Positions 1 to 64,000 of a stretch of DNA of 64,000 nt are shown here, piece by piece. The stretch's first letter is position 1; each line of letters opens with the position of its first letter. The notes beneath the pieces are model-generated. The model was given only the letters and a program-made list of their open reading frames with translations. It was not told the origin of the DNA and did no database searches. The translations under genes and the position numbers were made by a program. This DNA comes from Paludisphaera borealis (lineage in GTDB: Bacteria; Planctomycetota; Planctomycetia; Isosphaerales; Isosphaeraceae): assembly GCF_001956985.1 (NCBI RefSeq), contig NZ_CP019082.1:3038001-3102000 (forward strand). The letters run 5' to 3'.

Positions 1-386
1 AGAAACGCCGACCGGGGGTCGGGCGTGTGGTCGATGACGCCGATCGAGTAGATCAGGTCGAAGCTTCCGGCCGCGAACGGCGGCCGCAGCAAGTCGCCCC
101 GTGCGATCGCGACTTCGGCAAGACCGGCGGTCAGCTCGCGGGCGGCGTCGACGGCCTGGCTGAGGTCGATTCCGACGATCAGCCGGGCGCCTCGGCCGGC
201 GGCGACTCGCAAATAACGCCCCATGCCGCAGCCGCCGTCGAGCACAAACTTGCCGGCCAGGTCGGCGTCGCCGAACCCCGTCCGGTTCGCGAACGTGGCC
301 CGGTCCTCGGCGTCGCGGATGATCCGGAACCGGTTCCACTGGAGGCTGTAAGCCGCCTTGGTGCGCGTCTGGTCGGAATCGGACAT
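1..386 (-). CDS. Class I SAM-dependent methyltransferase, 3' end outside window
   Basis: The reading frame runs leftward from an ATG at 384-386 and leaves the window still open, so only about the first 128 residues are visible. They show a Rossmann methyltransferase fold: motif I reads VLDGGCGMGRY (usual form VLDxGCGxG), followed by an acidic strand end (GIDLSQA) and motif IV with a downstream Asp (FDLIYSIGVIDHTPD). This places it among UbiE/Methyltransf_11-type enzymes. The substrate cannot be told from this part. It lies 12 bp downstream of the DUF1559 gene on the same strand and may be co-transcribed with it. Confidence 0.85.
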   Translation of the reverse strand, partial: MSDSDQTRTKAAYSLQWNRFRIIRDAEDRATFANRTGFGDADLAGKFVLDGGCGMGRYLRVAAGRGARLIVGIDLSQAVDAARELTAGLAEVAIARGDLLRPPFAAGSFDLIYSIGVIDHTPDPRSAF

Positions 387-398
387 GAGCCGCCGTCG

Positions 399-1442
399 TC
401 AGTAAGAGTCGGCCGAGACGACCTCGCCGAAGTTCCGCGTGCTGAGGGCCTGGAGTACTCCGAGCCTCGATCCGGGCGCGATCAGCACCCGGCCGGTGCC
501 GTCGGAGTTGAAGCTGAGGCCCTGGGCCGTCTTGGTCGTCGGGTCGATCGACCAGCAGTCGACCGAGTCCTTCAGGAACCGGACGCTGCCGTCGGCCAGG
601 CCGATGTTCGCGCCGCCCGGATGGTTGCTGCTCAGGTTGAACGCGATGTAGTCGCGCGCGCTGGGATCGTTGATGCTGAAGAATCGGTGCGTGCCGTTGA
701 CCGGGTAGTAGGCGCCCAGCAGCGTGTCGGTCCAGTAACCCGAACTCCAGCCGTGATACTGCGCCCGTCCGGCCTGATCGAACAGCGAATGGTTGTGCTC
801 GGCGAACAGCATCGTGTTGCTCGTGCCGTCGGTGATCGCGCCCAGCCGGGTCGAGCTGTGTGCATAGATCGCGCCGTTCATGTTGGCGAGGCGGAGCGCG
901 AAGGTCGCGTTGTCGACGTGGAGCAGCAGGCACCAGGCACCGACGACCCCGCCGTAGCTGCTCTTGGCCTCCCGCCAGTCGCCGGGGGGCAGGTTCGTGT
1001 AGCGAGTCGGATCGAGGGGCGTCGTGTCGTAGATCGAGCCGTCGCTCGGGCAGTTGAGCGTCGAAACTCCGATCGCCGCGATCGTCACGTTCTGGGCGTC
1101 GAACACACCGGGGCTGAAATTGACCGCGTTGAAGACGTTCTGTTGCTCAAGGAGCGGCAGCATGTGGACGAACGGGCTGAAGTTCCATTTCGACCCCGGC
1201 AGGGCTCCGGAACGCGTGAAGCCGCCCGGCGGCAGCGTCTGTTGGGCCGACTCGTAATTCAAGGCCCCCAGCGCAAGCTGCTTCATGTTGTTCGTGCACT
1301 GGGCGCGACGCGCGGCCTCGCGAGCGGATTGCACGGCGGGAAGCAGCAGCGCGATCAAGACGGCGATGATCGCGATCACGACCAGCAACTCGATCAAGGT
1401 GAACCCGGACCGACCGGCTCTCGGCATGGCGGACGACGACAA
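399..1442 (-). CDS. DUF1559 (SBP_bac_10-type) pseudopilin-like protein
   Basis: This 347-residue protein has the N-terminal prepilin cleavage and methylation signal, GFTLIELLVVIAIIAVLIAL, starting at residue 13 and preceded by a short basic leader. A helix with EAARR follows. The C-terminal third carries the planctomycete H-x9-DG signature (HPGGANIGLADG). These traits define the DUF1559 family, which is hugely expanded in Planctomycetes and thought to form or decorate pilus-like or surface structures; the molecular role is not established. The most upstream ATG is used, but MPRAGRSGFTL five residues in is also possible. It lies between tsaB and the methyltransferase on the same strand. Confidence 0.93.
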   Translation of the reverse strand: MSSSAMPRAGRSGFTLIELLVVIAIIAVLIALLLPAVQSAREAARRAQCTNNMKQLALGALNYESAQQTLPPGGFTRSGALPGSKWNFSPFVHMLPLLEQQNVFNAVNFSPGVFDAQNVTIAAIGVSTLNCPSDGSIYDTTPLDPTRYTNLPPGDWREAKSSYGGVVGAWCLLLHVDNATFALRLANMNGAIYAHSSTRLGAITDGTSNTMLFAEHNHSLFDQAGRAQYHGWSSGYWTDTLLGAYYPVNGTHRFFSINDPSARDYIAFNLSSNHPGGANIGLADGSVRFLKDSVDCWSIDPTTKTAQGLSFNSDGTGRVLIAPGSRLGVLQALSTRNFGEVVSADSY

Positions 1443-1542
1443 GCTACACCCCTCTTGAAACGCGAAAAAAACGCTCCGTCAGACGCGACGAGGTAGCAGT
1501 ATACGGTGCGTCCGGCTCCGGAGCAACTTCGGGGAATCGGCG

Positions 1543-2241
1543 TCACGGCCGGCCGGCGCGGGCGTCCCAGAGATCCTCCGCGGCGCTGCGGCGGATGTAG
1601 TTCGGCTCCAGGCTGAAGAGGTCGAATTCCGCCCCGCTCGCCGCGATCCGCCGGGCCAGTTCCACGAGCCGACGGCCCGACGGCTGGTTGAGGGCCGAGT
1701 CGCCGGCGACGACCCGGCTCGGCAAGGCCGATCGGATCGCCTCCGCGTTCAGCGCCGGCCCCAGCACGAGCGTCCCCGCCTCCAGCCCCTCGGCCCAGCG
1801 GCCGAAGGGCTCGATCCGGCTCGGCGCGACGGCCGTGAGCGCCCCCCCGGCCTCGGTCCGCTCGAACGCGGCGCAGTACACGTCGCCGCGCTGGGCGTCG
1901 GCGACGGCCCAGACCTTCAAGGCGTCGTCGGGCGCGTTCTGGGCGAACCCTTCCAGACTGTCGAAGGCCAAGATCCGCGCCCCGGCGGCGTACGCCAGCA
2001 TCCGGGCCGCCGTCAGACCGATCCGTAAACCGGTGTACGAGCCGGGGCCCAGCCCCACGGCGATCGTCGTCAAGTCGACGGGCTTGAGACCGGCCGAGAG
2101 AAGGAGATCGCGAATCATGGGGGCGAGATCGCGACCATGCTTGCGCGAAGCGTCGGTCGCCGCCTCCCAGGCCAGCCCCGCCGCCGTTCCAACGCCGGCC
2201 GCCGATCGATCGCCCGATGTGTCGAGTGCTAAGAAATTCAT
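1543..2241 (-). CDS. tsaB: tRNA threonylcarbamoyladenosine biosynthesis protein TsaB
   Basis: A 232-residue protein of the ASKHA fold. It begins MNFLALDTSG, the usual TsaB start, has the KH at residues 34-35, and the family's GLGPGSYTGLRIG stretch at about 63-75. TsaB is the non-catalytic partner of TsaD; with TsaE it supports addition of threonylcarbamoyl to A37 of ANN-decoding tRNAs in the cytoplasm. The length matches the family. It is the first gene of a leftward group and is divergent from the metallophosphoesterase gene, with a 427-bp spacer between them. Confidence 0.93.
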   Translation of the reverse strand: MNFLALDTSGDRSAAGVGTAAGLAWEAATDASRKHGRDLAPMIRDLLLSAGLKPVDLTTIAVGLGPGSYTGLRIGLTAARMLAYAAGARILAFDSLEGFAQNAPDDALKVWAVADAQRGDVYCAAFERTEAGGALTAVAPSRIEPFGRWAEGLEAGTLVLGPALNAEAIRSALPSRVVAGDSALNQPSGRRLVELARRIAASGAEFDLFSLEPNYIRRSAAEDLWDARAGRP

Positions 2242-2668
2242 GGAATTCCAAGAGTTTCGGGGTCGTGCGCGAAATCGAGCGCGCCGCCGACGCCGCCGTC
2301 GCCCAGGTTTCGACTCAATCTATGGAGAGTGGCGCGCGCCTGTGCGACCCCGACGATCCTACCCCGTCTGAGAAAAACTTCACGAGCCCTGAATCACGAA
2401 TCGGCCTTTGCGAGGTAATATCCTAGTATCGGGGTGCGTTTCCAGTTGCTGGAGGCGGAGACGTCGCGTCCTTGAAACAGGAAGGCTCCGCAACTTGATT
2501 CCATCAATTGGTGGACTTGACCGGCAAGCGCTCTTCCCTCTATCTTTATAATAGATTCCAATCACAGACGGACCCGGCGTCCTCTCGACCTCGCAGCTCC
2601 GGCCGGGATCGGACGTGTGGATCTTGCATGTATCCAAATCCCCTCCTCTATCCGGAGGATCGTCCTCG
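2242..2668. other. Divergent intergenic region, tsaB / metallophosphoesterase
   Basis: No supported gene. The short open frames on both strands here have no recognisable protein. The stretch is richer in A and T than the flanking genes and holds a perfect TATAAT hexamer (see separate entry). It should contain the promoters of both flanking genes. Confidence 0.6.
2547..2552 (+). promoter_or_regulatory. Candidate sigma-70 -10 box (TATAAT)
   Basis: Perfect TATAAT at 2547-2552, upstream of the metallophosphoesterase start at 2669. The nearest good -35 match, TTGACC at 2517-2522, is 24 bp away, which is too far, so the -35 is weak or absent. A perfect -10 is uncommon by chance in such GC-rich DNA. 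The leader would be about 110 nt. Confidence 0.4.
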
Positions 2669-3487
2669 GTGCGCCGCGCCTTAATCAGTGATATTCATGG
2701 CAACCTCGAAGCCCTCGAGACGGTCCTGAGCGATATTGAAGCCCAGGGGATCAAAGAGATCTACTGCCTGGGCGACATCATCGGCTACGGCCCTAACCCG
2801 CGCGAGTGCATCGACCGGGTGATCGACAACTGCCAGGTCACCCTGCTCGGCAACCACGACCAGGGGGCCATGTTCGATCCCGACGGCTTCAACATCGGAG
2901 CCGAACGCGCCATCTTCTGGACCCGCGGCCAGCTTGAGAACGCCGTCGACCGCTCGAACAACGAGCGGCGATGGGAATTTCTCGGCGACCTCCCCCGGTC
3001 GCACCGCCAGCCGCCGTTCCTGTTCGTCCACGGGTCGCCGCGCAACCCGCTGAGCGAGTACATCTTCCCCGAGGACATCTACAACCACCGCAAGATGGAC
3101 CGGCTGTTCCAGCTCGTCGATCAATACTGCTTCCAGGGCCACACCCACGTGCCGGGCGTGTTCACCGAGAGCTTCCAGTTCTTCGCCCCCGAAGAGATCG
3201 ACAACGAATACACGCTGGGGGAAGGCAAGCTCCTGATCAACGTCGGCTCGGTCGGCCAGCCCCGCGACGGCGACCCGCGCGCCTGCTACGTGATCCTCGA
3301 CGATGGGCGCCCGAACGGCGGCGAGGCGGATTCCAATGCCGCCAACGGACCCGGCCCCGGGCCCGGACAGTCGCCGCGGATCACCTATCGCCGCGTCGCT
3401 TACGACTTCGAGAAGACCATCCAGAAAATCTACGCAGTCGCCGAACTCGAGCCCTTCCTCGGCGACCGACTGCGCCAGGGACGGTAG
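2669..3487 (+). CDS. Metallophosphoesterase (calcineurin-like, YfcE/diadenosine-polyphosphatase type)
   Basis: A 272-residue calcineurin-like phosphoesterase. All metal-binding motifs are present in order: SDIHGN (Asp8, His10), LGDIIGYG (Asp36), GNHD (62-64), FVHG (His121) and GHTH (157-160). Members are di-metal enzymes that hydrolyse phosphoesters such as cyclic nucleotides, diadenosine polyphosphates or phosphoproteins; the substrate here is unknown. The GTG at 2669 is chosen because GGAGGA (2654-2659) lies 9 nt upstream and the protein then starts just before its first strand. An in-frame ATG at 2615 would add 18 residues with no family character. A low-complexity Gly/Pro linker sits near residues 215-240. 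Confidence 0.9.
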
Positions 3488-3680
3488 TCCGCCGGCCTAT
3501 CTCCCGCCGGCGCGCAAGAGACTGCGCCTTGCCAAGCCGGCGGTCCATCGCGACAATCGAGTGATCGATTTTCGGGCATCCTTGCTGCAATGATCCGGGC
3601 TCGCCCTTGCGGTCCGAAGCAGGCTGGTCCGTCCCCGTCGCATTCGACTCGCCTTGCCAACGGCTCCAGGGATTCGGTTC

Positions 3681-5918
3681 ATGAGTAATGAGAGACGCTT
3701 CGCTCTTTTCGCCGTGGTGACGTTCGGCTGGCTCGTGGGGGGCCAATACCTCCTCCAGGCTCTCGGGCTGGCCTCAGCCACGAAGAAGGCCCCCGCCAAC
3801 GTCGCCAAGGCGGCCGAGGACGCGGCCAAGAAAGCATTCGACGAGAAGAAGGCCGAACGGCCCAAACCCGACGAAGCTCAAGGTGTCGCCAAGGCGAAGG
3901 ATCAACTCGCCCCCGAAAAAAAGGCCGACGCCGACAAGCCGAAGGTGGCGCTGGTCCCCCCCGGCGAGCTCGTGATGGGCTCGCTCGCCGACAAGTCGCC
4001 GACCGGCTACCACCTCGAAGTCCAGCTCGAACAGAAAGGCGCGGGAGTCGATTCGGTCTTCTCGTCGCAGTTCGACGCCGATTTCGAGGCGCGGAAGAAC
4101 CCCCACAAGCCGCTGGCGTTGATCCGCCGCGACACGGCCTGGCCCCCCTCGCTGGCCCTGACCCTCAGCCCTCCCGACTCGTTCGGCCAGGGGGCGCCCT
4201 TGCCCCTGGCGGACCGCGAGAAGGCTGAAAACGAGGCCGACGCCCCGGCCGCGCCGCCGTCGGAAGACCTGCTCGACGCCCAGCTCTGGGAAGTCGTTCG
4301 TGACAACGAGGGCCGCGCCGTCCGGCCGCTGAAGCGCGACGCCGAGGCCGGCAAGCCCGCCGTCGAGGGGCAAGCGGTCGTCTTCAAGACCGTCGCCGAC
4401 AACGGCGTCGTCGTGACCAAGACGTTCCGGCTCTGGCAGGCCGCCGACGGCTTCGAGGTCGAGCTGCGCTTCGAGAGCCCCGACAAGGAACGCTCGTTCG
4501 TCTACAACCTGTTCGGCCCCCACGGAATCCTGATCGAGGGCGACTGGTACACGACCACCTTCCGCGACGTCTTCTTCGGCACGACCGACAAGGGGGCGAG
4601 CGGCCTGGAGACGTACTCGGCCGACGTCGTCGCCAAGGACCCCGCCAAGGCCACGAGTACGTCCCTGCCGCTGCGGTTCACCGGCATCGAGAACCAGTAC
4701 TTCGCCATCCTGGCCGCCCCGGTCCCCACGCCCAAGACCCAGGAAGAGCGGCTCGAACGCGAGACGAAGGCGGTCCTACTCCACCGCGATCCGGCGCTCC
4801 ACAAGTCGGACGTGGGCGTGCGGATCACCTCGAAGCCGGTCGTCGTCGGTCCCAACCTGGCCCACACGCACACCTTCAATGTGTTCGCCGGCCCCAAGAC
4901 GTCCGAGGCCCTCGCGCCCTACGGCGCAGAAGACCTGGCTTCGTACCGCAAGAGCTGGATTCCCGCCGCCCCCTGGATCGCCCGGGTCCTGATCACGCCG
5001 ACCCTGTCGTTCACGTACAAGATCACCGAGGTCGTCGGCAAGTTCTTCGGCGGCAGTCGCGGCAACGCCGGCGTCGCCATCATCCTCCTGACCTTGATGG
5101 TCAAGATGATGATGTTCCCGCTGGGACGCAAGCAGGCCCTGATGGCCCAGCGCAGCCAGCAGCTTCAGCCGTACCTCAAGGAGATCCAGGAGAAGTACAA
5201 GGAAGACAAGGAACGCCTGACCAAGGAGACCTTCGCGCTTTACAAGAAGCACGGGGTGAACCCTGTCAGCGGCTGCTTGCCCGCCTTGATCCAGCTCCCG
5301 ATCTTCGTCGGCCTCTGGCAGGCGCTCAACACGTCGATCTCGCTCCGGCACGCGCCGTTCTTGTGGATCAACAACCTCGCCGCGCCCGACATGCTCTTCA
5401 AATTCCCGTTCGAGATCACGTTCCTTGGCTGGTGGTTCAACCTGCTGCCGATCATCGTGGTCGCGGTGATGCTCGTGCAGACCAAGTTGTTCTCGCCCCC
5501 GGCGACGACCCCCGAAGCCGAGATGCAGCAGAAGACCATGAAGTACATGATGGTCTTCATGGCCGTGATGTTCTACAAGGTGCCCGCCGGCCTGGGATTG
5601 TACTTCATCACCAGCAGCCTATGGTCGATCGGCGAGCGTCTGCTGCTGCCCAAGATCACCCATGAAGCCCCGCCGGCCCCGGACAAGGGTGACGAGGGTT
5701 CCAACGGGTCTGCTCCGGCGACGCCCAAGCCCCCCAGCGGCATCGCGAAGTTCTGGACCCGGATTCTCGACGAGGCCCGCAAGGACCCGACCTACCGCAA
5801 GATGGTCGACGACCGCGACGGCGGCGCCGGCTCCAAGAGCAAGGACCGCCCCAACGGCGCCAACGACCGCCGCGACCGCGATCGAGGCAAGCCCCGCGCC
5901 CGCCCGGGACGGAAATGA
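3681..5918 (+). CDS. yidC: Membrane protein insertase YidC
   Basis: A 745-residue YidC/Oxa1 insertase, which integrates and folds inner-membrane proteins alone or with Sec. Residues 5-27 form the first membrane helix. A Lys/Ala/Glu-rich linker and a large beta-rich periplasmic domain follow. The conserved five-helix core spans about 460-655 and includes NPVSGCLPALIQLPIF. The groove position that is Arg in E. coli (VRG) is Lys here (VKM), so the charge is kept. The last ~90 residues form a long, strongly basic cytoplasmic tail. Such tails in marine planctomycete YidC are known to bind ribosomes. The start at 3681 puts the first helix at the N-terminus. mnmE follows 31 bp later, the classical gene order. 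Confidence 0.97.
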   Translation: MSNERRFALFAVVTFGWLVGGQYLLQALGLASATKKAPANVAKAAEDAAKKAFDEKKAERPKPDEAQGVAKAKDQLAPEKKADADKPKVALVPPGELVMGSLADKSPTGYHLEVQLEQKGAGVDSVFSSQFDADFEARKNPHKPLALIRRDTAWPPSLALTLSPPDSFGQGAPLPLADREKAENEADAPAAPPSEDLLDAQLWEVVRDNEGRAVRPLKRDAEAGKPAVEGQAVVFKTVADNGVVVTKTFRLWQAADGFEVELRFESPDKERSFVYNLFGPHGILIEGDWYTTTFRDVFFGTTDKGASGLETYSADVVAKDPAKATSTSLPLRFTGIENQYFAILAAPVPTPKTQEERLERETKAVLLHRDPALHKSDVGVRITSKPVVVGPNLAHTHTFNVFAGPKTSEALAPYGAEDLASYRKSWIPAAPWIARVLITPTLSFTYKITEVVGKFFGGSRGNAGVAIILLTLMVKMMMFPLGRKQALMAQRSQQLQPYLKEIQEKYKEDKERLTKETFALYKKHGVNPVSGCLPALIQLPIFVGLWQALNTSISLRHAPFLWINNLAAPDMLFKFPFEITFLGWWFNLLPIIVVAVMLVQTKLFSPPATTPEAEMQQKTMKYMMVFMAVMFYKVPAGLGLYFITSSLWSIGERLLLPKITHEAPPAPDKGDEGSNGSAPATPKPPSGIAKFWTRILDEARKDPTYRKMVDDRDGGAGSKSKDRPNGANDRRDRDRGKPRARPGRK

Positions 5919-5949
5919 GCTGACCAAATAGGAAGGGAGCGCGGCGACC

Positions 5950-7299
5950 GTGCTTTCGGCGTTTGATCCCGAAGACACGATCGCCGCGACGGCCAGCCCT
6001 CCGGGCGCGGGCCTGCGCGGGCTCGTCCGGTTGTCCGGACCGGCCGCCTGGCGGATCGCTCTCGGCGGGTTCAAGCCTGAAAACCCCGGGCCGCCCCGAC
6101 GGTCGCCCCAGGTCGTCGCCGGGGTTTACCGACTTCCCGGCCTGCGCCCGCCGCTTCCGGCCAGCGTCGCGCTCTGGCCGGGGCCTCGAACGTACACCGG
6201 TCAAGAGCTGGCCGAGATCCACGCGCCGGGCTCGCCGCCGCTGCTCGCTTTGCTGCTCGGACACTGCCTCGACCGCGGCGCGCGGCACGCTCAGCCGGGC
6301 GAGTTCACGCTGCGAGCCTTCCTATCAGGCCGGATCGACCTGACGCGGGCCGAGGCCGTTCTCGGGGTGATCGACGCCCGCAATCAGGGGCAGCTCGACG
6401 CCGCCCTCGAACAGCTTGCTGGCGGCCTTTCGACGCCGATCACAGCCCTGCGCGATCGCCTGCTCGACCTCCTCGCCCACCTGGAAGCCAACCTCGACTT
6501 CGTCGATGAGGCCGACGTCGATCCCCTCGCCCGCGCCGAGCTGGCCGACGAGCTGGACGACGGGGCCAAAACGCTCGACCTCCTCGCCGGCCGGCTGGGA
6601 AGCCGCGACCGTTCGGCCGGGCATCCTCGGGTCGTCCTCGCCGGCCCTCCCAATGCGGGTAAGAGTCGGTTGTTCAACGCGCTCATGCGGGGCGAGCACG
6701 CCATCGTCTCGGCCCGGGCCGGCACCACCCGCGATTATCTGAACGGACTCTGCGACTGCGACGGCCTTGTGGTCGAGCTGGTCGACACCGCCGGAGTCGA
6801 GACGCCCGACGACGCCGTCACCGCCCAGGCCCAGAAGCTCCGGGCCGACGAGACCGACCGCGCCGACCTCGTCCTCTTGTGCGCCTCGGCCGACCTCGAC
6901 GAGCCCATCGCCACGATCCAGGCCGACGACGACCGGCTTCTGCGGGTCTGGAACAAGAGCGATCTAGGCTCCCCGCCGGGTGACGGCGACTGGCTGGCGA
7001 CGAGCGCCGCGGCGGGCGATGGAATCGCGGCGCTGCGTTCGGCCGTCGCGCGCGCGATCCGAGGCCAGCACCGCGAGGGCGACCTCGCCACGACGACCTC
7101 GGCCCGCTGCCGGGACAGCCTGATTCAAGCCGCCGCCGCGCTCCGCGACGCCTCGGCCACGATCCTCGACGGCGGCGGCGATGAGCTGGTGGCCCTCGAT
7201 CTCCGTCTCGGCCTCGACGAGCTGGGCAAGGTCACCGGCGCGATCGTCACCGACGACGTTCTCGACCGCATCTTCCGGCGGTTCTGCATCGGCAAGTGA
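5950..7299 (+). CDS. mnmE: tRNA modification GTPase MnmE (TrmE)
   Basis: A 449-residue protein with an N-terminal tetrahydrofolate-binding domain (DTIAATASPPGAGLRGLVRL, then EFTLRAFLSGRIDL), a helical domain and an inserted GTPase. GTPase motifs: GPPNAGKS (about 232-239), GTTRD (about 258), DTAG (about 279) and NKSD (about 335). The C-terminus is FCIGK, carrying the essential Cys of the CxGK motif. With MnmG it installs (carboxymethyl)aminomethyl groups at U34 of certain tRNAs. The start is GTG at 5950 with GGAAGGGAG about 10 nt upstream. No mnmG is next to it in this window. Confidence 0.97.
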   Translation: MLSAFDPEDTIAATASPPGAGLRGLVRLSGPAAWRIALGGFKPENPGPPRRSPQVVAGVYRLPGLRPPLPASVALWPGPRTYTGQELAEIHAPGSPPLLALLLGHCLDRGARHAQPGEFTLRAFLSGRIDLTRAEAVLGVIDARNQGQLDAALEQLAGGLSTPITALRDRLLDLLAHLEANLDFVDEADVDPLARAELADELDDGAKTLDLLAGRLGSRDRSAGHPRVVLAGPPNAGKSRLFNALMRGEHAIVSARAGTTRDYLNGLCDCDGLVVELVDTAGVETPDDAVTAQAQKLRADETDRADLVLLCASADLDEPIATIQADDDRLLRVWNKSDLGSPPGDGDWLATSAAAGDGIAALRSAVARAIRGQHREGDLATTTSARCRDSLIQAAAALRDASATILDGGGDELVALDLRLGLDELGKVTGAIVTDDVLDRIFRRFCIGK

Positions 7300-7376
7300 G
7301 TGCGTTCCGGCTGGAATAGGTTTATCTTGAATCGGTTCGATGATCCTCCTCCCTCGTTCCAGCCAGGACGAAGTTC

Positions 7377-7811
7377 ATGCTCAAGAAAATCCCGAACATT
7401 CTGTCACCGGAACTGCTGCTGATGATCGCCCAGATGGGGCACGGCGACGAACTGGTGATCGCCGACGCCAACTTCCCGGCCGTCAGCAACGCGAAGCGAC
7501 TCGTCCGGGCCGACGGCCACGGCGTGGCGGTGATCCTGGAGGCGATCTTGCAACTGTTCCCGCTCGACAGCTTCGTCGAGAAACCCGCCGCCGTGATGCG
7601 CCGGATCGACAAGCCCGGCGAGCCCGCGCCGATCTGGGCGGAATACCAACGCATCCTCGACAGCGCCGAGGGGCGGCACATCGCGCTCGAACAGGTCGAG
7701 CGGTTCGCCTTCTACGATCGCGCCAAGACTACCTTCGGCGTGGTCGCGACCGGCGAAGGGGCCCTCTACGGCAACATCATCATCAAAAAAGGCATCATCG
7801 CCCCGACCTGA
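7377..7811 (+). CDS. RbsD/FucU-family mutarotase (L-fucose mutarotase-like)
   Basis: A 144-residue protein of the RbsD/FucU family, which interconverts anomers of free sugars. It starts MLKKIPNILSPELL, has the catalytic-site segment MGHGDELVIADANFP (His and Asp), and ends with YGNIIIKKG, typical of FucU rather than the shorter RbsD. This points to L-fucose or a similar 6-deoxy sugar, in line with planctomycete use of sulfated fucans, but the substrate is inferred. It lies 77 bp after mnmE in the same direction and converges on the TPR gene with a 44-bp gap. Confidence 0.88.
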   Translation: MLKKIPNILSPELLLMIAQMGHGDELVIADANFPAVSNAKRLVRADGHGVAVILEAILQLFPLDSFVEKPAAVMRRIDKPGEPAPIWAEYQRILDSAEGRHIALEQVERFAFYDRAKTTFGVVATGEGALYGNIIIKKGIIAPT

Positions 7812-7855
7812 TTCTTCCCCCTCCCAGGCCGACGGCCCCGTCCGCGCCCGCCGCG

Positions 7856-8779
7856 TTATTGCGGTTCGTTGTGCTGCGGCTGGGGCGCGGCCTCGAGCGC
7901 GGGATGGGTCGCGCCGTTGCCTTCGGTCGGAGGGGGCGAAGTGGATGCGAGCGTCGGTTCGCGGCCTAGCAACTGGTCGAGATGGAGCCGCGCGGGGTCC
8001 GCGAAATCGGAGTGGTTGGTCAGCTTGAGAACGCGCTGAAAGTCGGCGATCGCGTTGACGGAATCGCCTTTTCTGGCAAAGCAGATCCCGCGATTGAGGT
8101 AACCCTCGACGTCGTTGGGACGTATGTTCATAAAATGATCGAAGTCGTCGGCGGCCGCGTCGAGTTCGCCCAGCTCGGTCCGGAGTCGGCCGCGGCGCAG
8201 GTAGGCGCCGGCGAGCTGGGGGTCGCAGCGCAACGCGTGGTCGTAATCGGTCAAGGCGGCGGCGTTCTCGCCCTTGGCCTCGTAAACGCAGCCGCGCTGA
8301 AGATAGGCTTCGCCAAGGTACGGCGCGATCTTGACGGCCTCGTTGTAGGCCGCCATCGCCGCGTCGTAGTCGCCGTGCACGAGGCTGATTCGGCCGTCCT
8401 TGAGGTGGCCGGGGAGGGTCCGTCGCCGCCGCCGCTGCGTCGTCCAGAGCACCTGCAGCATCACGAAGACGGCGGCGGCCGGAAGGCCCAGAAGCGCCAC
8501 CCGCGCCTGGAACCGGGCCGTCTCGGAATACCGCCAGTGCTTGATCGTGACGTACTCGTCTACGCGCTCGACGACCCTCTGCTCGTGGATCAAGAACAGC
8601 GCGAACATGAGCGCGAGCACGCCGAGCAGGCCCAGCGTATGCGCCAAGGGGCGGAGCCGGCCGATCGAGAGCAACAGCGCCGCGATCACGATCACGGCGA
8701 CGCCGCACAAGAAGAGTTGGGTGATCGCCGCCTGATCGAACCAGCCGACCACGCGATTGTAAAGCTCGATGCTTCTCAT
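7856..8779 (-). CDS. Membrane-anchored TPR protein
   Basis: A 307-residue protein with three hydrophobic segments near residues 16-40, 47-64 and 93-112, a short RRRRRR basic turn, then about four tetratricopeptide repeats between roughly 120 and 260 (for example YLGEAYLQRGCVYEAKGE and AGAYLRRGRLRTELGE). The C-terminus is a Pro/Gln-rich tail. TPR domains mediate protein contacts, and the topology suggests a cytoplasmic TPR domain tethered to the membrane. The partner is unknown. It is monocistronic and convergent with the FucU-like gene. Confidence 0.82.
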   Translation of the reverse strand: MRSIELYNRVVGWFDQAAITQLFLCGVAVIVIAALLLSIGRLRPLAHTLGLLGVLALMFALFLIHEQRVVERVDEYVTIKHWRYSETARFQARVALLGLPAAAVFVMLQVLWTTQRRRRRTLPGHLKDGRISLVHGDYDAAMAAYNEAVKIAPYLGEAYLQRGCVYEAKGENAAALTDYDHALRCDPQLAGAYLRRGRLRTELGELDAAADDFDHFMNIRPNDVEGYLNRGICFARKGDSVNAIADFQRVLKLTNHSDFADPARLHLDQLLGREPTLASTSPPPTEGNGATHPALEAAPQPQHNEPQ

Positions 8780-9201
8780 CGCAGGAATTCTCTCTGGGTT
8801 GCGCTCCGCACGCGGTTGTAACGCCTTCTATCGCGTCTTATTCAGCTCGCTGGAAACGGCGGCCCCGAACGCCCCAGCGCAAGGCCCGCGGCTTTCATCC
8901 AAGCTTTTTCAATTCTAAAAGAATCAGACACGAGGTGACCCAGGGATGGCGAGGTGGGTTGCATCTTCACTTTAAGAATGCAACCAAGCGTTGTCAACAA
9001 AGCACCCGCTGCGGGCGCTCATTTCGGGATCTGCCGCCTCGGCCGATTTTCCGAGCCGGACGGCTTATACGCTCCGGTCTGGGACTCAAGTCCCTTCGAA
9101 TTCTCAACGACGGAAAACGGCTGCTATATTCCTTTCAGATGCATGCGGGAGCGTGGTCGAACGAACGGAAGCAACACCCCAGACGCAAGGTTGGGCTCAC
9201 C
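8780..9201. other. Divergent intergenic region upstream of the subtilase
   Basis: No convincing gene. An open frame on the plus strand joins in frame with the subtilase from 8935, but its first ~89 codons lack family features and its Arg/Cys-rich composition differs from the real protein, so it is treated as leader. A small inverted repeat ATTCT-AAA-AGAAT lies at 8912-8924, and a TATATT hexamer near 9124 could be a -10 element. Confidence 0.5.
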
Positions 9202-12015
9202 ATGCCGCGAGCGCGAAGACGGCGGAATCGGATTCACGACTTCCACGCGTTGGAAGATCGCACACTCCTGACCACGCTGATCGCGCTCGTCGATTCCGGT
9301 GTGGACCTCACCGATCAAACGGTCCTCCCTTATCTGGATCTGAACTCGGGATACGACGCCTACAACAAGGTCGCGTACACCACGGGCGGGTCCCAGACGG
9401 TGCAGGACACGAGCCTCCAGCACGGCCACGGCTCGGTCGTCGCCGGCATGATCGTCCAGGGGATCAAGGACGCCTCGGCCGCCGCGGGCTCCACCCCGGT
9501 CGACGTCAAGATCATGCCGATCCGCGACACCTCCTCGGGTCTCAACATCGACAAGGACGCGCTCATCCGGGGGGTGTTCTACGCCGCCGACCACGGCGCT
9601 TCGGTCATCAATCTGAGCGTCAACACGTACTACAACCCGAGCCTCGACGACCCGTCCTCGCCCTACAACGGCGAATCGCTCGTGCAGGCGATCCAGTACG
9701 CCGAGACCAAGGGCGCCGTCGTCGTCACCGCGCCGGGCAACGGGACGTCGAACATCGACTTCATCCCGGTCTTCCCCCCCTACGCCGACGATCCGGCCTA
9801 CAGCGCCTATCGGCCCACGCCGACCAACGTGCTGGTCGCCGCCGCGGTCGACGCCCTGGGCAATCTCACCTCCATCTCGAACTGGGGGCCGATCCATGTC
9901 GACCTCGGCGCCTACGCTGGACCGGAAGGCGCCACGTCGTACTCGGCGGGCTACGCCTCGGGGGTCGCCGGGGTCGTGTCCAACCTGATGCCCGCCGGAC
10001 GAACCGCCCGGAATGTGATCGACGTCCTCGACCAGACCGTGACGCCCCACGCGCAGTCCGTCGGCGCGTGGTCGAGCACCGGTGGAGTGTTGAACCCCGC
10101 CGCGGCCGTCGCGCGGGTGCTTCAGCCCCTCCAGACCGCCGCCGGCCCGGTCGCCATCGACGCCGGCGGCGGCGCGAGCGGGTCGTACCGTTCCGACGCC
10201 TATTTCAGCGGCGGGACGACCTACACAACCGCCTCGGCCGTCGATGTCGGCGGCGTCGACTCCCCGGCTCCCCAGCAGGTGTACCAGTCGGCCCGCCAGG
10301 GCGATTTCTCGTACACGATCGGCGGCCTCGTGGCGGGCGGGGCGTACGACGTCCGCCTCGACTTCGCCGAGCTGTCGGTCTCGGGCGCCGGCCAGCGGCT
10401 GTTCAACGTGTCGATCAACGGCGCGACGGCCCTGAACAACTTCGACGTCTTCGCCCAGGCCGGCGGCATGAACAAGGCCGTCGCCCGCGACTTCATCATC
10501 CGGGCCGACGCCTCGGGAACGATCCTGATCAGTTTCGCGTCGGTTCATGGAGGGGCCGAGGTGAACGGCATCGTGGTCTCGACCGCGACCGACCTCGCCC
10601 TCAAGAGTCCCGTCTTCTCGTCGACCATCGAAAACACGGCCTTCAACCCCCAGGCGGCCGTCGACGGCAACTCGACCACCCGATGGTCGAGCGGCCAGTG
10701 GATGCAAAACACCGGCACCGGCTGGATCACCGTCGACCTCGGCGACCTCTACAACATCGCCGACGTTTACATGAACTGGGAGAAAGCCTACGCGGTGAAC
10801 TACGAGATCCAGGTCAGCCCCGACCTCGTCTCGTGGACCACCCTCCGCGCCGTGACCGGTCGCTCGGCGCCCGGAATCGACGACGAGGCGGGCCTCTCCG
10901 GCGTCGGCCGCTACGTGCGGATCTACTGCACCCAGACCAACGCCACCGACAACTACTCGCTCTACGACCTCAACGTCTACGGCACGCGTCTGAGCAACCT
11001 CGCGGCCGGCAAGCCCGCGACCAGCTCGACCGTCGAGAGCGCGGCCTATCTCCCCGCCAACGCCGTCGACTCCAACTCCACCACGCGCTGGTCGAGCGGC
11101 CAGTGGATGCAGAACACGCAGACCGGCTGGTTCGCCGTCGACCTCGGCGCCCTCTACAATCTCAGCGGCGTCCAACTCAACTGGGAGACCGCCTACGCGG
11201 TCGACTACCAGATCCAGGCGAGCACGAATGGGACCGACTGGACCACGCTGAAGACGATCACCGACAATGCGCAGAAGGGGATCGTGACGTTCGACGACCT
11301 CTCGGGCGTCGGCCGCTTCGTGCGGATCTACTGCACCCAGACCAACGCCACCGGCAACTACTCGCTCTACGACGTCAAGGTCTACGGAACGCCACTCACC
11401 GACCTGGCGGCGGGGAAGTCGGCGACGTCGTCAACACTCGAAGGCCCAGGCTTTGAGGCCTCCCGCGCCGTCGATTCCAATTCGACCACGCGCTGGTCGA
11501 GCGGCCAGTGGATGCAGAACACCCAGACCGGCTGGATCGCCGTCGACCTCGGCGCCCGGTGCAACATCGACGACGTCCGGCTCAACTGGGAGAAAGCCTA
11601 CGCGGTCGACTACCAGATCCAGCTCAGCGACGACGGCGTGAACTGGACTACCATCCGCGCCGTGACCGGCCGGAGCGCCCCGGGGCTCGACGATCAATCC
11701 GGCCTGTCGGGCTCGGGCCGCTACATCCGGATCTATTGCACCAAGACGAACGCCACCGGCAACTACTCGCTTTACGACCTTCAGGTGTTCGGCGCTCCGG
11801 CCTCCTCCGTCACTCCACAAGCCGCCCTGTCGACGAGCCTTGCGGCTTCGCCGATCACGGCCCAGGGCCCAATCGCCGCCGGGAAACCTTCCACGATCAA
11901 GCGGTCGCCGGCCAACGGCTGGCTGCTTCAAGGCCGACCAAAACCCAACACCCCGCCACTCGCGCGGCTCGGACGCCCGTTCCCTGGCATCCCGAGTCGC
12001 AAGTCCGACCTATGA
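9202..12015 (+). CDS. Exported S8 (subtilisin-type) peptidase with malectin-like and three discoidin (F5/8C) domains
   Basis: A 937-residue multidomain surface or secreted protein. The N-terminus (RARRRRNRIHDFHALEDRTLL) is the planctomycete Arg-rich LExRxLL export-associated segment. The S8 peptidase domain spans about 20-290, with Asp31 (LVDSGVD), His76 (GHGSVVAG) and Ser246 (ATSYSAGYASGVAG, comparable to GTSxAxPYxSG). A malectin-like carbohydrate-binding domain covers about 314-460 (YQSARQGDFSYTIGGL, NGIVVS). Three F5/8-type C domains follow at about 468-600, 600-733 and 734-868, each with TRWSSGQWMQNT. A short basic Ser/Pro tail ends the protein. It probably binds glycans and cleaves extracellular protein. 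ATG 9202 is chosen for the signal segment and AAGG 11 nt upstream. Confidence 0.9.
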   Translation: MPRARRRRNRIHDFHALEDRTLLTTLIALVDSGVDLTDQTVLPYLDLNSGYDAYNKVAYTTGGSQTVQDTSLQHGHGSVVAGMIVQGIKDASAAAGSTPVDVKIMPIRDTSSGLNIDKDALIRGVFYAADHGASVINLSVNTYYNPSLDDPSSPYNGESLVQAIQYAETKGAVVVTAPGNGTSNIDFIPVFPPYADDPAYSAYRPTPTNVLVAAAVDALGNLTSISNWGPIHVDLGAYAGPEGATSYSAGYASGVAGVVSNLMPAGRTARNVIDVLDQTVTPHAQSVGAWSSTGGVLNPAAAVARVLQPLQTAAGPVAIDAGGGASGSYRSDAYFSGGTTYTTASAVDVGGVDSPAPQQVYQSARQGDFSYTIGGLVAGGAYDVRLDFAELSVSGAGQRLFNVSINGATALNNFDVFAQAGGMNKAVARDFIIRADASGTILISFASVHGGAEVNGIVVSTATDLALKSPVFSSTIENTAFNPQAAVDGNSTTRWSSGQWMQNTGTGWITVDLGDLYNIADVYMNWEKAYAVNYEIQVSPDLVSWTTLRAVTGRSAPGIDDEAGLSGVGRYVRIYCTQTNATDNYSLYDLNVYGTRLSNLAAGKPATSSTVESAAYLPANAVDSNSTTRWSSGQWMQNTQTGWFAVDLGALYNLSGVQLNWETAYAVDYQIQASTNGTDWTTLKTITDNAQKGIVTFDDLSGVGRFVRIYCTQTNATGNYSLYDVKVYGTPLTDLAAGKSATSSTLEGPGFEASRAVDSNSTTRWSSGQWMQNTQTGWIAVDLGARCNIDDVRLNWEKAYAVDYQIQLSDDGVNWTTIRAVTGRSAPGLDDQSGLSGSGRYIRIYCTKTNATGNYSLYDLQVFGAPASSVTPQAALSTSLAASPITAQGPIAAGKPSTIKRSPANGWLLQGRPKPNTPPLARLGRPFPGIPSRKSDL
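10605..11808 (+). repeat. Three tandem ~405-bp coding repeats (F5/8C domains)
   Basis: The segment GGTCGAGCGGCCAGTGGATG occurs at 10685, 11090 and 11495, a period of exactly 405 bp (135 codons) both times. The surrounding domain sequence is also closely similar at DNA level. This is an in-frame tandem duplication inside the subtilase gene, recent enough that codons still match. Confidence 0.9.
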
Positions 12016-12132
12016 TGAGGGATGGTTTCCGCCAGGGCTGTTCATCCACGGAGGCAGGATGGACAGCCCAAGCCCGGGTCGCTAGACTCCCTTAGCTGCC
12101 GGCGATCGCAGAACGCGTGCAAGGATGGCGCC

Positions 12133-13398
12133 GTGACTGTACAACAGGTAAACTCCAGGCCGCCTGAGCGTCAAACCGCTCCTCCACCCGCCTCTTCTTG
12201 TCGCATCTCCGGGCACCTCTCGGTGCTCGACGGGGTACGCGGCCTGGCGATCTTGCTCGTCTTGAGTTACCACTTCACCATGGGGATGACCGGCCAGGGC
12301 CTCGCCGCCCGGCTGTTCTTCAAGGCGACCTCCGTAGGCTGGTGCGGGGTTGATCTCTTCTTCGTTCTCTCCGGCTTCCTCATCACGGGCATCCTCTGCG
12401 ACGCCAAGGGTTCGCCGCATCGATTCCGGAATTTCTATGCGCGGAGGGCGCTGCGGATTTTCCCCCTCTACTACGGAGTCCTGATCGGGGTCTTCGCCGG
12501 CCTGCCGCTGATCGCGACGACGACTGGAGGCTTCGACGGCGTCGAAGACGCCTACATTTGGCTCTGGTCGTATGGCACGAACATCCTCGTCGCGTTGCGC
12601 GGGGAGTGGTTCCCGCTCAGCCACTTCTGGACTCTGGCCGTCGAAGAGCATTTTTACATATTCTGGCCGGCGGTCGTGTTCCTGTGCGACCGCAAGACGG
12701 CAGTCCGAGTCTGCTTGGGGATGACCCTCCTCGCGCTGGTTGCGCGCGTCTGGCTCGTCAGTCAGGGCGCGGTCCTCGCCGCGTACTGCCTGACGGTTTG
12801 CCGGATGGACGCGCTGGCGATGGGCGGCCTCGTCGCCCTGGCTGCCCGGGGGCCGCGAGGGTTGGGAGTCTTGGCTCCGCATGCCAGGACGACTCTACTG
12901 CTCGGCGCGACTGCCCTGTCGGCCCTGGTCGGCTGGCGGTTCGGACTGGCGTTCCATGACCCGGTGATCCAGACGGTCGGCTATCTCGCGCTCGCCGTCT
13001 GCTTCGCCGCGTTCCTCGCCCTGGTCGTGGCGGCACCCGCCTCAAGCCCTCTCGCAATCGCCTGCAACCTCGCCCCGCTGCGATCCCTCGGCCGCTACAG
13101 TTATGGCCTTTACGTTTACAACTCCATTTTCATCCTTCTCGCCGAAGGTTCATCGCTGCTTCCCCGACTGGTCGCCTGGTCGGGATCGACGGCCGTGGGA
13201 CGGCTCCTCTACGTCACACTCGCCGCGTCGTCCACGCTGGCCGTCGCTTGGCTCAGTTGGCATCTGCTGGAGAAGCCGTTTTTCAAGTTGAAGAGGCATT
13301 TCCCGAGCGGGTTGGATGCGAATAACCTCCATTCCCCAGACGACTCGGCCCGGACTCCAGGTTATGCTTCGGCCCCGCTTTGCCCTCTCAAAGCTTGA
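12133..13398 (+). CDS. Acyltransferase-3 family membrane protein (OafA/YrhL-like)
   Basis: A 421-residue polytopic membrane protein with about ten hydrophobic helices. Family marks are present: HLSVLDGVRGLAILLVLSYHF near residue 28 with the catalytic-type His, WCGVDLFFVLSGFLITGIL, the RRALRIFPLYY segment, FWTLAVEEHFYIFWP and RYSYGLYVYN. These enzymes move acetyl or other acyl groups from the cytoplasm onto polysaccharides, lipids or O-antigens at the membrane; the acceptor is unknown. The GTG at 12133 follows AAGGA (12121-12125) by 7 nt. An upstream in-frame ATG at 12022 would add a sequence unlike the family. Confidence 0.9.
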   Translation: MTVQQVNSRPPERQTAPPPASSCRISGHLSVLDGVRGLAILLVLSYHFTMGMTGQGLAARLFFKATSVGWCGVDLFFVLSGFLITGILCDAKGSPHRFRNFYARRALRIFPLYYGVLIGVFAGLPLIATTTGGFDGVEDAYIWLWSYGTNILVALRGEWFPLSHFWTLAVEEHFYIFWPAVVFLCDRKTAVRVCLGMTLLALVARVWLVSQGAVLAAYCLTVCRMDALAMGGLVALAARGPRGLGVLAPHARTTLLLGATALSALVGWRFGLAFHDPVIQTVGYLALAVCFAAFLALVVAAPASSPLAIACNLAPLRSLGRYSYGLYVYNSIFILLAEGSSLLPRLVAWSGSTAVGRLLYVTLAASSTLAVAWLSWHLLEKPFFKLKRHFPSGLDANNLHSPDDSARTPGYASAPLCPLKA

Positions 13399-13469
13399 CC
13401 GATTCGGCAGGCCGCCCGGATATCATCTCGCGGGCTTACGAGTCTCCACTCCAGGTTCAGGTGAACCGA

Positions 13470-14600
13470 ATGCAGAACCTCGCGGTCAAGAACGTGATCA
13501 TTGGCGCGGGCGCGATGGGCGCGGCGGCGGCTTACCACCTCGCCCGGCGCGGCGAAGAGGTCTGGCTGGTCGAGCAGTTCGCGCTCGGTCACGCGCGCGG
13601 CAGCTCGCACGGCGCGGCCCGGATCATCCGCCATTCGTACGCCGATCCCGATTACGCCCGGCTCATGCCCCTGGCCTACCGCGCCTGGCGCGAGCTTGAA
13701 GCCGACGCCGCCCTGCCCCTCTTCATCCGGACCGGCGGCGTCTCGTTCAATCCGTCGAGCGTATCATACGTCGAGCAGGTGGCCGAAAACCTCCAGGCGC
13801 TCGACGTCCCCCATCGCAGGATGTCGGGAAAGCTCTGGAACGAGGCCAACCCGGCTTTCGGTCTCCCCGCCGATTACGACGTCGTCTTCGAACCCGACGC
13901 CGGCATGCTCACCGCGTCGAAAGCCGTCGCGACCCAGATCGAGCTGGCCAGCCGGCTCTCGCCGAAGACGCGAGTCCTCCCCGAAACGCCGGTCCGGCGC
14001 ATCGATCTCGACGGCTCCCGCCCGGTCGTGGTCACCGACGACCTGACGATCGAGGCCGAGCGGCTGATCGTCGCCGCTGGATCATGGGTCGGCCGGCTCC
14101 TGCCGGACCTGGCGTTACCCGTCCGGCCGACGCGGCAGCAGGTGCTCTACTTTCGGCCCGGCGACCGCGCGCCGTTCGAGATTGCTCGGTTCCCCGTCTT
14201 CATCTACATGGGCGAGAGCCCCGACCAGGCGTTCTACGGCATGCCCGACTTCCAGGGCCTGGGCGTCAAGGTCGCGCGTCACGGCGGCCCGGATGCCGAT
14301 CCCGACAACCCCGACCCCGAGGTCGGCGAAGCCTACCGAGATCTCGTCCGCGATTTCCTCCGCGCCCACATCCCCGCGCTCGGCTCGGCCGATATCGGCC
14401 TCACCGAAGTCTGCCTCTACACCATCGCCCCCGGCGAGCGGTTCCTCGTCGACTTTCACCCCGCCCGCTCCGACGTCCTGATCGCCAGCCCATGCAGCGG
14501 CCACGGCTTCAAATTCTCCTGCCTCATCGGCCGCGTCCTCGCCGACCTCGCCGCCAACGGCGCGACCGACGTCCCCATCGACGCCTGGAAGCGCGTTTGA
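13470..14600 (+). CDS. Monomeric sarcosine oxidase / N-methyl-L-tryptophan oxidase family flavoprotein
   Basis: A 376-residue FAD-dependent amine oxidase of the MSOX/SolA family. It has the dinucleotide-binding motif GAGAMG (residues 12-17) ending in a Glu at strand 2 (WLVEQF), the GSSHGAARIIRHSY segment and the covalent-flavin site VCLYT. The Cys at residue 315 is at the same position as the flavin-linking Cys of monomeric sarcosine oxidase. The C-terminus contains GHGFKFS. It oxidises a secondary amine such as sarcosine or an N-methyl amino acid, giving formaldehyde or aldehyde and H2O2. Sarcosine is a product of choline/betaine breakdown, which may matter given the choline-lipid locus near 29 kb. 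ATG 13470 has AGGTG 6 nt upstream. Confidence 0.9.
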   Translation: MQNLAVKNVIIGAGAMGAAAAYHLARRGEEVWLVEQFALGHARGSSHGAARIIRHSYADPDYARLMPLAYRAWRELEADAALPLFIRTGGVSFNPSSVSYVEQVAENLQALDVPHRRMSGKLWNEANPAFGLPADYDVVFEPDAGMLTASKAVATQIELASRLSPKTRVLPETPVRRIDLDGSRPVVVTDDLTIEAERLIVAAGSWVGRLLPDLALPVRPTRQQVLYFRPGDRAPFEIARFPVFIYMGESPDQAFYGMPDFQGLGVKVARHGGPDADPDNPDPEVGEAYRDLVRDFLRAHIPALGSADIGLTEVCLYTIAPGERFLVDFHPARSDVLIASPCSGHGFKFSCLIGRVLADLAANGATDVPIDAWKRV

Positions 14601-15053
14601 ACGCGGACGCCCGCGCATTCCTCCAACGATATGGGTAACGGGTAGTAAACTCAGGATAGGGAACTCTCCCTCCGTGGGCTCCCCTGCGCTCTTTAACAAT
14701 TCGGTCGCGGTAACAGGCCAGCACCAACCAAGGTCGTTCCAGAAAAAACGCGCAAACGAACCCAATCTCTCCAGGACTGGCCGGAGCCTCGCCTTCGCGT
14801 GATCCCCCCAGAAAGGCGCGCGAACGAACCCAATCCCCGGAGACGACCGAGGATCGCGTCCAAGCTCGAAAGCCGAGCTTTCAGCGCGAACGAAGCCAAA
14901 TCGCCGATATCCTCTGATCTACAAATCAGCAAAGGCTTTACGACTCACAACAGGACTACCTGCGGGGCGCGAACGAACCCAATCGCGAGCTTCCCGCCGA
15001 ACCATCGAATCCCGAATTTCTCGGCCGATCGAACCCATTTCCCCGGCCGTGTT

Positions 15054-15139
15054 CCGGCACGCTGTTCGAGGACACGCGGGCGGAAAACGGCGCGAACGAA
15101 CCCAATCGACGGCTGGGGACGCGTCGTCCGGGAAATGCC
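15054..15139 (+). repeat. 86-bp direct repeat, left copy
   Basis: Begins CCGGCACGCTGTTCGAG and ends CGTCGTCCGGGAAATGCC. It matches 15224-15309 at an exact offset of 170 bp with about nine differences over 86 positions, and contains one copy of the 18-bp core motif. Confidence 0.9.
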
Positions 15140-15142
15140 TCG

Positions 15143-15221
15143 GGTGGCTGGGGAGGAGCGAAGCGACGCCCCAGGATGGACGCCCCGGCCCCCGCCTCTG
15201 TGGCATACTGCCACAGCCACC
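15143..15221. repeat. REP-like palindromic element between the two direct repeats
   Basis: Bounded by the perfect 8-bp inverted repeat GGTGGCTG (15143-15150) and CAGCCACC (15214-15221). Inside are two hairpins: CTGGGG / CCCCAG (15148-15153 and 15169-15174) and the perfect palindrome CTGTGGCATACTGCCACAG (15198-15216, 8-bp arms, TAC loop). The element fills almost exactly the gap between the two 86-bp repeats. It resembles REP/MITE-type elements in form; no transposase is present nearby. Confidence 0.65.
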
Positions 15222-15223
15222 CA

Positions 15224-15309
15224 CCGGTACGGTGTTCGAGGAGACGAGGGCTGAGAACGGCGCGAACGAACCCAATCGACGGGAGGGGGCGCGTCGTCCG
15301 GGAAATGCC
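15224..15309 (+). repeat. 86-bp direct repeat, right copy
   Basis: Right copy of the repeat at 15054-15139, beginning CCGGTACGGTGTTCGAG, about 90 percent identical by eye. It holds the sixth core motif and lies about 130 bp upstream of hisS. Confidence 0.9.
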
Positions 15310-15441
15310 GAGCAAAGCGGAAAGGCCGACGATGAGGCGCGGGGGATGCGGGGGCTCGCTCGCGCGGTTGCCGGCGGTCGGCGGTTTCTGCTACGCTTTA
15401 CCGTTCAAAACTCCAACCCCTTCGACGTCAACCCTTAAGGC

Positions 15442-16821
15442 ATGACACCGATGATCGACCCCCGGGTGGCCAGCGGGCTGCGAGACCTGCTCCCCGCCGA
15501 GATGATCCCCCGCGAGCGCATCCTGGCGACGTTCCGGCATACCTTCTCCTCGTACGGCTTCCTGCCGATCGAGACGCCGCATATCGAGCGGATGGAAGTC
15601 TTGACTGGCAAGGGCGCCGGGTCGGACGAGGTCTTGCGGCAGATCTTCGAGGTCACGAACAAGGGGGGGACGCCCGGCGAGCTGGCCTTGCGGTTCGACC
15701 TCACCGTCCCCCTGGCCCGGTTCGTCGCCAAGCACATCGAAGAGGTTGGCATCCCGTTCAAGCGGTACGCGATCGGGTCGGTGTTCCGAGGCGAGCGGCC
15801 GGCCAAGGGTCGGTTTCGCGAGTTCGTCCAGTGCGACTTCGACACGATCGGCACCGAGAGCGCCCTGGCCGACGCCGAGACGGCCCAGATCATCCACGAG
15901 TCCCTGAAGGCCGCCAAGGTCCCGCCGTTCACGATCACGCTCAACAACCGCAAGATCCTCGACGGCTTGCTCGAATCCCTCGACCTCGCGGGCAAGACGG
16001 GCGCGGTGCTGCGGTCGCTCGACAAGCTCGCCAAGATCGGCCGCGACGGCGTGGCCGCCGAACTGCAACGGTCAGACGTCGAGGGGAATTCGGGCCTTAG
16101 CAACGACCAGGCCGCCCGGATTCTCGACTTCGCCGAGACCGGTCGCGGCGGGGCCGAAGTCCTCAACGCAGCCGAGAACCGGCTGGGAACGCACCCGAAG
16201 GCCGCCGAGGGGATCGCCAACCTTCGCACGGTTTTCGACCTGCTTGACGCTGGCGGGGTCTCCTCGGATCGCCTGGCGATCGACTTGGGGCTGGCCCGGG
16301 GGCTCGACTACTACACGGGGATCGTCTACGAAACCACGGTCGACGGCTGGGAGAAGTTCGGCAGCATCGCCTCGGGGGGGCGGTACGACAACCTGGCGAG
16401 CCTGTTCATCTCGCGCCGGCTTCCCGGCGTCGGGGCGTCGATCGGGCTCGACCGGCTGATGGCCCTGATGGGCGAGGCCGGCTGCCTGGGCGGGACGACG
16501 GCGACGGCCCCGGTGCTGATCGCTAACTTCCCCGGCACCGACCCGGCCGTCGGCTTCCGGATGGCCGCCCAGCTTCGCAAGGCTGGCATCGGGGTTGAGA
16601 TCTACCCCGAACCCGCACAGATCGGCAAGCAGATGGGATACGGGTCGAAACACGGGCACAAGCTGGCGATCATCGTCGGCCCCAACGAGGTCGCCGCCCA
16701 GGTCTTCAACATCCGCTACCTCGCCACCCGCCACGAAGATAAGGGGCTGGCCTGGTCGGTCCTCGAAGACTCGGTCCAGGGCGCCCTTCAGATTCTCGAA
16801 CAAGAGGACTTGCGCTCATGA
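15442..16821 (+). CDS. hisS: Histidine--tRNA ligase
   Basis: A 459-residue class II aminoacyl-tRNA synthetase charging tRNA-His. Motif 1 region: ASGLRDLLPAEM. Motif 2: VFRGERPAKGRFREFVQCDFDTIG. Histidine-specific motif: ARGLDYYTG, with the Asp and Tyr that contact histidine. Motif 3: GVGASIGLDRLM. A C-terminal anticodon-binding domain follows (TAPVLIANFPGTDPAVGFR). The length is normal. It is the first gene of a three-gene operon: its TGA overlaps the ATG of the next gene as ATGA. An essential synthetase is thus coupled to histidine biosynthesis genes. Confidence 0.97.
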   Translation: MTPMIDPRVASGLRDLLPAEMIPRERILATFRHTFSSYGFLPIETPHIERMEVLTGKGAGSDEVLRQIFEVTNKGGTPGELALRFDLTVPLARFVAKHIEEVGIPFKRYAIGSVFRGERPAKGRFREFVQCDFDTIGTESALADAETAQIIHESLKAAKVPPFTITLNNRKILDGLLESLDLAGKTGAVLRSLDKLAKIGRDGVAAELQRSDVEGNSGLSNDQAARILDFAETGRGGAEVLNAAENRLGTHPKAAEGIANLRTVFDLLDAGGVSSDRLAIDLGLARGLDYYTGIVYETTVDGWEKFGSIASGGRYDNLASLFISRRLPGVGASIGLDRLMALMGEAGCLGGTTATAPVLIANFPGTDPAVGFRMAAQLRKAGIGVEIYPEPAQIGKQMGYGSKHGHKLAIIVGPNEVAAQVFNIRYLATRHEDKGLAWSVLEDSVQGALQILEQEDLRS

Positions 16822-18377
16822 CTGCGAGCCGATCGGCGGACGAGGCCCGGTCTCTCGCGAGTGCGGCGGAACAGCACGTCGGACTCGTGCGCGGGACGCG
16901 GGACTGGCTGCAACGCGACTACGCCCGGCTGGCCACGCTGGAACGACGGCTGCTCGACCAGTTCGCCCGCGCCGGCTATCGGCCGGTCCGGACGCCGGTG
17001 CTGGAGCTGTCGGACCTGCACGAGCGCAAGAGCGGCGCGGGGATCGTCGCCAAGCTGTTCGAGGTGTCGGGCGCGGGGACGGCCGGAATCAGCCTTCGCC
17101 CCGAGCTAACCGCCGGAATTGTAAGAGCTTACGTCGAATCCGGCGAGCCGGCTTCGCTCCCCTGGCGGGCGAGCATGGCGGGCCCGGTCTTCCGGTTCCT
17201 GCCTCCTGGCCGGATCCACGACCGCGAGTTCACCCAGGTCGGCGTCGAGCTGATCGGCGCCGGCGGCCCCGCGGCCGACGCCGAGGTGATCTGGCTGGCC
17301 GACTGGTCGCTGCGGGCGCTCGGGGTCGAGCGGCCGTCGATCCGGATCGGCCACGTCGGTCTGATCCTGGAGCTGCTGGGCCGGTCGGGCCTACCCGTCG
17401 CGGCGACCTCGGCCCTGATCGAATCGCTCAGCGAGGCCGCCAGCGAGGGCCAGGACGTGCGGTCCCTGGAATCGGCCCTCGACCGGCTCGCCGCCTGGCT
17501 GGGCTCGGGGCCGGCCGACGACGGCCGCGAAGCCTCCCCGACGACCGACACGGCCGACGAACCGGCCGTCGACCGCCTATTCCGGCACCTGGTGCCGGAC
17601 GTCGCCGGCCGCCGCTCGGGCGCCGAGATCATCGGCCGGCTGAGGCGGAAGTGGGAGCTGGGCCACTCGCTCCACGACGCCCTCCAGAACGTCCGCGAAC
17701 AGGTCCGCACCCTGGCCGACCTGCGCGGTCCGGCGGCCGAAGTTCTGGCCCGGCTCGATCGCGACTACGCCGCCCTGGCCCCCGCCTCGGTCGCCGCGAT
17801 CCGCGAGCTGACCGTCCTGCTCGAACAGCACGGAGTCGACCTCGGCCGGGTCGAGCTCGACCTGGGCTTCGGGCGCGGGATCGGCTTCTATACCCAGATG
17901 ATCTTCGAGGTCTCCGTGCCCACGCCCGACGGCCCCCTGGAAGTCTGCGGCGGCGGCCGGTACGACGGCCTCGCCCGCGTCCTGGGGAGCGACCGCGACG
18001 ACCGAGGAGCGGGGTTCGCCTTCGGGCTCGAACGCCTCTACCAGGCCCTCGGGGCGTCCCGTACCGAAGCCGACGCCGCCCCCCCTTCCCGCGGCTATCT
18101 GGTGACGACCGCCGGCGCTCCGGGGGTCGACCGCGACGCCGCCGCCCTGGCCACGTTCCTCCGCGACCGCGTCGACCTGCCGATCGTATTGTCGGACCTC
18201 GGGTTCGACGAGGCGGTCCGCTACGCCCAGGAACTGGGCCTGGAGCATCTGGTGGTCGTCGAACCGACGATCGAGGTGTGGAACCTCGAGCACGGCGACG
18301 TCCGGTCGGTCAGCGGCGGAGAACTAGTCGAACAACTGCGGAGCCGGCTTTCGGTGGTCCGAGGAGACGCCCTATGA
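16818..18377 (+). CDS. HisZ-like protein (HisRS paralogue, ATP phosphoribosyltransferase regulatory subunit)
   Basis: A 519-residue paralogue of histidyl-tRNA synthetase. It keeps the class II core (TRDWLQRDYARLATLERRLL, LRPELTAGIVRAY, VFRFLPPGRIHDREFTQVG, CGGGRYDGLARVLG). The synthetase-specific motif RGLDYYTG has become RGIGFYTQ, losing the Asp needed to bind histidine for adenylation. That, and its place directly before hisG, argue for HisZ, which partners HisG and senses histidine. Oddities: it is longer than usual HisZ, with an insertion near 215-265 and a retained C-terminal anticodon-domain-like segment after about 430 (GYLVTTAGAPGVDRDAAALA). It overlaps hisS and hisG by ATGA at both ends, so the three should be translated together. 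A second HisRS-like function is the alternative. Confidence 0.78.
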   Translation: MTASRSADEARSLASAAEQHVGLVRGTRDWLQRDYARLATLERRLLDQFARAGYRPVRTPVLELSDLHERKSGAGIVAKLFEVSGAGTAGISLRPELTAGIVRAYVESGEPASLPWRASMAGPVFRFLPPGRIHDREFTQVGVELIGAGGPAADAEVIWLADWSLRALGVERPSIRIGHVGLILELLGRSGLPVAATSALIESLSEAASEGQDVRSLESALDRLAAWLGSGPADDGREASPTTDTADEPAVDRLFRHLVPDVAGRRSGAEIIGRLRRKWELGHSLHDALQNVREQVRTLADLRGPAAEVLARLDRDYAALAPASVAAIRELTVLLEQHGVDLGRVELDLGFGRGIGFYTQMIFEVSVPTPDGPLEVCGGGRYDGLARVLGSDRDDRGAGFAFGLERLYQALGASRTEADAAPPSRGYLVTTAGAPGVDRDAAALATFLRDRVDLPIVLSDLGFDEAVRYAQELGLEHLVVVEPTIEVWNLEHGDVRSVSGGELVEQLRSRLSVVRGDAL

Positions 18378-19423
18378 ACGGCACGCAACGTGTTGATCCG
18401 ATCCGCCTGGCGATGCCCTCGAAGGGGCATCTCTACGAGGGGATCATCGAGATCCTCAAGACCGCCGGCTACAAGGTCCGGCGCGTCAGCGACCGCCAGT
18501 ACGAGGCGACGATCTCGGGCCAGCCCCGGTTCCACGTCGTCTTCATGCGGCCGACCGACATCGTGCTCCAGGTCCAGGAAGGCCGCTGCCACCTGGGGGT
18601 CACGGGGATGGACGTCTACGCCGAGCACGCCTTCGAGGCGCAGCAGGCGGTAGTGGTCGACCCTGACCTCGGCTACGGCGGCTGCCGCCTGGTGGTGGCG
18701 GTTCCCGAGAGCTGGGTCGACGTCGGCCACGTCCTCGACCTGGTCGACCTGACCAGCGAGTTCAAGTCGGCCGGCAAGACGTTCCGCGTCTCGACCAAGT
18801 ACCCCGCGCTCGTCCGCCAGTACTTCCGCAAGTGGGGCATTTATTATTATCAGTTGATCAATTCCGAAGGCGCCCTGGAGCTTCACCCGAGCCTGGGCAT
18901 CGCCGACGTGATCGTCGACTTGACCAGCTCGGGCGTCACGCTCAAGGACAACCGGCTGCGGGAAATCGCCGGTGGGATCGTGCTCGACTCGGCGGCCTGC
19001 CTAATCGGCCACGCGCCGAGCCTGGCGTCGCTGGCCGACGAGGGGGAGACCGGCCCCTTGGCCCTGTTGCTCGACGCCCTCGACGGCGTGCGACGGTCGG
19101 AAGGGCTGCTGCACCTGGAAGTGGTCGGCGGTCCGGCCGAGCCAGGTCCGGAGACGGCGGCGAAGGTCGCCGACTACCTCCGCGAGCAAGGCGCCCGGCA
19201 CCTCGTCCGGGGCGAAGTCTGGGACGACCGGGGGCTCCCCGGTTGGCGAGTCACCGCGCTGGTCGCAGCCAAGAAGCTCACCGCCTGCCAGCGGGCCCTG
19301 CTCGGATTGGGCGCCAGCCGGATCGTCGGCCTCCCCGCCCAGTTCGTCTTCGACCGCGCCGCGGCCTCGACCTTCGACGACCTGAAAAAACGCCTCGCCG
19401 ACGACGGAGGCGCGACCTCCTAA
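18374..19423 (+). CDS. hisG: ATP phosphoribosyltransferase with C-terminal ACT-like extension
   Basis: A 349-residue enzyme for the first step of histidine synthesis (PRPP + ATP). The catalytic region (1 to about 215) shows IRLAMPSKGHLYEG, MRPTDIVLQVQEGRCHLGVTG, the STKYPALVRQYF strand and ADVIVDLTSSGVTLKDNRL, the PRPP-site region. A C-terminal part of about 130 residues follows. Its end (WRVTALVAAKKL, then LLGLGASRIVGLP) resembles the HisG_C regulatory domain of long-form HisG. Long-form enzymes normally do not need HisZ, whereas short ones do; here both an extension and a HisZ-like neighbour are present. The start at 18374 overlaps the preceding stop by 4 bp. Confidence 0.93.
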   Translation: MNGTQRVDPIRLAMPSKGHLYEGIIEILKTAGYKVRRVSDRQYEATISGQPRFHVVFMRPTDIVLQVQEGRCHLGVTGMDVYAEHAFEAQQAVVVDPDLGYGGCRLVVAVPESWVDVGHVLDLVDLTSEFKSAGKTFRVSTKYPALVRQYFRKWGIYYYQLINSEGALELHPSLGIADVIVDLTSSGVTLKDNRLREIAGGIVLDSAACLIGHAPSLASLADEGETGPLALLLDALDGVRRSEGLLHLEVVGGPAEPGPETAAKVADYLREQGARHLVRGEVWDDRGLPGWRVTALVAAKKLTACQRALLGLGASRIVGLPAQFVFDRAAASTFDDLKKRLADDGGATS

Positions 19424-19946
19424 CCGGGCTCCACGACCAGCGAGCCATGCCCATTGTTTGATAAGAGTAAAGCACCGGCGAGGGTTGCAGACATGCTCAG
19501 GCACCTGGAAGCTGAATGTCGCCAACCACTCGCCGGCGCTGTCTCACGAGATTCGGTTCGGGCCTCTCAGCCACGCGGCGAGGCCGCCAGAATGAATGGA
19601 TCATGCCGGATTCTCCTGAAAACGGGAGACGAAGCCAGGATGAATCCCCCCCGCGACCGCGTCCCCGCTGGAACCGACGGAGAAAGAAATCGCGAGTCGG
19701 CGGTCGTCGAAAGCCTGGGCGATGAATCGATTGAGACGCACAAGCTTGTTGTTTCGATTCATAATGATGATCCGCCACCAAGGCAAAATCAACAATCAAA
19801 CTCAAATCTTTAGTGAATTAATCCTTTTTAATTTCTCAAATCGACGATCGAAAGACCTCTGAAATACAAGCCGCCCCCGATCCTTCCTTGGCCGTCGTGG
19901 CCGAGGCGCATGCACCGGGGTTCCATTCACGGTGGGAGGACGTTCG
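19424..19946. other. Intergenic region hisG / ldhA
   Basis: About 520 bp, AT-richer on its right side (19740-19860). Open frames of about 100 codons on both strands lack recognisable features and a convincing ribosome binding site. I see no hairpin-plus-T-run terminator. It should contain the ldhA promoter. Confidence 0.5.
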
Positions 19947-20969
19947 ATGCGGATCGCCGTATTCAGCACCAAGTCGTACGACCGGACGTTCCTTGAGGCC
20001 GCGGCCCAGGGGTCGGGGCACGAGCTTCGGTTCTTCGAAGCGCGGCAGACGCGGGACACCAGCGGCCTGGCGCGGGGGTTTCCGGCCGTCTGCATTTTCG
20101 TCAACGACGAGGCCGACGAGGCGACGCTGGAGGCGCTCGCCGAGGGAGGGACGAGGCTCGTGGCGTGCCGTTGCGCGGGGGTCAACCAGGTGGACCTGCG
20201 CGCCGCGAAGCGACTGGGGCTGACCGTCGCGCGGGTGCCGGCGTACTCGCCGCACGCCGTGGCCGAGTACGCCGTCGGCCTGATCCTCGCCCTCAACCGT
20301 CATATTCATCGGGCCTTCAACCGGGTCCGCGAGGGGAACTTCGCGCTCGACGGCCTGCTCGGCTTCGACCTCCACGGCAAGACGGCGGGCGTGGTCGGGA
20401 CCGGGAAGATCGGAGCGATCGTCGCCAAGATCCTCGACGGCTTCGGCTGCCGCGTCCTGGCCTTCGATAAATACGTCAACCCGGGGTGTACGGCTCTCGG
20501 CGTCTCGTACGTCGGCCTCGACGAGCTGCTCGCGGCGTCGGACGTCGTCACCCTGCACTGCCCGTTGACCCCCGAGACCGACCGGCTGATCAACGCCGAT
20601 GCCCTCGCGACGATGAAGCCGGGGGCGATGCTCGTGAACACCAGCCGGGGCGAGGTGATCGACACCGCCGCAGTGATCGACGCCCTCAAGTCCGGCCGCC
20701 TGGGCTACCTGGGCCTCGACGTTTACGAGGAGGAAGAGAACTTCTTCTTCGAGGACTTCTCCGACCGCGTGATCCAGGACGACGTGCTCGCGCGACTGCT
20801 GACGTTCCCCAACGTTCTCATCACCGGGCACCAGGCGTTTTTCACCCGCGAGGCGCTCGGGAACATCGCCGAAACCATGGTCGCCAGCTTCACGGCCTTC
20901 GAGCAAGGCCGGGAACTCCCCAACAAGGTCGAGCCTGAGCCGGCCGCGCCCGTCCGAGGCGAATCCTGA
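19947..20969 (+). CDS. ldhA: D-lactate dehydrogenase (2-hydroxyacid dehydrogenase, LdhA type)
   Basis: A 340-residue NAD-dependent D-2-hydroxyacid dehydrogenase very like E. coli LdhA along its whole length: start [20 protein letters not shown], substrate-domain segment [12 protein letters not shown], cofactor motif GVVGTGKIG, catalytic Arg region [10 protein letters not shown], Glu in [15 protein letters not shown], and the catalytic His in ITGHQAF. It reduces pyruvate to D-lactate in the cytoplasm, for fermentative NADH disposal. GGGAGGA (19934-19940) lies 6 nt before the ATG at 19947, so the start is firm. It appears to be transcribed alone. Confidence 0.94.
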
Positions 20970-21056
20970 GCCTTCGGGCCGCCTCCGATTCAAGCCGCGA
21001 GCCCGGGAGGACGATCATTGTGTCGGACGCACTCCCACACATAAGGAAACTCACGG

Positions 21057-21815
21057 ATGAGTTTAGCGATTTTGGCGGTCGTCGGGGCCTGGACGGCCGC
21101 CGGCGTCCCCTCGACCGACGCCTACCTCGGCCTGCCGGAATACAGTTTCCAGAGCGACGCCCGGGGGCCGTTCACCCCGTACTCGCCCCAGCCCGGCGAC
21201 ATCTTCCTGGCGACCGACCAGCGCCTCTGGTTCCGGATGGGCCACACGATCGCCGGAGCCAAGGGGATCCATCATTCGGGACTGATCTTCGCCAAGCCCG
21301 ACGGCACCCTCGGCCTGATCGAAGCCGGTCCGTTCAAGAAGATGGACGTCAACATCATGGTCCCTCATGAGCACATGTCGAAGCACGTGGCAGTGGGCGA
21401 CTCGGTCTGGATTCGCAGACGGCGGACTCCGCTGACGCCGGAGCAGTCGGCGCGGCTGACTGAGTTCGCGATGCGGCAGGATCGCAAGCCGTTCGCCGTG
21501 GCCCGATGGCTCGTGCAGGTGACGCCGCTGCGGGTCCGGGGGCCGTTCCGGACGTATTTCGTGGGCAAGCCCAACGGCGACCGCCCCCGCTGGTGGTGCT
21601 CGGAGCTGGTCACCGAGTGCTTCGTCCACGCGGGCGTCTTCGACGCCGAGACCTCCCGCCCCGCGGCGACCTACCCCAGCGACCTCTTCTTCGGCAAATC
21701 GTACAACCTGTACGTGAACTCGCACCTCGACCTCGAACCTGGCTGGGACCCGCCCGCCCGCTGGATTCCCGCAAGCGTGATGCCGAGCTTCCCCCCCGCT
21801 CCCAGCTCCAACTGA
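21057..21815 (+). CDS. Exported permuted papain-fold (YiiX/C92-like) protein
   Basis: A 252-residue protein with an N-terminal hydrophobic signal segment ending near Ala15. The active-site order is His before Cys, as in circularly permuted NlpC/P60 proteins: PGDIFLA near residue 47, HHSGLIF (candidate catalytic His, ~72), and WWCSELVTECF (candidate catalytic Cys, ~183). Families of this type (YiiX, YaeF, LRAT-like) include amidases, thioesterases and acyltransferases of the envelope; the substrate here is unknown. A charged segment (WIRRRRTP) lies between the two motifs. The ATG at 21057 is the natural start before the signal segment. Confidence 0.78.
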   Translation: MSLAILAVVGAWTAAGVPSTDAYLGLPEYSFQSDARGPFTPYSPQPGDIFLATDQRLWFRMGHTIAGAKGIHHSGLIFAKPDGTLGLIEAGPFKKMDVNIMVPHEHMSKHVAVGDSVWIRRRRTPLTPEQSARLTEFAMRQDRKPFAVARWLVQVTPLRVRGPFRTYFVGKPNGDRPRWWCSELVTECFVHAGVFDAETSRPAATYPSDLFFGKSYNLYVNSHLDLEPGWDPPARWIPASVMPSFPPAPSSN

Positions 21816-21852
21816 GCCGAAGAAACGAGGAAATCCGTCCGCGATCCCAACG

Positions 21853-23073
21853 TCATCGCGCGCCCGCCCGGATCGCCTCCATGGGGGCGAGTCGCGAGGC
21901 TTTCCAGGCGGGGTAGAGGCCGCCGATCGTCCCCATGACCACCGACAGCCCGAGGCCGATCGCGATCTGCTTGGGCGAAGCCGCGAGGTGCAGCCCGCCG
22001 GTCAGGAAGTGGTTCGCCACCGCCGCCGCGGCCAGCGTGATCAAACAGCCGAGCACGCCGGCCGCTAGCCCCAGGAAGGCACTTTCGGCCGTGATCAGCT
22101 TCAGGACGTCCTTGCGCGACCATCCGTTGGTCCGCAGAACGCCGAACTCGGCGAACCGCTCCATCGTGCTCATCAGCATCGTGTTCACGATCCCGACCAC
22201 CCCCACCAGGAGCGCCAGGCTGACCACCAGCATCAGACCGTTGTTGATCTCGGTCATGATCGAGCCGAAGTTCGCCTGGAATTCCCGCATGTTGAGGGCG
22301 TCGACCCCCGGCACCGCGGCCTCAATGGCGCGGGCGACCTGGTCCATCTGGTCCGGCCGCTCGGCTTCGACGTAGAAACACGAAACCTGCCCCGGAGCCA
22401 GTCCCAGCAGCTTGCGGGCGATGCCGATGTCCATGACCAGGATGTCGTCGAACAGCATCGAGCCGGTGTCGTAAATCCCGACGATCTGGAACTCCATCTC
22501 GCCGATCCGGAGCGAGTCCCCCACCTGCTTGGGCTTGCCGGCCGCGTCAAGGTGACGCCCTGCGGTCTTGCGGCTGATCACCACGCGCGGCTGGTCGCGG
22601 TCGTCAAGGGTCAGGAACCGGCCCTGCTTGATCGACTTGGAGTAGACGCCGGTGCGCGACCGAAGGTGGGTCTCGATGTCCTGGCCGAGAACCGCGGCGG
22701 CGTCGAGGATGCTCTGCATCCGCTTGGTCTTCGACGTCCAGTTTTCGAGCTTGGTGAGGTTGCGGAACAGGCTGGTCCCCTCGATCGGCGGGGCGGCCTC
22801 CCAGACCTCGGCCGCGACGAGCCGGACCCCCGGCACCTGGCGGATCTTCTCTTCAAGGTCGGCCCGGAGGTGGCTGAAGATCGGCGCGGGGGCGTCTTCG
22901 CGCAGCACCAGCATCCCCTGGACCTGCCCCAGGGTCTCGCCGAGCAGGTTCCGCATGCCGGCCGACAGACTGATCAGGCCCAGGACGCCGACGATGGGGA
23001 TCGAGAGCCCGACCAGGCCGAGCACCGTGCGCACCGGCCTCGTCCACAAATTCCGAAACGCAAACCTCAACAT
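21853..23073 (-). CDS. ABC transporter permease (MacB/FtsX type)
   Basis: A 406-residue permease with a first membrane helix right at the N-terminus (RFAFRNLWTRPVRTVLGLVG), a periplasmic MacB_PCD-type domain of about 200 residues, and three C-terminal helices of the FtsX domain (LMLVVSLALLVGVVGIVNTML). This topology fits type VII ABC exporters such as MacB and LolCDE, which move lipoproteins, peptides or drugs without passing them through the membrane helices. No ATPase gene is adjacent inside the window. ATG 23073 is preferred because it places helix 1 at the start; an upstream in-frame ATG at 23151 would add 26 charged residues. Confidence 0.88.
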   Translation of the reverse strand: MLRFAFRNLWTRPVRTVLGLVGLSIPIVGVLGLISLSAGMRNLLGETLGQVQGMLVLREDAPAPIFSHLRADLEEKIRQVPGVRLVAAEVWEAAPPIEGTSLFRNLTKLENWTSKTKRMQSILDAAAVLGQDIETHLRSRTGVYSKSIKQGRFLTLDDRDQPRVVISRKTAGRHLDAAGKPKQVGDSLRIGEMEFQIVGIYDTGSMLFDDILVMDIGIARKLLGLAPGQVSCFYVEAERPDQMDQVARAIEAAVPGVDALNMREFQANFGSIMTEINNGLMLVVSLALLVGVVGIVNTMLMSTMERFAEFGVLRTNGWSRKDVLKLITAESAFLGLAAGVLGCLITLAAAAVANHFLTGGLHLAASPKQIAIGLGLSVVMGTIGGLYPAWKASRLAPMEAIRAGAR

Positions 23074-23336
23074 CCGCGCGCCCCGCCCTTCTCGTTCGCG
23101 AAGAATCGACCCGACGTCGCCATTGGAACCGATCGACGCCTCGGCCGCCACCTCGCCGCCCGAACCATCCGATTCCTCGGCTCGACGGTTCGTCGATCGC
23201 GGCCGCCTCGGTCCGGATCTTGCAAGGAGACAAGGGGAAGCAGGCTGAGACGGTCCGCTATCCGTGACCTAGAGTTGAAATGGAGAGACTTGGACGTCTT
23301 CGAGTCCCGTAGTCGGCGACCTTATCGAGAAGTGCC

Positions 23337-23726
23337 ATGACGAGCAACCCGCGACGTTCTTTTCGAGGTGACGCGCCGCAGATCGGCAGCCCCGTGCTCG
23401 AACGCCGATTCTGGACGCGCGAACCCGCCAGGGACGCCGAAGCGACCCTGACCTGGACTCAAGACGGGGCCGAAGTCGCCGTCGCGGCCCACCTCGTGGA
23501 TCTCAGCGTCCGCGGCGCGGCGGTGATCCTCGCCAAGATCCCCCCGCGCGGGGCGGTCATCCGGCTCGGACTCGCGGCGGTCGAGACGGCGACCGTGGAG
23601 GGTCGCGTCGTCGCGATGCGGCTTCACCCCAAGCGCGGCTGGTTGATCCTGCACATCAAGTTCACCGCCGACTGCCCGAAAGCACTCTACGACCAGGCGG
23701 TGGACGGCGCCGATGGCGAGGGCTGA
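23337..23726 (+). CDS. PilZ-domain protein (candidate c-di-GMP effector)
   Basis: A 129-residue single-domain protein. It has the PilZ elements: an Arg-rich N-terminal stretch (LERRFWTREPARDAE, resembling the RxxxR motif) and DLSVRGA, which matches DxSxxG, followed by the beta-barrel strands to FTADC. PilZ domains bind cyclic di-GMP and control motility, polysaccharide synthesis or adhesion. The RxxxR spacing is not perfect, so binding is likely but not certain. It is oriented away from the ABC permease gene, and its partner is unknown. Confidence 0.78.
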   Translation: MTSNPRRSFRGDAPQIGSPVLERRFWTREPARDAEATLTWTQDGAEVAVAAHLVDLSVRGAAVILAKIPPRGAVIRLGLAAVETATVEGRVVAMRLHPKRGWLILHIKFTADCPKALYDQAVDGADGEG

Positions 23727-23780
23727 TCGAACCGATCGCTGCTCGCCGTGACGCCTACCCCCCCCCCGCGCCACCGACAG

Positions 23781-24755
23781 TCATTTCAACAAATGGCGTT
23801 GAAAAAAGGCGACGAAGTCGCGAGGCATGCCGTCCTCGGGGTTCGGGGTGTCCCGATAGTCGTCCTCGTGGCGGAGGATGCATTCAATCTGCAAGGGGTC
23901 GAGCCGCTCCTTGAGGGCGATCCCGAAGTTGGGATGGTGGATGCCCTCCCCCGGGCGCGCGTCGCTCGGCAGCGGCCCCTTCGGTTCGGAGTAGTAGAGG
24001 AACACCGGCGGGTCGTCGACCGACACGTGGTGCAACGGCGAGGCGTCCTCGAACAGCGAGCCGCAACTGGGGCCGTCGAGGTCGGCGTCGGGCTTGAGGC
24101 CGAAGAAGGGACGGATCGCCGCGTGCTCATGAGCCCGTCCGCCGATCCATCGCTTGATGAATCGGGGGTCGTACGACGTCTGGGCGCCGACGCCGCCGAT
24201 GCAGACCAGGCGCGTCGACTCCCTCCCGACCGGGTCGGGGTCCGAGGGGTCGGCCATGTCGCCCTGAAAGCCGACCCAGAGCGCGATCCCCGCCCCCGCC
24301 GAGTTGCCGCACGCGGCGATCCGGTCCGGGTCGATCCCGAGCGCATCGGCCTTATGCCGCAAGAACTGCACGGCGCGGGCGCCGTCGAGCATCGGACCGG
24401 GATAGGGCGACTGCCGCGAGAGCCGGTAGTTGGCCGAGGCCACGGCGATCCCCTCCGCCAGACACCGCCGGACCAGCCACGCCGGGACGCTCGACTTGTC
24501 GCCGCCGAGGAACCCGCCGCCGTGGAAGAAGATCACCACCGGAGCGGGCCGGCCGCCGAGCTTCTCTCTGGGGGGCGTCCAGACGTCCATGACGTTGCGA
24601 TCGAACGGCCCGTAACGAAGCTCCGCGACGTCGGGCCGCGGCCTGACGGTCGCCATCCGCCTCTGGATTCTCACGACCGCCTCGTGGGAGACCGGTACGA
24701 ACAAACCGAGCAGGCCCATCAGGGCCAAAGGATGAGAACGCGACAGCCAGCTCAT
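23781..24755 (-). CDS. Exported or membrane-anchored alpha/beta hydrolase (carboxylesterase, HSL/BD-FAE type)
   Basis: A 324-residue esterase-like protein. An N-terminal hydrophobic segment (LALMGLLGLFVPV) suggests a signal or anchor. The oxyanion-hole motif HGGGF is at about 78-82 and the nucleophile elbow GNSAG at about 150-154 (Ser152). The probable catalytic His is in the HHPNFG segment near the C-terminus, with an Asp upstream. Relatives hydrolyse short acyl esters, including acetyl or feruloyl groups on plant polysaccharides; the substrate is not defined here. ATG 24755 is preferred over one 19 codons upstream because it begins directly before the signal segment. It is divergent from the giant beta-helix gene. 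Confidence 0.85.
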   Translation of the reverse strand: MSWLSRSHPLALMGLLGLFVPVSHEAVVRIQRRMATVRPRPDVAELRYGPFDRNVMDVWTPPREKLGGRPAPVVIFFHGGGFLGGDKSSVPAWLVRRCLAEGIAVASANYRLSRQSPYPGPMLDGARAVQFLRHKADALGIDPDRIAACGNSAGAGIALWVGFQGDMADPSDPDPVGRESTRLVCIGGVGAQTSYDPRFIKRWIGGRAHEHAAIRPFFGLKPDADLDGPSCGSLFEDASPLHHVSVDDPPVFLYYSEPKGPLPSDARPGEGIHHPNFGIALKERLDPLQIECILRHEDDYRDTPNPEDGMPRDFVAFFQRHLLK

Positions 24756-25024
24756 GGGTGTGCCTCGAAGTGGTCCGCGCCGCCAGCCGCCCGCTGGCGT
24801 TGATCGCTCCAACTTAAAGGTGTCGCACCGAGCGTTCCAATTCCATGAGAATCTCGGCGCAACGGCTCAGCACCGTAACGAGAATCCGGATTCGGGCGAT
24901 CAAGCGGCCGTGAGCGGGCCCTCGCCAGGATCTCGTTCGCTCCGTTGATGTTGTAGGCTTGGGACAGGGTGGAATCCGTGGCCGCGCTACCGAAGCGCTT
25001 GCTGGTGAGAGGACGGGCCAGATC

Positions 25025-28000
25025 GTGTCGCCAATACACCTTCGAACGCCGGACCGGGACGGGTCGCAGAGGAATCGAAAACGCCGGCTCGCCTTCGACG
25101 GGCTCGAAGCCCGCCGCTTGCTTGCGACCTTCTACGTCACCGACGCGGTGGATTCGAATGCGCCGGGGACGTTGCGGTACGCGATCAACCAGGCCAACCA
25201 GAGCACCGGGGCGAACGACATCGCCTTCGCCCTCCCCGCCTCGACCGCCCCGCTGCTGAATTCGCCCGCCCCGGGCTTCAACCCGACCACCCAGGTCTGG
25301 ACGATCCAGCTGCAATCCCCCCTGCCGCCGATCACCCGGCCGCTGATCATCGACGGGTTCTCGCAGGCTCACGCCGGGGTGGGCTATCGGTATCCCGTCG
25401 ACCTCATATCGAATCCGCCTACGATCCACGTCATCCAATCGACGGCCAACACGCTGGTTGCGCGCGACGGCCAGGACGCCAAGGTGCGGGTCGTCCTTGA
25501 TGGCTCGCTCATCGTCAACCCGTCGAAGATCGGGGTGGAGGTCGACGCCTCTCAGGTGGCGATCCGGGGGATGGCGATCACGGGCTTCCATACCGGCGTT
25601 CAGGTCGACCAGCTCGATCCTCAGGGCAATCCGGTGAAGGGAACCTTGATCCAGGGCAACTTCATCGGTGATTACCCGGTCTATCCGGTCGACGCGGCGA
25701 GCACCGGCAATCCCCTGCCGGCACCCAATAACGTCTGGACCTACAACGGGTCGAACTCGGGCGTCGGGATCTTGGCCTGGGCCGCCAATACGACCATCGG
25801 CGGCGAGAATCCCCAGGACAGCAACGTGATCACGGCGAACGGCCTGGAGGGGATCGTCCTCAACGTCCCCGCGACGGGGGGCGTGGTCTCGGGGAACCAG
25901 ATCGGCGTGATGAGCCTGGCCGACGGCCGGTATTCGTTGAACGGCAACGGCTACGCGGGAGGCCTGTCGTCCGACGGCGTTCTGGTCCTCGCTTCGAGCG
26001 TCCTCATCGGCGGCACAAGCGCGAAAGCGGCCAACGTCATCTCGGCCAACGCGGGCAACGGCGTCCACGTCTCGGGGGCGACCGTCACGGAGACGATCAT
26101 CGCGTCCAACATCATCGGCCTGGCACCCGGGGGCGGCTATTTGTTCGGGACGGGCAACCCCGGCAACGGTTACGACGGCGTCCGGATCGAGAACGCGACC
26201 ACGAACTCTATCAGAAACAACACGATCTCCTCGAACGGCGGCGCGGGGGTCCGGCTGATGGGGATCACGGCGACCGGCAACACGCTCACGGGCAACCTGA
26301 TCGGACTGACGGCCGATGGTCTGGCGGTGAAGGGGAATTTCGGCGAGGGCGTGGCGGTGTACGCGCCCCAGAACACGATCGGCGCGGGCAACGTGATCTC
26401 GGGCAACCTCCGCGGCGTCGGCGTCTATGGACCGCTCGCCAGCGGCATCTTGATCCAGAACAACCTGATCGGCACGGATATCACCGGCAAGGTCGACCTC
26501 GGCAATGCGCAAGAAGGCGTTTTGATCCAGGATTCGAGCGACGACCGGATCCTCGGCGACGCCAAGGGGGGCCAGGTGATATCGGGCAACCTGATCGGGA
26601 TCTCGCTCTCGAGCCTGTCGACGATCCGTACGCTGGTCCAGGGCAACTTCGTCGGCACCGACGTCACCGGCACGGCCGCGATCCCCAACGCGCACGAAGG
26701 CGTGCTCGTGCTCGACGCCGGGGGCAATACGATCGGCGGAACCACGCCCTCGGCCCTGAACCTGATCTCGGGCAACCACTGGGGCGTCCGGCTCCACGGG
26801 GTCGGGACGACCGGCGACCTGGTCGAAGGCAACATCATCGGCGCCGACATCACCGGCAAGCTGCCGATCGGCAACGAGGTCCACGGCGTCATCGTCAGCG
26901 GCTCCGCGTCGGGCAACATCATCGGCGGCGTCGATCCGACCGCCGGCAACATCATCGCCTTCAACTTCATAGCTGGCGTGCAGATCGTATCGGGCGTCGG
27001 CGACGCCGTCCTCTCGAACAGCATCTTCCAGAACGGCAAGATCGGAATCGACCTCTACGTCCCCGGCGACACCCCCTCGGGCGCCACGCCCAACGCGCCC
27101 GCCGGAACGCCCGGCCCGAACAACCTTCAAGCCCATCCCACCCTGACCGCCGCGCTCACCGGCTCGGGCGCGAAGATCCAGGGGACGCTCGTCAGCACCC
27201 CGAGCGCGACCTTCTTGATCCAGTTCTTCAGCAGTCCGATCCGCGACCTGTCGGGCTTCGGCCAGGGCCAGACCCTCGTGGGGACCGCCCTCGTGACGAC
27301 CGACGCGACCGGCTTCGCGGCGATCGACGCCGCCTCGACGGCCGCCATATCGCCCAACGCCTGGATTGCCGCGACCGCAACCAACGTCGCCTCCGCCGAC
27401 ACGTCGGAATTCTCGAACTCCGTCTCGGCCGTCCCGGTCAGCATCCAACTTTCCTCCGACGTCTACACGACGACCGCCCTGGCCGGCGCGGTCTTGATCG
27501 ACGTCCAGCGCGTCGACAATCCCAACGCGATCGTCTCGGTGAACTACGCCACCGCCCCCGGCTCGGCCCCGTCCGCGACCGCCGGCGTCGACCACGTGAG
27601 CGCCTCGGGCACCTTGACGTTCCAGCCGGGCGAGTTTCACAAGACGATCCGGATCGACCTCCTGCCCAACCCGTCGCGGACCACCACGACGTCGAACATC
27701 AGCCTGACTCTCAGCCAGCCCTCGGTGGGCGTGACGCTCGGCTCGCCCTCGACGGCCACGGTCACGATCAACAACAACCTGCCGCCGACGCTCGCCTTCG
27801 GCGCGTCGACCTACTCGACCTATTCCACCTCCGGCTCGATCGTCGTGACGATCAATCGGAGCGGGGCCGACCTGAGCACCGCCAGCTCCGTCTCGTTCGC
27901 GACGGTCGACGGCACGGGCGTCGCGGGGGTCGACTACACGACGACCGCCGGCACGGCGAGCTTCCTCCCCGGCCAGACGAAGGCCACCTTCTCGGTGCCG

Positions 28001-28678
28001 ATCCTTGCCGCCGCCCAGGCCGCGGGAACGCGGACCGTGGGCCTGGTCCTCTCCAACCCGGCCGGCGGGGCGACGCTCGGCGGCCCGAGCGTCGCGATTC
28101 TGAACATCGTCACGGCTGCGTCGCCCGCCCCCGGGCCGGTCGACACGGTCCCTCCCCATGTGACCAGCCAGCAGCTTTTTTACGGCCCTGGGGGCGTGGC
28201 GGGGATGGTGCTCGGCTTCAGCAAGCCGCTCGACCCGGCGCGGGCCGTCGACCTCGGCAACTACGGCTATTACGTGTACAAGCTCGGTCGCGACGGACGC
28301 TTCGGCACGCGCGACGACTCGTACGTCGCGATCGCGTCGGCGACCTACGACGCCTCGCGGTACGCCGTGACGCTCACGTTCGCCAGGGGACTCGGCTCGG
28401 CGGGAACGGCCCGGCTCGTCGTCAACGGCCTCGCCAGCTATACGCTGAACCGAGGCGTCGCCGACACGTCGGGCAACCTGCTCTCGGGCGTGGGCGACAA
28501 CGTGCCAGGCTCGTCCTATACAACCAACTTCAGCCTGGCGGCCCCGAAGCCCGTGACGACGGTCGGCCGATCGCCGATCACGCGAACGCCCGTCGTCCGA
28601 GCTCCGATCGTTCGGGCTCCAGTCGTTCGAAAGACCTTGCCGCACCCCGTGGCCCGGACGCAAACGCGGGGGCGCTGA
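25025..28678 (+). CDS. Giant exported right-handed beta-helix / Calx-beta surface protein
   Basis: About 1217 residues. The N-terminus has the planctomycete export-type segment RKRRLAFDGLEARRLL. From about 35 to 680 there are repeated beta-helix rungs of the parallel-beta-helix (pectate-lyase-like) type with recurring phrases such as GNIIGADITGK and NTIGGTTPSALNLISGN. A linking beta domain follows, then two Calx-beta domains (ATAGVDHVSASGTLTFQPGE and GVAGVDYTTTAGTASFLPGQ), then a C-terminal domain with GRDGRFGTRDDSY. The tail is short and basic with repeated Pro/Val/Arg units. It is probably a secreted or cell-surface adhesin or polysaccharide-binding protein. The start is uncertain: GTG 25025 follows AGAGGA by 11 nt, while a TTG at 24959 would add 22 residues. 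Confidence 0.85.
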   Translation: MSPIHLRTPDRDGSQRNRKRRLAFDGLEARRLLATFYVTDAVDSNAPGTLRYAINQANQSTGANDIAFALPASTAPLLNSPAPGFNPTTQVWTIQLQSPLPPITRPLIIDGFSQAHAGVGYRYPVDLISNPPTIHVIQSTANTLVARDGQDAKVRVVLDGSLIVNPSKIGVEVDASQVAIRGMAITGFHTGVQVDQLDPQGNPVKGTLIQGNFIGDYPVYPVDAASTGNPLPAPNNVWTYNGSNSGVGILAWAANTTIGGENPQDSNVITANGLEGIVLNVPATGGVVSGNQIGVMSLADGRYSLNGNGYAGGLSSDGVLVLASSVLIGGTSAKAANVISANAGNGVHVSGATVTETIIASNIIGLAPGGGYLFGTGNPGNGYDGVRIENATTNSIRNNTISSNGGAGVRLMGITATGNTLTGNLIGLTADGLAVKGNFGEGVAVYAPQNTIGAGNVISGNLRGVGVYGPLASGILIQNNLIGTDITGKVDLGNAQEGVLIQDSSDDRILGDAKGGQVISGNLIGISLSSLSTIRTLVQGNFVGTDVTGTAAIPNAHEGVLVLDAGGNTIGGTTPSALNLISGNHWGVRLHGVGTTGDLVEGNIIGADITGKLPIGNEVHGVIVSGSASGNIIGGVDPTAGNIIAFNFIAGVQIVSGVGDAVLSNSIFQNGKIGIDLYVPGDTPSGATPNAPAGTPGPNNLQAHPTLTAALTGSGAKIQGTLVSTPSATFLIQFFSSPIRDLSGFGQGQTLVGTALVTTDATGFAAIDAASTAAISPNAWIAATATNVASADTSEFSNSVSAVPVSIQLSSDVYTTTALAGAVLIDVQRVDNPNAIVSVNYATAPGSAPSATAGVDHVSASGTLTFQPGEFHKTIRIDLLPNPSRTTTTSNISLTLSQPSVGVTLGSPSTATVTINNNLPPTLAFGASTYSTYSTSGSIVVTINRSGADLSTASSVSFATVDGTGVAGVDYTTTAGTASFLPGQTKATFSVPILAAAQAAGTRTVGLVLSNPAGGATLGGPSVAILNIVTAASPAPGPVDTVPPHVTSQQLFYGPGGVAGMVLGFSKPLDPARAVDLGNYGYYVYKLGRDGRFGTRDDSYVAIASATYDASRYAVTLTFARGLGSAGTARLVVNGLASYTLNRGVADTSGNLLSGVGDNVPGSSYTTNFSLAAPKPVTTVGRSPITRTPVVRAPIVRAPVVRKTLPHPVARTQTRGR

Positions 28679-28849
28679 GCATCCGTCACCCCTTCCCGGA
28701 GAGCCGGGGGATCTTCTTGATGTTCCCTTTACAAGCTTCCGGCGGTTCCCTCACAATGTTGATTTGAATTTTGCTTTCCGGAGTCGGCCCGCGCGCGGGA
28801 GTCCCCGGAAGTCGAGATTTCCCACTCGCATTCTCAGCTTGGATACACC

Positions 28850-29659
28850 ATGAAGGCCACGCAAGCCGCCGCGGACGCGCAGCAGAAGTTCGACAACAAC
28901 GGCCAGTACAGCCGTGATTCGATCCTGCGATACGAGAAGATCTTCGGCGACAACTACATCAGCACCGGCGGCGTCGAGACGACCGAGAACCTGTTCTCAC
29001 GCCTCGAAGGGTGGATCAAGCCCGGCATGCGGGTGCTCGACGTCGGCAGCGGGATCGGCGGCGCAGCGTTCGACCTGGTCAAGCGGTTCGACGCCAAGGT
29101 GACCGGCATCGACCTGGCCGAGGAGATGGTGGCCGTCGGACACGACCGCGCCAAGACCGCCGGCATGTCCGACAAGGTCGACTTCATCCTCGGCGACGTG
29201 CTCAAGACCGACTTCCCCGAGAAGTTCGATCTGATCTGGAGCCGCGACGCCTTCATGCACATTCCCGACAAGGCGGCGCTCTTCGCCAAGCTGTACAGCC
29301 TGCTCAACGACGGCGGCAAGCTGATCATCACCGACTACGCCCGAGGCAAGACGCCGGCCTCGCCGGAGTTCGAAGAGTACATCCGCAACACCGGCTACAG
29401 CGTCATAGAGCCCCAGCAGTACGGAAAGGTGCTCGAAGCGGCCGGGTTCGTCGACGTGATCGTGGACGACGCCACCGCGACGTTCGTCGACATCCTCGAA
29501 CGCGAGTCCAAGCGGCTCCGCGAGCATCGTCAGGAATTCCTCACGGTCTTCAGCGAGAAGGATCTCAACTACCTGGTCGACCGCTGGGCCATGAAGGAGC
29601 GGTTCTGCGCGGCCGGCGACCAGAAGTGGGGCATCTACCTCGCCACCCGCCGCGGCTGA
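28850..29659 (+). CDS. Phosphoethanolamine N-methyltransferase-like protein (eukaryote-type PMT)
   Basis: A 269-residue SAM methyltransferase. Beyond the generic motif I (RVLDVGSGIGG, 61-71) it carries signatures of the plant, nematode and Plasmodium phosphoethanolamine methyltransferases: NNGQYSRDSILRYEKIFG (16-33), ISTGGVETT (37-45), SRDAFMHI (131-138), DYARG (162-166) and QQYGKVLEAAGF (189-200). Tyr20 and His137 sit where I expect the Tyr/His catalytic dyad of the Plasmodium enzyme. These enzymes methylate phosphoethanolamine stepwise to phosphocholine. A related phosphobase or small-amine substrate remains possible. An APC permease and a phosphatidylcholine-synthase-like gene follow on the same strand. 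Confidence 0.82.
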   Translation: MKATQAAADAQQKFDNNGQYSRDSILRYEKIFGDNYISTGGVETTENLFSRLEGWIKPGMRVLDVGSGIGGAAFDLVKRFDAKVTGIDLAEEMVAVGHDRAKTAGMSDKVDFILGDVLKTDFPEKFDLIWSRDAFMHIPDKAALFAKLYSLLNDGGKLIITDYARGKTPASPEFEEYIRNTGYSVIEPQQYGKVLEAAGFVDVIVDDATATFVDILERESKRLREHRQEFLTVFSEKDLNYLVDRWAMKERFCAAGDQKWGIYLATRRG

Positions 29660-29772
29660 GCCGAGCTTTTCGTCGTCAACCAACCCACACGTCGGCAAGT
29701 GCGAATTGCGCGGCGCGCCCCCTCGACCCTTTGCAACGGGGGGGCTCGCCGCTTTGGGAGGATTGCGAGGGC

Positions 29773-31377
29773 ATGCCGGGCACCGCGAACAACGACGTCC
29801 GAGACCTGGCGAGTTTCGGGTACAAGCAAGAGCTCGACCGATCGCTGGGAAGCTTCTCGTCGTTCGCGGCCGGATTCTCGTACATCTCGATCCTCACCGG
29901 CGTCTTCCAGATGTTCTACCTGGGATACGCGGCGGGGGGGCCGGCGTTCTTCTGGACCTGGCCCCTGGTCTTCGTCGGCCAGTTCACCGTGGCGCTCTGC
30001 TTCGCCGAGCTGGCCGCGTCGTACCCGCTCTCGGGCGGCGTCTACCAATGGTCGAAGAAAGTCGGCTCGCCGCTGGTCGGATGGCTGACCGGCTGGGTCT
30101 ACCTGGCGTGCTCGATCCTGTCGCTGGCGTCGGTGGCCCTGGCCCTCCAGAACACGTTGCCCCAGATCTCGCCGTCGTTCCAGTGGTTCGGCGACGGGAC
30201 CGCCGCCGTCGACCAGGCCAAGAACGCCGTCTTGCTCGGCTGCACCCTGATCGTCTTTACGACGGTCATCAACGCCGTGGGGGTCCGGCTCATGGCCCGG
30301 ATCAACAACGTCGGCGTCTGCGCCGAGCTGGCCGGCGTGGTTCTCTTGATCGTGCTGCTGGCCCTGCGGGCGCGGCGCGGGCCGGAGATCCTGCTCGACG
30401 TCCAGGGGCGCGGCGAAGGCGCGCCAGGGGGCTATTTCGGCCCGTTCCTGGCCGCCGCGGTGATGGCGTCGTACGTCCTTTACGGCTTCGACACGGCGGG
30501 AACCCTGGCCGAGGAGACCGCCGACCCTCGCCGCCGCGCCCCCAAGGCGATCCTCACGGCGCTCGCCGCGGCGGGGCTCGCGGGAGGGCTGTTGATCGCG
30601 TCGGGCCTGACGGCCGTCGTCAATCCGGCCGACCCGGCGCTCGGGCAGGTTTCCGGCGGTCTGCCGTACATCGTCAAAACCGTCCTGGGGCCGTGGCTCG
30701 GGACGTTGTTCCTGATCGAAGTGGTCTTCGCCGTCACCGTCTGCGCCCTGGCCGTTCACGCGGGGACGGTGCGGTTGATCTTCGCGATGGCGCGCGACAA
30801 CAGCCTGCCGTTCGCCGAGGCCCTCGCCCGGGTGACCGGCGAGACCCGCACGCCGATCGCGCCGGCCGTCGTCACGGGACTGTTCGCCGCCGCGATCCTG
30901 CTCGCCAACGTCAACGCGCCGCGGATCATTGAAACCCTGTGCTCGGTCGCCCTCGTCTGGGCGAACCTGGCTTATCTTATGGTCACGCTGCCGCTCTTGA
31001 TCGTGCGGCTGCGAGCCTGGCCCGACCGGTTCGGAGCGAGCGACGACGACGCCCCCACGCCCGACAAACGGTTCAGCCTGGGACGGCTGGCTTTGCCCGT
31101 GAACATTGCGGCCGTGCTCTGGGGCGTCGGGCTGATCGTCAATATGAGCTGGCCTCGCCCCCAGGTCTACGGCGACGACCCGGTAGGCCGGTACGCGGCG
31201 GTCCTGGCGACGGCCGTTCTGCTCGGCGTCGGGGCCTTGTATTTTCTCTCGGTCGGTCGGCTGCGGGCCGGCGTCTTGCCCGAACACGCCGCCGAGATCC
31301 CGGTCGAGACCGAACTCGACTTCTCCGGCTCGGCGTCGGGTATGATAGGCCAGCTCGCGCCCGGCGAGTCCTCCTGA
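29773..31377 (+). CDS. APC-superfamily permease (amino acid/choline transporter-like)
   Basis: A 534-residue membrane protein with about twelve helices. The N-terminal part (FSSFAAGFSYISILTGVF, GGPAFFWTWPLVFVGQF, then AELAASYPLSGGVYQWS) is typical of the APC superfamily, and I judge it closest to the amino acid/choline transporter (ACT) branch that contains yeast choline and GABA permeases. The polar C-terminus is likely cytoplasmic. The ATG at 29773 has GGGAGG (29757-29762) about 10 nt upstream. It lies 113 bp after the methyltransferase and 21 bp before the phosphatidyltransferase. That context makes choline, ethanolamine or a related amine a reasonable substrate guess; an ordinary amino acid remains possible. 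Confidence 0.85.
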   Translation: MPGTANNDVRDLASFGYKQELDRSLGSFSSFAAGFSYISILTGVFQMFYLGYAAGGPAFFWTWPLVFVGQFTVALCFAELAASYPLSGGVYQWSKKVGSPLVGWLTGWVYLACSILSLASVALALQNTLPQISPSFQWFGDGTAAVDQAKNAVLLGCTLIVFTTVINAVGVRLMARINNVGVCAELAGVVLLIVLLALRARRGPEILLDVQGRGEGAPGGYFGPFLAAAVMASYVLYGFDTAGTLAEETADPRRRAPKAILTALAAAGLAGGLLIASGLTAVVNPADPALGQVSGGLPYIVKTVLGPWLGTLFLIEVVFAVTVCALAVHAGTVRLIFAMARDNSLPFAEALARVTGETRTPIAPAVVTGLFAAAILLANVNAPRIIETLCSVALVWANLAYLMVTLPLLIVRLRAWPDRFGASDDDAPTPDKRFSLGRLALPVNIAAVLWGVGLIVNMSWPRPQVYGDDPVGRYAAVLATAVLLGVGALYFLSVGRLRAGVLPEHAAEIPVETELDFSGSASGMIGQLAPGESS

Positions 31378-31398
31378 ACGAGTCAAGGAACCCACACC

Positions 31399-32211
31399 AT
31401 GGTCGAAGTCCTCAAGCGCCGGAAGCCTCGCCCCGCGCCCGAATCGCGCGAGCTCGCGCCGCCGAGCCCCCTGCGCCGCGCCCTCGGCTGGTGCGTCCAC
31501 ACGTACACGGCGTCGGGCCTGGCGATCGCGGCGGTGATCCTCGCGCTCCTGGTCGAGGGGGGGCTCGACGCCTTCCGCTGGTCGTTCCTGCTGATGTTCA
31601 CGGCCACGATCGTCGACGCCACCGACGGCACCTTCGCCCGCGCCGTGCGGATCAAGGAGGCGGTGCCCAGCTTCGACGGCCGCCGGCTCGACGACATCAC
31701 CGACTTCCTCACCTACACGTTCTTGCCCTTGATGCTGATCTGGCGGGCCGGGCTAATACCCGCCGGCTATGAAGCCTGGCTGATCGCCCCCTTGCTGGCG
31801 AGCGCCTACGGTTTCTGCCAGGTGGACGTGAAGACGCACGACGGCTACTTCCTGGGCTTCCCCTCGCTCTGGAACATCGTCGCGCTGTATCTCTACGCCC
31901 TGACGATCCCCCAATGGGGCGCGCTCGGCGTGGTGCTGCTGCTGGCCTTCCTCACGTTCGTGCCCGTCAAGCACCTGTATCCGTCGCAACCCGGGCGGTT
32001 GAACCGGTTCGCGACGATCACGGGGAGCGTCTGGGGCGTTCTGGTCGCCTGGCTGGCCTGGCGGCTGCCGACCTCGGCGCAAGGTACGATCGACGCCGGG
32101 ACGACGACCCTGGCCCTGGTCTCGTTGATCTACCCGGCCTTCTACATGGGCACCTCGTGGTACATCACGATCCGAGACTGGTCGCGACCCGAGCATCGGT
32201 CCCCAGCGTGA
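31399..32211 (+). CDS. CDP-alcohol phosphatidyltransferase, phosphatidylcholine-synthase-like
   Basis: A 270-residue membrane enzyme with about eight helices. The family motif reads DATDGTFAR, then 12 residues, then GRRLDDITD, that is D-x2-D-G-x2-A-R-x12-G-x3-D-x3-D with all four Asp present. The 12-residue spacing and the flanks (CVHTYTASGLAI; VKTHDGYFLGFPSLWNIVALYLY) match bacterial phosphatidylcholine synthase (Pcs) as I know it, rather than PgsA or PssA. Pcs condenses CDP-diacylglycerol with free choline to form phosphatidylcholine at the inner membrane. AAGGA lies about 10 nt before the ATG. Its 3' end overlaps the converging MFS gene by 47 bp. Confidence 0.82.
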   Translation: MVEVLKRRKPRPAPESRELAPPSPLRRALGWCVHTYTASGLAIAAVILALLVEGGLDAFRWSFLLMFTATIVDATDGTFARAVRIKEAVPSFDGRRLDDITDFLTYTFLPLMLIWRAGLIPAGYEAWLIAPLLASAYGFCQVDVKTHDGYFLGFPSLWNIVALYLYALTIPQWGALGVVLLLAFLTFVPVKHLYPSQPGRLNRFATITGSVWGVLVAWLAWRLPTSAQGTIDAGTTTLALVSLIYPAFYMGTSWYITIRDWSRPEHRSPA

Positions 32212-33595
32212 GGGCGTCGAGATCCTCGGCCCTCGCCTCGCGCTGGCCTTCCTCGACGTCGACCAGGGCGAGCAACAGCCCTCCCACGGCGAAGAAGCCG
32301 ATGACGCCGAGGATCGCTCCACGGCTCGACCCCGACAGCATGTTGATGACCGCGAACATGGCCGGGCCGAAGATCCCCGCGAACTTCTCCACGACCGCGA
32401 AGAAGCCGAAGAACTCGCCCGACTTGCTGCGTGGGATCAAGCTCGCGAACAGCGACCGCGAAAGCCCCTGCGTCCCCCCCTGCACCGTCCCCACGAGCAC
32501 GGCCAGGATCAAGAAGTCGCGTTCCGTCTTCATGAAATAACCGACGATGCAGATCAGCGTGTAGACGCCCAGCCCGAGCATGATCGACCGCTTCACCCCC
32601 AGCTTTCCCGCCAGCGCGCCGAAGAGGAACGAGAACGGGATGCCGACGAACTGGACGATCAGAATCGAGGCGATCATGGCCGTCGGCTTGATTTTCAGCT
32701 CAGCGCCGTAGACCGTCGCCATGCGGATGATCGTGCCGATGCCGTCGTTGTAGATCAGGAACGCCAGGAGCATCAAGAACCCCTGCCGACACCGCCGGAG
32801 GTCGCGACCCGTCTCCTTGAGTCGGAGCATCGTGGCCCGCTGCGGATGCAGATCGGCCCAGCGGTCGGCGTCGGCGCCAAGGGTCGGCTCGGAGACCCGA
32901 CGGAACAGCGGGATCGAGAATATGAACCACCAGACGGCGACCGACACGAAGGCCAGTCGAGTCGGGAGCGTGGTCTGAGCGTCGGTCAGCCCCTTGCCGG
33001 ACGGGAGCCCGAACCATTGCGGGTTCAGGATCCAGGCCAGGTTCAGCGCGAGTAGCAAGCCGCCGCCGACGTACCCCAGCGCATAGCCGGCCGTCGAGAC
33101 CCGGTCGATCTCGTCGGGCCGCGCGATGTGCGGCAGCAGGGCGTCGTAGAACACGAAGCTGCCGTTGGCGCCGATATTGGCGAGGATGAACAAGACCGAG
33201 GCAAGCAGCCAGTCGCCGGTGTGGATGAAGTACATCGCCGCGACCGCCGTCAGGCCGATCGCCAGGAATATCCCCAGCAGCTTCTTCTTCCGCGCCGTGT
33301 GATCGGCGTAAGCGCCGAGGATCGGCGAGACGACCGCGATCAGGATCATGCCGATGGTCGTCGCCACCGCCAGCCGCCCCGACGCGACACTGGGTTCGAG
33401 GCCCTTGCACGCCACGGTCGAATAATAGATCGGGAAGACGGCCGTGATGATCGTGCAGACCATCGCCGAGTTGGCCCAGTCGTACATCGCCCAGGCCCGC
33501 AGTTCCGGCCGGTTCAAGCCGAGACTCGCCAACAGGCGCGACCAGAGCCCGGTTTCACCGTCTTCCGCGCGCGTCTCGTGCCGCTGAACGCTCAT
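32165..33595 (-). CDS. UMF1/Atg22-type MFS transporter
   Basis: A 476-residue twelve-helix carrier. It has the family start WAMYDWANSAMVCTIITAVFP, the GAYADHTARKKKLLG loop between helices 2 and 3, SFVFYDALLPHI, and LVGTVQGGTQGLSRSLFASLIP in the second half. These features define the UMF1 branch of MFS that includes the yeast vacuolar effluxer Atg22; bacterial members are of unknown substrate. ATG 33595 is preceded by AGAGGA at a good distance. The gene converges on the phosphatidylcholine-synthase-like gene, and the last 47 bp of the two overlap on opposite strands. Confidence 0.9.
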   Translation of the reverse strand: MSVQRHETRAEDGETGLWSRLLASLGLNRPELRAWAMYDWANSAMVCTIITAVFPIYYSTVACKGLEPSVASGRLAVATTIGMILIAVVSPILGAYADHTARKKKLLGIFLAIGLTAVAAMYFIHTGDWLLASVLFILANIGANGSFVFYDALLPHIARPDEIDRVSTAGYALGYVGGGLLLALNLAWILNPQWFGLPSGKGLTDAQTTLPTRLAFVSVAVWWFIFSIPLFRRVSEPTLGADADRWADLHPQRATMLRLKETGRDLRRCRQGFLMLLAFLIYNDGIGTIIRMATVYGAELKIKPTAMIASILIVQFVGIPFSFLFGALAGKLGVKRSIMLGLGVYTLICIVGYFMKTERDFLILAVLVGTVQGGTQGLSRSLFASLIPRSKSGEFFGFFAVVEKFAGIFGPAMFAVINMLSGSSRGAILGVIGFFAVGGLLLALVDVEEGQREARAEDLDALTLGTDARVATSLGS

Positions 33596-34136
33596 CGCCG
33601 GGTCCTCTTCGAGTCTCTGAATCAAGCTGGGGGCATCCGCATTCCGCGACCTCGCGGACTGCTCCCGCTCGTTGCGCGCGGGTCGCGAATCGAACTATCT
33701 ACGGCATAACCCCCCTTGTTGACCAGTGCAGCTTCGCCTCGCGGCACGGCGCGCGGACGACGACGAAACCGGCCTTCCTATCTTAAAACTAATTAAAGCA
33801 CCAAATTAAATCCTTCTCAGAAGCCGGGTTTCGGCTGGACGTCACTCATTGAATTCAAGGATATTATCAATATGATGATCAGGCGGTTTGCCTGCTGGAA
33901 CAACGGACGGCGCACGGCCTCGGAGCCGAGCTGGATCAGCCGTCGGGACGAATCGACTCCCACTGCGTCGACCTCCCACTCAACCTCGCCGCCGATAGCG
34001 GCCGCGAACCTCGCGACTTGACCAACAACGTGTCTGGTCGAACAATTCCATCGCTCGCGCCGCCTCGTTGGATTCGCTCACTACGGCGCGAACTTCCGTG
34101 GACTCCGCGGATTTCAACGCTCCGCATCGAGGTAAA
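33596..34136. other. Divergent intergenic region, MFS / RND efflux operon
   Basis: About 540 bp without a supported gene. The part from 33775 to 33890 is clearly AT-rich (runs such as TTAAAACTAATTAAAG and GATATTATCAATATGATG) against GC-rich surroundings and is the likely promoter or regulator-binding zone for both flanking genes. No metal-sensor gene sits here. Confidence 0.55.
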
Positions 34137-35741
34137 ATGCCACCACATGTACGAATTCGTATTCTTTCCAGCAACCGTTGGTTGATCGGCGGATTGGCGA
34201 CTGCGATCGGGCTCGCGGCGGCTTGGGTGTGGATCGGCAGGCTTCCCTCGTCCGGGTCGCCGGCCTCGATTCCCGAGACCGGGCCGGCGCCTGTGAAGCG
34301 CAGCGCGGCGGCCGACCGGATCGTCCGGATCACGGCCGAGCAGCAGAAGGTCATCGGCGTCGAGGTCGAGCCCGTGCGACTCGAGCCCGAGACGATCCTG
34401 GTCCGCGTCCCCGGCCGGATCGCGCCGGACGAGACCCGGTTCGCGTTCATCACCCCGCGCGCCCCGGGGATCGTCCACAGCGTCTCGGTGCGGATCGGTC
34501 AGGACGTCAAGGCCGGCGACGTGCTGGCCACGATCGAGAGTTCGCTGGTCGGCCAGGCCCGCCTCGACCTGCTCACGAACCTCCAGGCGTACGACGTGGC
34601 GCTGGCGCAGGCCCGCTGGCAGGAGATGATCCTCCGCAACACCAATGAGCTGATCGAGCGGCTCAAGGCCGAGGACACCCCCGAGCAGATCCACCAGAAG
34701 TTCGCCGACAAGCCGGTGGGGATCAATCGCGGACTCTTGCTGACCGCTTACACCGCGCATCGCCTGGCGAAGGCGAATCTGGGGCGGAAGAGCGACCTGT
34801 TCGACCAGGAGATCATCCGGGGCCAGCAGCTTGAGGAGACGAAGGCCCGGTTCGACTCGGACCTGGCCGCCTATCAGACGCTCCTGGACCAGACGGGCTA
34901 TGAGACCGGACTGGCGAACATCCGCGCCCAGCAGGCGTTGCGGCAGGCCGAGACCGCGGTGCTCGTCGCCCGCGAGAAGCTCCAGGTGCTGGGCGTCGAC
35001 CCCGACGACGACGACTACCTCCCCAAGGGCCTCATGCAGCCGGTTCCGGCCGCCGCCGAATCGGCCGGACTCCAGGCGCAGACCGCCGCCGCGCTGGCCG
35101 CCGCTCCGACCCAGGTTCGGAGACCCTCGTCGAAGGTGCCCGCCAGCCTCTACAAGCTGAAAGCGCCGTTCGCCGGCACGATCCTCGACCGCGAACTGGT
35201 CGTGCCCGGCGTCGCCGTCGAAATCGCGAACCGGATCTTCACGCTGGCGAACCTGGATCACGTCTGGATCGAGGCGAACATCAACCCAAGCAACCTCGTC
35301 CACCTCCGAAACGACCGCCACGTCGACGTCCGATTCACCTCGGACGCCTACCCCGAGCAGGAGTTCGAGGCCAAGGTTCTCTACTCCGGCGACATGGTGA
35401 TCGAGAAGACGCAGACGGTCACTATGTTGGCCCGCGCCGAGAACCCCGAGCACCTGCTCAAGCCGGGCATGTACATCGACGTCACCGTGGCCGTCCACTC
35501 CGACCACAAGGTGCCCTCGGTGCCGAGCAACGCCCTGCTCTCCGACGACGACCGCTGGATCGCCTTCGTGCGCATCGGCCCGGAGGAGTTCGAGCTGCGC
35601 GACGTCAAGACGCGCGGCCCCGGCGAGGCCCGCGCGGCGGTGTTCTCCGGGCTCAACCCCGGCGAGGACGTCGTAACGCACGGAGCGTTCAAACTCAAGG
35701 CCGAGTTGATTCGGATGGCGTCGTCCGACTCGCCGTCGTGA
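34137..35741 (+). CDS. RND efflux periplasmic adaptor (CusB/CzcB-like membrane fusion protein)
   Basis: A 534-residue adaptor. One N-terminal membrane helix (RWLIGGLATAIGLAAAWVW, about 13-31) anchors it to the inner membrane. A lipoyl-like/barrel-sandwich part follows (GRIAPDETRFAFITPRAPGIV, SVRIGQDVKAGDVLATIES), then a long alpha-hairpin of about 200 residues, a second lipoyl half (LYKLKAPFAGTILDRELVVPG), a beta-barrel (FTLANLDHVWIEANI) and a membrane-proximal domain. It bridges the RND pump to an outer-membrane channel. No His/Met-rich metal-binding N-terminus is visible. GAGGT lies a few nt before ATG 34137. The pump gene follows 69 bp downstream; no outer-membrane factor is in the window. 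Confidence 0.92.
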   Translation: MPPHVRIRILSSNRWLIGGLATAIGLAAAWVWIGRLPSSGSPASIPETGPAPVKRSAAADRIVRITAEQQKVIGVEVEPVRLEPETILVRVPGRIAPDETRFAFITPRAPGIVHSVSVRIGQDVKAGDVLATIESSLVGQARLDLLTNLQAYDVALAQARWQEMILRNTNELIERLKAEDTPEQIHQKFADKPVGINRGLLLTAYTAHRLAKANLGRKSDLFDQEIIRGQQLEETKARFDSDLAAYQTLLDQTGYETGLANIRAQQALRQAETAVLVAREKLQVLGVDPDDDDYLPKGLMQPVPAAAESAGLQAQTAAALAAAPTQVRRPSSKVPASLYKLKAPFAGTILDRELVVPGVAVEIANRIFTLANLDHVWIEANINPSNLVHLRNDRHVDVRFTSDAYPEQEFEAKVLYSGDMVIEKTQTVTMLARAENPEHLLKPGMYIDVTVAVHSDHKVPSVPSNALLSDDDRWIAFVRIGPEEFELRDVKTRGPGEARAAVFSGLNPGEDVVTHGAFKLKAELIRMASSDSPS

Positions 35742-35810
35742 TCGCGACCGCGCTCGCGACGGCCCCGCTTTCCGCCCCTCAATTCTCCCCGAACCCCGGT
35801 TGATTTCGCC

Positions 35811-38800
35811 ATGTTCGACCGCCTCATCGATTGGTCGCTTCGAAACCGACCGCTGATCCTGCTCATGCTCGTCGGCCTCGTCGTCGCCGGCGCGTACTCG
35901 CTCGTCCGGCTGCCGATCGACGCGGTGCCCGACATCACCAACGTCCAGGTGATGGCCTTGACCAGCGCCCCGGCGCTGGGGCCTGAGGAGGTGGAGCAGT
36001 TCATCACGATCCCGGTTGAGAACGCGATGAACGGCATCCCCCGAATCCAGGAGGTGCGGTCGTTCTCGCAGTTCGGCCTGTCGGGCGTGACGATCGTCTT
36101 CGACGAGGGGACCGACATTTACTGGGCGCGCCAGCAGGTCGGCGAACGGCTCGCCGTCGTCCGGTCGTCGATCCCGGCGGAGTTCGGCCAGCCCGAGATG
36201 GGGCCGATCGCCACGGGTCTCGGCGAAATCCTCCAGTTCGAGGTCAAGAACGCCCCCGACTCGCCCCGTCCCAAGACATTGATGGAATTGCGGACGATCC
36301 TCGATTGGGACGTCGCGCGGCCGCTCAAGAGCGTCCCCGGCGTGGTCGAGGTCAACGCGTTCGGCGGCGAGCTGAAAACCTACGAGGTGCGGCTCGACCC
36401 GGAACGGCTGGTGGCCCGAGGGGTCTCGGTCAACCGGGTCTTCCAGGCCATCCGGCTCAACAACAGCAACGCCGGCGGCGGCTACATCGAACGTCTGGGA
36501 GAGCAGCGCGTGATCCGGGCCGTCGGCCTGGTCAGCAGTCTGGAGGACCTCTCCGAGATCGTCCTCGACACCACGCCGACCGGCACGCCCGTGTACATCC
36601 GCGACGTCGCCGAGGTCCGGTTCTCCCCCTTGATCCGCAACGGGGCCGTCACCCGCGACGGCAAGGGCGAGGCCGTCACCGCGACGGCCATGATGCTCGC
36701 CGGCGAGAACTCGCGCGCCGTCGTCGAGCGGCTCAAGGCAAAGCTCGACGAAATCCGACCGAGGCTCCCCGAGGGGATCGTGGTCGAACCCTATTACGAC
36801 CGCGCCGTGCTCATCACCCGGACGATCACGACCGTGGCGTCGAACCTGGCCGAGGGGGGCATCCTCGTCGTGGCCGTCCTGCTCGCGCTCCTGGGCAACC
36901 TGAAAGCGGGCCTGGTCGTCGCACTCACGATCCCCCTGTCGATGCTCTTCGCCGGCAGTTTGATGGTCTACTACGGGATCGCCGGCAGTCTGATGAGCCT
37001 GGGCGCGATCGACTTCGGTCTGATCGTCGATTCCAGCGTCATCATGATGGAAAACTGCGTCGGCCACCTGGCGCACGCCGACAAACGCCGCAGCGCGGTC
37101 GACGTGGTCCGCGAGGCGGCGCTCGAAGTCCGTAAGCCGGTCGTCTTCGGCGTGGCGATCATCACCATCGTCCACCTGCCGCTGCTGGCGCTCGAGGGGG
37201 TCGAGGGCAAGATGTTCCGGCCTATGGCCCTGACCGTCGTCTTCGCGCTGACCGGCTCGCTGTTGCTCAGCCTGACCGCGACCCCCGTGCTGGCCTCCTT
37301 CATCCTCAAGCCCGGCGCGGCGGAGAACGAGACCCCGCCGATCCGGCTCGCCAAGTGGATCTACAAGCCGTTCCTGAAGGGCGCCATCCAACATCCGATC
37401 GCGGTGGTCCTGGTCTCGCTGGCGATGTTCGCGGTGACCATGCCCGTCGCCCTGAGCCTGGGGGGCGAGTTCATCCCCAAGCTCGACGAGGGCGATCTGG
37501 TCGTCGTCGTGGCGCGCCCTCCCAGCGCCTCGCTCACCGAAAGCATTGAAGACACCACGCGGCTCGAAAAGGCCCTCCTGGAAGCGTTTCCCGAGGTGAT
37601 CGAGTCGGTCGTCAGCAAGACCGGCCGTCCCGAGATCGGCATCGACCCAGCAGGCGTCAACCAGACGGACGTGTTCATCTTCTTGAAGAAGGAGAAGGAT
37701 ACGCTCCTGGACCTGGCGATGAAGCCGCTCCACCCGATCCTGGCGCTGTTCGAGACGAAACACGAGGAATCGAAAAGCGAGCTGATCCAACGGATGGAGG
37801 CCGTCTTCCGTCGCGAGCTTCCGGGCGCCTTCTTCAACTTCGCCCAGCCGATCGACCTGCGATTCAACGAGATGCTCGCCGGCGTCCGCGCGGACATCGG
37901 CATCGGCGTCTACGGCGAGGACCTGGAAGTGCTCCAGGAGAAGGTCAACGCCGTCGCCGCCGCGGTCGAAGCGGTCCCCGGCGCGGCCGACGTCCGGGCG
38001 CAGGTGCTCAGCGGCCTGCCGTTCCTGCGGGTGCAGATCGACCGCGAGCGGATCTCGCGCCATGGCATCAACGCGTCCGACATCCTCGACGTCGTCTCGG
38101 CGCTTGGCGGCAAGATCGTTGGTCAAGTGATCGAGGGCCAGCGGACGTTCGACCTTCAGGTCCGGTTCGACCCGACCGCGCGCGACGACGTCGACGAGAT
38201 CCGCCGCCTCAAGATCGCCGACCCCACGGGCCGCATGATCCCGATCTCGGAGCTGGTGGACTTCAAGCTCGAAGACGGCGCCTACGAGGTCTGGCGGAAG
38301 GACCGCCAGCGGCGTGCGATGGTGCAGGCGAACGTCCGCGGCCGCGACCTCGCGACGTTCGTGGCCGAGGCCGAACAGCGGGTCAAGCAACAGGTCGACA
38401 TGCCCAAGGGCTACTACCTGGAATGGGGAGGGACGTTCGAGAATCTTCAGTCCGCGACCAGGCGACTGACGATCGTCGTCCCGGTCGCCCTCGTGCTCAT
38501 CTTCCTCCTGCTCTACAGCACCTTCCACTCGGTGAAGCTGGGCATGCTGATCTTCCTGTCGGTCCCGCTGGGCGCGATGGGAGGCATCTTGGCCCTCTGG
38601 CTGCGCGACATGAACCTGAGCATCTCGGCGGGGGTCGGGTTCATCGCTCTCTCGGGCGTCGCCGTGCTCGACGGCCTGGTGGTCGTCGCCGCGATCCGCC
38701 AGCGCGTCGAGGCCGGCATGCCGGTCCGCGAGGCCGTCTCAGACGCCGCCATGAACCGACTTCGCCCGGTGCTCATGACCGCGCTCGTCGCCAGCCTGGG

Positions 38801-39029
38801 ATTCATCCCGATGGCGTTCTCGGTCGGCTCGGGAGCCGACGTCCAGCGCCCGCTGGCCACGGTGGTCATCGGCGGCCTCATCACCAGCACGGGACTGAAG
38901 CTGCTCGTGATCCCGGCGACCTACCGCTGGTTCGACCCCGGACTCGACGCTCCCGCCGAGGAGACCAACGTGGTCGACGCCCGCCCCGAGCCGTTCGAGG
39001 ATGCGAACGACGAACCCGAATCCATCTGA
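35811..39029 (+). CDS. Heavy-metal-type RND efflux pump (CzcA/CusA family)
   Basis: A 1072-residue proton-driven RND transporter with two sets of six helices and two large periplasmic loops. It starts with helix 1 and the family phrase LPIDAVPDITNVQVMALTSAPAL. Helix 4 reads GAIDFGLIVDSSVIMMEN, with the charged Asp, Asp and Glu in the pattern of the heavy-metal efflux (HME) class, separating it from the drug-exporting HAE class. The second half repeats the fold (GVGFIALSGVAVLDGLVV). Likely cargo is a divalent or monovalent transition metal such as Co, Zn, Cd, Cu or Ag, which cannot be resolved here. It forms an operon with the adaptor upstream. Confidence 0.94.
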   Translation: MFDRLIDWSLRNRPLILLMLVGLVVAGAYSLVRLPIDAVPDITNVQVMALTSAPALGPEEVEQFITIPVENAMNGIPRIQEVRSFSQFGLSGVTIVFDEGTDIYWARQQVGERLAVVRSSIPAEFGQPEMGPIATGLGEILQFEVKNAPDSPRPKTLMELRTILDWDVARPLKSVPGVVEVNAFGGELKTYEVRLDPERLVARGVSVNRVFQAIRLNNSNAGGGYIERLGEQRVIRAVGLVSSLEDLSEIVLDTTPTGTPVYIRDVAEVRFSPLIRNGAVTRDGKGEAVTATAMMLAGENSRAVVERLKAKLDEIRPRLPEGIVVEPYYDRAVLITRTITTVASNLAEGGILVVAVLLALLGNLKAGLVVALTIPLSMLFAGSLMVYYGIAGSLMSLGAIDFGLIVDSSVIMMENCVGHLAHADKRRSAVDVVREAALEVRKPVVFGVAIITIVHLPLLALEGVEGKMFRPMALTVVFALTGSLLLSLTATPVLASFILKPGAAENETPPIRLAKWIYKPFLKGAIQHPIAVVLVSLAMFAVTMPVALSLGGEFIPKLDEGDLVVVVARPPSASLTESIEDTTRLEKALLEAFPEVIESVVSKTGRPEIGIDPAGVNQTDVFIFLKKEKDTLLDLAMKPLHPILALFETKHEESKSELIQRMEAVFRRELPGAFFNFAQPIDLRFNEMLAGVRADIGIGVYGEDLEVLQEKVNAVAAAVEAVPGAADVRAQVLSGLPFLRVQIDRERISRHGINASDILDVVSALGGKIVGQVIEGQRTFDLQVRFDPTARDDVDEIRRLKIADPTGRMIPISELVDFKLEDGAYEVWRKDRQRRAMVQANVRGRDLATFVAEAEQRVKQQVDMPKGYYLEWGGTFENLQSATRRLTIVVPVALVLIFLLLYSTFHSVKLGMLIFLSVPLGAMGGILALWLRDMNLSISAGVGFIALSGVAVLDGLVVVAAIRQRVEAGMPVREAVSDAAMNRLRPVLMTALVASLGFIPMAFSVGSGADVQRPLATVVIGGLITSTGLKLLVIPATYRWFDPGLDAPAEETNVVDARPEPFEDANDEPESI

Positions 39030-39197
39030 CGGTTGCGACCGCCCGAAGCCTAACCGCCCCACACGAATTCGTTCGTCGTCGTGCGGCGGGCGGGTTTTGG
39101 GTTTGGCTGTCGAAACCGGCCTGCTGCTGCTACACTACTGCATGCGCCTCGGCCTCATTCGCCCCTGGTCGCCGAACTACCGGGATTCGATGCGTCG

Positions 39198-42100
39198 ATG
39201 AATACGATCTCACGACCAGACGGACACTCGGCTGGCTACCGCGACGCGTGCGTGGAGCTGAAGGGAAGGCTCCGCTCGGGAGAGCCGGCCCGTGTCGAGG
39301 ACCTCCTCGCGGGCAATCCAAACCTCGCCGGCGACCACAACGCCGTGCTGGAACTCATCCTCGCTGAGGTGGCGACCCGAAGCGAGCTAGGCGAGAAGCC
39401 CTCGGTCGATGAATGGGAGCATCGCATCTCCCTGCTAATCCCCGACGCCGAGCGGCGAATTTCCATCCAGAACCTGCTCGTCTCGGAGATGGTGACGCTC
39501 TCGGAGTCCTCGGGCGCGGAGGGCGCCCTCGACCGCGACGGCCACACTCCGATGACGCGGATCGGCAAGTATCAGATCCTTGAGGAGATCGGCCGAGGCG
39601 GGATGGGGATCGTCTACAAGGCCCGCCAGACGAACCTCAACCGGATCGTCGCCCTCAAGATGATTCTGACCGGAGAGCACGCCGACCGGCACGAGCGGGG
39701 GCGGCTGCGAAAGGAGGCCGAGGCCACCGCGACGCTCGACCATCCCAACATCGTGAAGATCTTCGACATCGGCGAGCACGAGGGGATGCCGTATCTGGAG
39801 ATGGAGTTCGTCAGCGGCGGCAACCTGACCCGGATGTTGCGGTCGATGCCCCAGCCGATCCGGTGGGCGGCCCGGCTCACCGAAACGCTGGCCCGCGCCA
39901 TCCACGTCGCCCACGAACGGGGGATCGTCCATCGCGATCTCAACCCCAGCAACATCTTGATGACCACCGACGGGATCCCCAAGATCACCGACTTCGGGCT
40001 GGCCAAGTTCCTGCTCTCCGACGCGGGCCTGTCCCAGAACGGCATGCTCCTGGGCACTCCCCCGTACATGGCCCCGGAACAGGTTTCCGGCGGCAAGGAG
40101 GTCGGTCCGGGCACCGACGTCTACGCGATCGGCGTCATGCTCTACGAGATGCTCACCGGCGCCCCGCCGTTCCGCGGCCTGACGCCGATGGAAACCCTCT
40201 GCCAGGTGATGGAGGGCGAGGTCGTGCCGCCGTCGCGACTCCGCCACGGCCTGCCCATCGACATCGAGACGATCTGCCTGAAATGCCTGGCCCGCAGCCC
40301 CGGCCAAAGGTACGACGACGCCGAGGAACTCGCCGAGGATCTGCGGCGGTTCCAGAATCGCGAGGCCATCCGGGCGCGGCGCACCCCGCGGCTGCGCCGG
40401 GCCGCCCAGTGGGCCCGCCGCGAGCCGCTCGCCGCGGGTTTTCTGGGCCTCAGCTTCCTGCTCCTGTTGACGCTGCTGGTCGTCGCGGGAGGCTACAGCA
40501 TCTACCTTCACGAGACGCGCGGCGAACTCCAAAAGCAAATGGAGAACATCTATTCCCATGGGTGGATGAGTCGCCAGGCCAAGGCGAAGGCCGACCGCGA
40601 CGACAAGGAGGCCAAGCGGCAACGCTACGACGCGCAATTGAGCCGCGCCTACGACCATGAGCAACGGAACGAGCCCGAGGTCGCGATCGAGATCTTCGAC
40701 GTCCTCAAGCAGAACCTCCCCGAGAATACGGGATTCGAGTTCGGCTATGTCGACTCCCTGATTCATCGCTCGGAGTTCTTGCTGAGCGGAGGGCCGGGCC
40801 GCAGGGGGGCCGTCGACTGCGCGACGGTCTCGGGCGACGGTCGAACCGTCGCGTCCGGCGACCGCAACGGGCGGGTGTTCCTCTGGGACGTCCCCTCGCA
40901 GGCTTCGACGCCTTACATGGTCGAAGGCGGCCGCTACCCGATCCGCGAGGTCGCCCTGGCGTCCGACGCGACGGGAAAGGCCGTCGCGATCGCCGCCGTG
41001 AGCCTCGGCGAGGACAAGACGTCCACGCTGTCGATCTGGGACGAATCGAAGCCCAGCAGCCCATGGACCTTCCGCGATCGCCTCGAGGATACGGCGGAGC
41101 TCGCCTTCTCGCTCGACGGGAAACTGCTCGCGCTGCGATGCCGGCCGGCCCCCGAGTCGACCTGGGAGACCCGGTTCTACAAGTTCGCCGATCAAGAATG
41201 GAGCGAGGACGCCGCGGCCACGCGCCAAGGCGTGACGAGCCAACGCTTCGCGCCCGGAGCGAACCTCCTGGCGCTGGGAACCGAGAGCGGGACCGTCGTC
41301 GTGATCGACCTCGACGCGAATCGCGGCGACGTCTTTTCGGCCCCGAAGTCGACCCGTCCCGTCGCGCTGGCGTTCTCCAGCGATCGGACGCGAATCGCCG
41401 CCGGATGCGAAGACCGCTCCATCGTGGTCTGGGACCTCGCGTCAAGGCGAGTGACCGCCGAACTGAACACCCCCGACGGCCCGCCGAAATTCCTCGGTTT
41501 CTGCAACGGCGACAAGAGCCTGGTCGTCTCCGAGGGCGACACGACGCTGGCGGTCCACAGCCTGCGATCCCCCTCGGCCCGGCGCGTGCTGCCGACTCGT
41601 GGGTCGGCGGCGATCGCGCTCTCTCGACGGGGCGATCGGCTCGCGGTCGGCGGCGACGAGGAACCGGTTTCGCTCTGGAACCTCGAGGCGGCCTCCGATG
41701 ATCCTCAGTCGCTCGGCAAGCTCCCAGGCGCCAAGCGCCTGATCTTCAGTCCCGACGGCCAATTCTTGTTCATGACCTTTCACGATCCGTTGATCCGCGT
41801 CTGGCGGATGGCCAAGGCGCCGCATCCGTGGCGTAAGCTCGCGGGGCACTCGAAGGAAGCTTGGGCGGTCGCCTTCTCGCGGGACGGAAAAATCCTGGCG
41901 TCGGGCGCCGACGACCTGATGATCAAGCTCTGGGACGTCGCCACGGGCGACGAACTGGCGGCCGTCGCCGCGCATTCGGCGACCGTCGCCGGCCTCGCGT
42001 TCTCGCCGGTCAGCGATGAACTCGCCAGCGTGGGCCTCGACGGCGCGGTGAAGCTCTGGTCGCTCTCGCGCGACTCTTCCAAGCCCGCCGCCGCGACGCT

Positions 42101-42833
42101 CAAGCTCTCCCAGGTGCTTCGCGAACCCAAACAGAGCCAGCTTCGATGCGTGGCGTATTCGTCCAACGGGTCGCTGCTCGCCGCCTCCGGGCTCGATCCC
42201 GAGATCCACGTATGGGACGCGGCCAGCCGGGAGCCGCTGCACAAGATCAAGAACGCCCATCGAAAGATGATCACCGCGCTGGCCTACTCACCCACGAATC
42301 CCAGGCAACTGGCTTCCGCGTCGTGCGACGCCGAGATCAAGATCTGGGACATGGACTCCGGCGACCGCATCGCCACCAGTCAGACGAACGGCGCGCTCAT
42401 GGCGCTCGCGTATTCGCCATCGGGACATCGCCTCGCCACCAGCGGCCAACCCCGCCTCATCGCCTCGTGGGATACGACCAACCGCAATCCCCTGGACGAC
42501 ATCATCGGCCATCCCGACGCCGTCCGCTCGATCGCCTTCTCGACCGACGGCCAGACGGTCGCCACGGGCTGCGATGACGGCAAGATCCGGCTCTGCGACC
42601 AGGAGACGAACCAGGTCGTCCTCATTCTCGACGGGCATCACGCGCGAATCAACTCCGTGACCTTCTCGCCCGACGGGTACACCCTGGCGTCGTGCAGCCA
42701 CAGCGGCGAGGTCTTCCTCTGGAACGCCCGACGTCCCGAAGAAGGACCCGGACCGCCGTCCGCCGGCCGGTTGACGCGAGGCGAAAGACGAACCGGCCCG
42801 CGCGGACAAGCCGAAACCGCCCCCCGGCGCTAG
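39198..42833 (+). CDS. Membrane Ser/Thr protein kinase with WD40 propeller
   Basis: About 1211 residues. Residues 1-115 form a helical N-terminal region common before planctomycete kinases. The kinase domain spans about 120-390: GRGGMGIVYKA glycine loop, IVALKMI (ATP-binding Lys), IVHRDLNPSNIL catalytic loop (His245-Arg-Asp247-Leu-Asn249), TDFGLAKF and YMAPEQ. The usual HRDLK Lys is Asn. One membrane helix follows at about 410-435, then a charged coiled-coil segment and a WD40 array from about 535 to 1175, with clear units such as FSRDGKILASGADDLMIKLW and FSPDGYTLASCSHSGEVFLW. It likely senses or scaffolds through the propeller and signals by phosphorylation. ATG 39198 is chosen as the start. 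Confidence 0.92.
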   Translation: MNTISRPDGHSAGYRDACVELKGRLRSGEPARVEDLLAGNPNLAGDHNAVLELILAEVATRSELGEKPSVDEWEHRISLLIPDAERRISIQNLLVSEMVTLSESSGAEGALDRDGHTPMTRIGKYQILEEIGRGGMGIVYKARQTNLNRIVALKMILTGEHADRHERGRLRKEAEATATLDHPNIVKIFDIGEHEGMPYLEMEFVSGGNLTRMLRSMPQPIRWAARLTETLARAIHVAHERGIVHRDLNPSNILMTTDGIPKITDFGLAKFLLSDAGLSQNGMLLGTPPYMAPEQVSGGKEVGPGTDVYAIGVMLYEMLTGAPPFRGLTPMETLCQVMEGEVVPPSRLRHGLPIDIETICLKCLARSPGQRYDDAEELAEDLRRFQNREAIRARRTPRLRRAAQWARREPLAAGFLGLSFLLLLTLLVVAGGYSIYLHETRGELQKQMENIYSHGWMSRQAKAKADRDDKEAKRQRYDAQLSRAYDHEQRNEPEVAIEIFDVLKQNLPENTGFEFGYVDSLIHRSEFLLSGGPGRRGAVDCATVSGDGRTVASGDRNGRVFLWDVPSQASTPYMVEGGRYPIREVALASDATGKAVAIAAVSLGEDKTSTLSIWDESKPSSPWTFRDRLEDTAELAFSLDGKLLALRCRPAPESTWETRFYKFADQEWSEDAAATRQGVTSQRFAPGANLLALGTESGTVVVIDLDANRGDVFSAPKSTRPVALAFSSDRTRIAAGCEDRSIVVWDLASRRVTAELNTPDGPPKFLGFCNGDKSLVVSEGDTTLAVHSLRSPSARRVLPTRGSAAIALSRRGDRLAVGGDEEPVSLWNLEAASDDPQSLGKLPGAKRLIFSPDGQFLFMTFHDPLIRVWRMAKAPHPWRKLAGHSKEAWAVAFSRDGKILASGADDLMIKLWDVATGDELAAVAAHSATVAGLAFSPVSDELASVGLDGAVKLWSLSRDSSKPAAATLKLSQVLREPKQSQLRCVAYSSNGSLLAASGLDPEIHVWDAASREPLHKIKNAHRKMITALAYSPTNPRQLASASCDAEIKIWDMDSGDRIATSQTNGALMALAYSPSGHRLATSGQPRLIASWDTTNRNPLDDIIGHPDAVRSIAFSTDGQTVATGCDDGKIRLCDQETNQVVLILDGHHARINSVTFSPDGYTLASCSHSGEVFLWNARRPEEGPGPPSAGRLTRGERRTGPRGQAETAPRR

Positions 42834-42914
42834 GAACTCCCGAAGCCACACGCGGGCCCTTCACGCCCGTTTGCGTCATACGGCTCCGGCTGGGGCCTCC
42901 TCCGAGGGTGATCC

Positions 42915-44639
42915 GTGACTCGCGCGCACACGAAGCCGCTCCGCCGTCTCGTCTCGGCCGCCGTCGCGGCGCTCTCTTGGTCCTCTTGCGTCGCCCAGTC
43001 GCTCTCCTTCGAGGACGTCGCGGCCGCTTCGGGCGTCGCCTTCCAGTTCGACGCCGGTTCGCGCGGCCGCCACGATCTTCCCGAGATCATGGGGGGCGGC
43101 GTCGCCCTCTTCGACGCTGACGGCGACGGCCTGCCGGACCTCTATTTCTGCAACGGCGGACCGATCGGAGCGACGCCCGGAACCGTCGTCGACGACCCGC
43201 CGTGCCGATTCTTCCGGAACCGGGGAGGGCTCCGCTTCGAGGATTGGACGGCGACCTGCGGTGCCCCCGGTCCCAATTACGCCATGGGGGCCGCCGCAGG
43301 CGATTTCGACGGCGACGGCCGCACCGATCTGTTCGTCACCGGCTGGCGCGATCAACGGCTTTACCGCAACCTCGGTGGATGCCGCTTCGAGGACGTCACA
43401 GTCCGGGCCGGCCTGACCTCCTCGGCCTGGAGCACCGGCGCCGCCTGGGCCGACCTCGACGACGACGGCGATCTGGATCTTTACGTCGCGAGGTATGTGA
43501 ACTACGACCCCGACGCAGCCCCTTATTGCGCCGCGCCAGACGGCAAGCGCGACTATTGCGGCCCCGAGGATTTCGACCCCCAGTCCGACCGCCTCTATCG
43601 CAACGACGGCGCCGGCCGCTTCACCGACGTCTCACGAGCCGCCGGCATCCCTCGCCGCGAAGAGCGCGGGCTCGGCGTCCTGATCGGCGAATTGACCGGG
43701 GACCGGATGCCCGACGTCTACGTCGCCAACGATGGCGGCCGTTGCTGGCTGCTGGCCAATCGCGGCGGCCTCCGGTTCGACGAAGTCGGTGAAGCCGCCG
43801 GCGTGGCTCGCGACGACGACGGCAAGGCGCTGGCGGGGATGGGGACGGCCCTCGGCGACCTTGACGGCGACGGCCGGCTCGATCTGCTGGTCACGAATTT
43901 CTTTGAGCGCTCGACCGTCGTGTTTCGGGCTCAGCCGGACCATCCGGGCCTCTACCGTGACGAGGGCAACCGGCTGGGAGTCGCGGCGGCCACCCGGCGC
44001 GCGCTGGGCTTCGGGGCGGTGGTCGCCGACTTCGACGCCGACGGCCGCTCGGACATCGTTCAGGTCAACGGCCACGTCCTCGACCGCGAACGGCTCGGCG
44101 TCCCGTTCGCCATGAGGTCGATCGTGCTCCACGGCCGTCAGGGAGGCTTCGAAGACGCGTCGCATAGTGCGGGGGGCTGGTTCTCGCGACCGATCCTGGG
44201 ACGCGGACTGGCCGTGGGCGACCTCGACGACGACGGCCGGCTCGATCTCGTCGCCACCTCGCTCGACGCTCCGGCCGCCCTACTCCTCAACCGCTCGAAG
44301 TCCGGCGGCGTCGTGCGGCTTGATCTGATCAATCGGCACGGCCGGCCAGCCGTCGGAGCGCGCGTGCGGGCCACGATCGGCGACCGAGTTCTGGTCCAGG
44401 ACGTCGCCAGCGGCGGCAGCTACCTCTCGTGCTCGCCGTCGCGAATCTTCCTGGGGATCGGCGGAGCGGCGCGCGTCGACGTCCTGGAGGTCGCGTGGCC
44501 ATGGGGAGAAGTCCAGACCTGGACCGACCTCTGGCCGGGGAGGCCGCTGCAACTTCTCGAACGACCGTCGAGGGATTCGGGCCGGAACGTCACGACGCCG
44601 AATCTCGACGCGACAGGAACCTCTGCCCCTCTCCGGTGA
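42915..44639 (+). CDS. Exported CRTAC1-like protein (FG-GAP/VCBS repeats, ASPIC/UnbV domain)
   Basis: A 574-residue secreted or surface protein. An N-terminal signal segment ([18 protein letters not shown]) is followed by [16 protein letters not shown], the usual CRTAC1 opening. Repeats with Asp-rich calcium-loop motifs follow: [57 protein letters not shown] and [11 protein letters not shown], forming a beta-propeller. The C-terminal ASPIC/UnbV domain spans about 455-545 ([30 protein letters not shown]). Families of this type are common in planctomycetes and may bind surface ligands; the function is unknown. It starts with GTG 42915 after GAGGGTG. The last 50 bp overlap the converging HTH gene. 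Confidence 0.9.
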
Positions 44640-44868
44640 GCAGCCAGTGCGGGTTGGTTCGCGTGACCTCGATGAAACGCAGGATCGACTGCGCGGGCAT
44701 GCTCACGCCCATTTCGTAGCTCATCCAGGTCCGGAACGGCATCTCGAGCGCGGCGGCCAGAAGCGGGCCCCCATGCTCGCCGTAAAGCTCGACCCGGACC
44801 TCACGGACGCGTCGCGAGAGACCGTCCTTGATCTCGCTCCAATCGGATTCCAAACGGAAGTCGTCCAT
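44590..44868 (-). CDS. Small helix-turn-helix (XRE-like) DNA-binding protein
   Basis: A 92-residue protein. The stretch [46 protein letters not shown], divided here as [15 protein letters not shown] and [11 protein letters not shown], looks like a Cro/C1-type helix-turn-helix followed by the NPxWLLTGEG tail typical of this class. It probably regulates transcription; its target is unknown. ATG 44868 is chosen from alignment of the helical start. No Shine-Dalgarno is visible in front of it, and a longer form from 44931 is possible. The 3' end overlaps the CRTAC1-like gene by 50 bp, tail to tail. Confidence 0.7.
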
Positions 44869-45293
44869 GGGAGGTGACCCGGAGAGCCGGCTCTCGTGCT
44901 CATCTCGTGCAGAAAATCCGCGCCCGCACATCTCTTGCAGGCGATTGCGGCGCCAATCAACGACGGTCGCCCCAAAGGAATCAAGAAGGGCGAACCGGGT
45001 CGTCGACGCCGATCCCCACGCTCATCGATACCATACCCCCCGCGCCGCAAGCAAAGGCCTTTGGTTCGGGGTTCAAGGAAACAGCCGCCAGCGGCACCCG
45101 CACCTCGGAGCACCCCATCAGCCACGCGCACGCATCAATGCGTGCACCAATGACCGAATCTCTTCATTTTTTTCCAGATTTCTTGACGCGTCGCCGTCTG
45201 GAATCCGGTTCCTGAGTCTGACGGCGAGAACAAGGCGACAAGCCGACCGAACCGACCCGCCGCAAACGCAAGACCTAGAGCCGAGGATTGAAA
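44869..45293. other. Intergenic region with a perfect hairpin
   Basis: About 425 bp between the HTH gene and the 45294 hypothetical gene. Short plus-strand frames here have no features supporting translation. It holds the perfect inverted repeat at 45128-45145 and a T-rich run near 45166-45173. Confidence 0.5.
45128..45145. promoter_or_regulatory. Perfect inverted repeat GCACGCA-TCAA-TGCGTGC
   Basis: Seven-base arms with a four-base centre, about 150 bp upstream of the 45294 gene. A run of seven T lies about 20 nt downstream, too far for a classic intrinsic terminator. It could be an operator for the neighbouring HTH protein or a plain hairpin. Confidence 0.35.
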
Positions 45294-45905
45294 GTGGCCC
45301 TGACCTCGCAACGAGAGATAGACGGTCTGGCGAAGCGGATTCGACACGCATACCGCGCCCGCGGCATGAATTGGAACGACGGATGCTCGACGGCGCGAGT
45401 GTGGACGGCCGCGGCCCTGGTGCTGTCGCAAGTCCACAGGGATCACCCCGAGGTCCCGATGGACCCGGAACTGTTCGTCGCAGCTCAATCCTTCGACTCG
45501 GGCGTCGTCGACGCCTGGAGCGATCTTGCCAGCCCGGCGGCCGCCGACGCCTATCGGAAGCGCGTTCGCGGGATCGTTCGGCAACTGGAACGCGAGCTGA
45601 GGCGCGAGATCGATCACGCCGAGCGGTTGATTCGGAACGGGCGTCCGGTCCGCGGAGTCCTCTGCGACCGTGACGCTCGGCTTTCGCCCTTGGGGCGTTA
45701 TATCGTTGCGAGGCGAGCCGTCCGCCTGGACCTGGCCGCCCAGTTCGAGACCGACGTCTTTGCTCAGCATCGCAGTTGCCCGCTCTATCGTTCCGCCTGT
45801 CTCGCGTTCCTGCCGGCCGAGCAGTATCCGGTGGATGAGACGCTGTCGAACACCGAGCTAAAGGCGAACGCCGTCGTTCGCACCATGAGCGCCTCACTCA
45901 ACTAA
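45294..45905 (+). CDS. Conserved-looking hypothetical protein
   Basis: A 203-residue protein I do not recognise. It is soluble, helical and rich in Arg and Ala (for example RKRVRGIVRQLERELRREIDHAERLIR, split as a charged amphipathic helix near 90-115), with no signal peptide or membrane segment. Two Cys (VLCDRD and HRSCPLYRSAC) occur late but not as a clear metal site. GTG 45294 is chosen because GAGGA (45283-45287) sits 6 nt upstream; a TTG at 45288 abuts the same ribosome binding site and is less likely. GC3 is high, supporting a real gene. Confidence 0.65.
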   Translation: MALTSQREIDGLAKRIRHAYRARGMNWNDGCSTARVWTAAALVLSQVHRDHPEVPMDPELFVAAQSFDSGVVDAWSDLASPAAADAYRKRVRGIVRQLERELRREIDHAERLIRNGRPVRGVLCDRDARLSPLGRYIVARRAVRLDLAAQFETDVFAQHRSCPLYRSACLAFLPAEQYPVDETLSNTELKANAVVRTMSASLN

Positions 45906-46202
45906 TCGCATCGACCCGGATTCCTCCCGCCTCCCGAGTAAGATTCGGCGATCCGTCGCCGCGACTTCGATGAATTGATCGTCCGCATCCGCATCCGCCG
46001 ACATAGAAACACCAGTTCGATCGCGAAGCTCGACCTCCCCCGGCCCTGATTCCAGGCCGCGAAGGGACCCGTCCAGCCTTCCCCAACTCCCGAGCTTCCC
46101 CGGGAGCAGGCGCACTTACGTATCGACGTTCTACACTGATCTCACATACCTGACCGTTTCTTCATTCTCATTCCTTCACACCTTTTTCAAAGGAGGTACG
46201 CT
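45906..46202. other. Intergenic region upstream of the Pro-rich small protein
   Basis: About 300 bp, nothing recognisable apart from the strong AAAGGAGGT ribosome binding site at its right end (46189-46197) and an AT-rich stretch at 46120-46185 that may be the promoter. Confidence 0.5.
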
Positions 46203-46436
46203 ATGCGTACGCGCCGAGCTTTCCGCCCCGCCCTGGAATCCATGCCCACCCTCGCCCTGCCCGGAACCTTCATCAATCCCGTCGCGCCGGTCACTGTCCC
46301 GTCCACTCCGCCCCCCACCTACATCAATCCCGTCGCGCCGGTCACTGTTCCCGTCCCGCCCACTTCGCCGGAGAACCCGTACACGGGACCCGACGTCAGC
46401 GTGCCCGTCGGATCGACGCCCGACCTTACCGTCTGA
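46203..46436 (+). CDS. Small proline-rich protein, 77 residues
   Basis: The start at 46203 is preceded by AAAGGAGGT, close to perfect complementarity with the 16S 3' end, at about 5-7 nt spacing; this is among the strongest ribosome binding sites in the window. The protein opens with a basic segment (MRTRRAFRPALESMP) and then has the unit INPVAPVTVP twice, 17 residues apart, followed by a Pro/Thr/Val-rich tail. The two units are also near-identical at DNA level (46271-46297 and 46322-46348). No function is recognised. The basic start recalls planctomycete surface-protein N-termini. It lies 373 bp before the ECF sigma gene. Confidence 0.7.
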   Translation: MRTRRAFRPALESMPTLALPGTFINPVAPVTVPSTPPPTYINPVAPVTVPVPPTSPENPYTGPDVSVPVGSTPDLTV

Positions 46437-46809
46437 CTCCCGCCGACCACAGCCGCCGTGGACATAATACGCCATATATAGACACAACCCGCAACCTTAT
46501 AATTAGCGACACCCGGGACGCGCGTCGTCATAAAAGGACGACCCCTGCATCGGGAACGGAGATGCTCTGCGCCAGACCGGGGAAAACCGTCGTCAAACAC
46601 AGCACAGACACCCCAAACTAACAAGAAAGAGGATCTCGGCAGAAACCTCCCATCAATTTAGAGTGGATGTTGTTTTCGTCAGCCGCCTTCCCCGATACAA
46701 TATCCCGGAAAGCGATGGGAGCGTCAGGCAGGTCGAAACCCATCAAAGGTGATCCTCTCTTAGGCGACCACCCGACATTTCCCCACGCTGAAGCGGGAGG
46801 GAACAGGCC
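46437..46809. other. Intergenic region upstream of the ECF sigma gene
   Basis: About 370 bp, AT-richer around 46450-46500 and 46600-46700, with no supported gene. TACAAT at 46696-46701 is a possible -10 box for the sigma/kinase operon; no good -35 is at the right distance. Confidence 0.45.
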
Positions 46810-47406
46810 ATGATGACGCTGTCGGATCGTGAGATCGGCGACGATCTCACGAGGGCGTTGGAGAAAGCGCAAGAGGGCGATGAAACGGCTTGGGAGACGC
46901 TGTTTCGGGAATGTTATCCCAAGGTGCGTCGGGTCGTGCGACGCAAACTCGACCGATCGATGAGGTCGCTCTACGATTCCACGGATTTCGCGAGCGACGT
47001 GATGAAGAGCCTGGCCGCGAATCTGAACCAACTCAACTTTCCGACAGTCGAACATTTGATCGCGTTTCTGATTCACGTGGCGGAGCAGAAGGTGATCGAC
47101 GAGCACCGTCGCCGCCACACCTTGAAGCGGGACGTGACGCGTGAGCGTCCCATGTTCGGCGTCGAAGCCGACGCGGCGCCGGTCCAGATCGCATCCGACG
47201 AGCCCACGGCCAGCCAACTCGCGCAGGCGAACGAGACCGAGGAGCTACTGCTCGATCGCCAGAGCGAGACCGAGAAAGCCATCATCCGGCTGCGCCGGGA
47301 AGGTCACGACAACGGCGCCATCGCCGATCAGACCGGCTGGAACATTCGGAAAGTGCAACGGTTCTTGAAAGACCTCCACGATTCCGTGATCGGATCGGGA
47401 AGCTGA
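46810..47406 (+). CDS. ECF-type RNA polymerase sigma factor
   Basis: A 198-residue sigma factor. Region 2 includes QEGDETAWETLFRECYPKVRRVV and DSTDFASDVMKSL; region 4 includes AIIRLRREGHDNGAIADQTGWNIRKVQRFLKDL, read here as a helix-turn-helix. No sigma-1.1 or sigma-3 region is present, as in ECF factors. GGGAGG just upstream of ATG 46810 supports the start. The kinase gene begins 2 bp after its stop, so the pair is surely co-translated. Planctomycete ECF groups of this type are known to sit beside Ser/Thr kinases, and phosphorylation may replace an anti-sigma factor. Confidence 0.9.
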   Translation: MMTLSDREIGDDLTRALEKAQEGDETAWETLFRECYPKVRRVVRRKLDRSMRSLYDSTDFASDVMKSLAANLNQLNFPTVEHLIAFLIHVAEQKVIDEHRRRHTLKRDVTRERPMFGVEADAAPVQIASDEPTASQLAQANETEELLLDRQSETEKAIIRLRREGHDNGAIADQTGWNIRKVQRFLKDLHDSVIGSGS

Positions 47407-47408
47407 AC

Positions 47409-50012
47409 ATGACGGTTCCTCTTCGCAGCGACCCGCCCGACGAGGGGAACAATCGGGTCGATCAGGCGGTCCGCCTGTACGAACAGCAGTTTCAACGTCA
47501 GGGCGACATCGACCTGAAGCGTTACTGGGCCGATCGAACGCGCCGGGAACCGCTCGACGACGAGCTGGCGTTGGATTGCCTCAGCGGCCTGATCAAGTCC
47601 GATCTGCGACGTCGTTTCGAACGCGGCGAGACCCCGGCGGTCGCCAGCTATCTCGACGCGTTCCCGCAGCTGCACCAGGCGGACAGCCGGATGCTCAGCC
47701 TGATTTACGAGGAGTATTGTCTCCGGGAGGAACACGGCGACGTCGTCGACGTCGACTCGTTCTGCAATCGTTACCCCGACTGGAAGGATTCGCTCGCGTC
47801 CCAGCTCCAGTACCATCACCTGCTCAGCAAGGCCGCCGGTCTCCCCGCGCCGAAGCCTCGATTCCCCGAGGCCGGCGAGCACTTCGAAGAGTTCGCCCTC
47901 GGGGCCCAAATCGGTAAGGGGGGATACTCGCGGGTGTTCGTCGCCAACGACCTCTCGCTCGGCGGCAAGCGGGTCGTTCTCAAGGTCTCTGTCGACCGCG
48001 GGCAAGAGGCCGAGACCCAGGGCGCTCTCGATCACCCGCACATCGTCCCGGTCAACGCCGTCGTCTTCCAGCCGGACAACGGGCTGCGCGGCCTCTCCAT
48101 GCCGTTGCGACCGGGATTGCCGCTGGACGACGTGATCCGCCGCATCCGCGAAGGGGGCCGTCAGCCTCGCTCCGCCCGCGACCTGTGGGACGCGCTGGCT
48201 CAGGGGATCGACCGCGACTTGTTCGAGGTCTCGAAGGACGATCTCGCCGGGCCGTCCGGCGACGGCTGGCGAGGGTTTCCGGTCCTCGGTTCGTACGCCC
48301 AGGGGGTGGCGTGGATCGGCCTGATCCTGGCCAGCGCCCTCGACTACGCCCACGGCCGCCACACCTACCACCGCGACGTCAAGCCGGGCAACGTCTTGCT
48401 CACCCTCCAGCACGGCCCGCAACTGCTGGACTTCAACCTGGCGCAGTCTCCGCATTCGCCCCAAGAGGCGGCGGCGACCCTCGGCGGCACGCTCCCGTAC
48501 ATGGCCCCCGAGCAGATCGAGGCGTTTCTCGTTCCCGAGCTGTGGGGCGACGTCGGGGCGCTCGCCGACGTCTACTCGCTCGGCCTGGTGCTTCACGAGC
48601 TGCTCACGGGCCAGCCCCCCGAGCTGCCCAACGCCGCATTGCCCCCCGGCCGCGCCATGCGCGACTTGCTCGACCGCCGCGCCACCCTGTCGACCGACGT
48701 CCGCCGCCACAACGCCCGCGTCCCCTACGCCCTCGAAGCCATCGTCAAGAAATGCCTACGCCTTGATCCCAAAGATCGCTACGCCAGCGGCAAGATGCTC
48801 GCCGAGGACCTGGAGGACTTCCTCCAGCGCCGGCCTCTCCGCCACGCCGAGAATCCATCGCGGACCGAGCAGTGGTTCGACTGGGCGGCCCGCAATCGTC
48901 GCGTGCTGATCGCCAACGCGTTTTACCTTGGCGTTCTCGGGCTGCTCTCGCCGTTGCTCGTGCAGTTGCTCGCGCAGCAGGCCTCCCGCTGGTTCCAGCC
49001 GGCCTTGAAGCAGCGTCCCGAGTTTCAGCAGGCCGTCGACGCCGTCGACCGGCGCGACTACCACCGCGCCGTCGAGTTGCTCTTGAAGCTCGTCGAAGAG
49101 TATCCCAGGGCGCCTCTTCCCCGCGTCTACCTGGGCATCGCCTTCTCCCATGCGAACCGGCTCCCCGAAGATCCGGCGCTCGTCTCGTACGGGCACGCCA
49201 TGGCCTTGCCCGACGCCGAGGCTGAGTTGAAGTCGTGGGCCCACGAACATCCCCCATTCATCGAGCATCTCCGCTGGTTCGGCACGAACAGCCTGGAGAA
49301 GACCCGGGAACTCGTCAACGTCACGCGTCCGCCCGACGGCGAGCCGGCCCCCGCGGACGGACAGTCCATGGAAAAGACGATCCACCACATCTTCGAACTG
49401 GTGGACCACGCCCTCCGCAACGCGTTGGAGGCCGATCCGACGTCCAAGGAGACGATCCAAGGCCTGGCGACGGTCGCCGAGTACAAGAAAGACTACGAGA
49501 CTGCGCACAGGCGACTCACCGAACTGCTGGCACTCTCTCAGAAGCAGAACAGCGACGTCCTCCCAGCCGAACTTTCCACCTGGCGGCTGCAACGGTCGCG
49601 GGTGGCGACGCTTCGCGCCAAGGACCTGATCGTCTTGGACTGCGACCGCGATCGCCGACAAGCCCTGGACCTCGCCGACGAGGCCGTCTCCGACCTGGAT
49701 CTCTGCGCCCGCTCCGTCGCCGACTTTCAAAGGCAGTATTATTTCGGCTTTCGGGCCGAGACCTTGCTGGCCCGGGGCGAGATCCGATGCCGCCTCGGCA
49801 TGGAACAGCCCGCCCAGTCCGATTCTCGGGAAGCCAAACTGGCCCTGGAAAAGTGGCTCGGTCTCGCCAGGTCGAGCGGTAATCCCGTGTCCGCCTCCGT
49901 CGAGGAAGCCTATCGCGTCCGCCTCCGCAATCTCCGAAGGCTCGCGACGGTCGAGAACCGCGTCGTCAACGACCCTTCCTCGCAACTCGAACCCCCGAAG
50001 CTCACCGAATGA
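47409..50012 (+). CDS. Membrane Ser/Thr kinase with TPR-like C-terminus, partner of the ECF sigma
   Basis: An 867-residue protein. Residues 1-150 form a helical region (EEYCLREEHGDVVDVDSFCNRYPDW) also seen before other planctomycete kinases. The kinase domain (about 160-470) has GKGGYSRVFVA, VVLKVS, HRDVKPGNVLL (His321) and YMAPEQIE. The magnesium-binding DFG is DFN (Asp341-Phe-Asn343). A membrane segment lies at about 498-520 (IANAFYLGVLGLLSPLLVQLL), followed by a helical TPR-like extracytoplasmic part (HRAVELLLKLVEEYP, AEYKKDYETAHRRLTELLAL). It likely senses an envelope signal and controls the adjacent sigma factor. The stop overlaps the next start by 4 bp. Confidence 0.9.
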   Translation: MTVPLRSDPPDEGNNRVDQAVRLYEQQFQRQGDIDLKRYWADRTRREPLDDELALDCLSGLIKSDLRRRFERGETPAVASYLDAFPQLHQADSRMLSLIYEEYCLREEHGDVVDVDSFCNRYPDWKDSLASQLQYHHLLSKAAGLPAPKPRFPEAGEHFEEFALGAQIGKGGYSRVFVANDLSLGGKRVVLKVSVDRGQEAETQGALDHPHIVPVNAVVFQPDNGLRGLSMPLRPGLPLDDVIRRIREGGRQPRSARDLWDALAQGIDRDLFEVSKDDLAGPSGDGWRGFPVLGSYAQGVAWIGLILASALDYAHGRHTYHRDVKPGNVLLTLQHGPQLLDFNLAQSPHSPQEAAATLGGTLPYMAPEQIEAFLVPELWGDVGALADVYSLGLVLHELLTGQPPELPNAALPPGRAMRDLLDRRATLSTDVRRHNARVPYALEAIVKKCLRLDPKDRYASGKMLAEDLEDFLQRRPLRHAENPSRTEQWFDWAARNRRVLIANAFYLGVLGLLSPLLVQLLAQQASRWFQPALKQRPEFQQAVDAVDRRDYHRAVELLLKLVEEYPRAPLPRVYLGIAFSHANRLPEDPALVSYGHAMALPDAEAELKSWAHEHPPFIEHLRWFGTNSLEKTRELVNVTRPPDGEPAPADGQSMEKTIHHIFELVDHALRNALEADPTSKETIQGLATVAEYKKDYETAHRRLTELLALSQKQNSDVLPAELSTWRLQRSRVATLRAKDLIVLDCDRDRRQALDLADEAVSDLDLCARSVADFQRQYYFGFRAETLLARGEIRCRLGMEQPAQSDSREAKLALEKWLGLARSSGNPVSASVEEAYRVRLRNLRRLATVENRVVNDPSSQLEPPKLTE

Positions 50013-50338
50013 CCGATCTTATCACGCAGGTCTGGATGGCCCTTCGGGACGCCGGGATGCCCGAAGTCATGCTCTACCTGCCCGACGGCTCCGCCTACCG
50101 TTGCCACTGGGACGACACTGCGCAGCTCGGCGACACCCGCGTCGCGCTCCTGGCCGACCAGGACCGCAAGATCGTCCGGCTCATGCCCGTGCAGGAGTGC
50201 CAGGGGATCGGCGTCGCCAGCCCCAAGGGGGTCGACCCGATGGGATATCGCTCGGTCGTCCGGGGCAAGCTCGTCGAGCGCTTCGGCGAAACCGACCGTC
50301 AAGAAGACGCGGGGGGCTCGGGAAGCGACCTGGGATGA
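50009..50338 (+). CDS. Small hypothetical protein of the sigma/kinase operon
   Basis: A 109-residue protein I do not recognise. It starts with ATGA overlapping the kinase stop, so it is translationally coupled and part of the cassette. The sequence is soluble and beta-rich (EVMLYLPDGSAYRCHW, TRVALLADQDRKIVRLMPVQ), perhaps one small barrel, with a polar Gly/Ser tail. A role in the sigma/kinase signalling unit is inferred from position only. Its last 40 bp overlap the converging xerD-like gene. Confidence 0.65.
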   Translation: MTDLITQVWMALRDAGMPEVMLYLPDGSAYRCHWDDTAQLGDTRVALLADQDRKIVRLMPVQECQGIGVASPKGVDPMGYRSVVRGKLVERFGETDRQEDAGGSGSDLG

Positions 50339-51243
50339 AACCGGGCGTGGACCTCGCGCAGCCGACTCAGTTCCACGCGCGTGTAAATCTGCGTCGTGGC
50401 GATCGACGTATGCCCGAGCATCTCCTGAACCGCGCGAAGGTCGGCGCCCCCGGCCAGAAGATGCGTGGCGAAGCTGTGCCGCAAGGTGTGCGGGCTCACG
50501 TCGCCGTGCAGGCCGGCGGCGAGCGCATGCTGCTTGACGATCCGCCACAGACCGATTCGCGACAACGGACGGCCCCCCCTCGTGACGAAGACGGTCGATG
50601 TGTCGGGATGGCGGGCGATCATGGCCGGTCGATCGGATTGAAGGTACGTCGCGAGAGCCTGCTGGGCCCGCGACCCGATCGGCACCCATCGCTCCTTGTT
50701 CCCCTTGCCGACGCAGCGCGCCAGGCCGCCCCGCAGATCGACGTCGCCCGGCCGCAGGCCGACCACTTCCGACGCCCGGCACCCGGTCGCATAGAGCGTC
50801 TCCAGCGCCGCGCGATCGCGACGCCCCAGCCTCGTGCTCTCGCTTGGCGCGCTCAGAAGCCGCTCGACGGCGGTAGGGCCAAGCACGACCGGCAACCGGT
50901 CCCACAGCGCGGGCGCGACCAGCAGCTTGGCCGTGTTGTCGGTCAGCTTGCCTTCGAGCACGAGGTAGCGGAAGAACGTCGACAAGCTCGCCAGGTGCCG
51001 CGCCACGCTGCTCGGCGCGAGGCCGGACGAAACCAGTTCGTCGACGAATCCGCTCAACACCCCGATCTGGATGTCGCCGAGAGGCCCCGGCGCATGGGTC
51101 TTGCGCCAGCCAAGGAACCTCATCAGGTCCGATCGATACGCCGCCAGCGTGTGCGGCGACGATCCGCACTCCGCCATGAGATAGTGCAGAAACGGCCCCA
51201 CCGGGTCCTGATTCCGTCGCGGTCGGTAATCGGCCTTTGACAT
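50299..51243 (-). CDS. xerD: Tyrosine recombinase XerC/XerD
   Basis: A 314-residue integrase-family recombinase. An N-terminal core-binding SAM-like domain (HYLMAECGSSPHTLAAYRSDL) precedes the catalytic domain, with all key residues: Arg156 (TGCRASE), Lys183 (GKGNKER), His252-x2-Arg255 (SPHTLRHSF), His278 (LGHTSI) and the nucleophile Tyr287 (IYTRV). With its partner it resolves chromosome dimers at dif; size and motifs fit XerD better than phage integrases. No attachment site or prophage is nearby. ATG 51243 gives the usual length; another ATG three codons upstream is possible. Confidence 0.92.
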   Translation of the reverse strand: MSKADYRPRRNQDPVGPFLHYLMAECGSSPHTLAAYRSDLMRFLGWRKTHAPGPLGDIQIGVLSGFVDELVSSGLAPSSVARHLASLSTFFRYLVLEGKLTDNTAKLLVAPALWDRLPVVLGPTAVERLLSAPSESTRLGRRDRAALETLYATGCRASEVVGLRPGDVDLRGGLARCVGKGNKERWVPIGSRAQQALATYLQSDRPAMIARHPDTSTVFVTRGGRPLSRIGLWRIVKQHALAAGLHGDVSPHTLRHSFATHLLAGGADLRAVQEMLGHTSIATTQIYTRVELSRLREVHARFHPRSLPEPPASS

Positions 51244-51370
51244 GAGCCCCAAGAAAACGCAGGAGAACCCGTTCGAGAACGGCTCGAATTCTATCGCCGC
51301 CTTCCTTACGAAGATCGGCAGGCGGGGGAGCCGACTTCAAGAACGAATCGTCGCGTCGCCTCGGCGGAGC

Positions 51371-52324
51371 TTAGAGACCCCGACTCCAGCCTTCCACCAG
51401 ATTCTCTTTCTCGACCAGTTCGCGCAGTTTCTTCAGGGCGGACTCCTGGATCTGGCGGACGCGTTCCTTGGACACTTCCAGGATTCTGCCGACCTGACTG
51501 AGGGAGAGTCGCTCTCCGCCCCCTAGCCCGAAGCGAAGTGAGAGAACCTGCTGCTCGCGAGGGCGAAGGCCGTCCATCAGCTTCCTGATTCCCTCGTCGT
51601 CGGTTTGATCAGCGCCAGAGTCGGCGGTGCCGAGGATCTGCATCAAATTGAAGGTTGAATCGTGGTCGAACGAGGCGTCCAAAGAGACCGTCGGGCGAGT
51701 CGCCGAATGGATGCGTTGGAGCGTATCGCTGCTGTTCGGCGGTTCGGCGACAGTGTCGCCGGCTCCGCGAGGAAGGTCGAGTTGTTCCTGACTCTGCGCG
51801 AGCTGCCGCAGGTGCCTGGGGGTCAATCGTACGGGATAAGCGCCGGAAGCCACGGCGCTCTGCATCGACTGGCGAATCCACCAGGTCGCGTAGGTCGCAA
51901 GCTTCGTCTGGTGCGTCATGTCGAAGCGGTCGATGGCCGCGAGCAACCCGCAGAACCCTTCCTGGACCAGGTCGGCATAGGGGATGCCGCGATCGCGGAA
52001 CTGTTTTGCGACGTGGGCGACCAGCCGCACGTTGGCCATTGCCAACGTGTCGCGCAGCTCCGCATAGCGATGATGCACGGCCCCCAGCCTCGCCTCGTTC
52101 CGACCGTTCCCGGCATAGGCCCGCGCGATGAACTGGGCCTGGGCTTGGGGGTCGGCGGCGGCGGCAGGGGCATCGAAGCCTTGAATCGAAGCCAGGGCGG
52201 CAGCCAGCTTCAGCTTGCAAGTCGTTAGCTCTTGCAAGAGCGCGCGCTCATCGTGCTCGGTCAGTACAACCGTGTCCGCGCTAGCGAGGCTGACGACATC
52301 GATCGATCGACTACGGGTGTGCAT
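51371..52324 (-). CDS. Sigma-70 family RNA polymerase sigma factor (non-ECF, RpoD-like)
   Basis: A 317-residue sigma factor with regions 1.2, 2, 3 and 4. Region 2: DLVQEGFCGLLAAIDRFD and YATWWIRQSM. Region 3: RLTPRHLRQLAQSQE. Region 4: LRPREQQVLSLRFGLGGGE and LSQVGRILEVSKERVRQIQ. It lacks the long N-terminus of the primary sigma, so it is an alternative (group 2/3) factor. It begins 35 bp after the stop of the CarH-like regulator gene on the same strand, and the two probably form an operon. By analogy with LitR-controlled sigma genes in other bacteria, a light or stress response is possible, but this is inference. Confidence 0.92.
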   Translation of the reverse strand: MHTRSRSIDVVSLASADTVVLTEHDERALLQELTTCKLKLAAALASIQGFDAPAAAADPQAQAQFIARAYAGNGRNEARLGAVHHRYAELRDTLAMANVRLVAHVAKQFRDRGIPYADLVQEGFCGLLAAIDRFDMTHQTKLATYATWWIRQSMQSAVASGAYPVRLTPRHLRQLAQSQEQLDLPRGAGDTVAEPPNSSDTLQRIHSATRPTVSLDASFDHDSTFNLMQILGTADSGADQTDDEGIRKLMDGLRPREQQVLSLRFGLGGGERLSLSQVGRILEVSKERVRQIQESALKKLRELVEKENLVEGWSRGL

Positions 52325-52359
52325 TTCAAAGCCTCCTCAAAGTCGTGCAAGTCGAGCAC

Positions 52360-53241
52360 TCAGGCCTCGTCTCGCGTCCGTTCCAAAGCCGCTTCCGACC
52401 AATGGCTTCGAGCAAACTCGAGGAGGTGGGCCATCCGCTCGGCGTAGGCGGCGTAGGGCAGCTTCGACCGCAAAACGGCGCCGAGTGCCCGCCCGCCTAC
52501 GATCACCGCCGCGCCCACGGCGACCGCAGCTTCGTGAAAACGGACGAAGTCGCGGGCGAAGAGCGTTTCATCCATGACGAAGTTGATGGAGAGATAGACG
52601 ATCTTCGGCCGATACGCGATCGCCGCGTTCGCCAGCGATCGCAGGGGAAGATTGGCGCCCAGGTTCCGGACCTGCCAGCCCTGCTCGCGCAGCAGAAGCT
52701 CCGCCAGCAAGCACGAGAGCACATAGGGATCGCCTTCAGGTGTCGCTCCGATGGCCAGCGGCCCCGACGCCGGCCGCCCCGCCTGCACCGCGATCAGTTC
52801 GTGCAACGCACCGGCCATGGATTGAGAAGCTTGGTGCTCCTCAAAGACATCGATAGCCCCGATCAGCCAGCCGTGGCCGATCTGCTCCATGACGGGTCGG
52901 ACCAAGTCGTCGGCCAACGTCTCAGCAGGACACCCCTGGAGACTCAAAGTCTTCACCAAATCCTGAGCTGCTCGACTTTCGCCCTGACGTAACAACTTCA
53001 CAAGCAATTCGCACGACCGCTCGTCAACTCTCGACGACACAGCTCGAACGCCGGCCTCGCCGCCGCGAGCCAGCCGTCGGGCCATTCGATCCACCTCGGA
53101 AATGGCGACCTGCCGATGCCCCCCTTGGGTCCTCACAGCCTGGAGTGTTCCCGAATCGACCCAACGCTTCACCGTGCTTACGCTGACCTGGAGCCGCTCC
53201 GCGACCTCGTGTGTACGCAAAAGAGAATCGAGCGGCTTCAT
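52360..53241 (-). CDS. MerR-type regulator with B12-binding-like domain (CarH/LitR-like), cobalt-ligand His missing
   Basis: A 293-residue regulator. Residues 8-50 form a MerR/excisionase winged helix (HEVAERLQVSVSTVKRW, GGHRQ). The helical-bundle cap of the cobalamin domain follows with W125-x9-E135-H136, the CarH/LitR light-sensor signature. The Rossmann part then begins GATPEGDPYVLSCLLAE, where CarH has E/D-x-H-x2-G; by my alignment the cobalt-coordinating His is Tyr173 and the Gly is Ser176. It may therefore bind cobalamin differently, bind something else, or act without it. GGAG lies 8 nt before ATG 53241. The sigma-70 gene follows at 35 bp. Confidence 0.85.
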   Translation of the reverse strand: MKPLDSLLRTHEVAERLQVSVSTVKRWVDSGTLQAVRTQGGHRQVAISEVDRMARRLARGGEAGVRAVSSRVDERSCELLVKLLRQGESRAAQDLVKTLSLQGCPAETLADDLVRPVMEQIGHGWLIGAIDVFEEHQASQSMAGALHELIAVQAGRPASGPLAIGATPEGDPYVLSCLLAELLLREQGWQVRNLGANLPLRSLANAAIAYRPKIVYLSINFVMDETLFARDFVRFHEAAVAVGAAVIVGGRALGAVLRSKLPYAAYAERMAHLLEFARSHWSEAALERTRDEA

Positions 53242-53616
53242 AAAGAGACTCCGGTAGAGAAACGGCTTGGACGATTTCATTGTAGAAATCCGTCCACAAA
53301 AAGAAAGAGCCAAGCCCTCAGGAAACCCTAAACGCATTCCCGAACCCCATATTACACAACGTATTCCATAAACTGTCGAATCTCTACAACCACAACGCCA
53401 TGGACGAATTCATAAATCGTCGTGACCGATTTCCGACCACCCCCGTGCCAGTCAGCGTTGGTCATGCGGATTGCACTCTTGGAAGCGAATTCGCGGAGTG
53501 TTAGCCTGTGAGCCAGTGAAAGAGAATCGAGCCGCTCGGCCGGCGATCGGGACTTCGGGGCCGGATGCGCGAGGCCTAGCTCGACGGCGCGGCGGCGATC
53601 GAAAGGGTCTACGGGA
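53242..53616. other. Divergent intergenic region, CarH-like regulator / pyrE
   Basis: About 375 bp, AT-rich from 53270 to 53420, with no gene. It contains the candidate -10 for the regulator and TnTACA-type motifs listed separately. The pyrE promoter lies to its right. Confidence 0.55.
53349..53354 (-). promoter_or_regulatory. Candidate -10 box and nearby CarH-type half-sites
   Basis: On the minus strand TAATAT (complement of 53349-53354) could be the -10 of the regulator/sigma operon, giving a leader of about 100 nt. TCTACA, fitting the TnTACA core I recall for CarH operators, occurs at 53383-53388 (plus) and, on the other strand, at 53281-53286. CACAACG is repeated at 53355-53361 and 53391-53397. 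Autoregulation is plausible but unproven. Confidence 0.35.
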
Positions 53617-54198
53617 ATGTCCGAAGCATTAAGCGCCGACCATAAGGGACGGCTGATCCGTCTGCTCCAGCGCGACGCCCTGCGGCTTGGCCAGTTCACA
53701 CTGGCGAGCGGCCGAAGCTCGCACTATTACATCGACGGACGCAAGGTCACGCTTGGAGCGGAAGGGGCGCGGCTGATCGGCCAAGGCGTGTTGGGACTGC
53801 TCGCAGCTCATCGCGACGTCGTGGCGGTCGGCGGCCTGACGATGGGAGCCGACCCGATCGTCGGTGCCGCCCTGGCCCTAGCGCCGGAGCACGGGCGCGG
53901 CGAGCTTCGCGGATTCCTGGTCCGGAAGCAGACGAAAGGACACGGGACGGGCAACCTGGTCGAAGGCCCCCTGGAACCCGGTTCGACCGTCGCCGTCGTT
54001 GACGACGTGGCCACGACCGGAGGCTCCTCGCTCTTGGCCGTCGACGCCGTCGAGGCGCTTGGCTGCAAGGTGGCCGTCGTGATCGCCGTGCTCGATCGAC
54101 TTGAAGGCGCGGCCGAGAACTTCGCTGCTCGGGGCCTTGAATTCCACAGCCTGCTCACGATTCGCGACCTGGGCGTCGAACCGCTCGGCCCCGCCTGA
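53617..54198 (+). CDS. pyrE: Orotate phosphoribosyltransferase
   Basis: A 193-residue enzyme of pyrimidine synthesis converting orotate and PRPP to OMP. It has the N-terminal substrate segment LGQFTLASGRSSHYYIDGRK, the catalytic loop RKQTKGHGTGN and the PRPP-binding motif VAVVDDVATTGGSS. Length and order match bacterial PyrE. ATG 53617 follows a GGGTCTACGGGA leader with only a weak ribosome binding site. A putative nuclease-like protein follows 32 bp later on the same strand and may be co-transcribed. Confidence 0.96.
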   Translation: MSEALSADHKGRLIRLLQRDALRLGQFTLASGRSSHYYIDGRKVTLGAEGARLIGQGVLGLLAAHRDVVAVGGLTMGADPIVGAALALAPEHGRGELRGFLVRKQTKGHGTGNLVEGPLEPGSTVAVVDDVATTGGSSLLAVDAVEALGCKVAVVIAVLDRLEGAAENFAARGLEFHSLLTIRDLGVEPLGPA

Positions 54199-54230
54199 CG
54201 CGCCGGAATTGGATCAAGGATGATCAAACG

Positions 54231-54908
54231 ATGGAAACCAGCCTGCATCGAGGGCTTAAGGACCACTACGGCCTCGGCCGCGGAGGTCGTTGCGAAGTCG
54301 CGGTGGCCGGCTACCGCATTGACGCCGTGGACGAAGGCGGGACGCTTATCGAGGTCCAATCAGGCCCCCTCGGCGCTCTCAAGTCCAAGCTGCGCAAGCT
54401 TTTACCAGACCATCGGGTCTGCGTCGTCAAACCGGTCGTGGTGCGCAGAAAGCTGGTCCGCTGCGACCGCGTGGACGGCCCGGAGCGGTCGATCCGTCAG
54501 AGCCCGAAGCGCGGCTCGCTGGTCGACGTCTTCGACGATCTCGTCGGCGTCGCCTCGTTCCTGCCAGACAAGAACCTGAGCGTCGAATTGCTGGGGGTGT
54601 CGATCGAGGAAGTGCGGGTGACGCGGCGGCGACGACCGGGCTACCGCGTAGTCGATCGTCGACTCGATTGCATCCTGGAGACGCTGCGACTGAACGAACC
54701 GGACGATCTCTGGGAACTACTTCCGGCCGGCTTGCCCGACTCGGAGCCGTTCACGACGCGCGATCTGGCTAGAAAGCTGGCCAGACCGCTTCCGTTCGCG
54801 CAGCGGGTCGCTTATTGCTTACGCCTTTCGGGCGCGGTCCGCCCCATCGGAAAGGTCGGCAACAGTCATCTTTACAAAGCCGAAACGTCACTTATTCACT
54901 CATTGTAG
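54231..54908 (+). CDS. Putative PD-(D/E)XK-like protein with C-terminal winged helix
   Basis: A 225-residue protein without an assigned name. The N-terminal part resembles a restriction-endonuclease-like core: Glu22 on helix 1 (GGRCEVAV), Asp31 (YRIDAVDEGG), then Glu41-Val-Gln43 (LIEVQSG) and Lys51/Lys53 (LGALKSKLRKL), fitting E...D...ExQ/K. A middle segment PLVDVFDDLVGVASFLPDKN-like (SLVDVFDDLVGVASFLP) follows, and the C-terminus (PFTTRDLARKL, LPFAQRVAYCLRLSGAV) looks like a winged helix. Nuclease activity is a fold-based guess. AAGGA is 10 nt before the ATG. It lies directly after pyrE. Confidence 0.6.
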   Translation: METSLHRGLKDHYGLGRGGRCEVAVAGYRIDAVDEGGTLIEVQSGPLGALKSKLRKLLPDHRVCVVKPVVVRRKLVRCDRVDGPERSIRQSPKRGSLVDVFDDLVGVASFLPDKNLSVELLGVSIEEVRVTRRRRPGYRVVDRRLDCILETLRLNEPDDLWELLPAGLPDSEPFTTRDLARKLARPLPFAQRVAYCLRLSGAVRPIGKVGNSHLYKAETSLIHSL

Positions 54909-54947
54909 AGGGTGCGTGCAAGGACGCTCGACCGGGACCATCCACGA

Positions 54948-55157
54948 TCAGATTTCCGGATTCGCCACGGCGAGTGGGCCGACGAGGGCGGCAGGCGCGA
55001 CGGCCTGCGACGTGGTTCCGGCAATCCGGCTGCCGTTGTAGAGAAGCACCAGGTTCATTCGAGCCCGGTCCCACATCTGGGCCTCGAGCTGATCCAGGCG
55101 CTGTAGGACGGATCGCGTTGCGGCGACGTCCGTGCGAACGATCGAAGTAGGATTCAT
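54948..55157 (-). CDS. Possible small protein, 69 residues
   Basis: The frame from ATG 55157 gives a 69-residue protein with an amphipathic helix (AATRSVLQRLDQLEAQMW) and an Ala/Pro-rich hydrophobic end (AVAPAALVGPLAVANPEI). GC3 is about 75 percent by my count, in the range of real genes here, but no clear ribosome binding site precedes the ATG. It converges on the nuclease-like gene with a 39-bp gap. No known family is recognised. Confidence 0.4.
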   Translation of the reverse strand: MNPTSIVRTDVAATRSVLQRLDQLEAQMWDRARMNLVLLYNGSRIAGTTSQAVAPAALVGPLAVANPEI

Positions 55158-55768
55158 AAGCTTGACCCGCGTTGCTGAGTCTCGTCCAGGGCTCTCTGGG
55201 GAAGCCGAACTCGTCATGCCGTGGTTCACATCCCATGTGGGGAAGAGACTTCCCGACCAAGCCATGAATCACGAGATTCGGTGAGAGTCGGTCGAAAGAG
55301 AAAACGACCTTGTGTTCAGAAATTCGATGGGAAATCGTTCATTCGACGTTTCGGGGAGGAGAATGAACCATCGTTTGCATAATCTCGATGCAGCAGGTCC
55401 TGGCTATTGAGCAGAACTCGACATGCGTCGAAAGTGATGTGAGCGGCCTTGCCTCAGTGCGAAGCGAAGTAGCGAGTGGGGTCAACAGTTTGCGAAAAGG
55501 GGTCGATTCGGCGGCGTGACACAAGCATCGCTGCACCTCCTTGCTTCGCGAAAAAGCAAGATTTCCATCTTTGTCTTGGCAACATTGAGGGCGAGAGCTT
55601 TGCTGTCGAAGGTCATTGTCATAAATCCAGACGGAAAACCACTTGAATCCGCGACATGAGAGGAAGACCGGCTCGTTCTTCGGAAAACCCATTGGAAGGC
55701 GTATCAGCCTTCAGCAAAGATTGTGCCCAAAATCGACCGTCCGCGTCCGCCTGCAATCGAAGTCTGGT

Positions 55769-55815
55769 AAAAAAACAAAAAGCCCCGATCGGACTCCAGG
55801 GGTCCGAGCAGGGCT
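55769..55815 (-). terminator. Rho-independent terminator
   Basis: On the minus strand a GC-rich stem (AGCCC pairing with GGGCT, and CGGACCCC with GGAGTCCG) is followed directly by TTTTT-G-TTTTTTT (complement of 55769-55781). Stem plus T-run is the textbook intrinsic form and one of very few such signals in the window. Confidence 0.75.
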
Positions 55816-55861
55816 GCCATAGCCGATGCGTTACCCAGCCTGTCGTGGACGAGCAACGACA
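55769..55861 (-). ncRNA. Candidate small RNA, about 93 nt
   Basis: Read leftward, a promoter with perfect TTGACA is followed by a structured region and a strong intrinsic terminator, with no gene directly downstream. The 5' part can fold a hairpin (GTCGT pairing with ACGAC, inside AGCCT/AGGCT). The 3' part is the terminator stem. A short frame overlaps it, but the DNA structure fits RNA better. No known RNA family is recognised. Confidence 0.5.
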
Positions 55862-55867
55862 TTTCAC

Positions 55868-55896
55868 AGGCTACTAGCTCAAAATGCACTTGTCAA
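55868..55896 (-). promoter_or_regulatory. Sigma-70-type promoter of the candidate small RNA
   Basis: On the minus strand the -35 is TTGACA (complement of 55891-55896), then exactly 17 bp, then TAGCCT (complement of 55868-55873), which keeps TA...T of the -10 consensus. Initiation is expected near 55861. Confidence 0.5.
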
Positions 55897-56069
55897 TTAA
55901 AAAGACCATGAAGTTTCGGCCCATCTCCAATGTTTTCGCATGATCCGAGACGCGGCGTCGCGGCGACCTCGAGTGGCTTCCCGGCAAGGGCCTGCCGCGT
56001 GGAGGGGTTCATCCGTATAATGGAGGCAGGTGTGTTTCCAGCGGGCCAGCGCGGCGGGGTGCCTTGTCC

Positions 56070-58925
<2,856 letters not shown>

Positions 58926-58950
58926 GTCCGCGCTTCCCGCGTCGGCGCGC

Positions 58951-59205
58951 TCAGAACCGGACGACCCAGCGATAGACGGCGTACAGGCAGACCGCCACGC
59001 CGACGAGCAGCCACCACGGCTTCCGATACGGCTCGTCCTCCCTGGACAGGAATGCCGCGCACGCGGGGCACCGTTCCGAATCATCGTAGATCGGCCGTCG
59101 GCAGTACGGGCAGGGCGTCGTGACGTCCTCGTCGTCACCAGGAGCCTCCTCGACCTCGTCAGCCGGGTCCCACCCGCCCTCATCGTCATCGCTCCATCGC
59201 GGCAT
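58951..59205 (-). CDS. Small zinc-ribbon membrane protein
   Basis: An 84-residue protein with an acidic N-terminus (WSDDDEGGWDPADEVEEAPGD), a zinc-ribbon with two CPxC knuckles (CPYC and CPAC, 16 residues apart) and one C-terminal membrane helix (WWLLVGVAVCLYAVYRWVV). The ribbon would face the cytoplasm. Such small proteins are common in planctomycetes and unassigned. ATG 59205 follows GGGGA by 7 nt; an ATG 8 codons upstream is also in frame. It converges with recQ, 25 bp apart. Confidence 0.75.
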   Translation of the reverse strand: MPRWSDDDEGGWDPADEVEEAPGDDEDVTTPCPYCRRPIYDDSERCPACAAFLSREDEPYRKPWWLLVGVAVCLYAVYRWVVRF

Positions 59206-59515
59206 ATCGCGTCCCCATCCTCGCGACAAAGTTCACGTCACGCTCCCGAAACCCGAGAAGTCGAGCTTACGACGATCCAGTCTGGTTGGGACACGGCTTT
59301 TGGTCACGACGCCGTTCGTGGCTCTGGATCATCGCGATCGCCCCATCACGGGGAGTCCTGGCGACGCCGCCGATGCCTCCGCGACACATGCTCCCACGTT
59401 TGGATGAAACCGTGCCACGGCGACTCACAAGATCGGGGCTCAAGCTATACAAGTTGGTGCAGTGAGCAGACCACTCATGTTCGTCAGTCATGCACCAACA
59501 TAGGGGATCTCTTAG
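59206..59515. other. Intergenic region upstream of the PEP-CTERM gene
   Basis: About 310 bp. Nothing coding is seen. It holds the inverted repeat at 59454-59498 just before the PEP-CTERM gene and a possible promoter around CTATACA (about 59445). Confidence 0.5.
59454..59498 (+). promoter_or_regulatory. Inverted repeat in the leader of the PEP-CTERM gene
   Basis: TTGGTGCA (59454-59461) and TGCACCAA (59491-59498) are perfect 8-bp arms around a 29-base centre that itself contains TGAG/CTCA. The right arm lies just before the ribosome binding site AGGGGA (59502-59507), so the stem could affect translation, or the arms could be an operator. Confidence 0.45.
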
Positions 59516-60229
59516 ATGAAATTGCACTTCGCCCCCGTCTTGCGCGTCGCCGCCATCGTCGCCGGAACCGTCCTGAGTTCGCAGTCGGCGTTCGCCGGCA
59601 TCGACGTGACGATCGAAGCCGCCGGCGTTCAGTCGTCGCAGCAGGCCAACATTATCACTGAGACGTTTAACTCACAGGCTACCGGGGTGCTCAACGCGCC
59701 TTTGGTGACGTCGATCGGAACCTACACCGCGACCGCCGACTCGTCTATCATCCTCTCTGCTGATCAGTACGGCGGCGCCAACGGCACCCAGTACATCTCG
59801 GTTGGCTCACAGGCCGGAGGACCTGGCGGCTCGATGGTCCTGAGCCTGAACGGACCCGCCGATTATTTCGGCCTGTGGTGGTCGGCGGTGGACTCCCAGA
59901 ACAAGCTCCAGCTTTACAGCGGCGGCGTCGGCGGGACTCTCCTGGGCACCTACACGAGTGCCGATCTTCCTGCTTTCAGCGCCGGTTACTTCGGTAATCC
60001 GAACCCGCCCGCGGACCGCAACACGGGCGAGCCTTACGCATACGTCAATTTCTTCGGCACGGCCGGCACGACCTTCGACACGATCGTCTTCAGCAACTCG
60101 AACGCCACCGGCTTCGAGTCGGACAACCACAGCATCCACAGCGTTCCCGAACCCTCGGCCTTGTTGATGGGCGGTGCCGCCTCGGTCATCGGACTGGCCG
60201 TGGCTCGTCGTCGTCGCCGCGACGCCTGA
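59516..60229 (+). CDS. Secreted PEP-CTERM sorting-domain protein
   Basis: A 237-residue protein. A signal peptide (LRVAAIVAGTVLSSQSAFA, cleavage near Ala27) is followed by a beta-rich domain with many Ser, Thr, Gly and Asn (for example GLWWSAVDSQNKLQLYSGG) and a C-terminal PEP-CTERM signal: VPEPSALLMGG, a hydrophobic stretch (AASVIGLAVA) and RRRRRDA. PEP-CTERM proteins are processed by exosortase and released to the surface or extracellular matrix. No exosortase gene is in the window. AGGGGA is 8 nt before ATG 59516. Confidence 0.92.
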   Translation: MKLHFAPVLRVAAIVAGTVLSSQSAFAGIDVTIEAAGVQSSQQANIITETFNSQATGVLNAPLVTSIGTYTATADSSIILSADQYGGANGTQYISVGSQAGGPGGSMVLSLNGPADYFGLWWSAVDSQNKLQLYSGGVGGTLLGTYTSADLPAFSAGYFGNPNPPADRNTGEPYAYVNFFGTAGTTFDTIVFSNSNATGFESDNHSIHSVPEPSALLMGGAASVIGLAVARRRRRDA

Positions 60230-60432
60230 AGCCGAGTCGATGACTCCGATCGGCTCTCAAACTCGATGTGGATTGCACCTAAGAAGAATCGACGCTTTGT
60301 GATCTCCAGAGATCTGGATAGAAAGAGCCATGGTGGGAGCCCAGGCGCCGCGGACATCCGAAGTCCGAGGCGCCTGTCGGCGTTGATCGATGGGCCGGTG
60401 CGCAAACGACGATCGCGACGCGACCGGATGAT

Positions 60433-61791
60433 TCAGGGAGCGAGCTGAAGGAACTGCTTGAGCTCGGCTAGCTCCGCCCGTTTCAGTTCGTCATCGCCCC
60501 GGGCTTCGCGGATGATCCGAATATCGCCTTCGCGACACGCCCGGCGGACGAGGTCGAGCAGGGTTCCTTCTTCTCCCACCAGCTCGCGATACGCTCGGGC
60601 CGACGCGAGATCGGCGATCACGACCCGACCGAGCAAACGGCGCTGCGTCTCTTCGTCGAAGTCGACGCTGACGGCCTTCATCTCGTACCCGTCTGGGAAG
60701 ATCCGGGCGCCGTCGAAGTCCCAGCGGACCTGGCCGGAGTCGGCGATCGCGCCGTTGGTCTCGGCTTCGACGATCTTGCCGGGGAGACGGACCGTGAATG
60801 CGAATACAGGGCCCGGCGGCGCGAAAATTCCCGGGAAACCATACAGACCGGTCATCCGCAAGAGGAGCGGCCCGAGCTTGGTTTTGATTTCCTTTTCATG
60901 GGCCTTCGTGAACGTCGCCCAGGCGTCGTAGTGCGGAGGCGACCAGGCGCTCTCGAGAATTGCTTGCACCTCGTCTTCGGAAAGCGGCTGGCCGTCGCGA
61001 CGCTTGAAGTTCTGGCTGATCACGCCGCGCGCGAACGCCTTGATCCGCCGCATCCCCTCGTCACTTTCGACCAGACTCCCCTTCTCATCGAACAGATCGA
61101 CGCCCAGGCGCTGAAGGACCCCCGCGAACCGAACCTTCATCTCGCGCTCTTTTTCGGGCTCGGCCTCGTGCTTCGCCAGCATCTCGTAATAGGCGAGGGT
61201 CGCGTCGTCGAGGAACCGACGGCCTCGAGTCCGGACGTCGGCGACGACTTTGGCGACGTCGTAACGATCGCCGTAGACCTGTTCAATCCCCTCGCAGAGC
61301 ATCGGGATGCCGACCTCCAGAAACTCGCCGCGCGCCTTGAGGAAGCTCTCGCGGGTGACGATGTTCGTGATCGTCTCGCGCCAGCGATGCTCGACGACGA
61401 ACCCCAGATCCTTCCGTTCGTACGATCGGCTCAGTTCGCTGGCCCCGACGTCGGGATACGACGCCTCGCGCTTGAGGAAGTGCGCGGGGATGTCGGCCGG
61501 GCTGCGAAAACCGCCGTGCGCGTGGAAATACGCACGGTCGCCGGGCTGCTGATTTCCCGCCGAGAACGCCGGGGGGATGAGGACGTCCGACACGCCTTTC
61601 CAGCGCGCGTTCCAGGCCGGCGCGAGGGCGTCGTCGGGGAGCATCTCTCCCTTCGGCTGCCAGATCAGACGGTCGCATGATCCATCCGATCGGATCACGG
61701 TCTCGACCTGAACGAACGCGGGACCGCCACATCCAGAGGCCAGAATCATCGACCCGACGACCAGAACGGCCCGCATGGTGAAACGACACAT
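60433..61791 (-). CDS. Hypothetical lipoprotein
   Basis: A 452-residue protein with a lipoprotein signal: a short basic start (MCRFTMRAV), a hydrophobic core (LVVGSMI) and lipobox LASGC with the Cys near residue 20. GGAGGT lies 4 nt before ATG 61791, which fixes the start. The mature part is charged and mostly helical with beta stretches (FAFTVRLPGKIVEAETNGAI) and no known domain. It should sit on a membrane facing the periplasm. It is divergent from treZ with about 195 bp between starts. Function is unknown. Confidence 0.78.
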   Translation of the reverse strand: MCRFTMRAVLVVGSMILASGCGGPAFVQVETVIRSDGSCDRLIWQPKGEMLPDDALAPAWNARWKGVSDVLIPPAFSAGNQQPGDRAYFHAHGGFRSPADIPAHFLKREASYPDVGASELSRSYERKDLGFVVEHRWRETITNIVTRESFLKARGEFLEVGIPMLCEGIEQVYGDRYDVAKVVADVRTRGRRFLDDATLAYYEMLAKHEAEPEKEREMKVRFAGVLQRLGVDLFDEKGSLVESDEGMRRIKAFARGVISQNFKRRDGQPLSEDEVQAILESAWSPPHYDAWATFTKAHEKEIKTKLGPLLLRMTGLYGFPGIFAPPGPVFAFTVRLPGKIVEAETNGAIADSGQVRWDFDGARIFPDGYEMKAVSVDFDEETQRRLLGRVVIADLASARAYRELVGEEGTLLDLVRRACREGDIRIIREARGDDELKRAELAELKQFLQLAP

Positions 61792-61986
61792 GGCGACCTC
61801 CAATGCATCGAAGACCCGTGCCCCTGACGAACGCCGCGCGAGATGAGAACGGTTCCCACCCCGATTCTCGCACCAGGCCCGCGCTCTTGCCAAGCGGCCG
61901 CCCTGGAACGAGACTTGCACAGTGATGGGCGCCGCCCCGGCGTCACGATCCAGCCCGACTATCAAGACGTTCGAGAGTCGCCCGTC

Positions 61987-63984
61987 ATGAGTTCCAGAGA
62001 CAGATCGACGACGCCTGATCGATCATCCGACCACCACGGCTTTTCCCGGCGGCTGCCGGTCGGAGCCGAGGTTCAGCCCGGGGGCGGCGTCCACTTTCGG
62101 GTCTGGGCGCCGTTGCGGCGGCGAGTCGAGGTGATCGTCGAGCCGAAGCAAACCTTCGAGCTGAGCCCGGAAGCCGACGGCTATTTTTCCGGCTTCAGTC
62201 GGATCGCGGGCGTCGGCTCGCGGTATCGCTACCGGCTGGACGGCGAGAACCGTTTCCCTGACCCGGCGTCACGGTTCCAACCTGAAGGGCCGCACGGACC
62301 GTCGCAGGTCGTCGATCCCTCGTCGTTCGCCTGGACCGACGCGAGCTGGAAAGGACTGACCCTCACGGGCCAGGTGCTCTACGAAATGCACGTCGGCTCG
62401 TTCACGCGCGAGGGGACGTGGACCGCCGCGATCGAGCGACTGCCCAGGTTGCGCGAGCTGGGCGTCACGACGATCGAACTCATGCCGGTGGCCGAGTTCG
62501 CCGGAGCGTTCGGCTGGGGGTACGACGGGGTCGACCTGTTCGCCCCCTACCATTTTTACGGCGAGCCGGACGACGCGCGGCGGTTCGTCGACCGAGCCCA
62601 CGCGCTGGGCCTGGGGGTGATCCTCGACGTGGTCTACAACCACTTCGGCCCGGACGGCTGCTATCACAGGGCCTTTTCCGACGATTATCTCCACGTCGAT
62701 CGAGCCAGCGGTTGGGGCGACGCCTTGAATTTCGACGGCCCCGGCTCGACGCCGACGCGCGCGTTCTTCATCGCCAACGCCGGCTATTGGATCGACGAAT
62801 TCCATTTCGACGGCCTGAGACTCGACGCGACGCAAGCGATCCACGATTCATCGTCCGATCATATCATCACCGCGATTAGCCGGCGGGCTCGCGAGGCGGC
62901 CGGCGCGAGGTCGATCCTGATCTTCGCCGAGAACGAGCCGCAGAACGTGCGGCAGATCCGCCCCGAGAGCGTGGGGGGCTTCGGCCTCGACTGCCTCTGG
63001 AACGACGATTTCCATCACGCCTCCCGGGTCGCGCTCACGGGCCGAGCCGAAGCGTACTACGGCGACTACCTCGGCACGCCCCAAGAGCTGATCTCGGCCG
63101 TGAAGTGGGGCTTCTTGTTCCAGGGCCAGACGGTGAAATGGCAGCAGAAGCGGCGGGGCACCCCAACGTTCGGCGTCCCTGCGGCGCACTTCCTGGTCTA
63201 TCTCGAAAACCATGACCAGGTAGCCAACTCGGCGCGAGGGCTACGGCTCATAAACCTCACCAGTCCAGGTCGATACCGGGCGCTCATGGGCCTCTGCCTG
63301 TTGTCGCCGCAGACCCCCCTGCTCTTCCAGGGGCAGGAACTCGGCTCCCGCCGGCCGTTTCTCTACTTCAGCGACCACCACGACGAGCTAGCGAAGGCCG
63401 TCTGCGAGGGGCGTCGCGAGGAGCTTGCGGGGTTCCGGAGCACGACCCATCCCGAGCTTCTCGACTACCTGGCCGATCCGGGCGCCGAGTCGACCTTCTT
63501 GGCGACGAAGCTGGAAGAACCCGCCGATTACCGACGCGTTCCGGAATTCCTGCTCATCCAAGACCTCCTCCAACTACGACGCGACGATCCGATCTTCCGC
63601 GCCCAGAAGTCCGAGTCCATCCAGGGCGCGGTGATAGGTCCCGAAGCGTTCGTGCTGCGATATTTCGGCGACGCGGACGACAGTCGGCTGATCGTGATCA
63701 ACCTCGGCCGCGACCTGTACCCGACCGCCAACACCGAGCCGCTCCTCGCCCCGCCGCCCGGCATGGACTGGTCGGTGCTCTGGTTCAGCGAACATCCCCG
63801 GTACGGCGGTTCGGGCATCCCCCCGCTCGAATCCGGCCAACCCTGGCGCATCGCCGGACACTCGGCCGTCGTCCTGAAGCCGAGCCCCGCCCCCAGCCGC
63901 CCCGACGACCCCGGCATGGGAACCGCGGCGATCGAGGACTACGACATCCACCCGGCGCTTCGTGCGCGTCGTCGAAGCGAATGA
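61987..63984 (+). CDS. treZ: Malto-oligosyltrehalose trehalohydrolase
   Basis: A 665-residue GH13 enzyme. An N-terminal CBM48-like domain (LPVGAEVQPGGGVHFRVWAP) precedes the catalytic barrel, with VYNHFGPDG, the nucleophile Asp in DGLRLDATQAI, the acid/base Glu in FAENEPQN, and the third Asp in LENHDQVAN. The VYNHFGPDG and AENEPQN phrases are those of TreZ rather than of glycogen branching enzyme. It releases trehalose from maltooligosyltrehalose made by TreY. No treY is in this window; it may lie beyond the right edge. ATG 61987 gives the usual start; an upstream ATG would add 48 atypical residues. Confidence 0.93.
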   Translation: MSSRDRSTTPDRSSDHHGFSRRLPVGAEVQPGGGVHFRVWAPLRRRVEVIVEPKQTFELSPEADGYFSGFSRIAGVGSRYRYRLDGENRFPDPASRFQPEGPHGPSQVVDPSSFAWTDASWKGLTLTGQVLYEMHVGSFTREGTWTAAIERLPRLRELGVTTIELMPVAEFAGAFGWGYDGVDLFAPYHFYGEPDDARRFVDRAHALGLGVILDVVYNHFGPDGCYHRAFSDDYLHVDRASGWGDALNFDGPGSTPTRAFFIANAGYWIDEFHFDGLRLDATQAIHDSSSDHIITAISRRAREAAGARSILIFAENEPQNVRQIRPESVGGFGLDCLWNDDFHHASRVALTGRAEAYYGDYLGTPQELISAVKWGFLFQGQTVKWQQKRRGTPTFGVPAAHFLVYLENHDQVANSARGLRLINLTSPGRYRALMGLCLLSPQTPLLFQGQELGSRRPFLYFSDHHDELAKAVCEGRREELAGFRSTTHPELLDYLADPGAESTFLATKLEEPADYRRVPEFLLIQDLLQLRRDDPIFRAQKSESIQGAVIGPEAFVLRYFGDADDSRLIVINLGRDLYPTANTEPLLAPPPGMDWSVLWFSEHPRYGGSGIPPLESGQPWRIAGHSAVVLKPSPAPSRPDDPGMGTAAIEDYDIHPALRARRRSE

Positions 63985-64000
63985 GACCTCGCGGCGTCGA

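Follow-up and report, generated by a model that had tools for sequence, protein, structure and literature searches.

A possible choline-to-phosphatidylcholine module of PMT-like, permease and Pcs-like genes in Paludisphaera borealis

Phosphatidylcholine (PC) is formed by methylation of PE, by Pcs using scavenged choline, by the CDP-choline route, or by acylation of glycerophosphocholine. PMT enzymes are known from Plasmodium, plants and nematodes, and those of parasites are drug targets. In the Lic-1 pathway, LicD is the transferase that places phosphocholine on the surface. PC is presumably present in Paludisphaera borealis itself. The Tyr-His catalytic dyad of PMT is described in part of PMC6705855, and passages of a review (PMC3972451) and of a genome survey (PMC10434233) describe Pcs as dependent on external choline. 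No bacterial PMT-based route to PC was found in the literature searched. The gene trio described here suggests that bacteria may supply their own choline for PC. Homology, fold, linkage and co-occurrence moderately favour reading it as a choline-to-PC module fed by a kinase and PMT, with the functions that we infer for the enzymes.

Layout and conservation of the locus

The window is the whole stretch of 64,000 nucleotides of P. borealis DNA that was analyzed. Within it, three genes fill positions 28850-32211 exactly (Table 1), with spacers of 113 bp between the PMT and permease genes and 21 bp between the permease and Pcs genes. A sequence-only reading had placed three same-strand genes over this span; the positions proved exact, and homology upheld the identities that it had proposed. 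The permease start was set at the ATG at 29773, chosen within a longer mechanical ORF (29011-31377). One sigma-70-like promoter match was found in the region near the PMT gene, against 0.3 expected, and no Rfam match up to E 0.1 occurred within window positions 23000-35000. Of 18 planctomycetal named loci, 7 likewise have the Atg22-like MFS transporter next to the cluster.

Table 1. Features in and around the three-gene locus (window positions).
Feature	Position	Strand	Remark
Sigma-70-like promoter match upstream of PMT gene	28728..28757	+	9/12, weak; consensus match only
PMT-like SAM methyltransferase, 269 aa	28850..29659	+	probably phosphoethanolamine to phosphocholine
APC-superfamily permease, 534 aa	29773..31377	+	probable choline (or ethanolamine) importer; substrate inferred from neighbours
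Pcs-like CDP-alcohol phosphotransferase, 270 aa	31399..32211	+	probably CDP-diacylglycerol + choline to phosphatidylcholine
Atg22-like MFS transporter, convergent neighbour	32165..33625	-	47 bp overlap with 3' end of Pcs gene

Conservation was assessed in 45 Isosphaeraceae genomes. PMT occurred in 25 of them, each of which also carried Pcs (25/25), and Pcs was present in 6 of the 20 genomes without PMT; no case of PMT without Pcs occurred among the 45. The co-occurrence gave Fisher values of 2e-7 over genomes and 3e-4 over 21 genera, with kinship otherwise ignored. The conservation in related genomes that had been put forward for checking was borne out, as PMT and Pcs lie less than 2 kb apart in 18 of the 25 PMT genomes. 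A permease-sized gap separates them in 16 of these close loci, and in two they are directly adjacent: the gaps measure 131 and 188 bp, and the stretch examined showed no match to the permease. Conservation and linkage of PMT and Pcs exceed chance. The two genes are more than 1.4 Mb apart in three genomes and on different contigs in 4 of the 25, and these cases, with G403, G427 and G428 among the unlinked ones, count against the module. In Singulisphaera acidiphila, which encodes PMT, kinase, permease and Pcs, the distance between PMT and Pcs is 1.7 Mb; its PMT gene occupies roughly positions 8,867,100-8,867,900 of NC_019892.1. Outside Isosphaeraceae, Pcs was found in the flanks examined of 0 of 11 PMT loci.

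The permease belongs to the APC superfamily (PF13520, E 1e-43). It matches TIGR03428 at E 5.8e-152, yet its score of 507 bits falls short of the 740-bit cut-off, and it also stays below the cut-offs of TIGR00907 and TIGR00908. It adjoins Pcs in three genomes without a PMT match (G429-G431) and in two with PMT far off (G427 and G428), and this persistence beside Pcs where PMT is not nearby fits the expectation for a choline importer. Its probable role, judged from its neighbours, is import of choline (or ethanolamine).

The proposed route and its partners

In the module, a choline/ethanolamine-kinase-family enzyme encoded elsewhere in the window genome would phosphorylate ethanolamine, and the PMT-like enzyme would use SAM to methylate the resulting phosphoethanolamine three times to phosphocholine. 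A postulated phosphatase would then free choline, the permease would additionally import external choline, and the Pcs-like enzyme would convert choline and CDP-diacylglycerol to PC and CMP. PC would be made without PE in the window genome, because no PS decarboxylase was found there.

The PS decarboxylase family PF02666 had no match in the window genome (3 contigs, 99.93% complete), so PE methylation is disfavoured in this organism and is an unlikely source of its PC. Among the 25 PMT genomes, 15, that of the window included, gave no match to the decarboxylase, and 10 had one, S. acidiphila being among these; PE methylation may therefore occur in those 10. TIGR00473 (PssA) was uninformative, with 0 of 45 genomes over its cut-off, even those with PS decarboxylase. 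A group II decarboxylase (PF00282) that might furnish ethanolamine was rejected for the window genome, where none was found; over the 45 genomes, PF00282 had no association with PMT.

A fourth partner was found in the choline/ethanolamine-kinase family (PF01633), which was over cut-off in 18 of the 45 genomes, 17 of them with PMT. The kinase gene lies directly upstream of PMT in five genomes (G393, G402, G416, G427, and G428) and, outside Isosphaeraceae, at three loci (L106, L107, and L111). The kinase gene of the window genome, which is unlinked to the trio, scores 98.5 bits against the PF01633 cut-off of 29; its best NCBIfam match is GntI, below cut-off, so that it can only be called a putative choline/ethanolamine kinase. 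The search for a PF01633 kinase came out negative in 8 of the 25 PMT genomes, among them G403, which is assembled in 2 contigs, and this counts against a kinase-PMT-Pcs model. A PHOSPHO1-type phosphatase was rejected as the choline-releasing enzyme, as PF06888 occurred in 0 of the 25 PMT genomes, which counts against the step from phosphocholine to choline.

The sequence-only reading had the trio supplying, importing and using choline as a self-contained locus. Gene identities, conservation and the permease adjoining Pcs speak for the three roles, and self-containment did not hold. The kinase is located elsewhere, beyond what the sequence-only reading could see, the phosphatase family PF06888 was found in no PMT genome, neither PS decarboxylase nor PF00282 was found in the window genome to supply ethanolamine, and in S. 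acidiphila the PMT and Pcs genes lie far apart.

Several of these observations would also be expected if Pcs were fed solely by imported choline and the phosphocholine from PMT and kinase served another use, such as surface decoration, a betaine-like osmolyte or a secondary product, their position near Pcs then reflecting regulation or history. The pairing of Pcs and permease without a PMT match, the unlinked PMT and Pcs genes of G403, G427 and G428, the absence of PF06888 and the lack of Pcs beside PMT outside Isosphaeraceae point in this direction, as do the published descriptions of Pcs using exogenous choline (passages of PMC3972451 and PMC10434233). We nevertheless consider it rather unlikely, given that PMT never occurred without Pcs among the 45 genomes and that two PMT-Pcs pairs have no permease between them. 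Surface decoration by LicD was rejected as the fate of phosphocholine, since 24 of the 25 PMT genomes gave no LicD match and the 25th had one of 34 residues.

The PMT-like and Pcs-like enzymes

The best PDB match of the PMT-like protein is Arabidopsis PMT2 (E 5.8e-72), and all 11 distinct PDB sequences matching below 1e-30 are PMTs. Its structure model (pLDDT 90.7) retrieved only PMTs in Foldseek PDB rows 1-21, and the four PMT domains compared with it, from plants and Plasmodium, are 39-45% identical. The catalytic residues Y20, H137, and D133 are kept in 25 of 25 PMT genomes and are, by alignment register, the counterparts of PfPMT Tyr19, His132, and Asp128, the last of which we take to be catalytic. 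Phosphate-site residues Y163, Y177, Y183, and K249, corresponding to PfPMT Tyr160, Tyr175, Tyr181, and Lys247, are likewise kept in 25/25; the roles of the phosphobase-site residues in PfPMT are taken from part of PMC6705855.

The phosphate contact Arg179 of PfPMT is replaced by Thr181 in all 25 Isosphaeraceae PMTs, a change that counts against the module as proposed. This site holds Ser in 8 of the 10 other bacterial relatives that cover it and Arg in two Poribacteria, Arabidopsis, and Plasmodium, and the Thr/Ser branch of the PMT tree is set apart with support 99/98. The two phylum-wide searches scored no more than 6 candidates in each genome. Because of the replacement of Arg179 by Thr181, the window protein is, on its sequence, filed as a member of a bacterial sister branch of PMT and not as PMT proper. 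The enzyme probably makes phosphocholine from phosphoethanolamine.

The lost phosphate contact could also mean that the enzyme methylates free ethanolamine directly to choline, so that neither kinase nor phosphatase would be needed before Pcs. Thr or Ser at the Arg179 site and the well-separated branch agree with this, and so do the 8 of 25 PMT genomes without PF01633 and the 0/25 with PF06888. It is doubtful, however, because the other four phosphate-site residues are kept and because in several lineages PMT directly follows a gene of the kinase family, an arrangement also seen in Desulfo- MAGs that carry Ser at this site. Improbable to the same degree is a choline-autonomous, PE-independent PC route in Isosphaeraceae in which an ethanolamine N-methyltransferase of the Thr/Ser branch feeds Pcs.

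Five NCBIfam models of phosphatidylcholine synthase matched the Pcs-like protein, with E values from 1e-40 to 9e-29. Every match fell below its curated cut-off (best score 139.8 bits against 440), which counts against the module and is why the protein is called "Pcs-like", and PF01066 gave 17.9 bits against a cut-off of 22. The motif D-x2-DG-x2-AR-x12-G-x3-D-x3-D is present (D73, D76 G77, A80 R81, G94, D98, and D102). It contains the DG-x2-AR-x12-G-x3-D-x3-D pattern first noticed in the letters, and the full motif, x12 spacing included, is common to the window protein and the annotated Pcs of Sinorhizobium meliloti, with 33% identity over 197 columns. In the motif as printed in a passage of the review PMC3972451, the penultimate D is given as G. 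Sequence and profile searches retrieved no convincing solved relative. The predicted fold is that of a CDP-alcohol phosphotransferase (PS synthase 7b1k/7pow, probability 1.00, TM 0.52/0.67); solved folds below E 0.001 were PS synthases only (E 2.6e-4 to 8.2e-4), and cholinephosphotransferase folds reached E 0.4 or worse. The enzyme probably joins choline to CDP-diacylglycerol, giving PC. In a CDP-choline (Kennedy) route, kinase and PMT would be followed by an as yet unrecognised cytidylyltransferase, and the Pcs-like protein would serve as a cholinephosphotransferase that joins CDP-choline with diacylglycerol. Such a pathway would use phosphocholine without any phosphatase and is postulated for Treponema in part of PMC3972451, but the x12-spaced Pcs motif, the fold ranking and the strength of the Pcs model matches make it very improbable here.

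Significance and comparison with known systems

If the module is real, base methylation feeding Pcs would be an additional route to PC beside the four others, and phosphocholine self-made in this way could explain PC without PE. The PMTs of plants and parasites would also gain a bacterial sister branch. The sequence-only reading had named PC as reported from this planctomycete family, and passages of PMC12493201 report it as a major lipid of the relative S. acidiphila and describe a gene deletion in that species. The route is directly testable there, since S. acidiphila has all four gene types and deletion was possible.

The window enzyme shares with the PMTs of Plasmodium, plants and nematodes the fold, the Tyr-His dyad, the Asp and four of the five phosphate-site residues checked, and differs in being bacterial and single-domain, in the change of Arg179 to Thr and in its genomic partner Pcs. 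The Pcs-like protein resembles S. meliloti Pcs in motif, sequence and CDP-alcohol phosphotransferase fold; unlike bacterial Pcs, its gene is linked to a putative endogenous phosphocholine-making gene, and it scores below the NCBIfam Pcs cut-offs. With the PmtA route the proposed pathway has in common that SAM-dependent methylation builds the choline group inside the cell, whereas here a soluble base would be methylated instead of PE, and the window genome gave no PS decarboxylase match. Like the LicA-LicB-LicC-LicD (Lic-1) pathway, the proposed one has a gene of the choline-kinase family and a permease that probably carries choline, but here the kinase is paired with PMT, LicD was not found in nearly all PMT genomes, and the end enzyme is Pcs-like.

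Layout and conservation of the three-gene locus

Three consecutive genes on the + strand occupy positions 28850-32211, as the sequence-only reading had observed; the first and second are 113 bp apart, the second and third 21 bp. They encode a phosphoethanolamine N-methyltransferase (PMT)-like protein, an APC permease and a phosphatidylcholine synthase (Pcs)-like protein in a genome of 7.65 Mb and 3 contigs. The upstream Calx-beta/beta-helix gene looks unrelated to the trio, and an antisense ORF of 1303 aa lying over it resembles a GC-rich shadow frame. A relative of the downstream Atg22-like gene adjoins the cluster in 7 of the 18 planctomycetal loci among the 29 named loci.

Coordinates of the genes discussed (window positions unless a genome or locus is named)
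Feature	Position	Strand	Remark
Beta-helix/Calx-beta repeat protein gene, large	24959-28678	+	Upstream of trio
PMT-like gene	28850-29659	+	
APC permease gene	29773-31377	+	
Pcs-like gene	31399-32211	+	
Atg22-like MFS transporter gene	32165-33625	-	Convergent from downstream; 47 bp overlap with Pcs gene end
PF01633 kinase, window genome	G000:C1:5689249-5690022		Unlinked
Kinase-family proteins with GntI as top match	L097:6912-7811; L106:7077-7976; L131:8183-9169		
MtmB match, Desulfobacteraceae MAG	L106:3422-4804		Two genes upstream of kinase

In the order Isosphaerales (45 genomes, all of the family Isosphaeraceae), PMT was found in 25 and Pcs in 31 genomes, and Pcs was present in all 25 PMT genomes. 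The two matches were separated by 1,548-1,970 bp, a permease-sized gap, in 16 of these 25 genomes, by 131 and 188 bp in two and by more than 1.4 Mb in three, and lay on separate contigs in four. The permease stood between PMT and Pcs in all 11 further genomes examined, out of 15 others with a gap of 1,548-1,970 bp. Conservation of the trio in related genomes is thereby borne out. Among the planctomycetal named loci, 11 of 18 had PMT-permease-Pcs and one had PMT-Pcs; neither partner was found in the examined flank of the other six, some of these flanks being interrupted by contig ends.

Pcs occurred without PMT in G400, which had only a partial match of 95 residues, in G407 and G408 (83 and 89% complete, with PMT present in congeners), and in G429-G431. 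Across the phylum (392 genomes, at most six candidates scored per genome), Pcs-like proteins were found in 5 genomes and PMT in 3, one of these PMT matches being weak (partial, 33% identity). With the same scoring, no PMT match at 1e-20 was found in the three Pcs genomes outside the family, which are 77-87% complete.

Predicted functions of the three proteins

By sequence, the closest solved proteins to the PMT-like protein were Arabidopsis PMT2 and PMT1, followed by Plasmodium and nematode PMTs, and all 11 distinct sequences under 1e-30 were PMTs. Its predicted model (pLDDT 90.7) retrieved PMTs in rows 1-21 of a Foldseek PDB search, with TM-scores over the query of 0.84-0.91, followed by a row with E 8e-22 and TM 0.71. 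In the alignment to the Plasmodium enzyme (PfPMT), Tyr19, His132, Asp128, Tyr160, Tyr175, Tyr181 and Lys247 correspond to Y20, H137, D133, Y163, Y177, Y183 and K249, respectively, all unchanged in 25 of 25 Isosphaeraceae PMTs; Asp128 counts among the catalytic residues. Roles of the other PfPMT residues are described in PMC6705855, as is an electrostatic interaction of Arg179 in the phosphobase site. The counterpart of Arg179 is Thr181 in all 25 Isosphaeraceae, the sole exception among the PfPMT site residues checked. Of the 10 other bacterial relatives that cover this site, 8 have Ser there (Myxococcota and Desulfo- MAGs). Arg occupies it in two Poribacteria as well as in Arabidopsis and Plasmodium. 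In an unrooted IQ-TREE phylogeny of 28 rows, the 14 Isosphaeraceae PMTs included formed one group (support 98/99), and the Thr/Ser bacterial PMTs were separated from the Arg group (99/98). Two Poribacteria (L108:9501-10769, L109:8819-10132) have two further genes close to an Arg-type PMT, one of the adenylate kinase family and the other, convergent, for a CDP-alcohol phosphotransferase (Pfam on L108 only).

Five NCBIfam phosphatidylcholine-synthase models matched the Pcs-like protein at 1e-40 to 9e-29, all below cut-off. The motif D-x2-DG-x2-AR-x12-G-x3-D-x3-D is common to this protein and the annotated S. meliloti Pcs (33% identity over 197 columns), and PMC3972451 gives the x12 spacing as the Pcs version. 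The best fold matches of the predicted model (pLDDT 80.7) were phosphatidylserine (PS) synthases with E 2.6e-4, and those to cholinephosphotransferases had E 0.4 or worse. Other CDP-alcohol proteins detected in the window genome were one PgsA, over cut-off, and two closest to archaetidylinositol-phosphate synthase, below cut-off.

The top NCBIfam match of the permease was the permease of the urea-carboxylase system (507 bits, cut-off 740); TIGR00907 and the ethanolamine permease model matched less well. It adjoins Pcs even without a detected PMT (G429-G431) or with PMT far off (G427, G428). We infer its substrate solely from gene position; it might carry ethanolamine.

The associated kinase-family gene

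Several relatives carry a choline/ethanolamine-kinase-family gene (PF01633) upstream of PMT, and its closest solved relatives were proteins of that family. It adjoins PMT in G393, G402, G416, G427 and G428, with the order kinase-PMT-permease-Pcs in G393 and G416. Of the 45 genomes, 18 had a PF01633 match above the Pfam cut-off, and 17 of these have PMT, the single one without it being the 89% complete G408; no match was found in 8 of the 25 PMT genomes. The only such kinase in the window genome is 35% identical to the PMT-linked kinase used as query. Outside the family, the kinase-PMT pair occurred in 3 of 11 loci, from Desulfobacteraceae, Desulfohalobiaceae and a proteobacterial MAG (L106, L107, L111), and at least two of the others end just upstream of PMT. 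The kinase-PMT association recurs across phyla. For three kinase-family proteins the top NCBIfam match, below cut-off, was GntI, the guanitoxin-pathway kinase model. L106 also contains a match to the monomethylamine methyltransferase MtmB (PF05369, 4e-66), and a gene resembling it by eye is present in L107.

Lipids, metabolic setting and known routes

The cluster is most probably a choline supply module for Pcs. The earlier scheme of PMT as supplier, permease as importer and Pcs as user of a choline group stood in so far as the three are joined and conserved, but the kinase is unlinked in the window genome and PHOSPHO1-type phosphatases (PF06888) were found in 0 of 25 PMT genomes. LicD was found in one of the 25, as a 34-residue match. 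Neither group II decarboxylase (PF00282) nor PS decarboxylase (PF02666) was found in the window genome, and therefore no ethanolamine source was identified there; ethanolamine import would fit as the source. PF02666 was present in 10 and not found in 15 of the 25 PMT genomes, so that phosphatidylethanolamine (PE), and hence PE methylation, is unlikely in those 15 unless another PE route exists. Because PS decarboxylase is patchy in Isosphaeraceae (13 of 45 genomes), PE may be missing from many of them.

Phosphatidylcholine (PC) is reportedly present in P. borealis. The earlier statement on PC in the family agrees with Singulisphaera acidiphila, whose major lipids are reported to be trimethylornithine lipid, PC, PG and PA (PMC12493201, citing Moore 2013). 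Its growth medium contained yeast extract and peptone, and the choline in its PC may therefore come from imported choline. This species (L097, DSM 18658; genome G427, judging from position) has the kinase-PMT pair at one locus, the permease-Pcs pair at another, and a PS decarboxylase (PF02666).

No description of a bacterial PMT route was found in the literature searched (titles and abstract starts, most subscription journals lying outside its scope), which is weak evidence of novelty, and none is described in the available parts of PMC3972451, PMC10434233, PMC8590670, PMC12139422 and PMC7595734. The kinds of enzyme are known; their arrangement here was not found described. Pcs works on exogenous choline according to PMC3972451, and exogenous choline is required according to PMC10434233. 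The window cluster would join an endogenous choline-group supply to an importer and a user, with the kinase added to the scheme.
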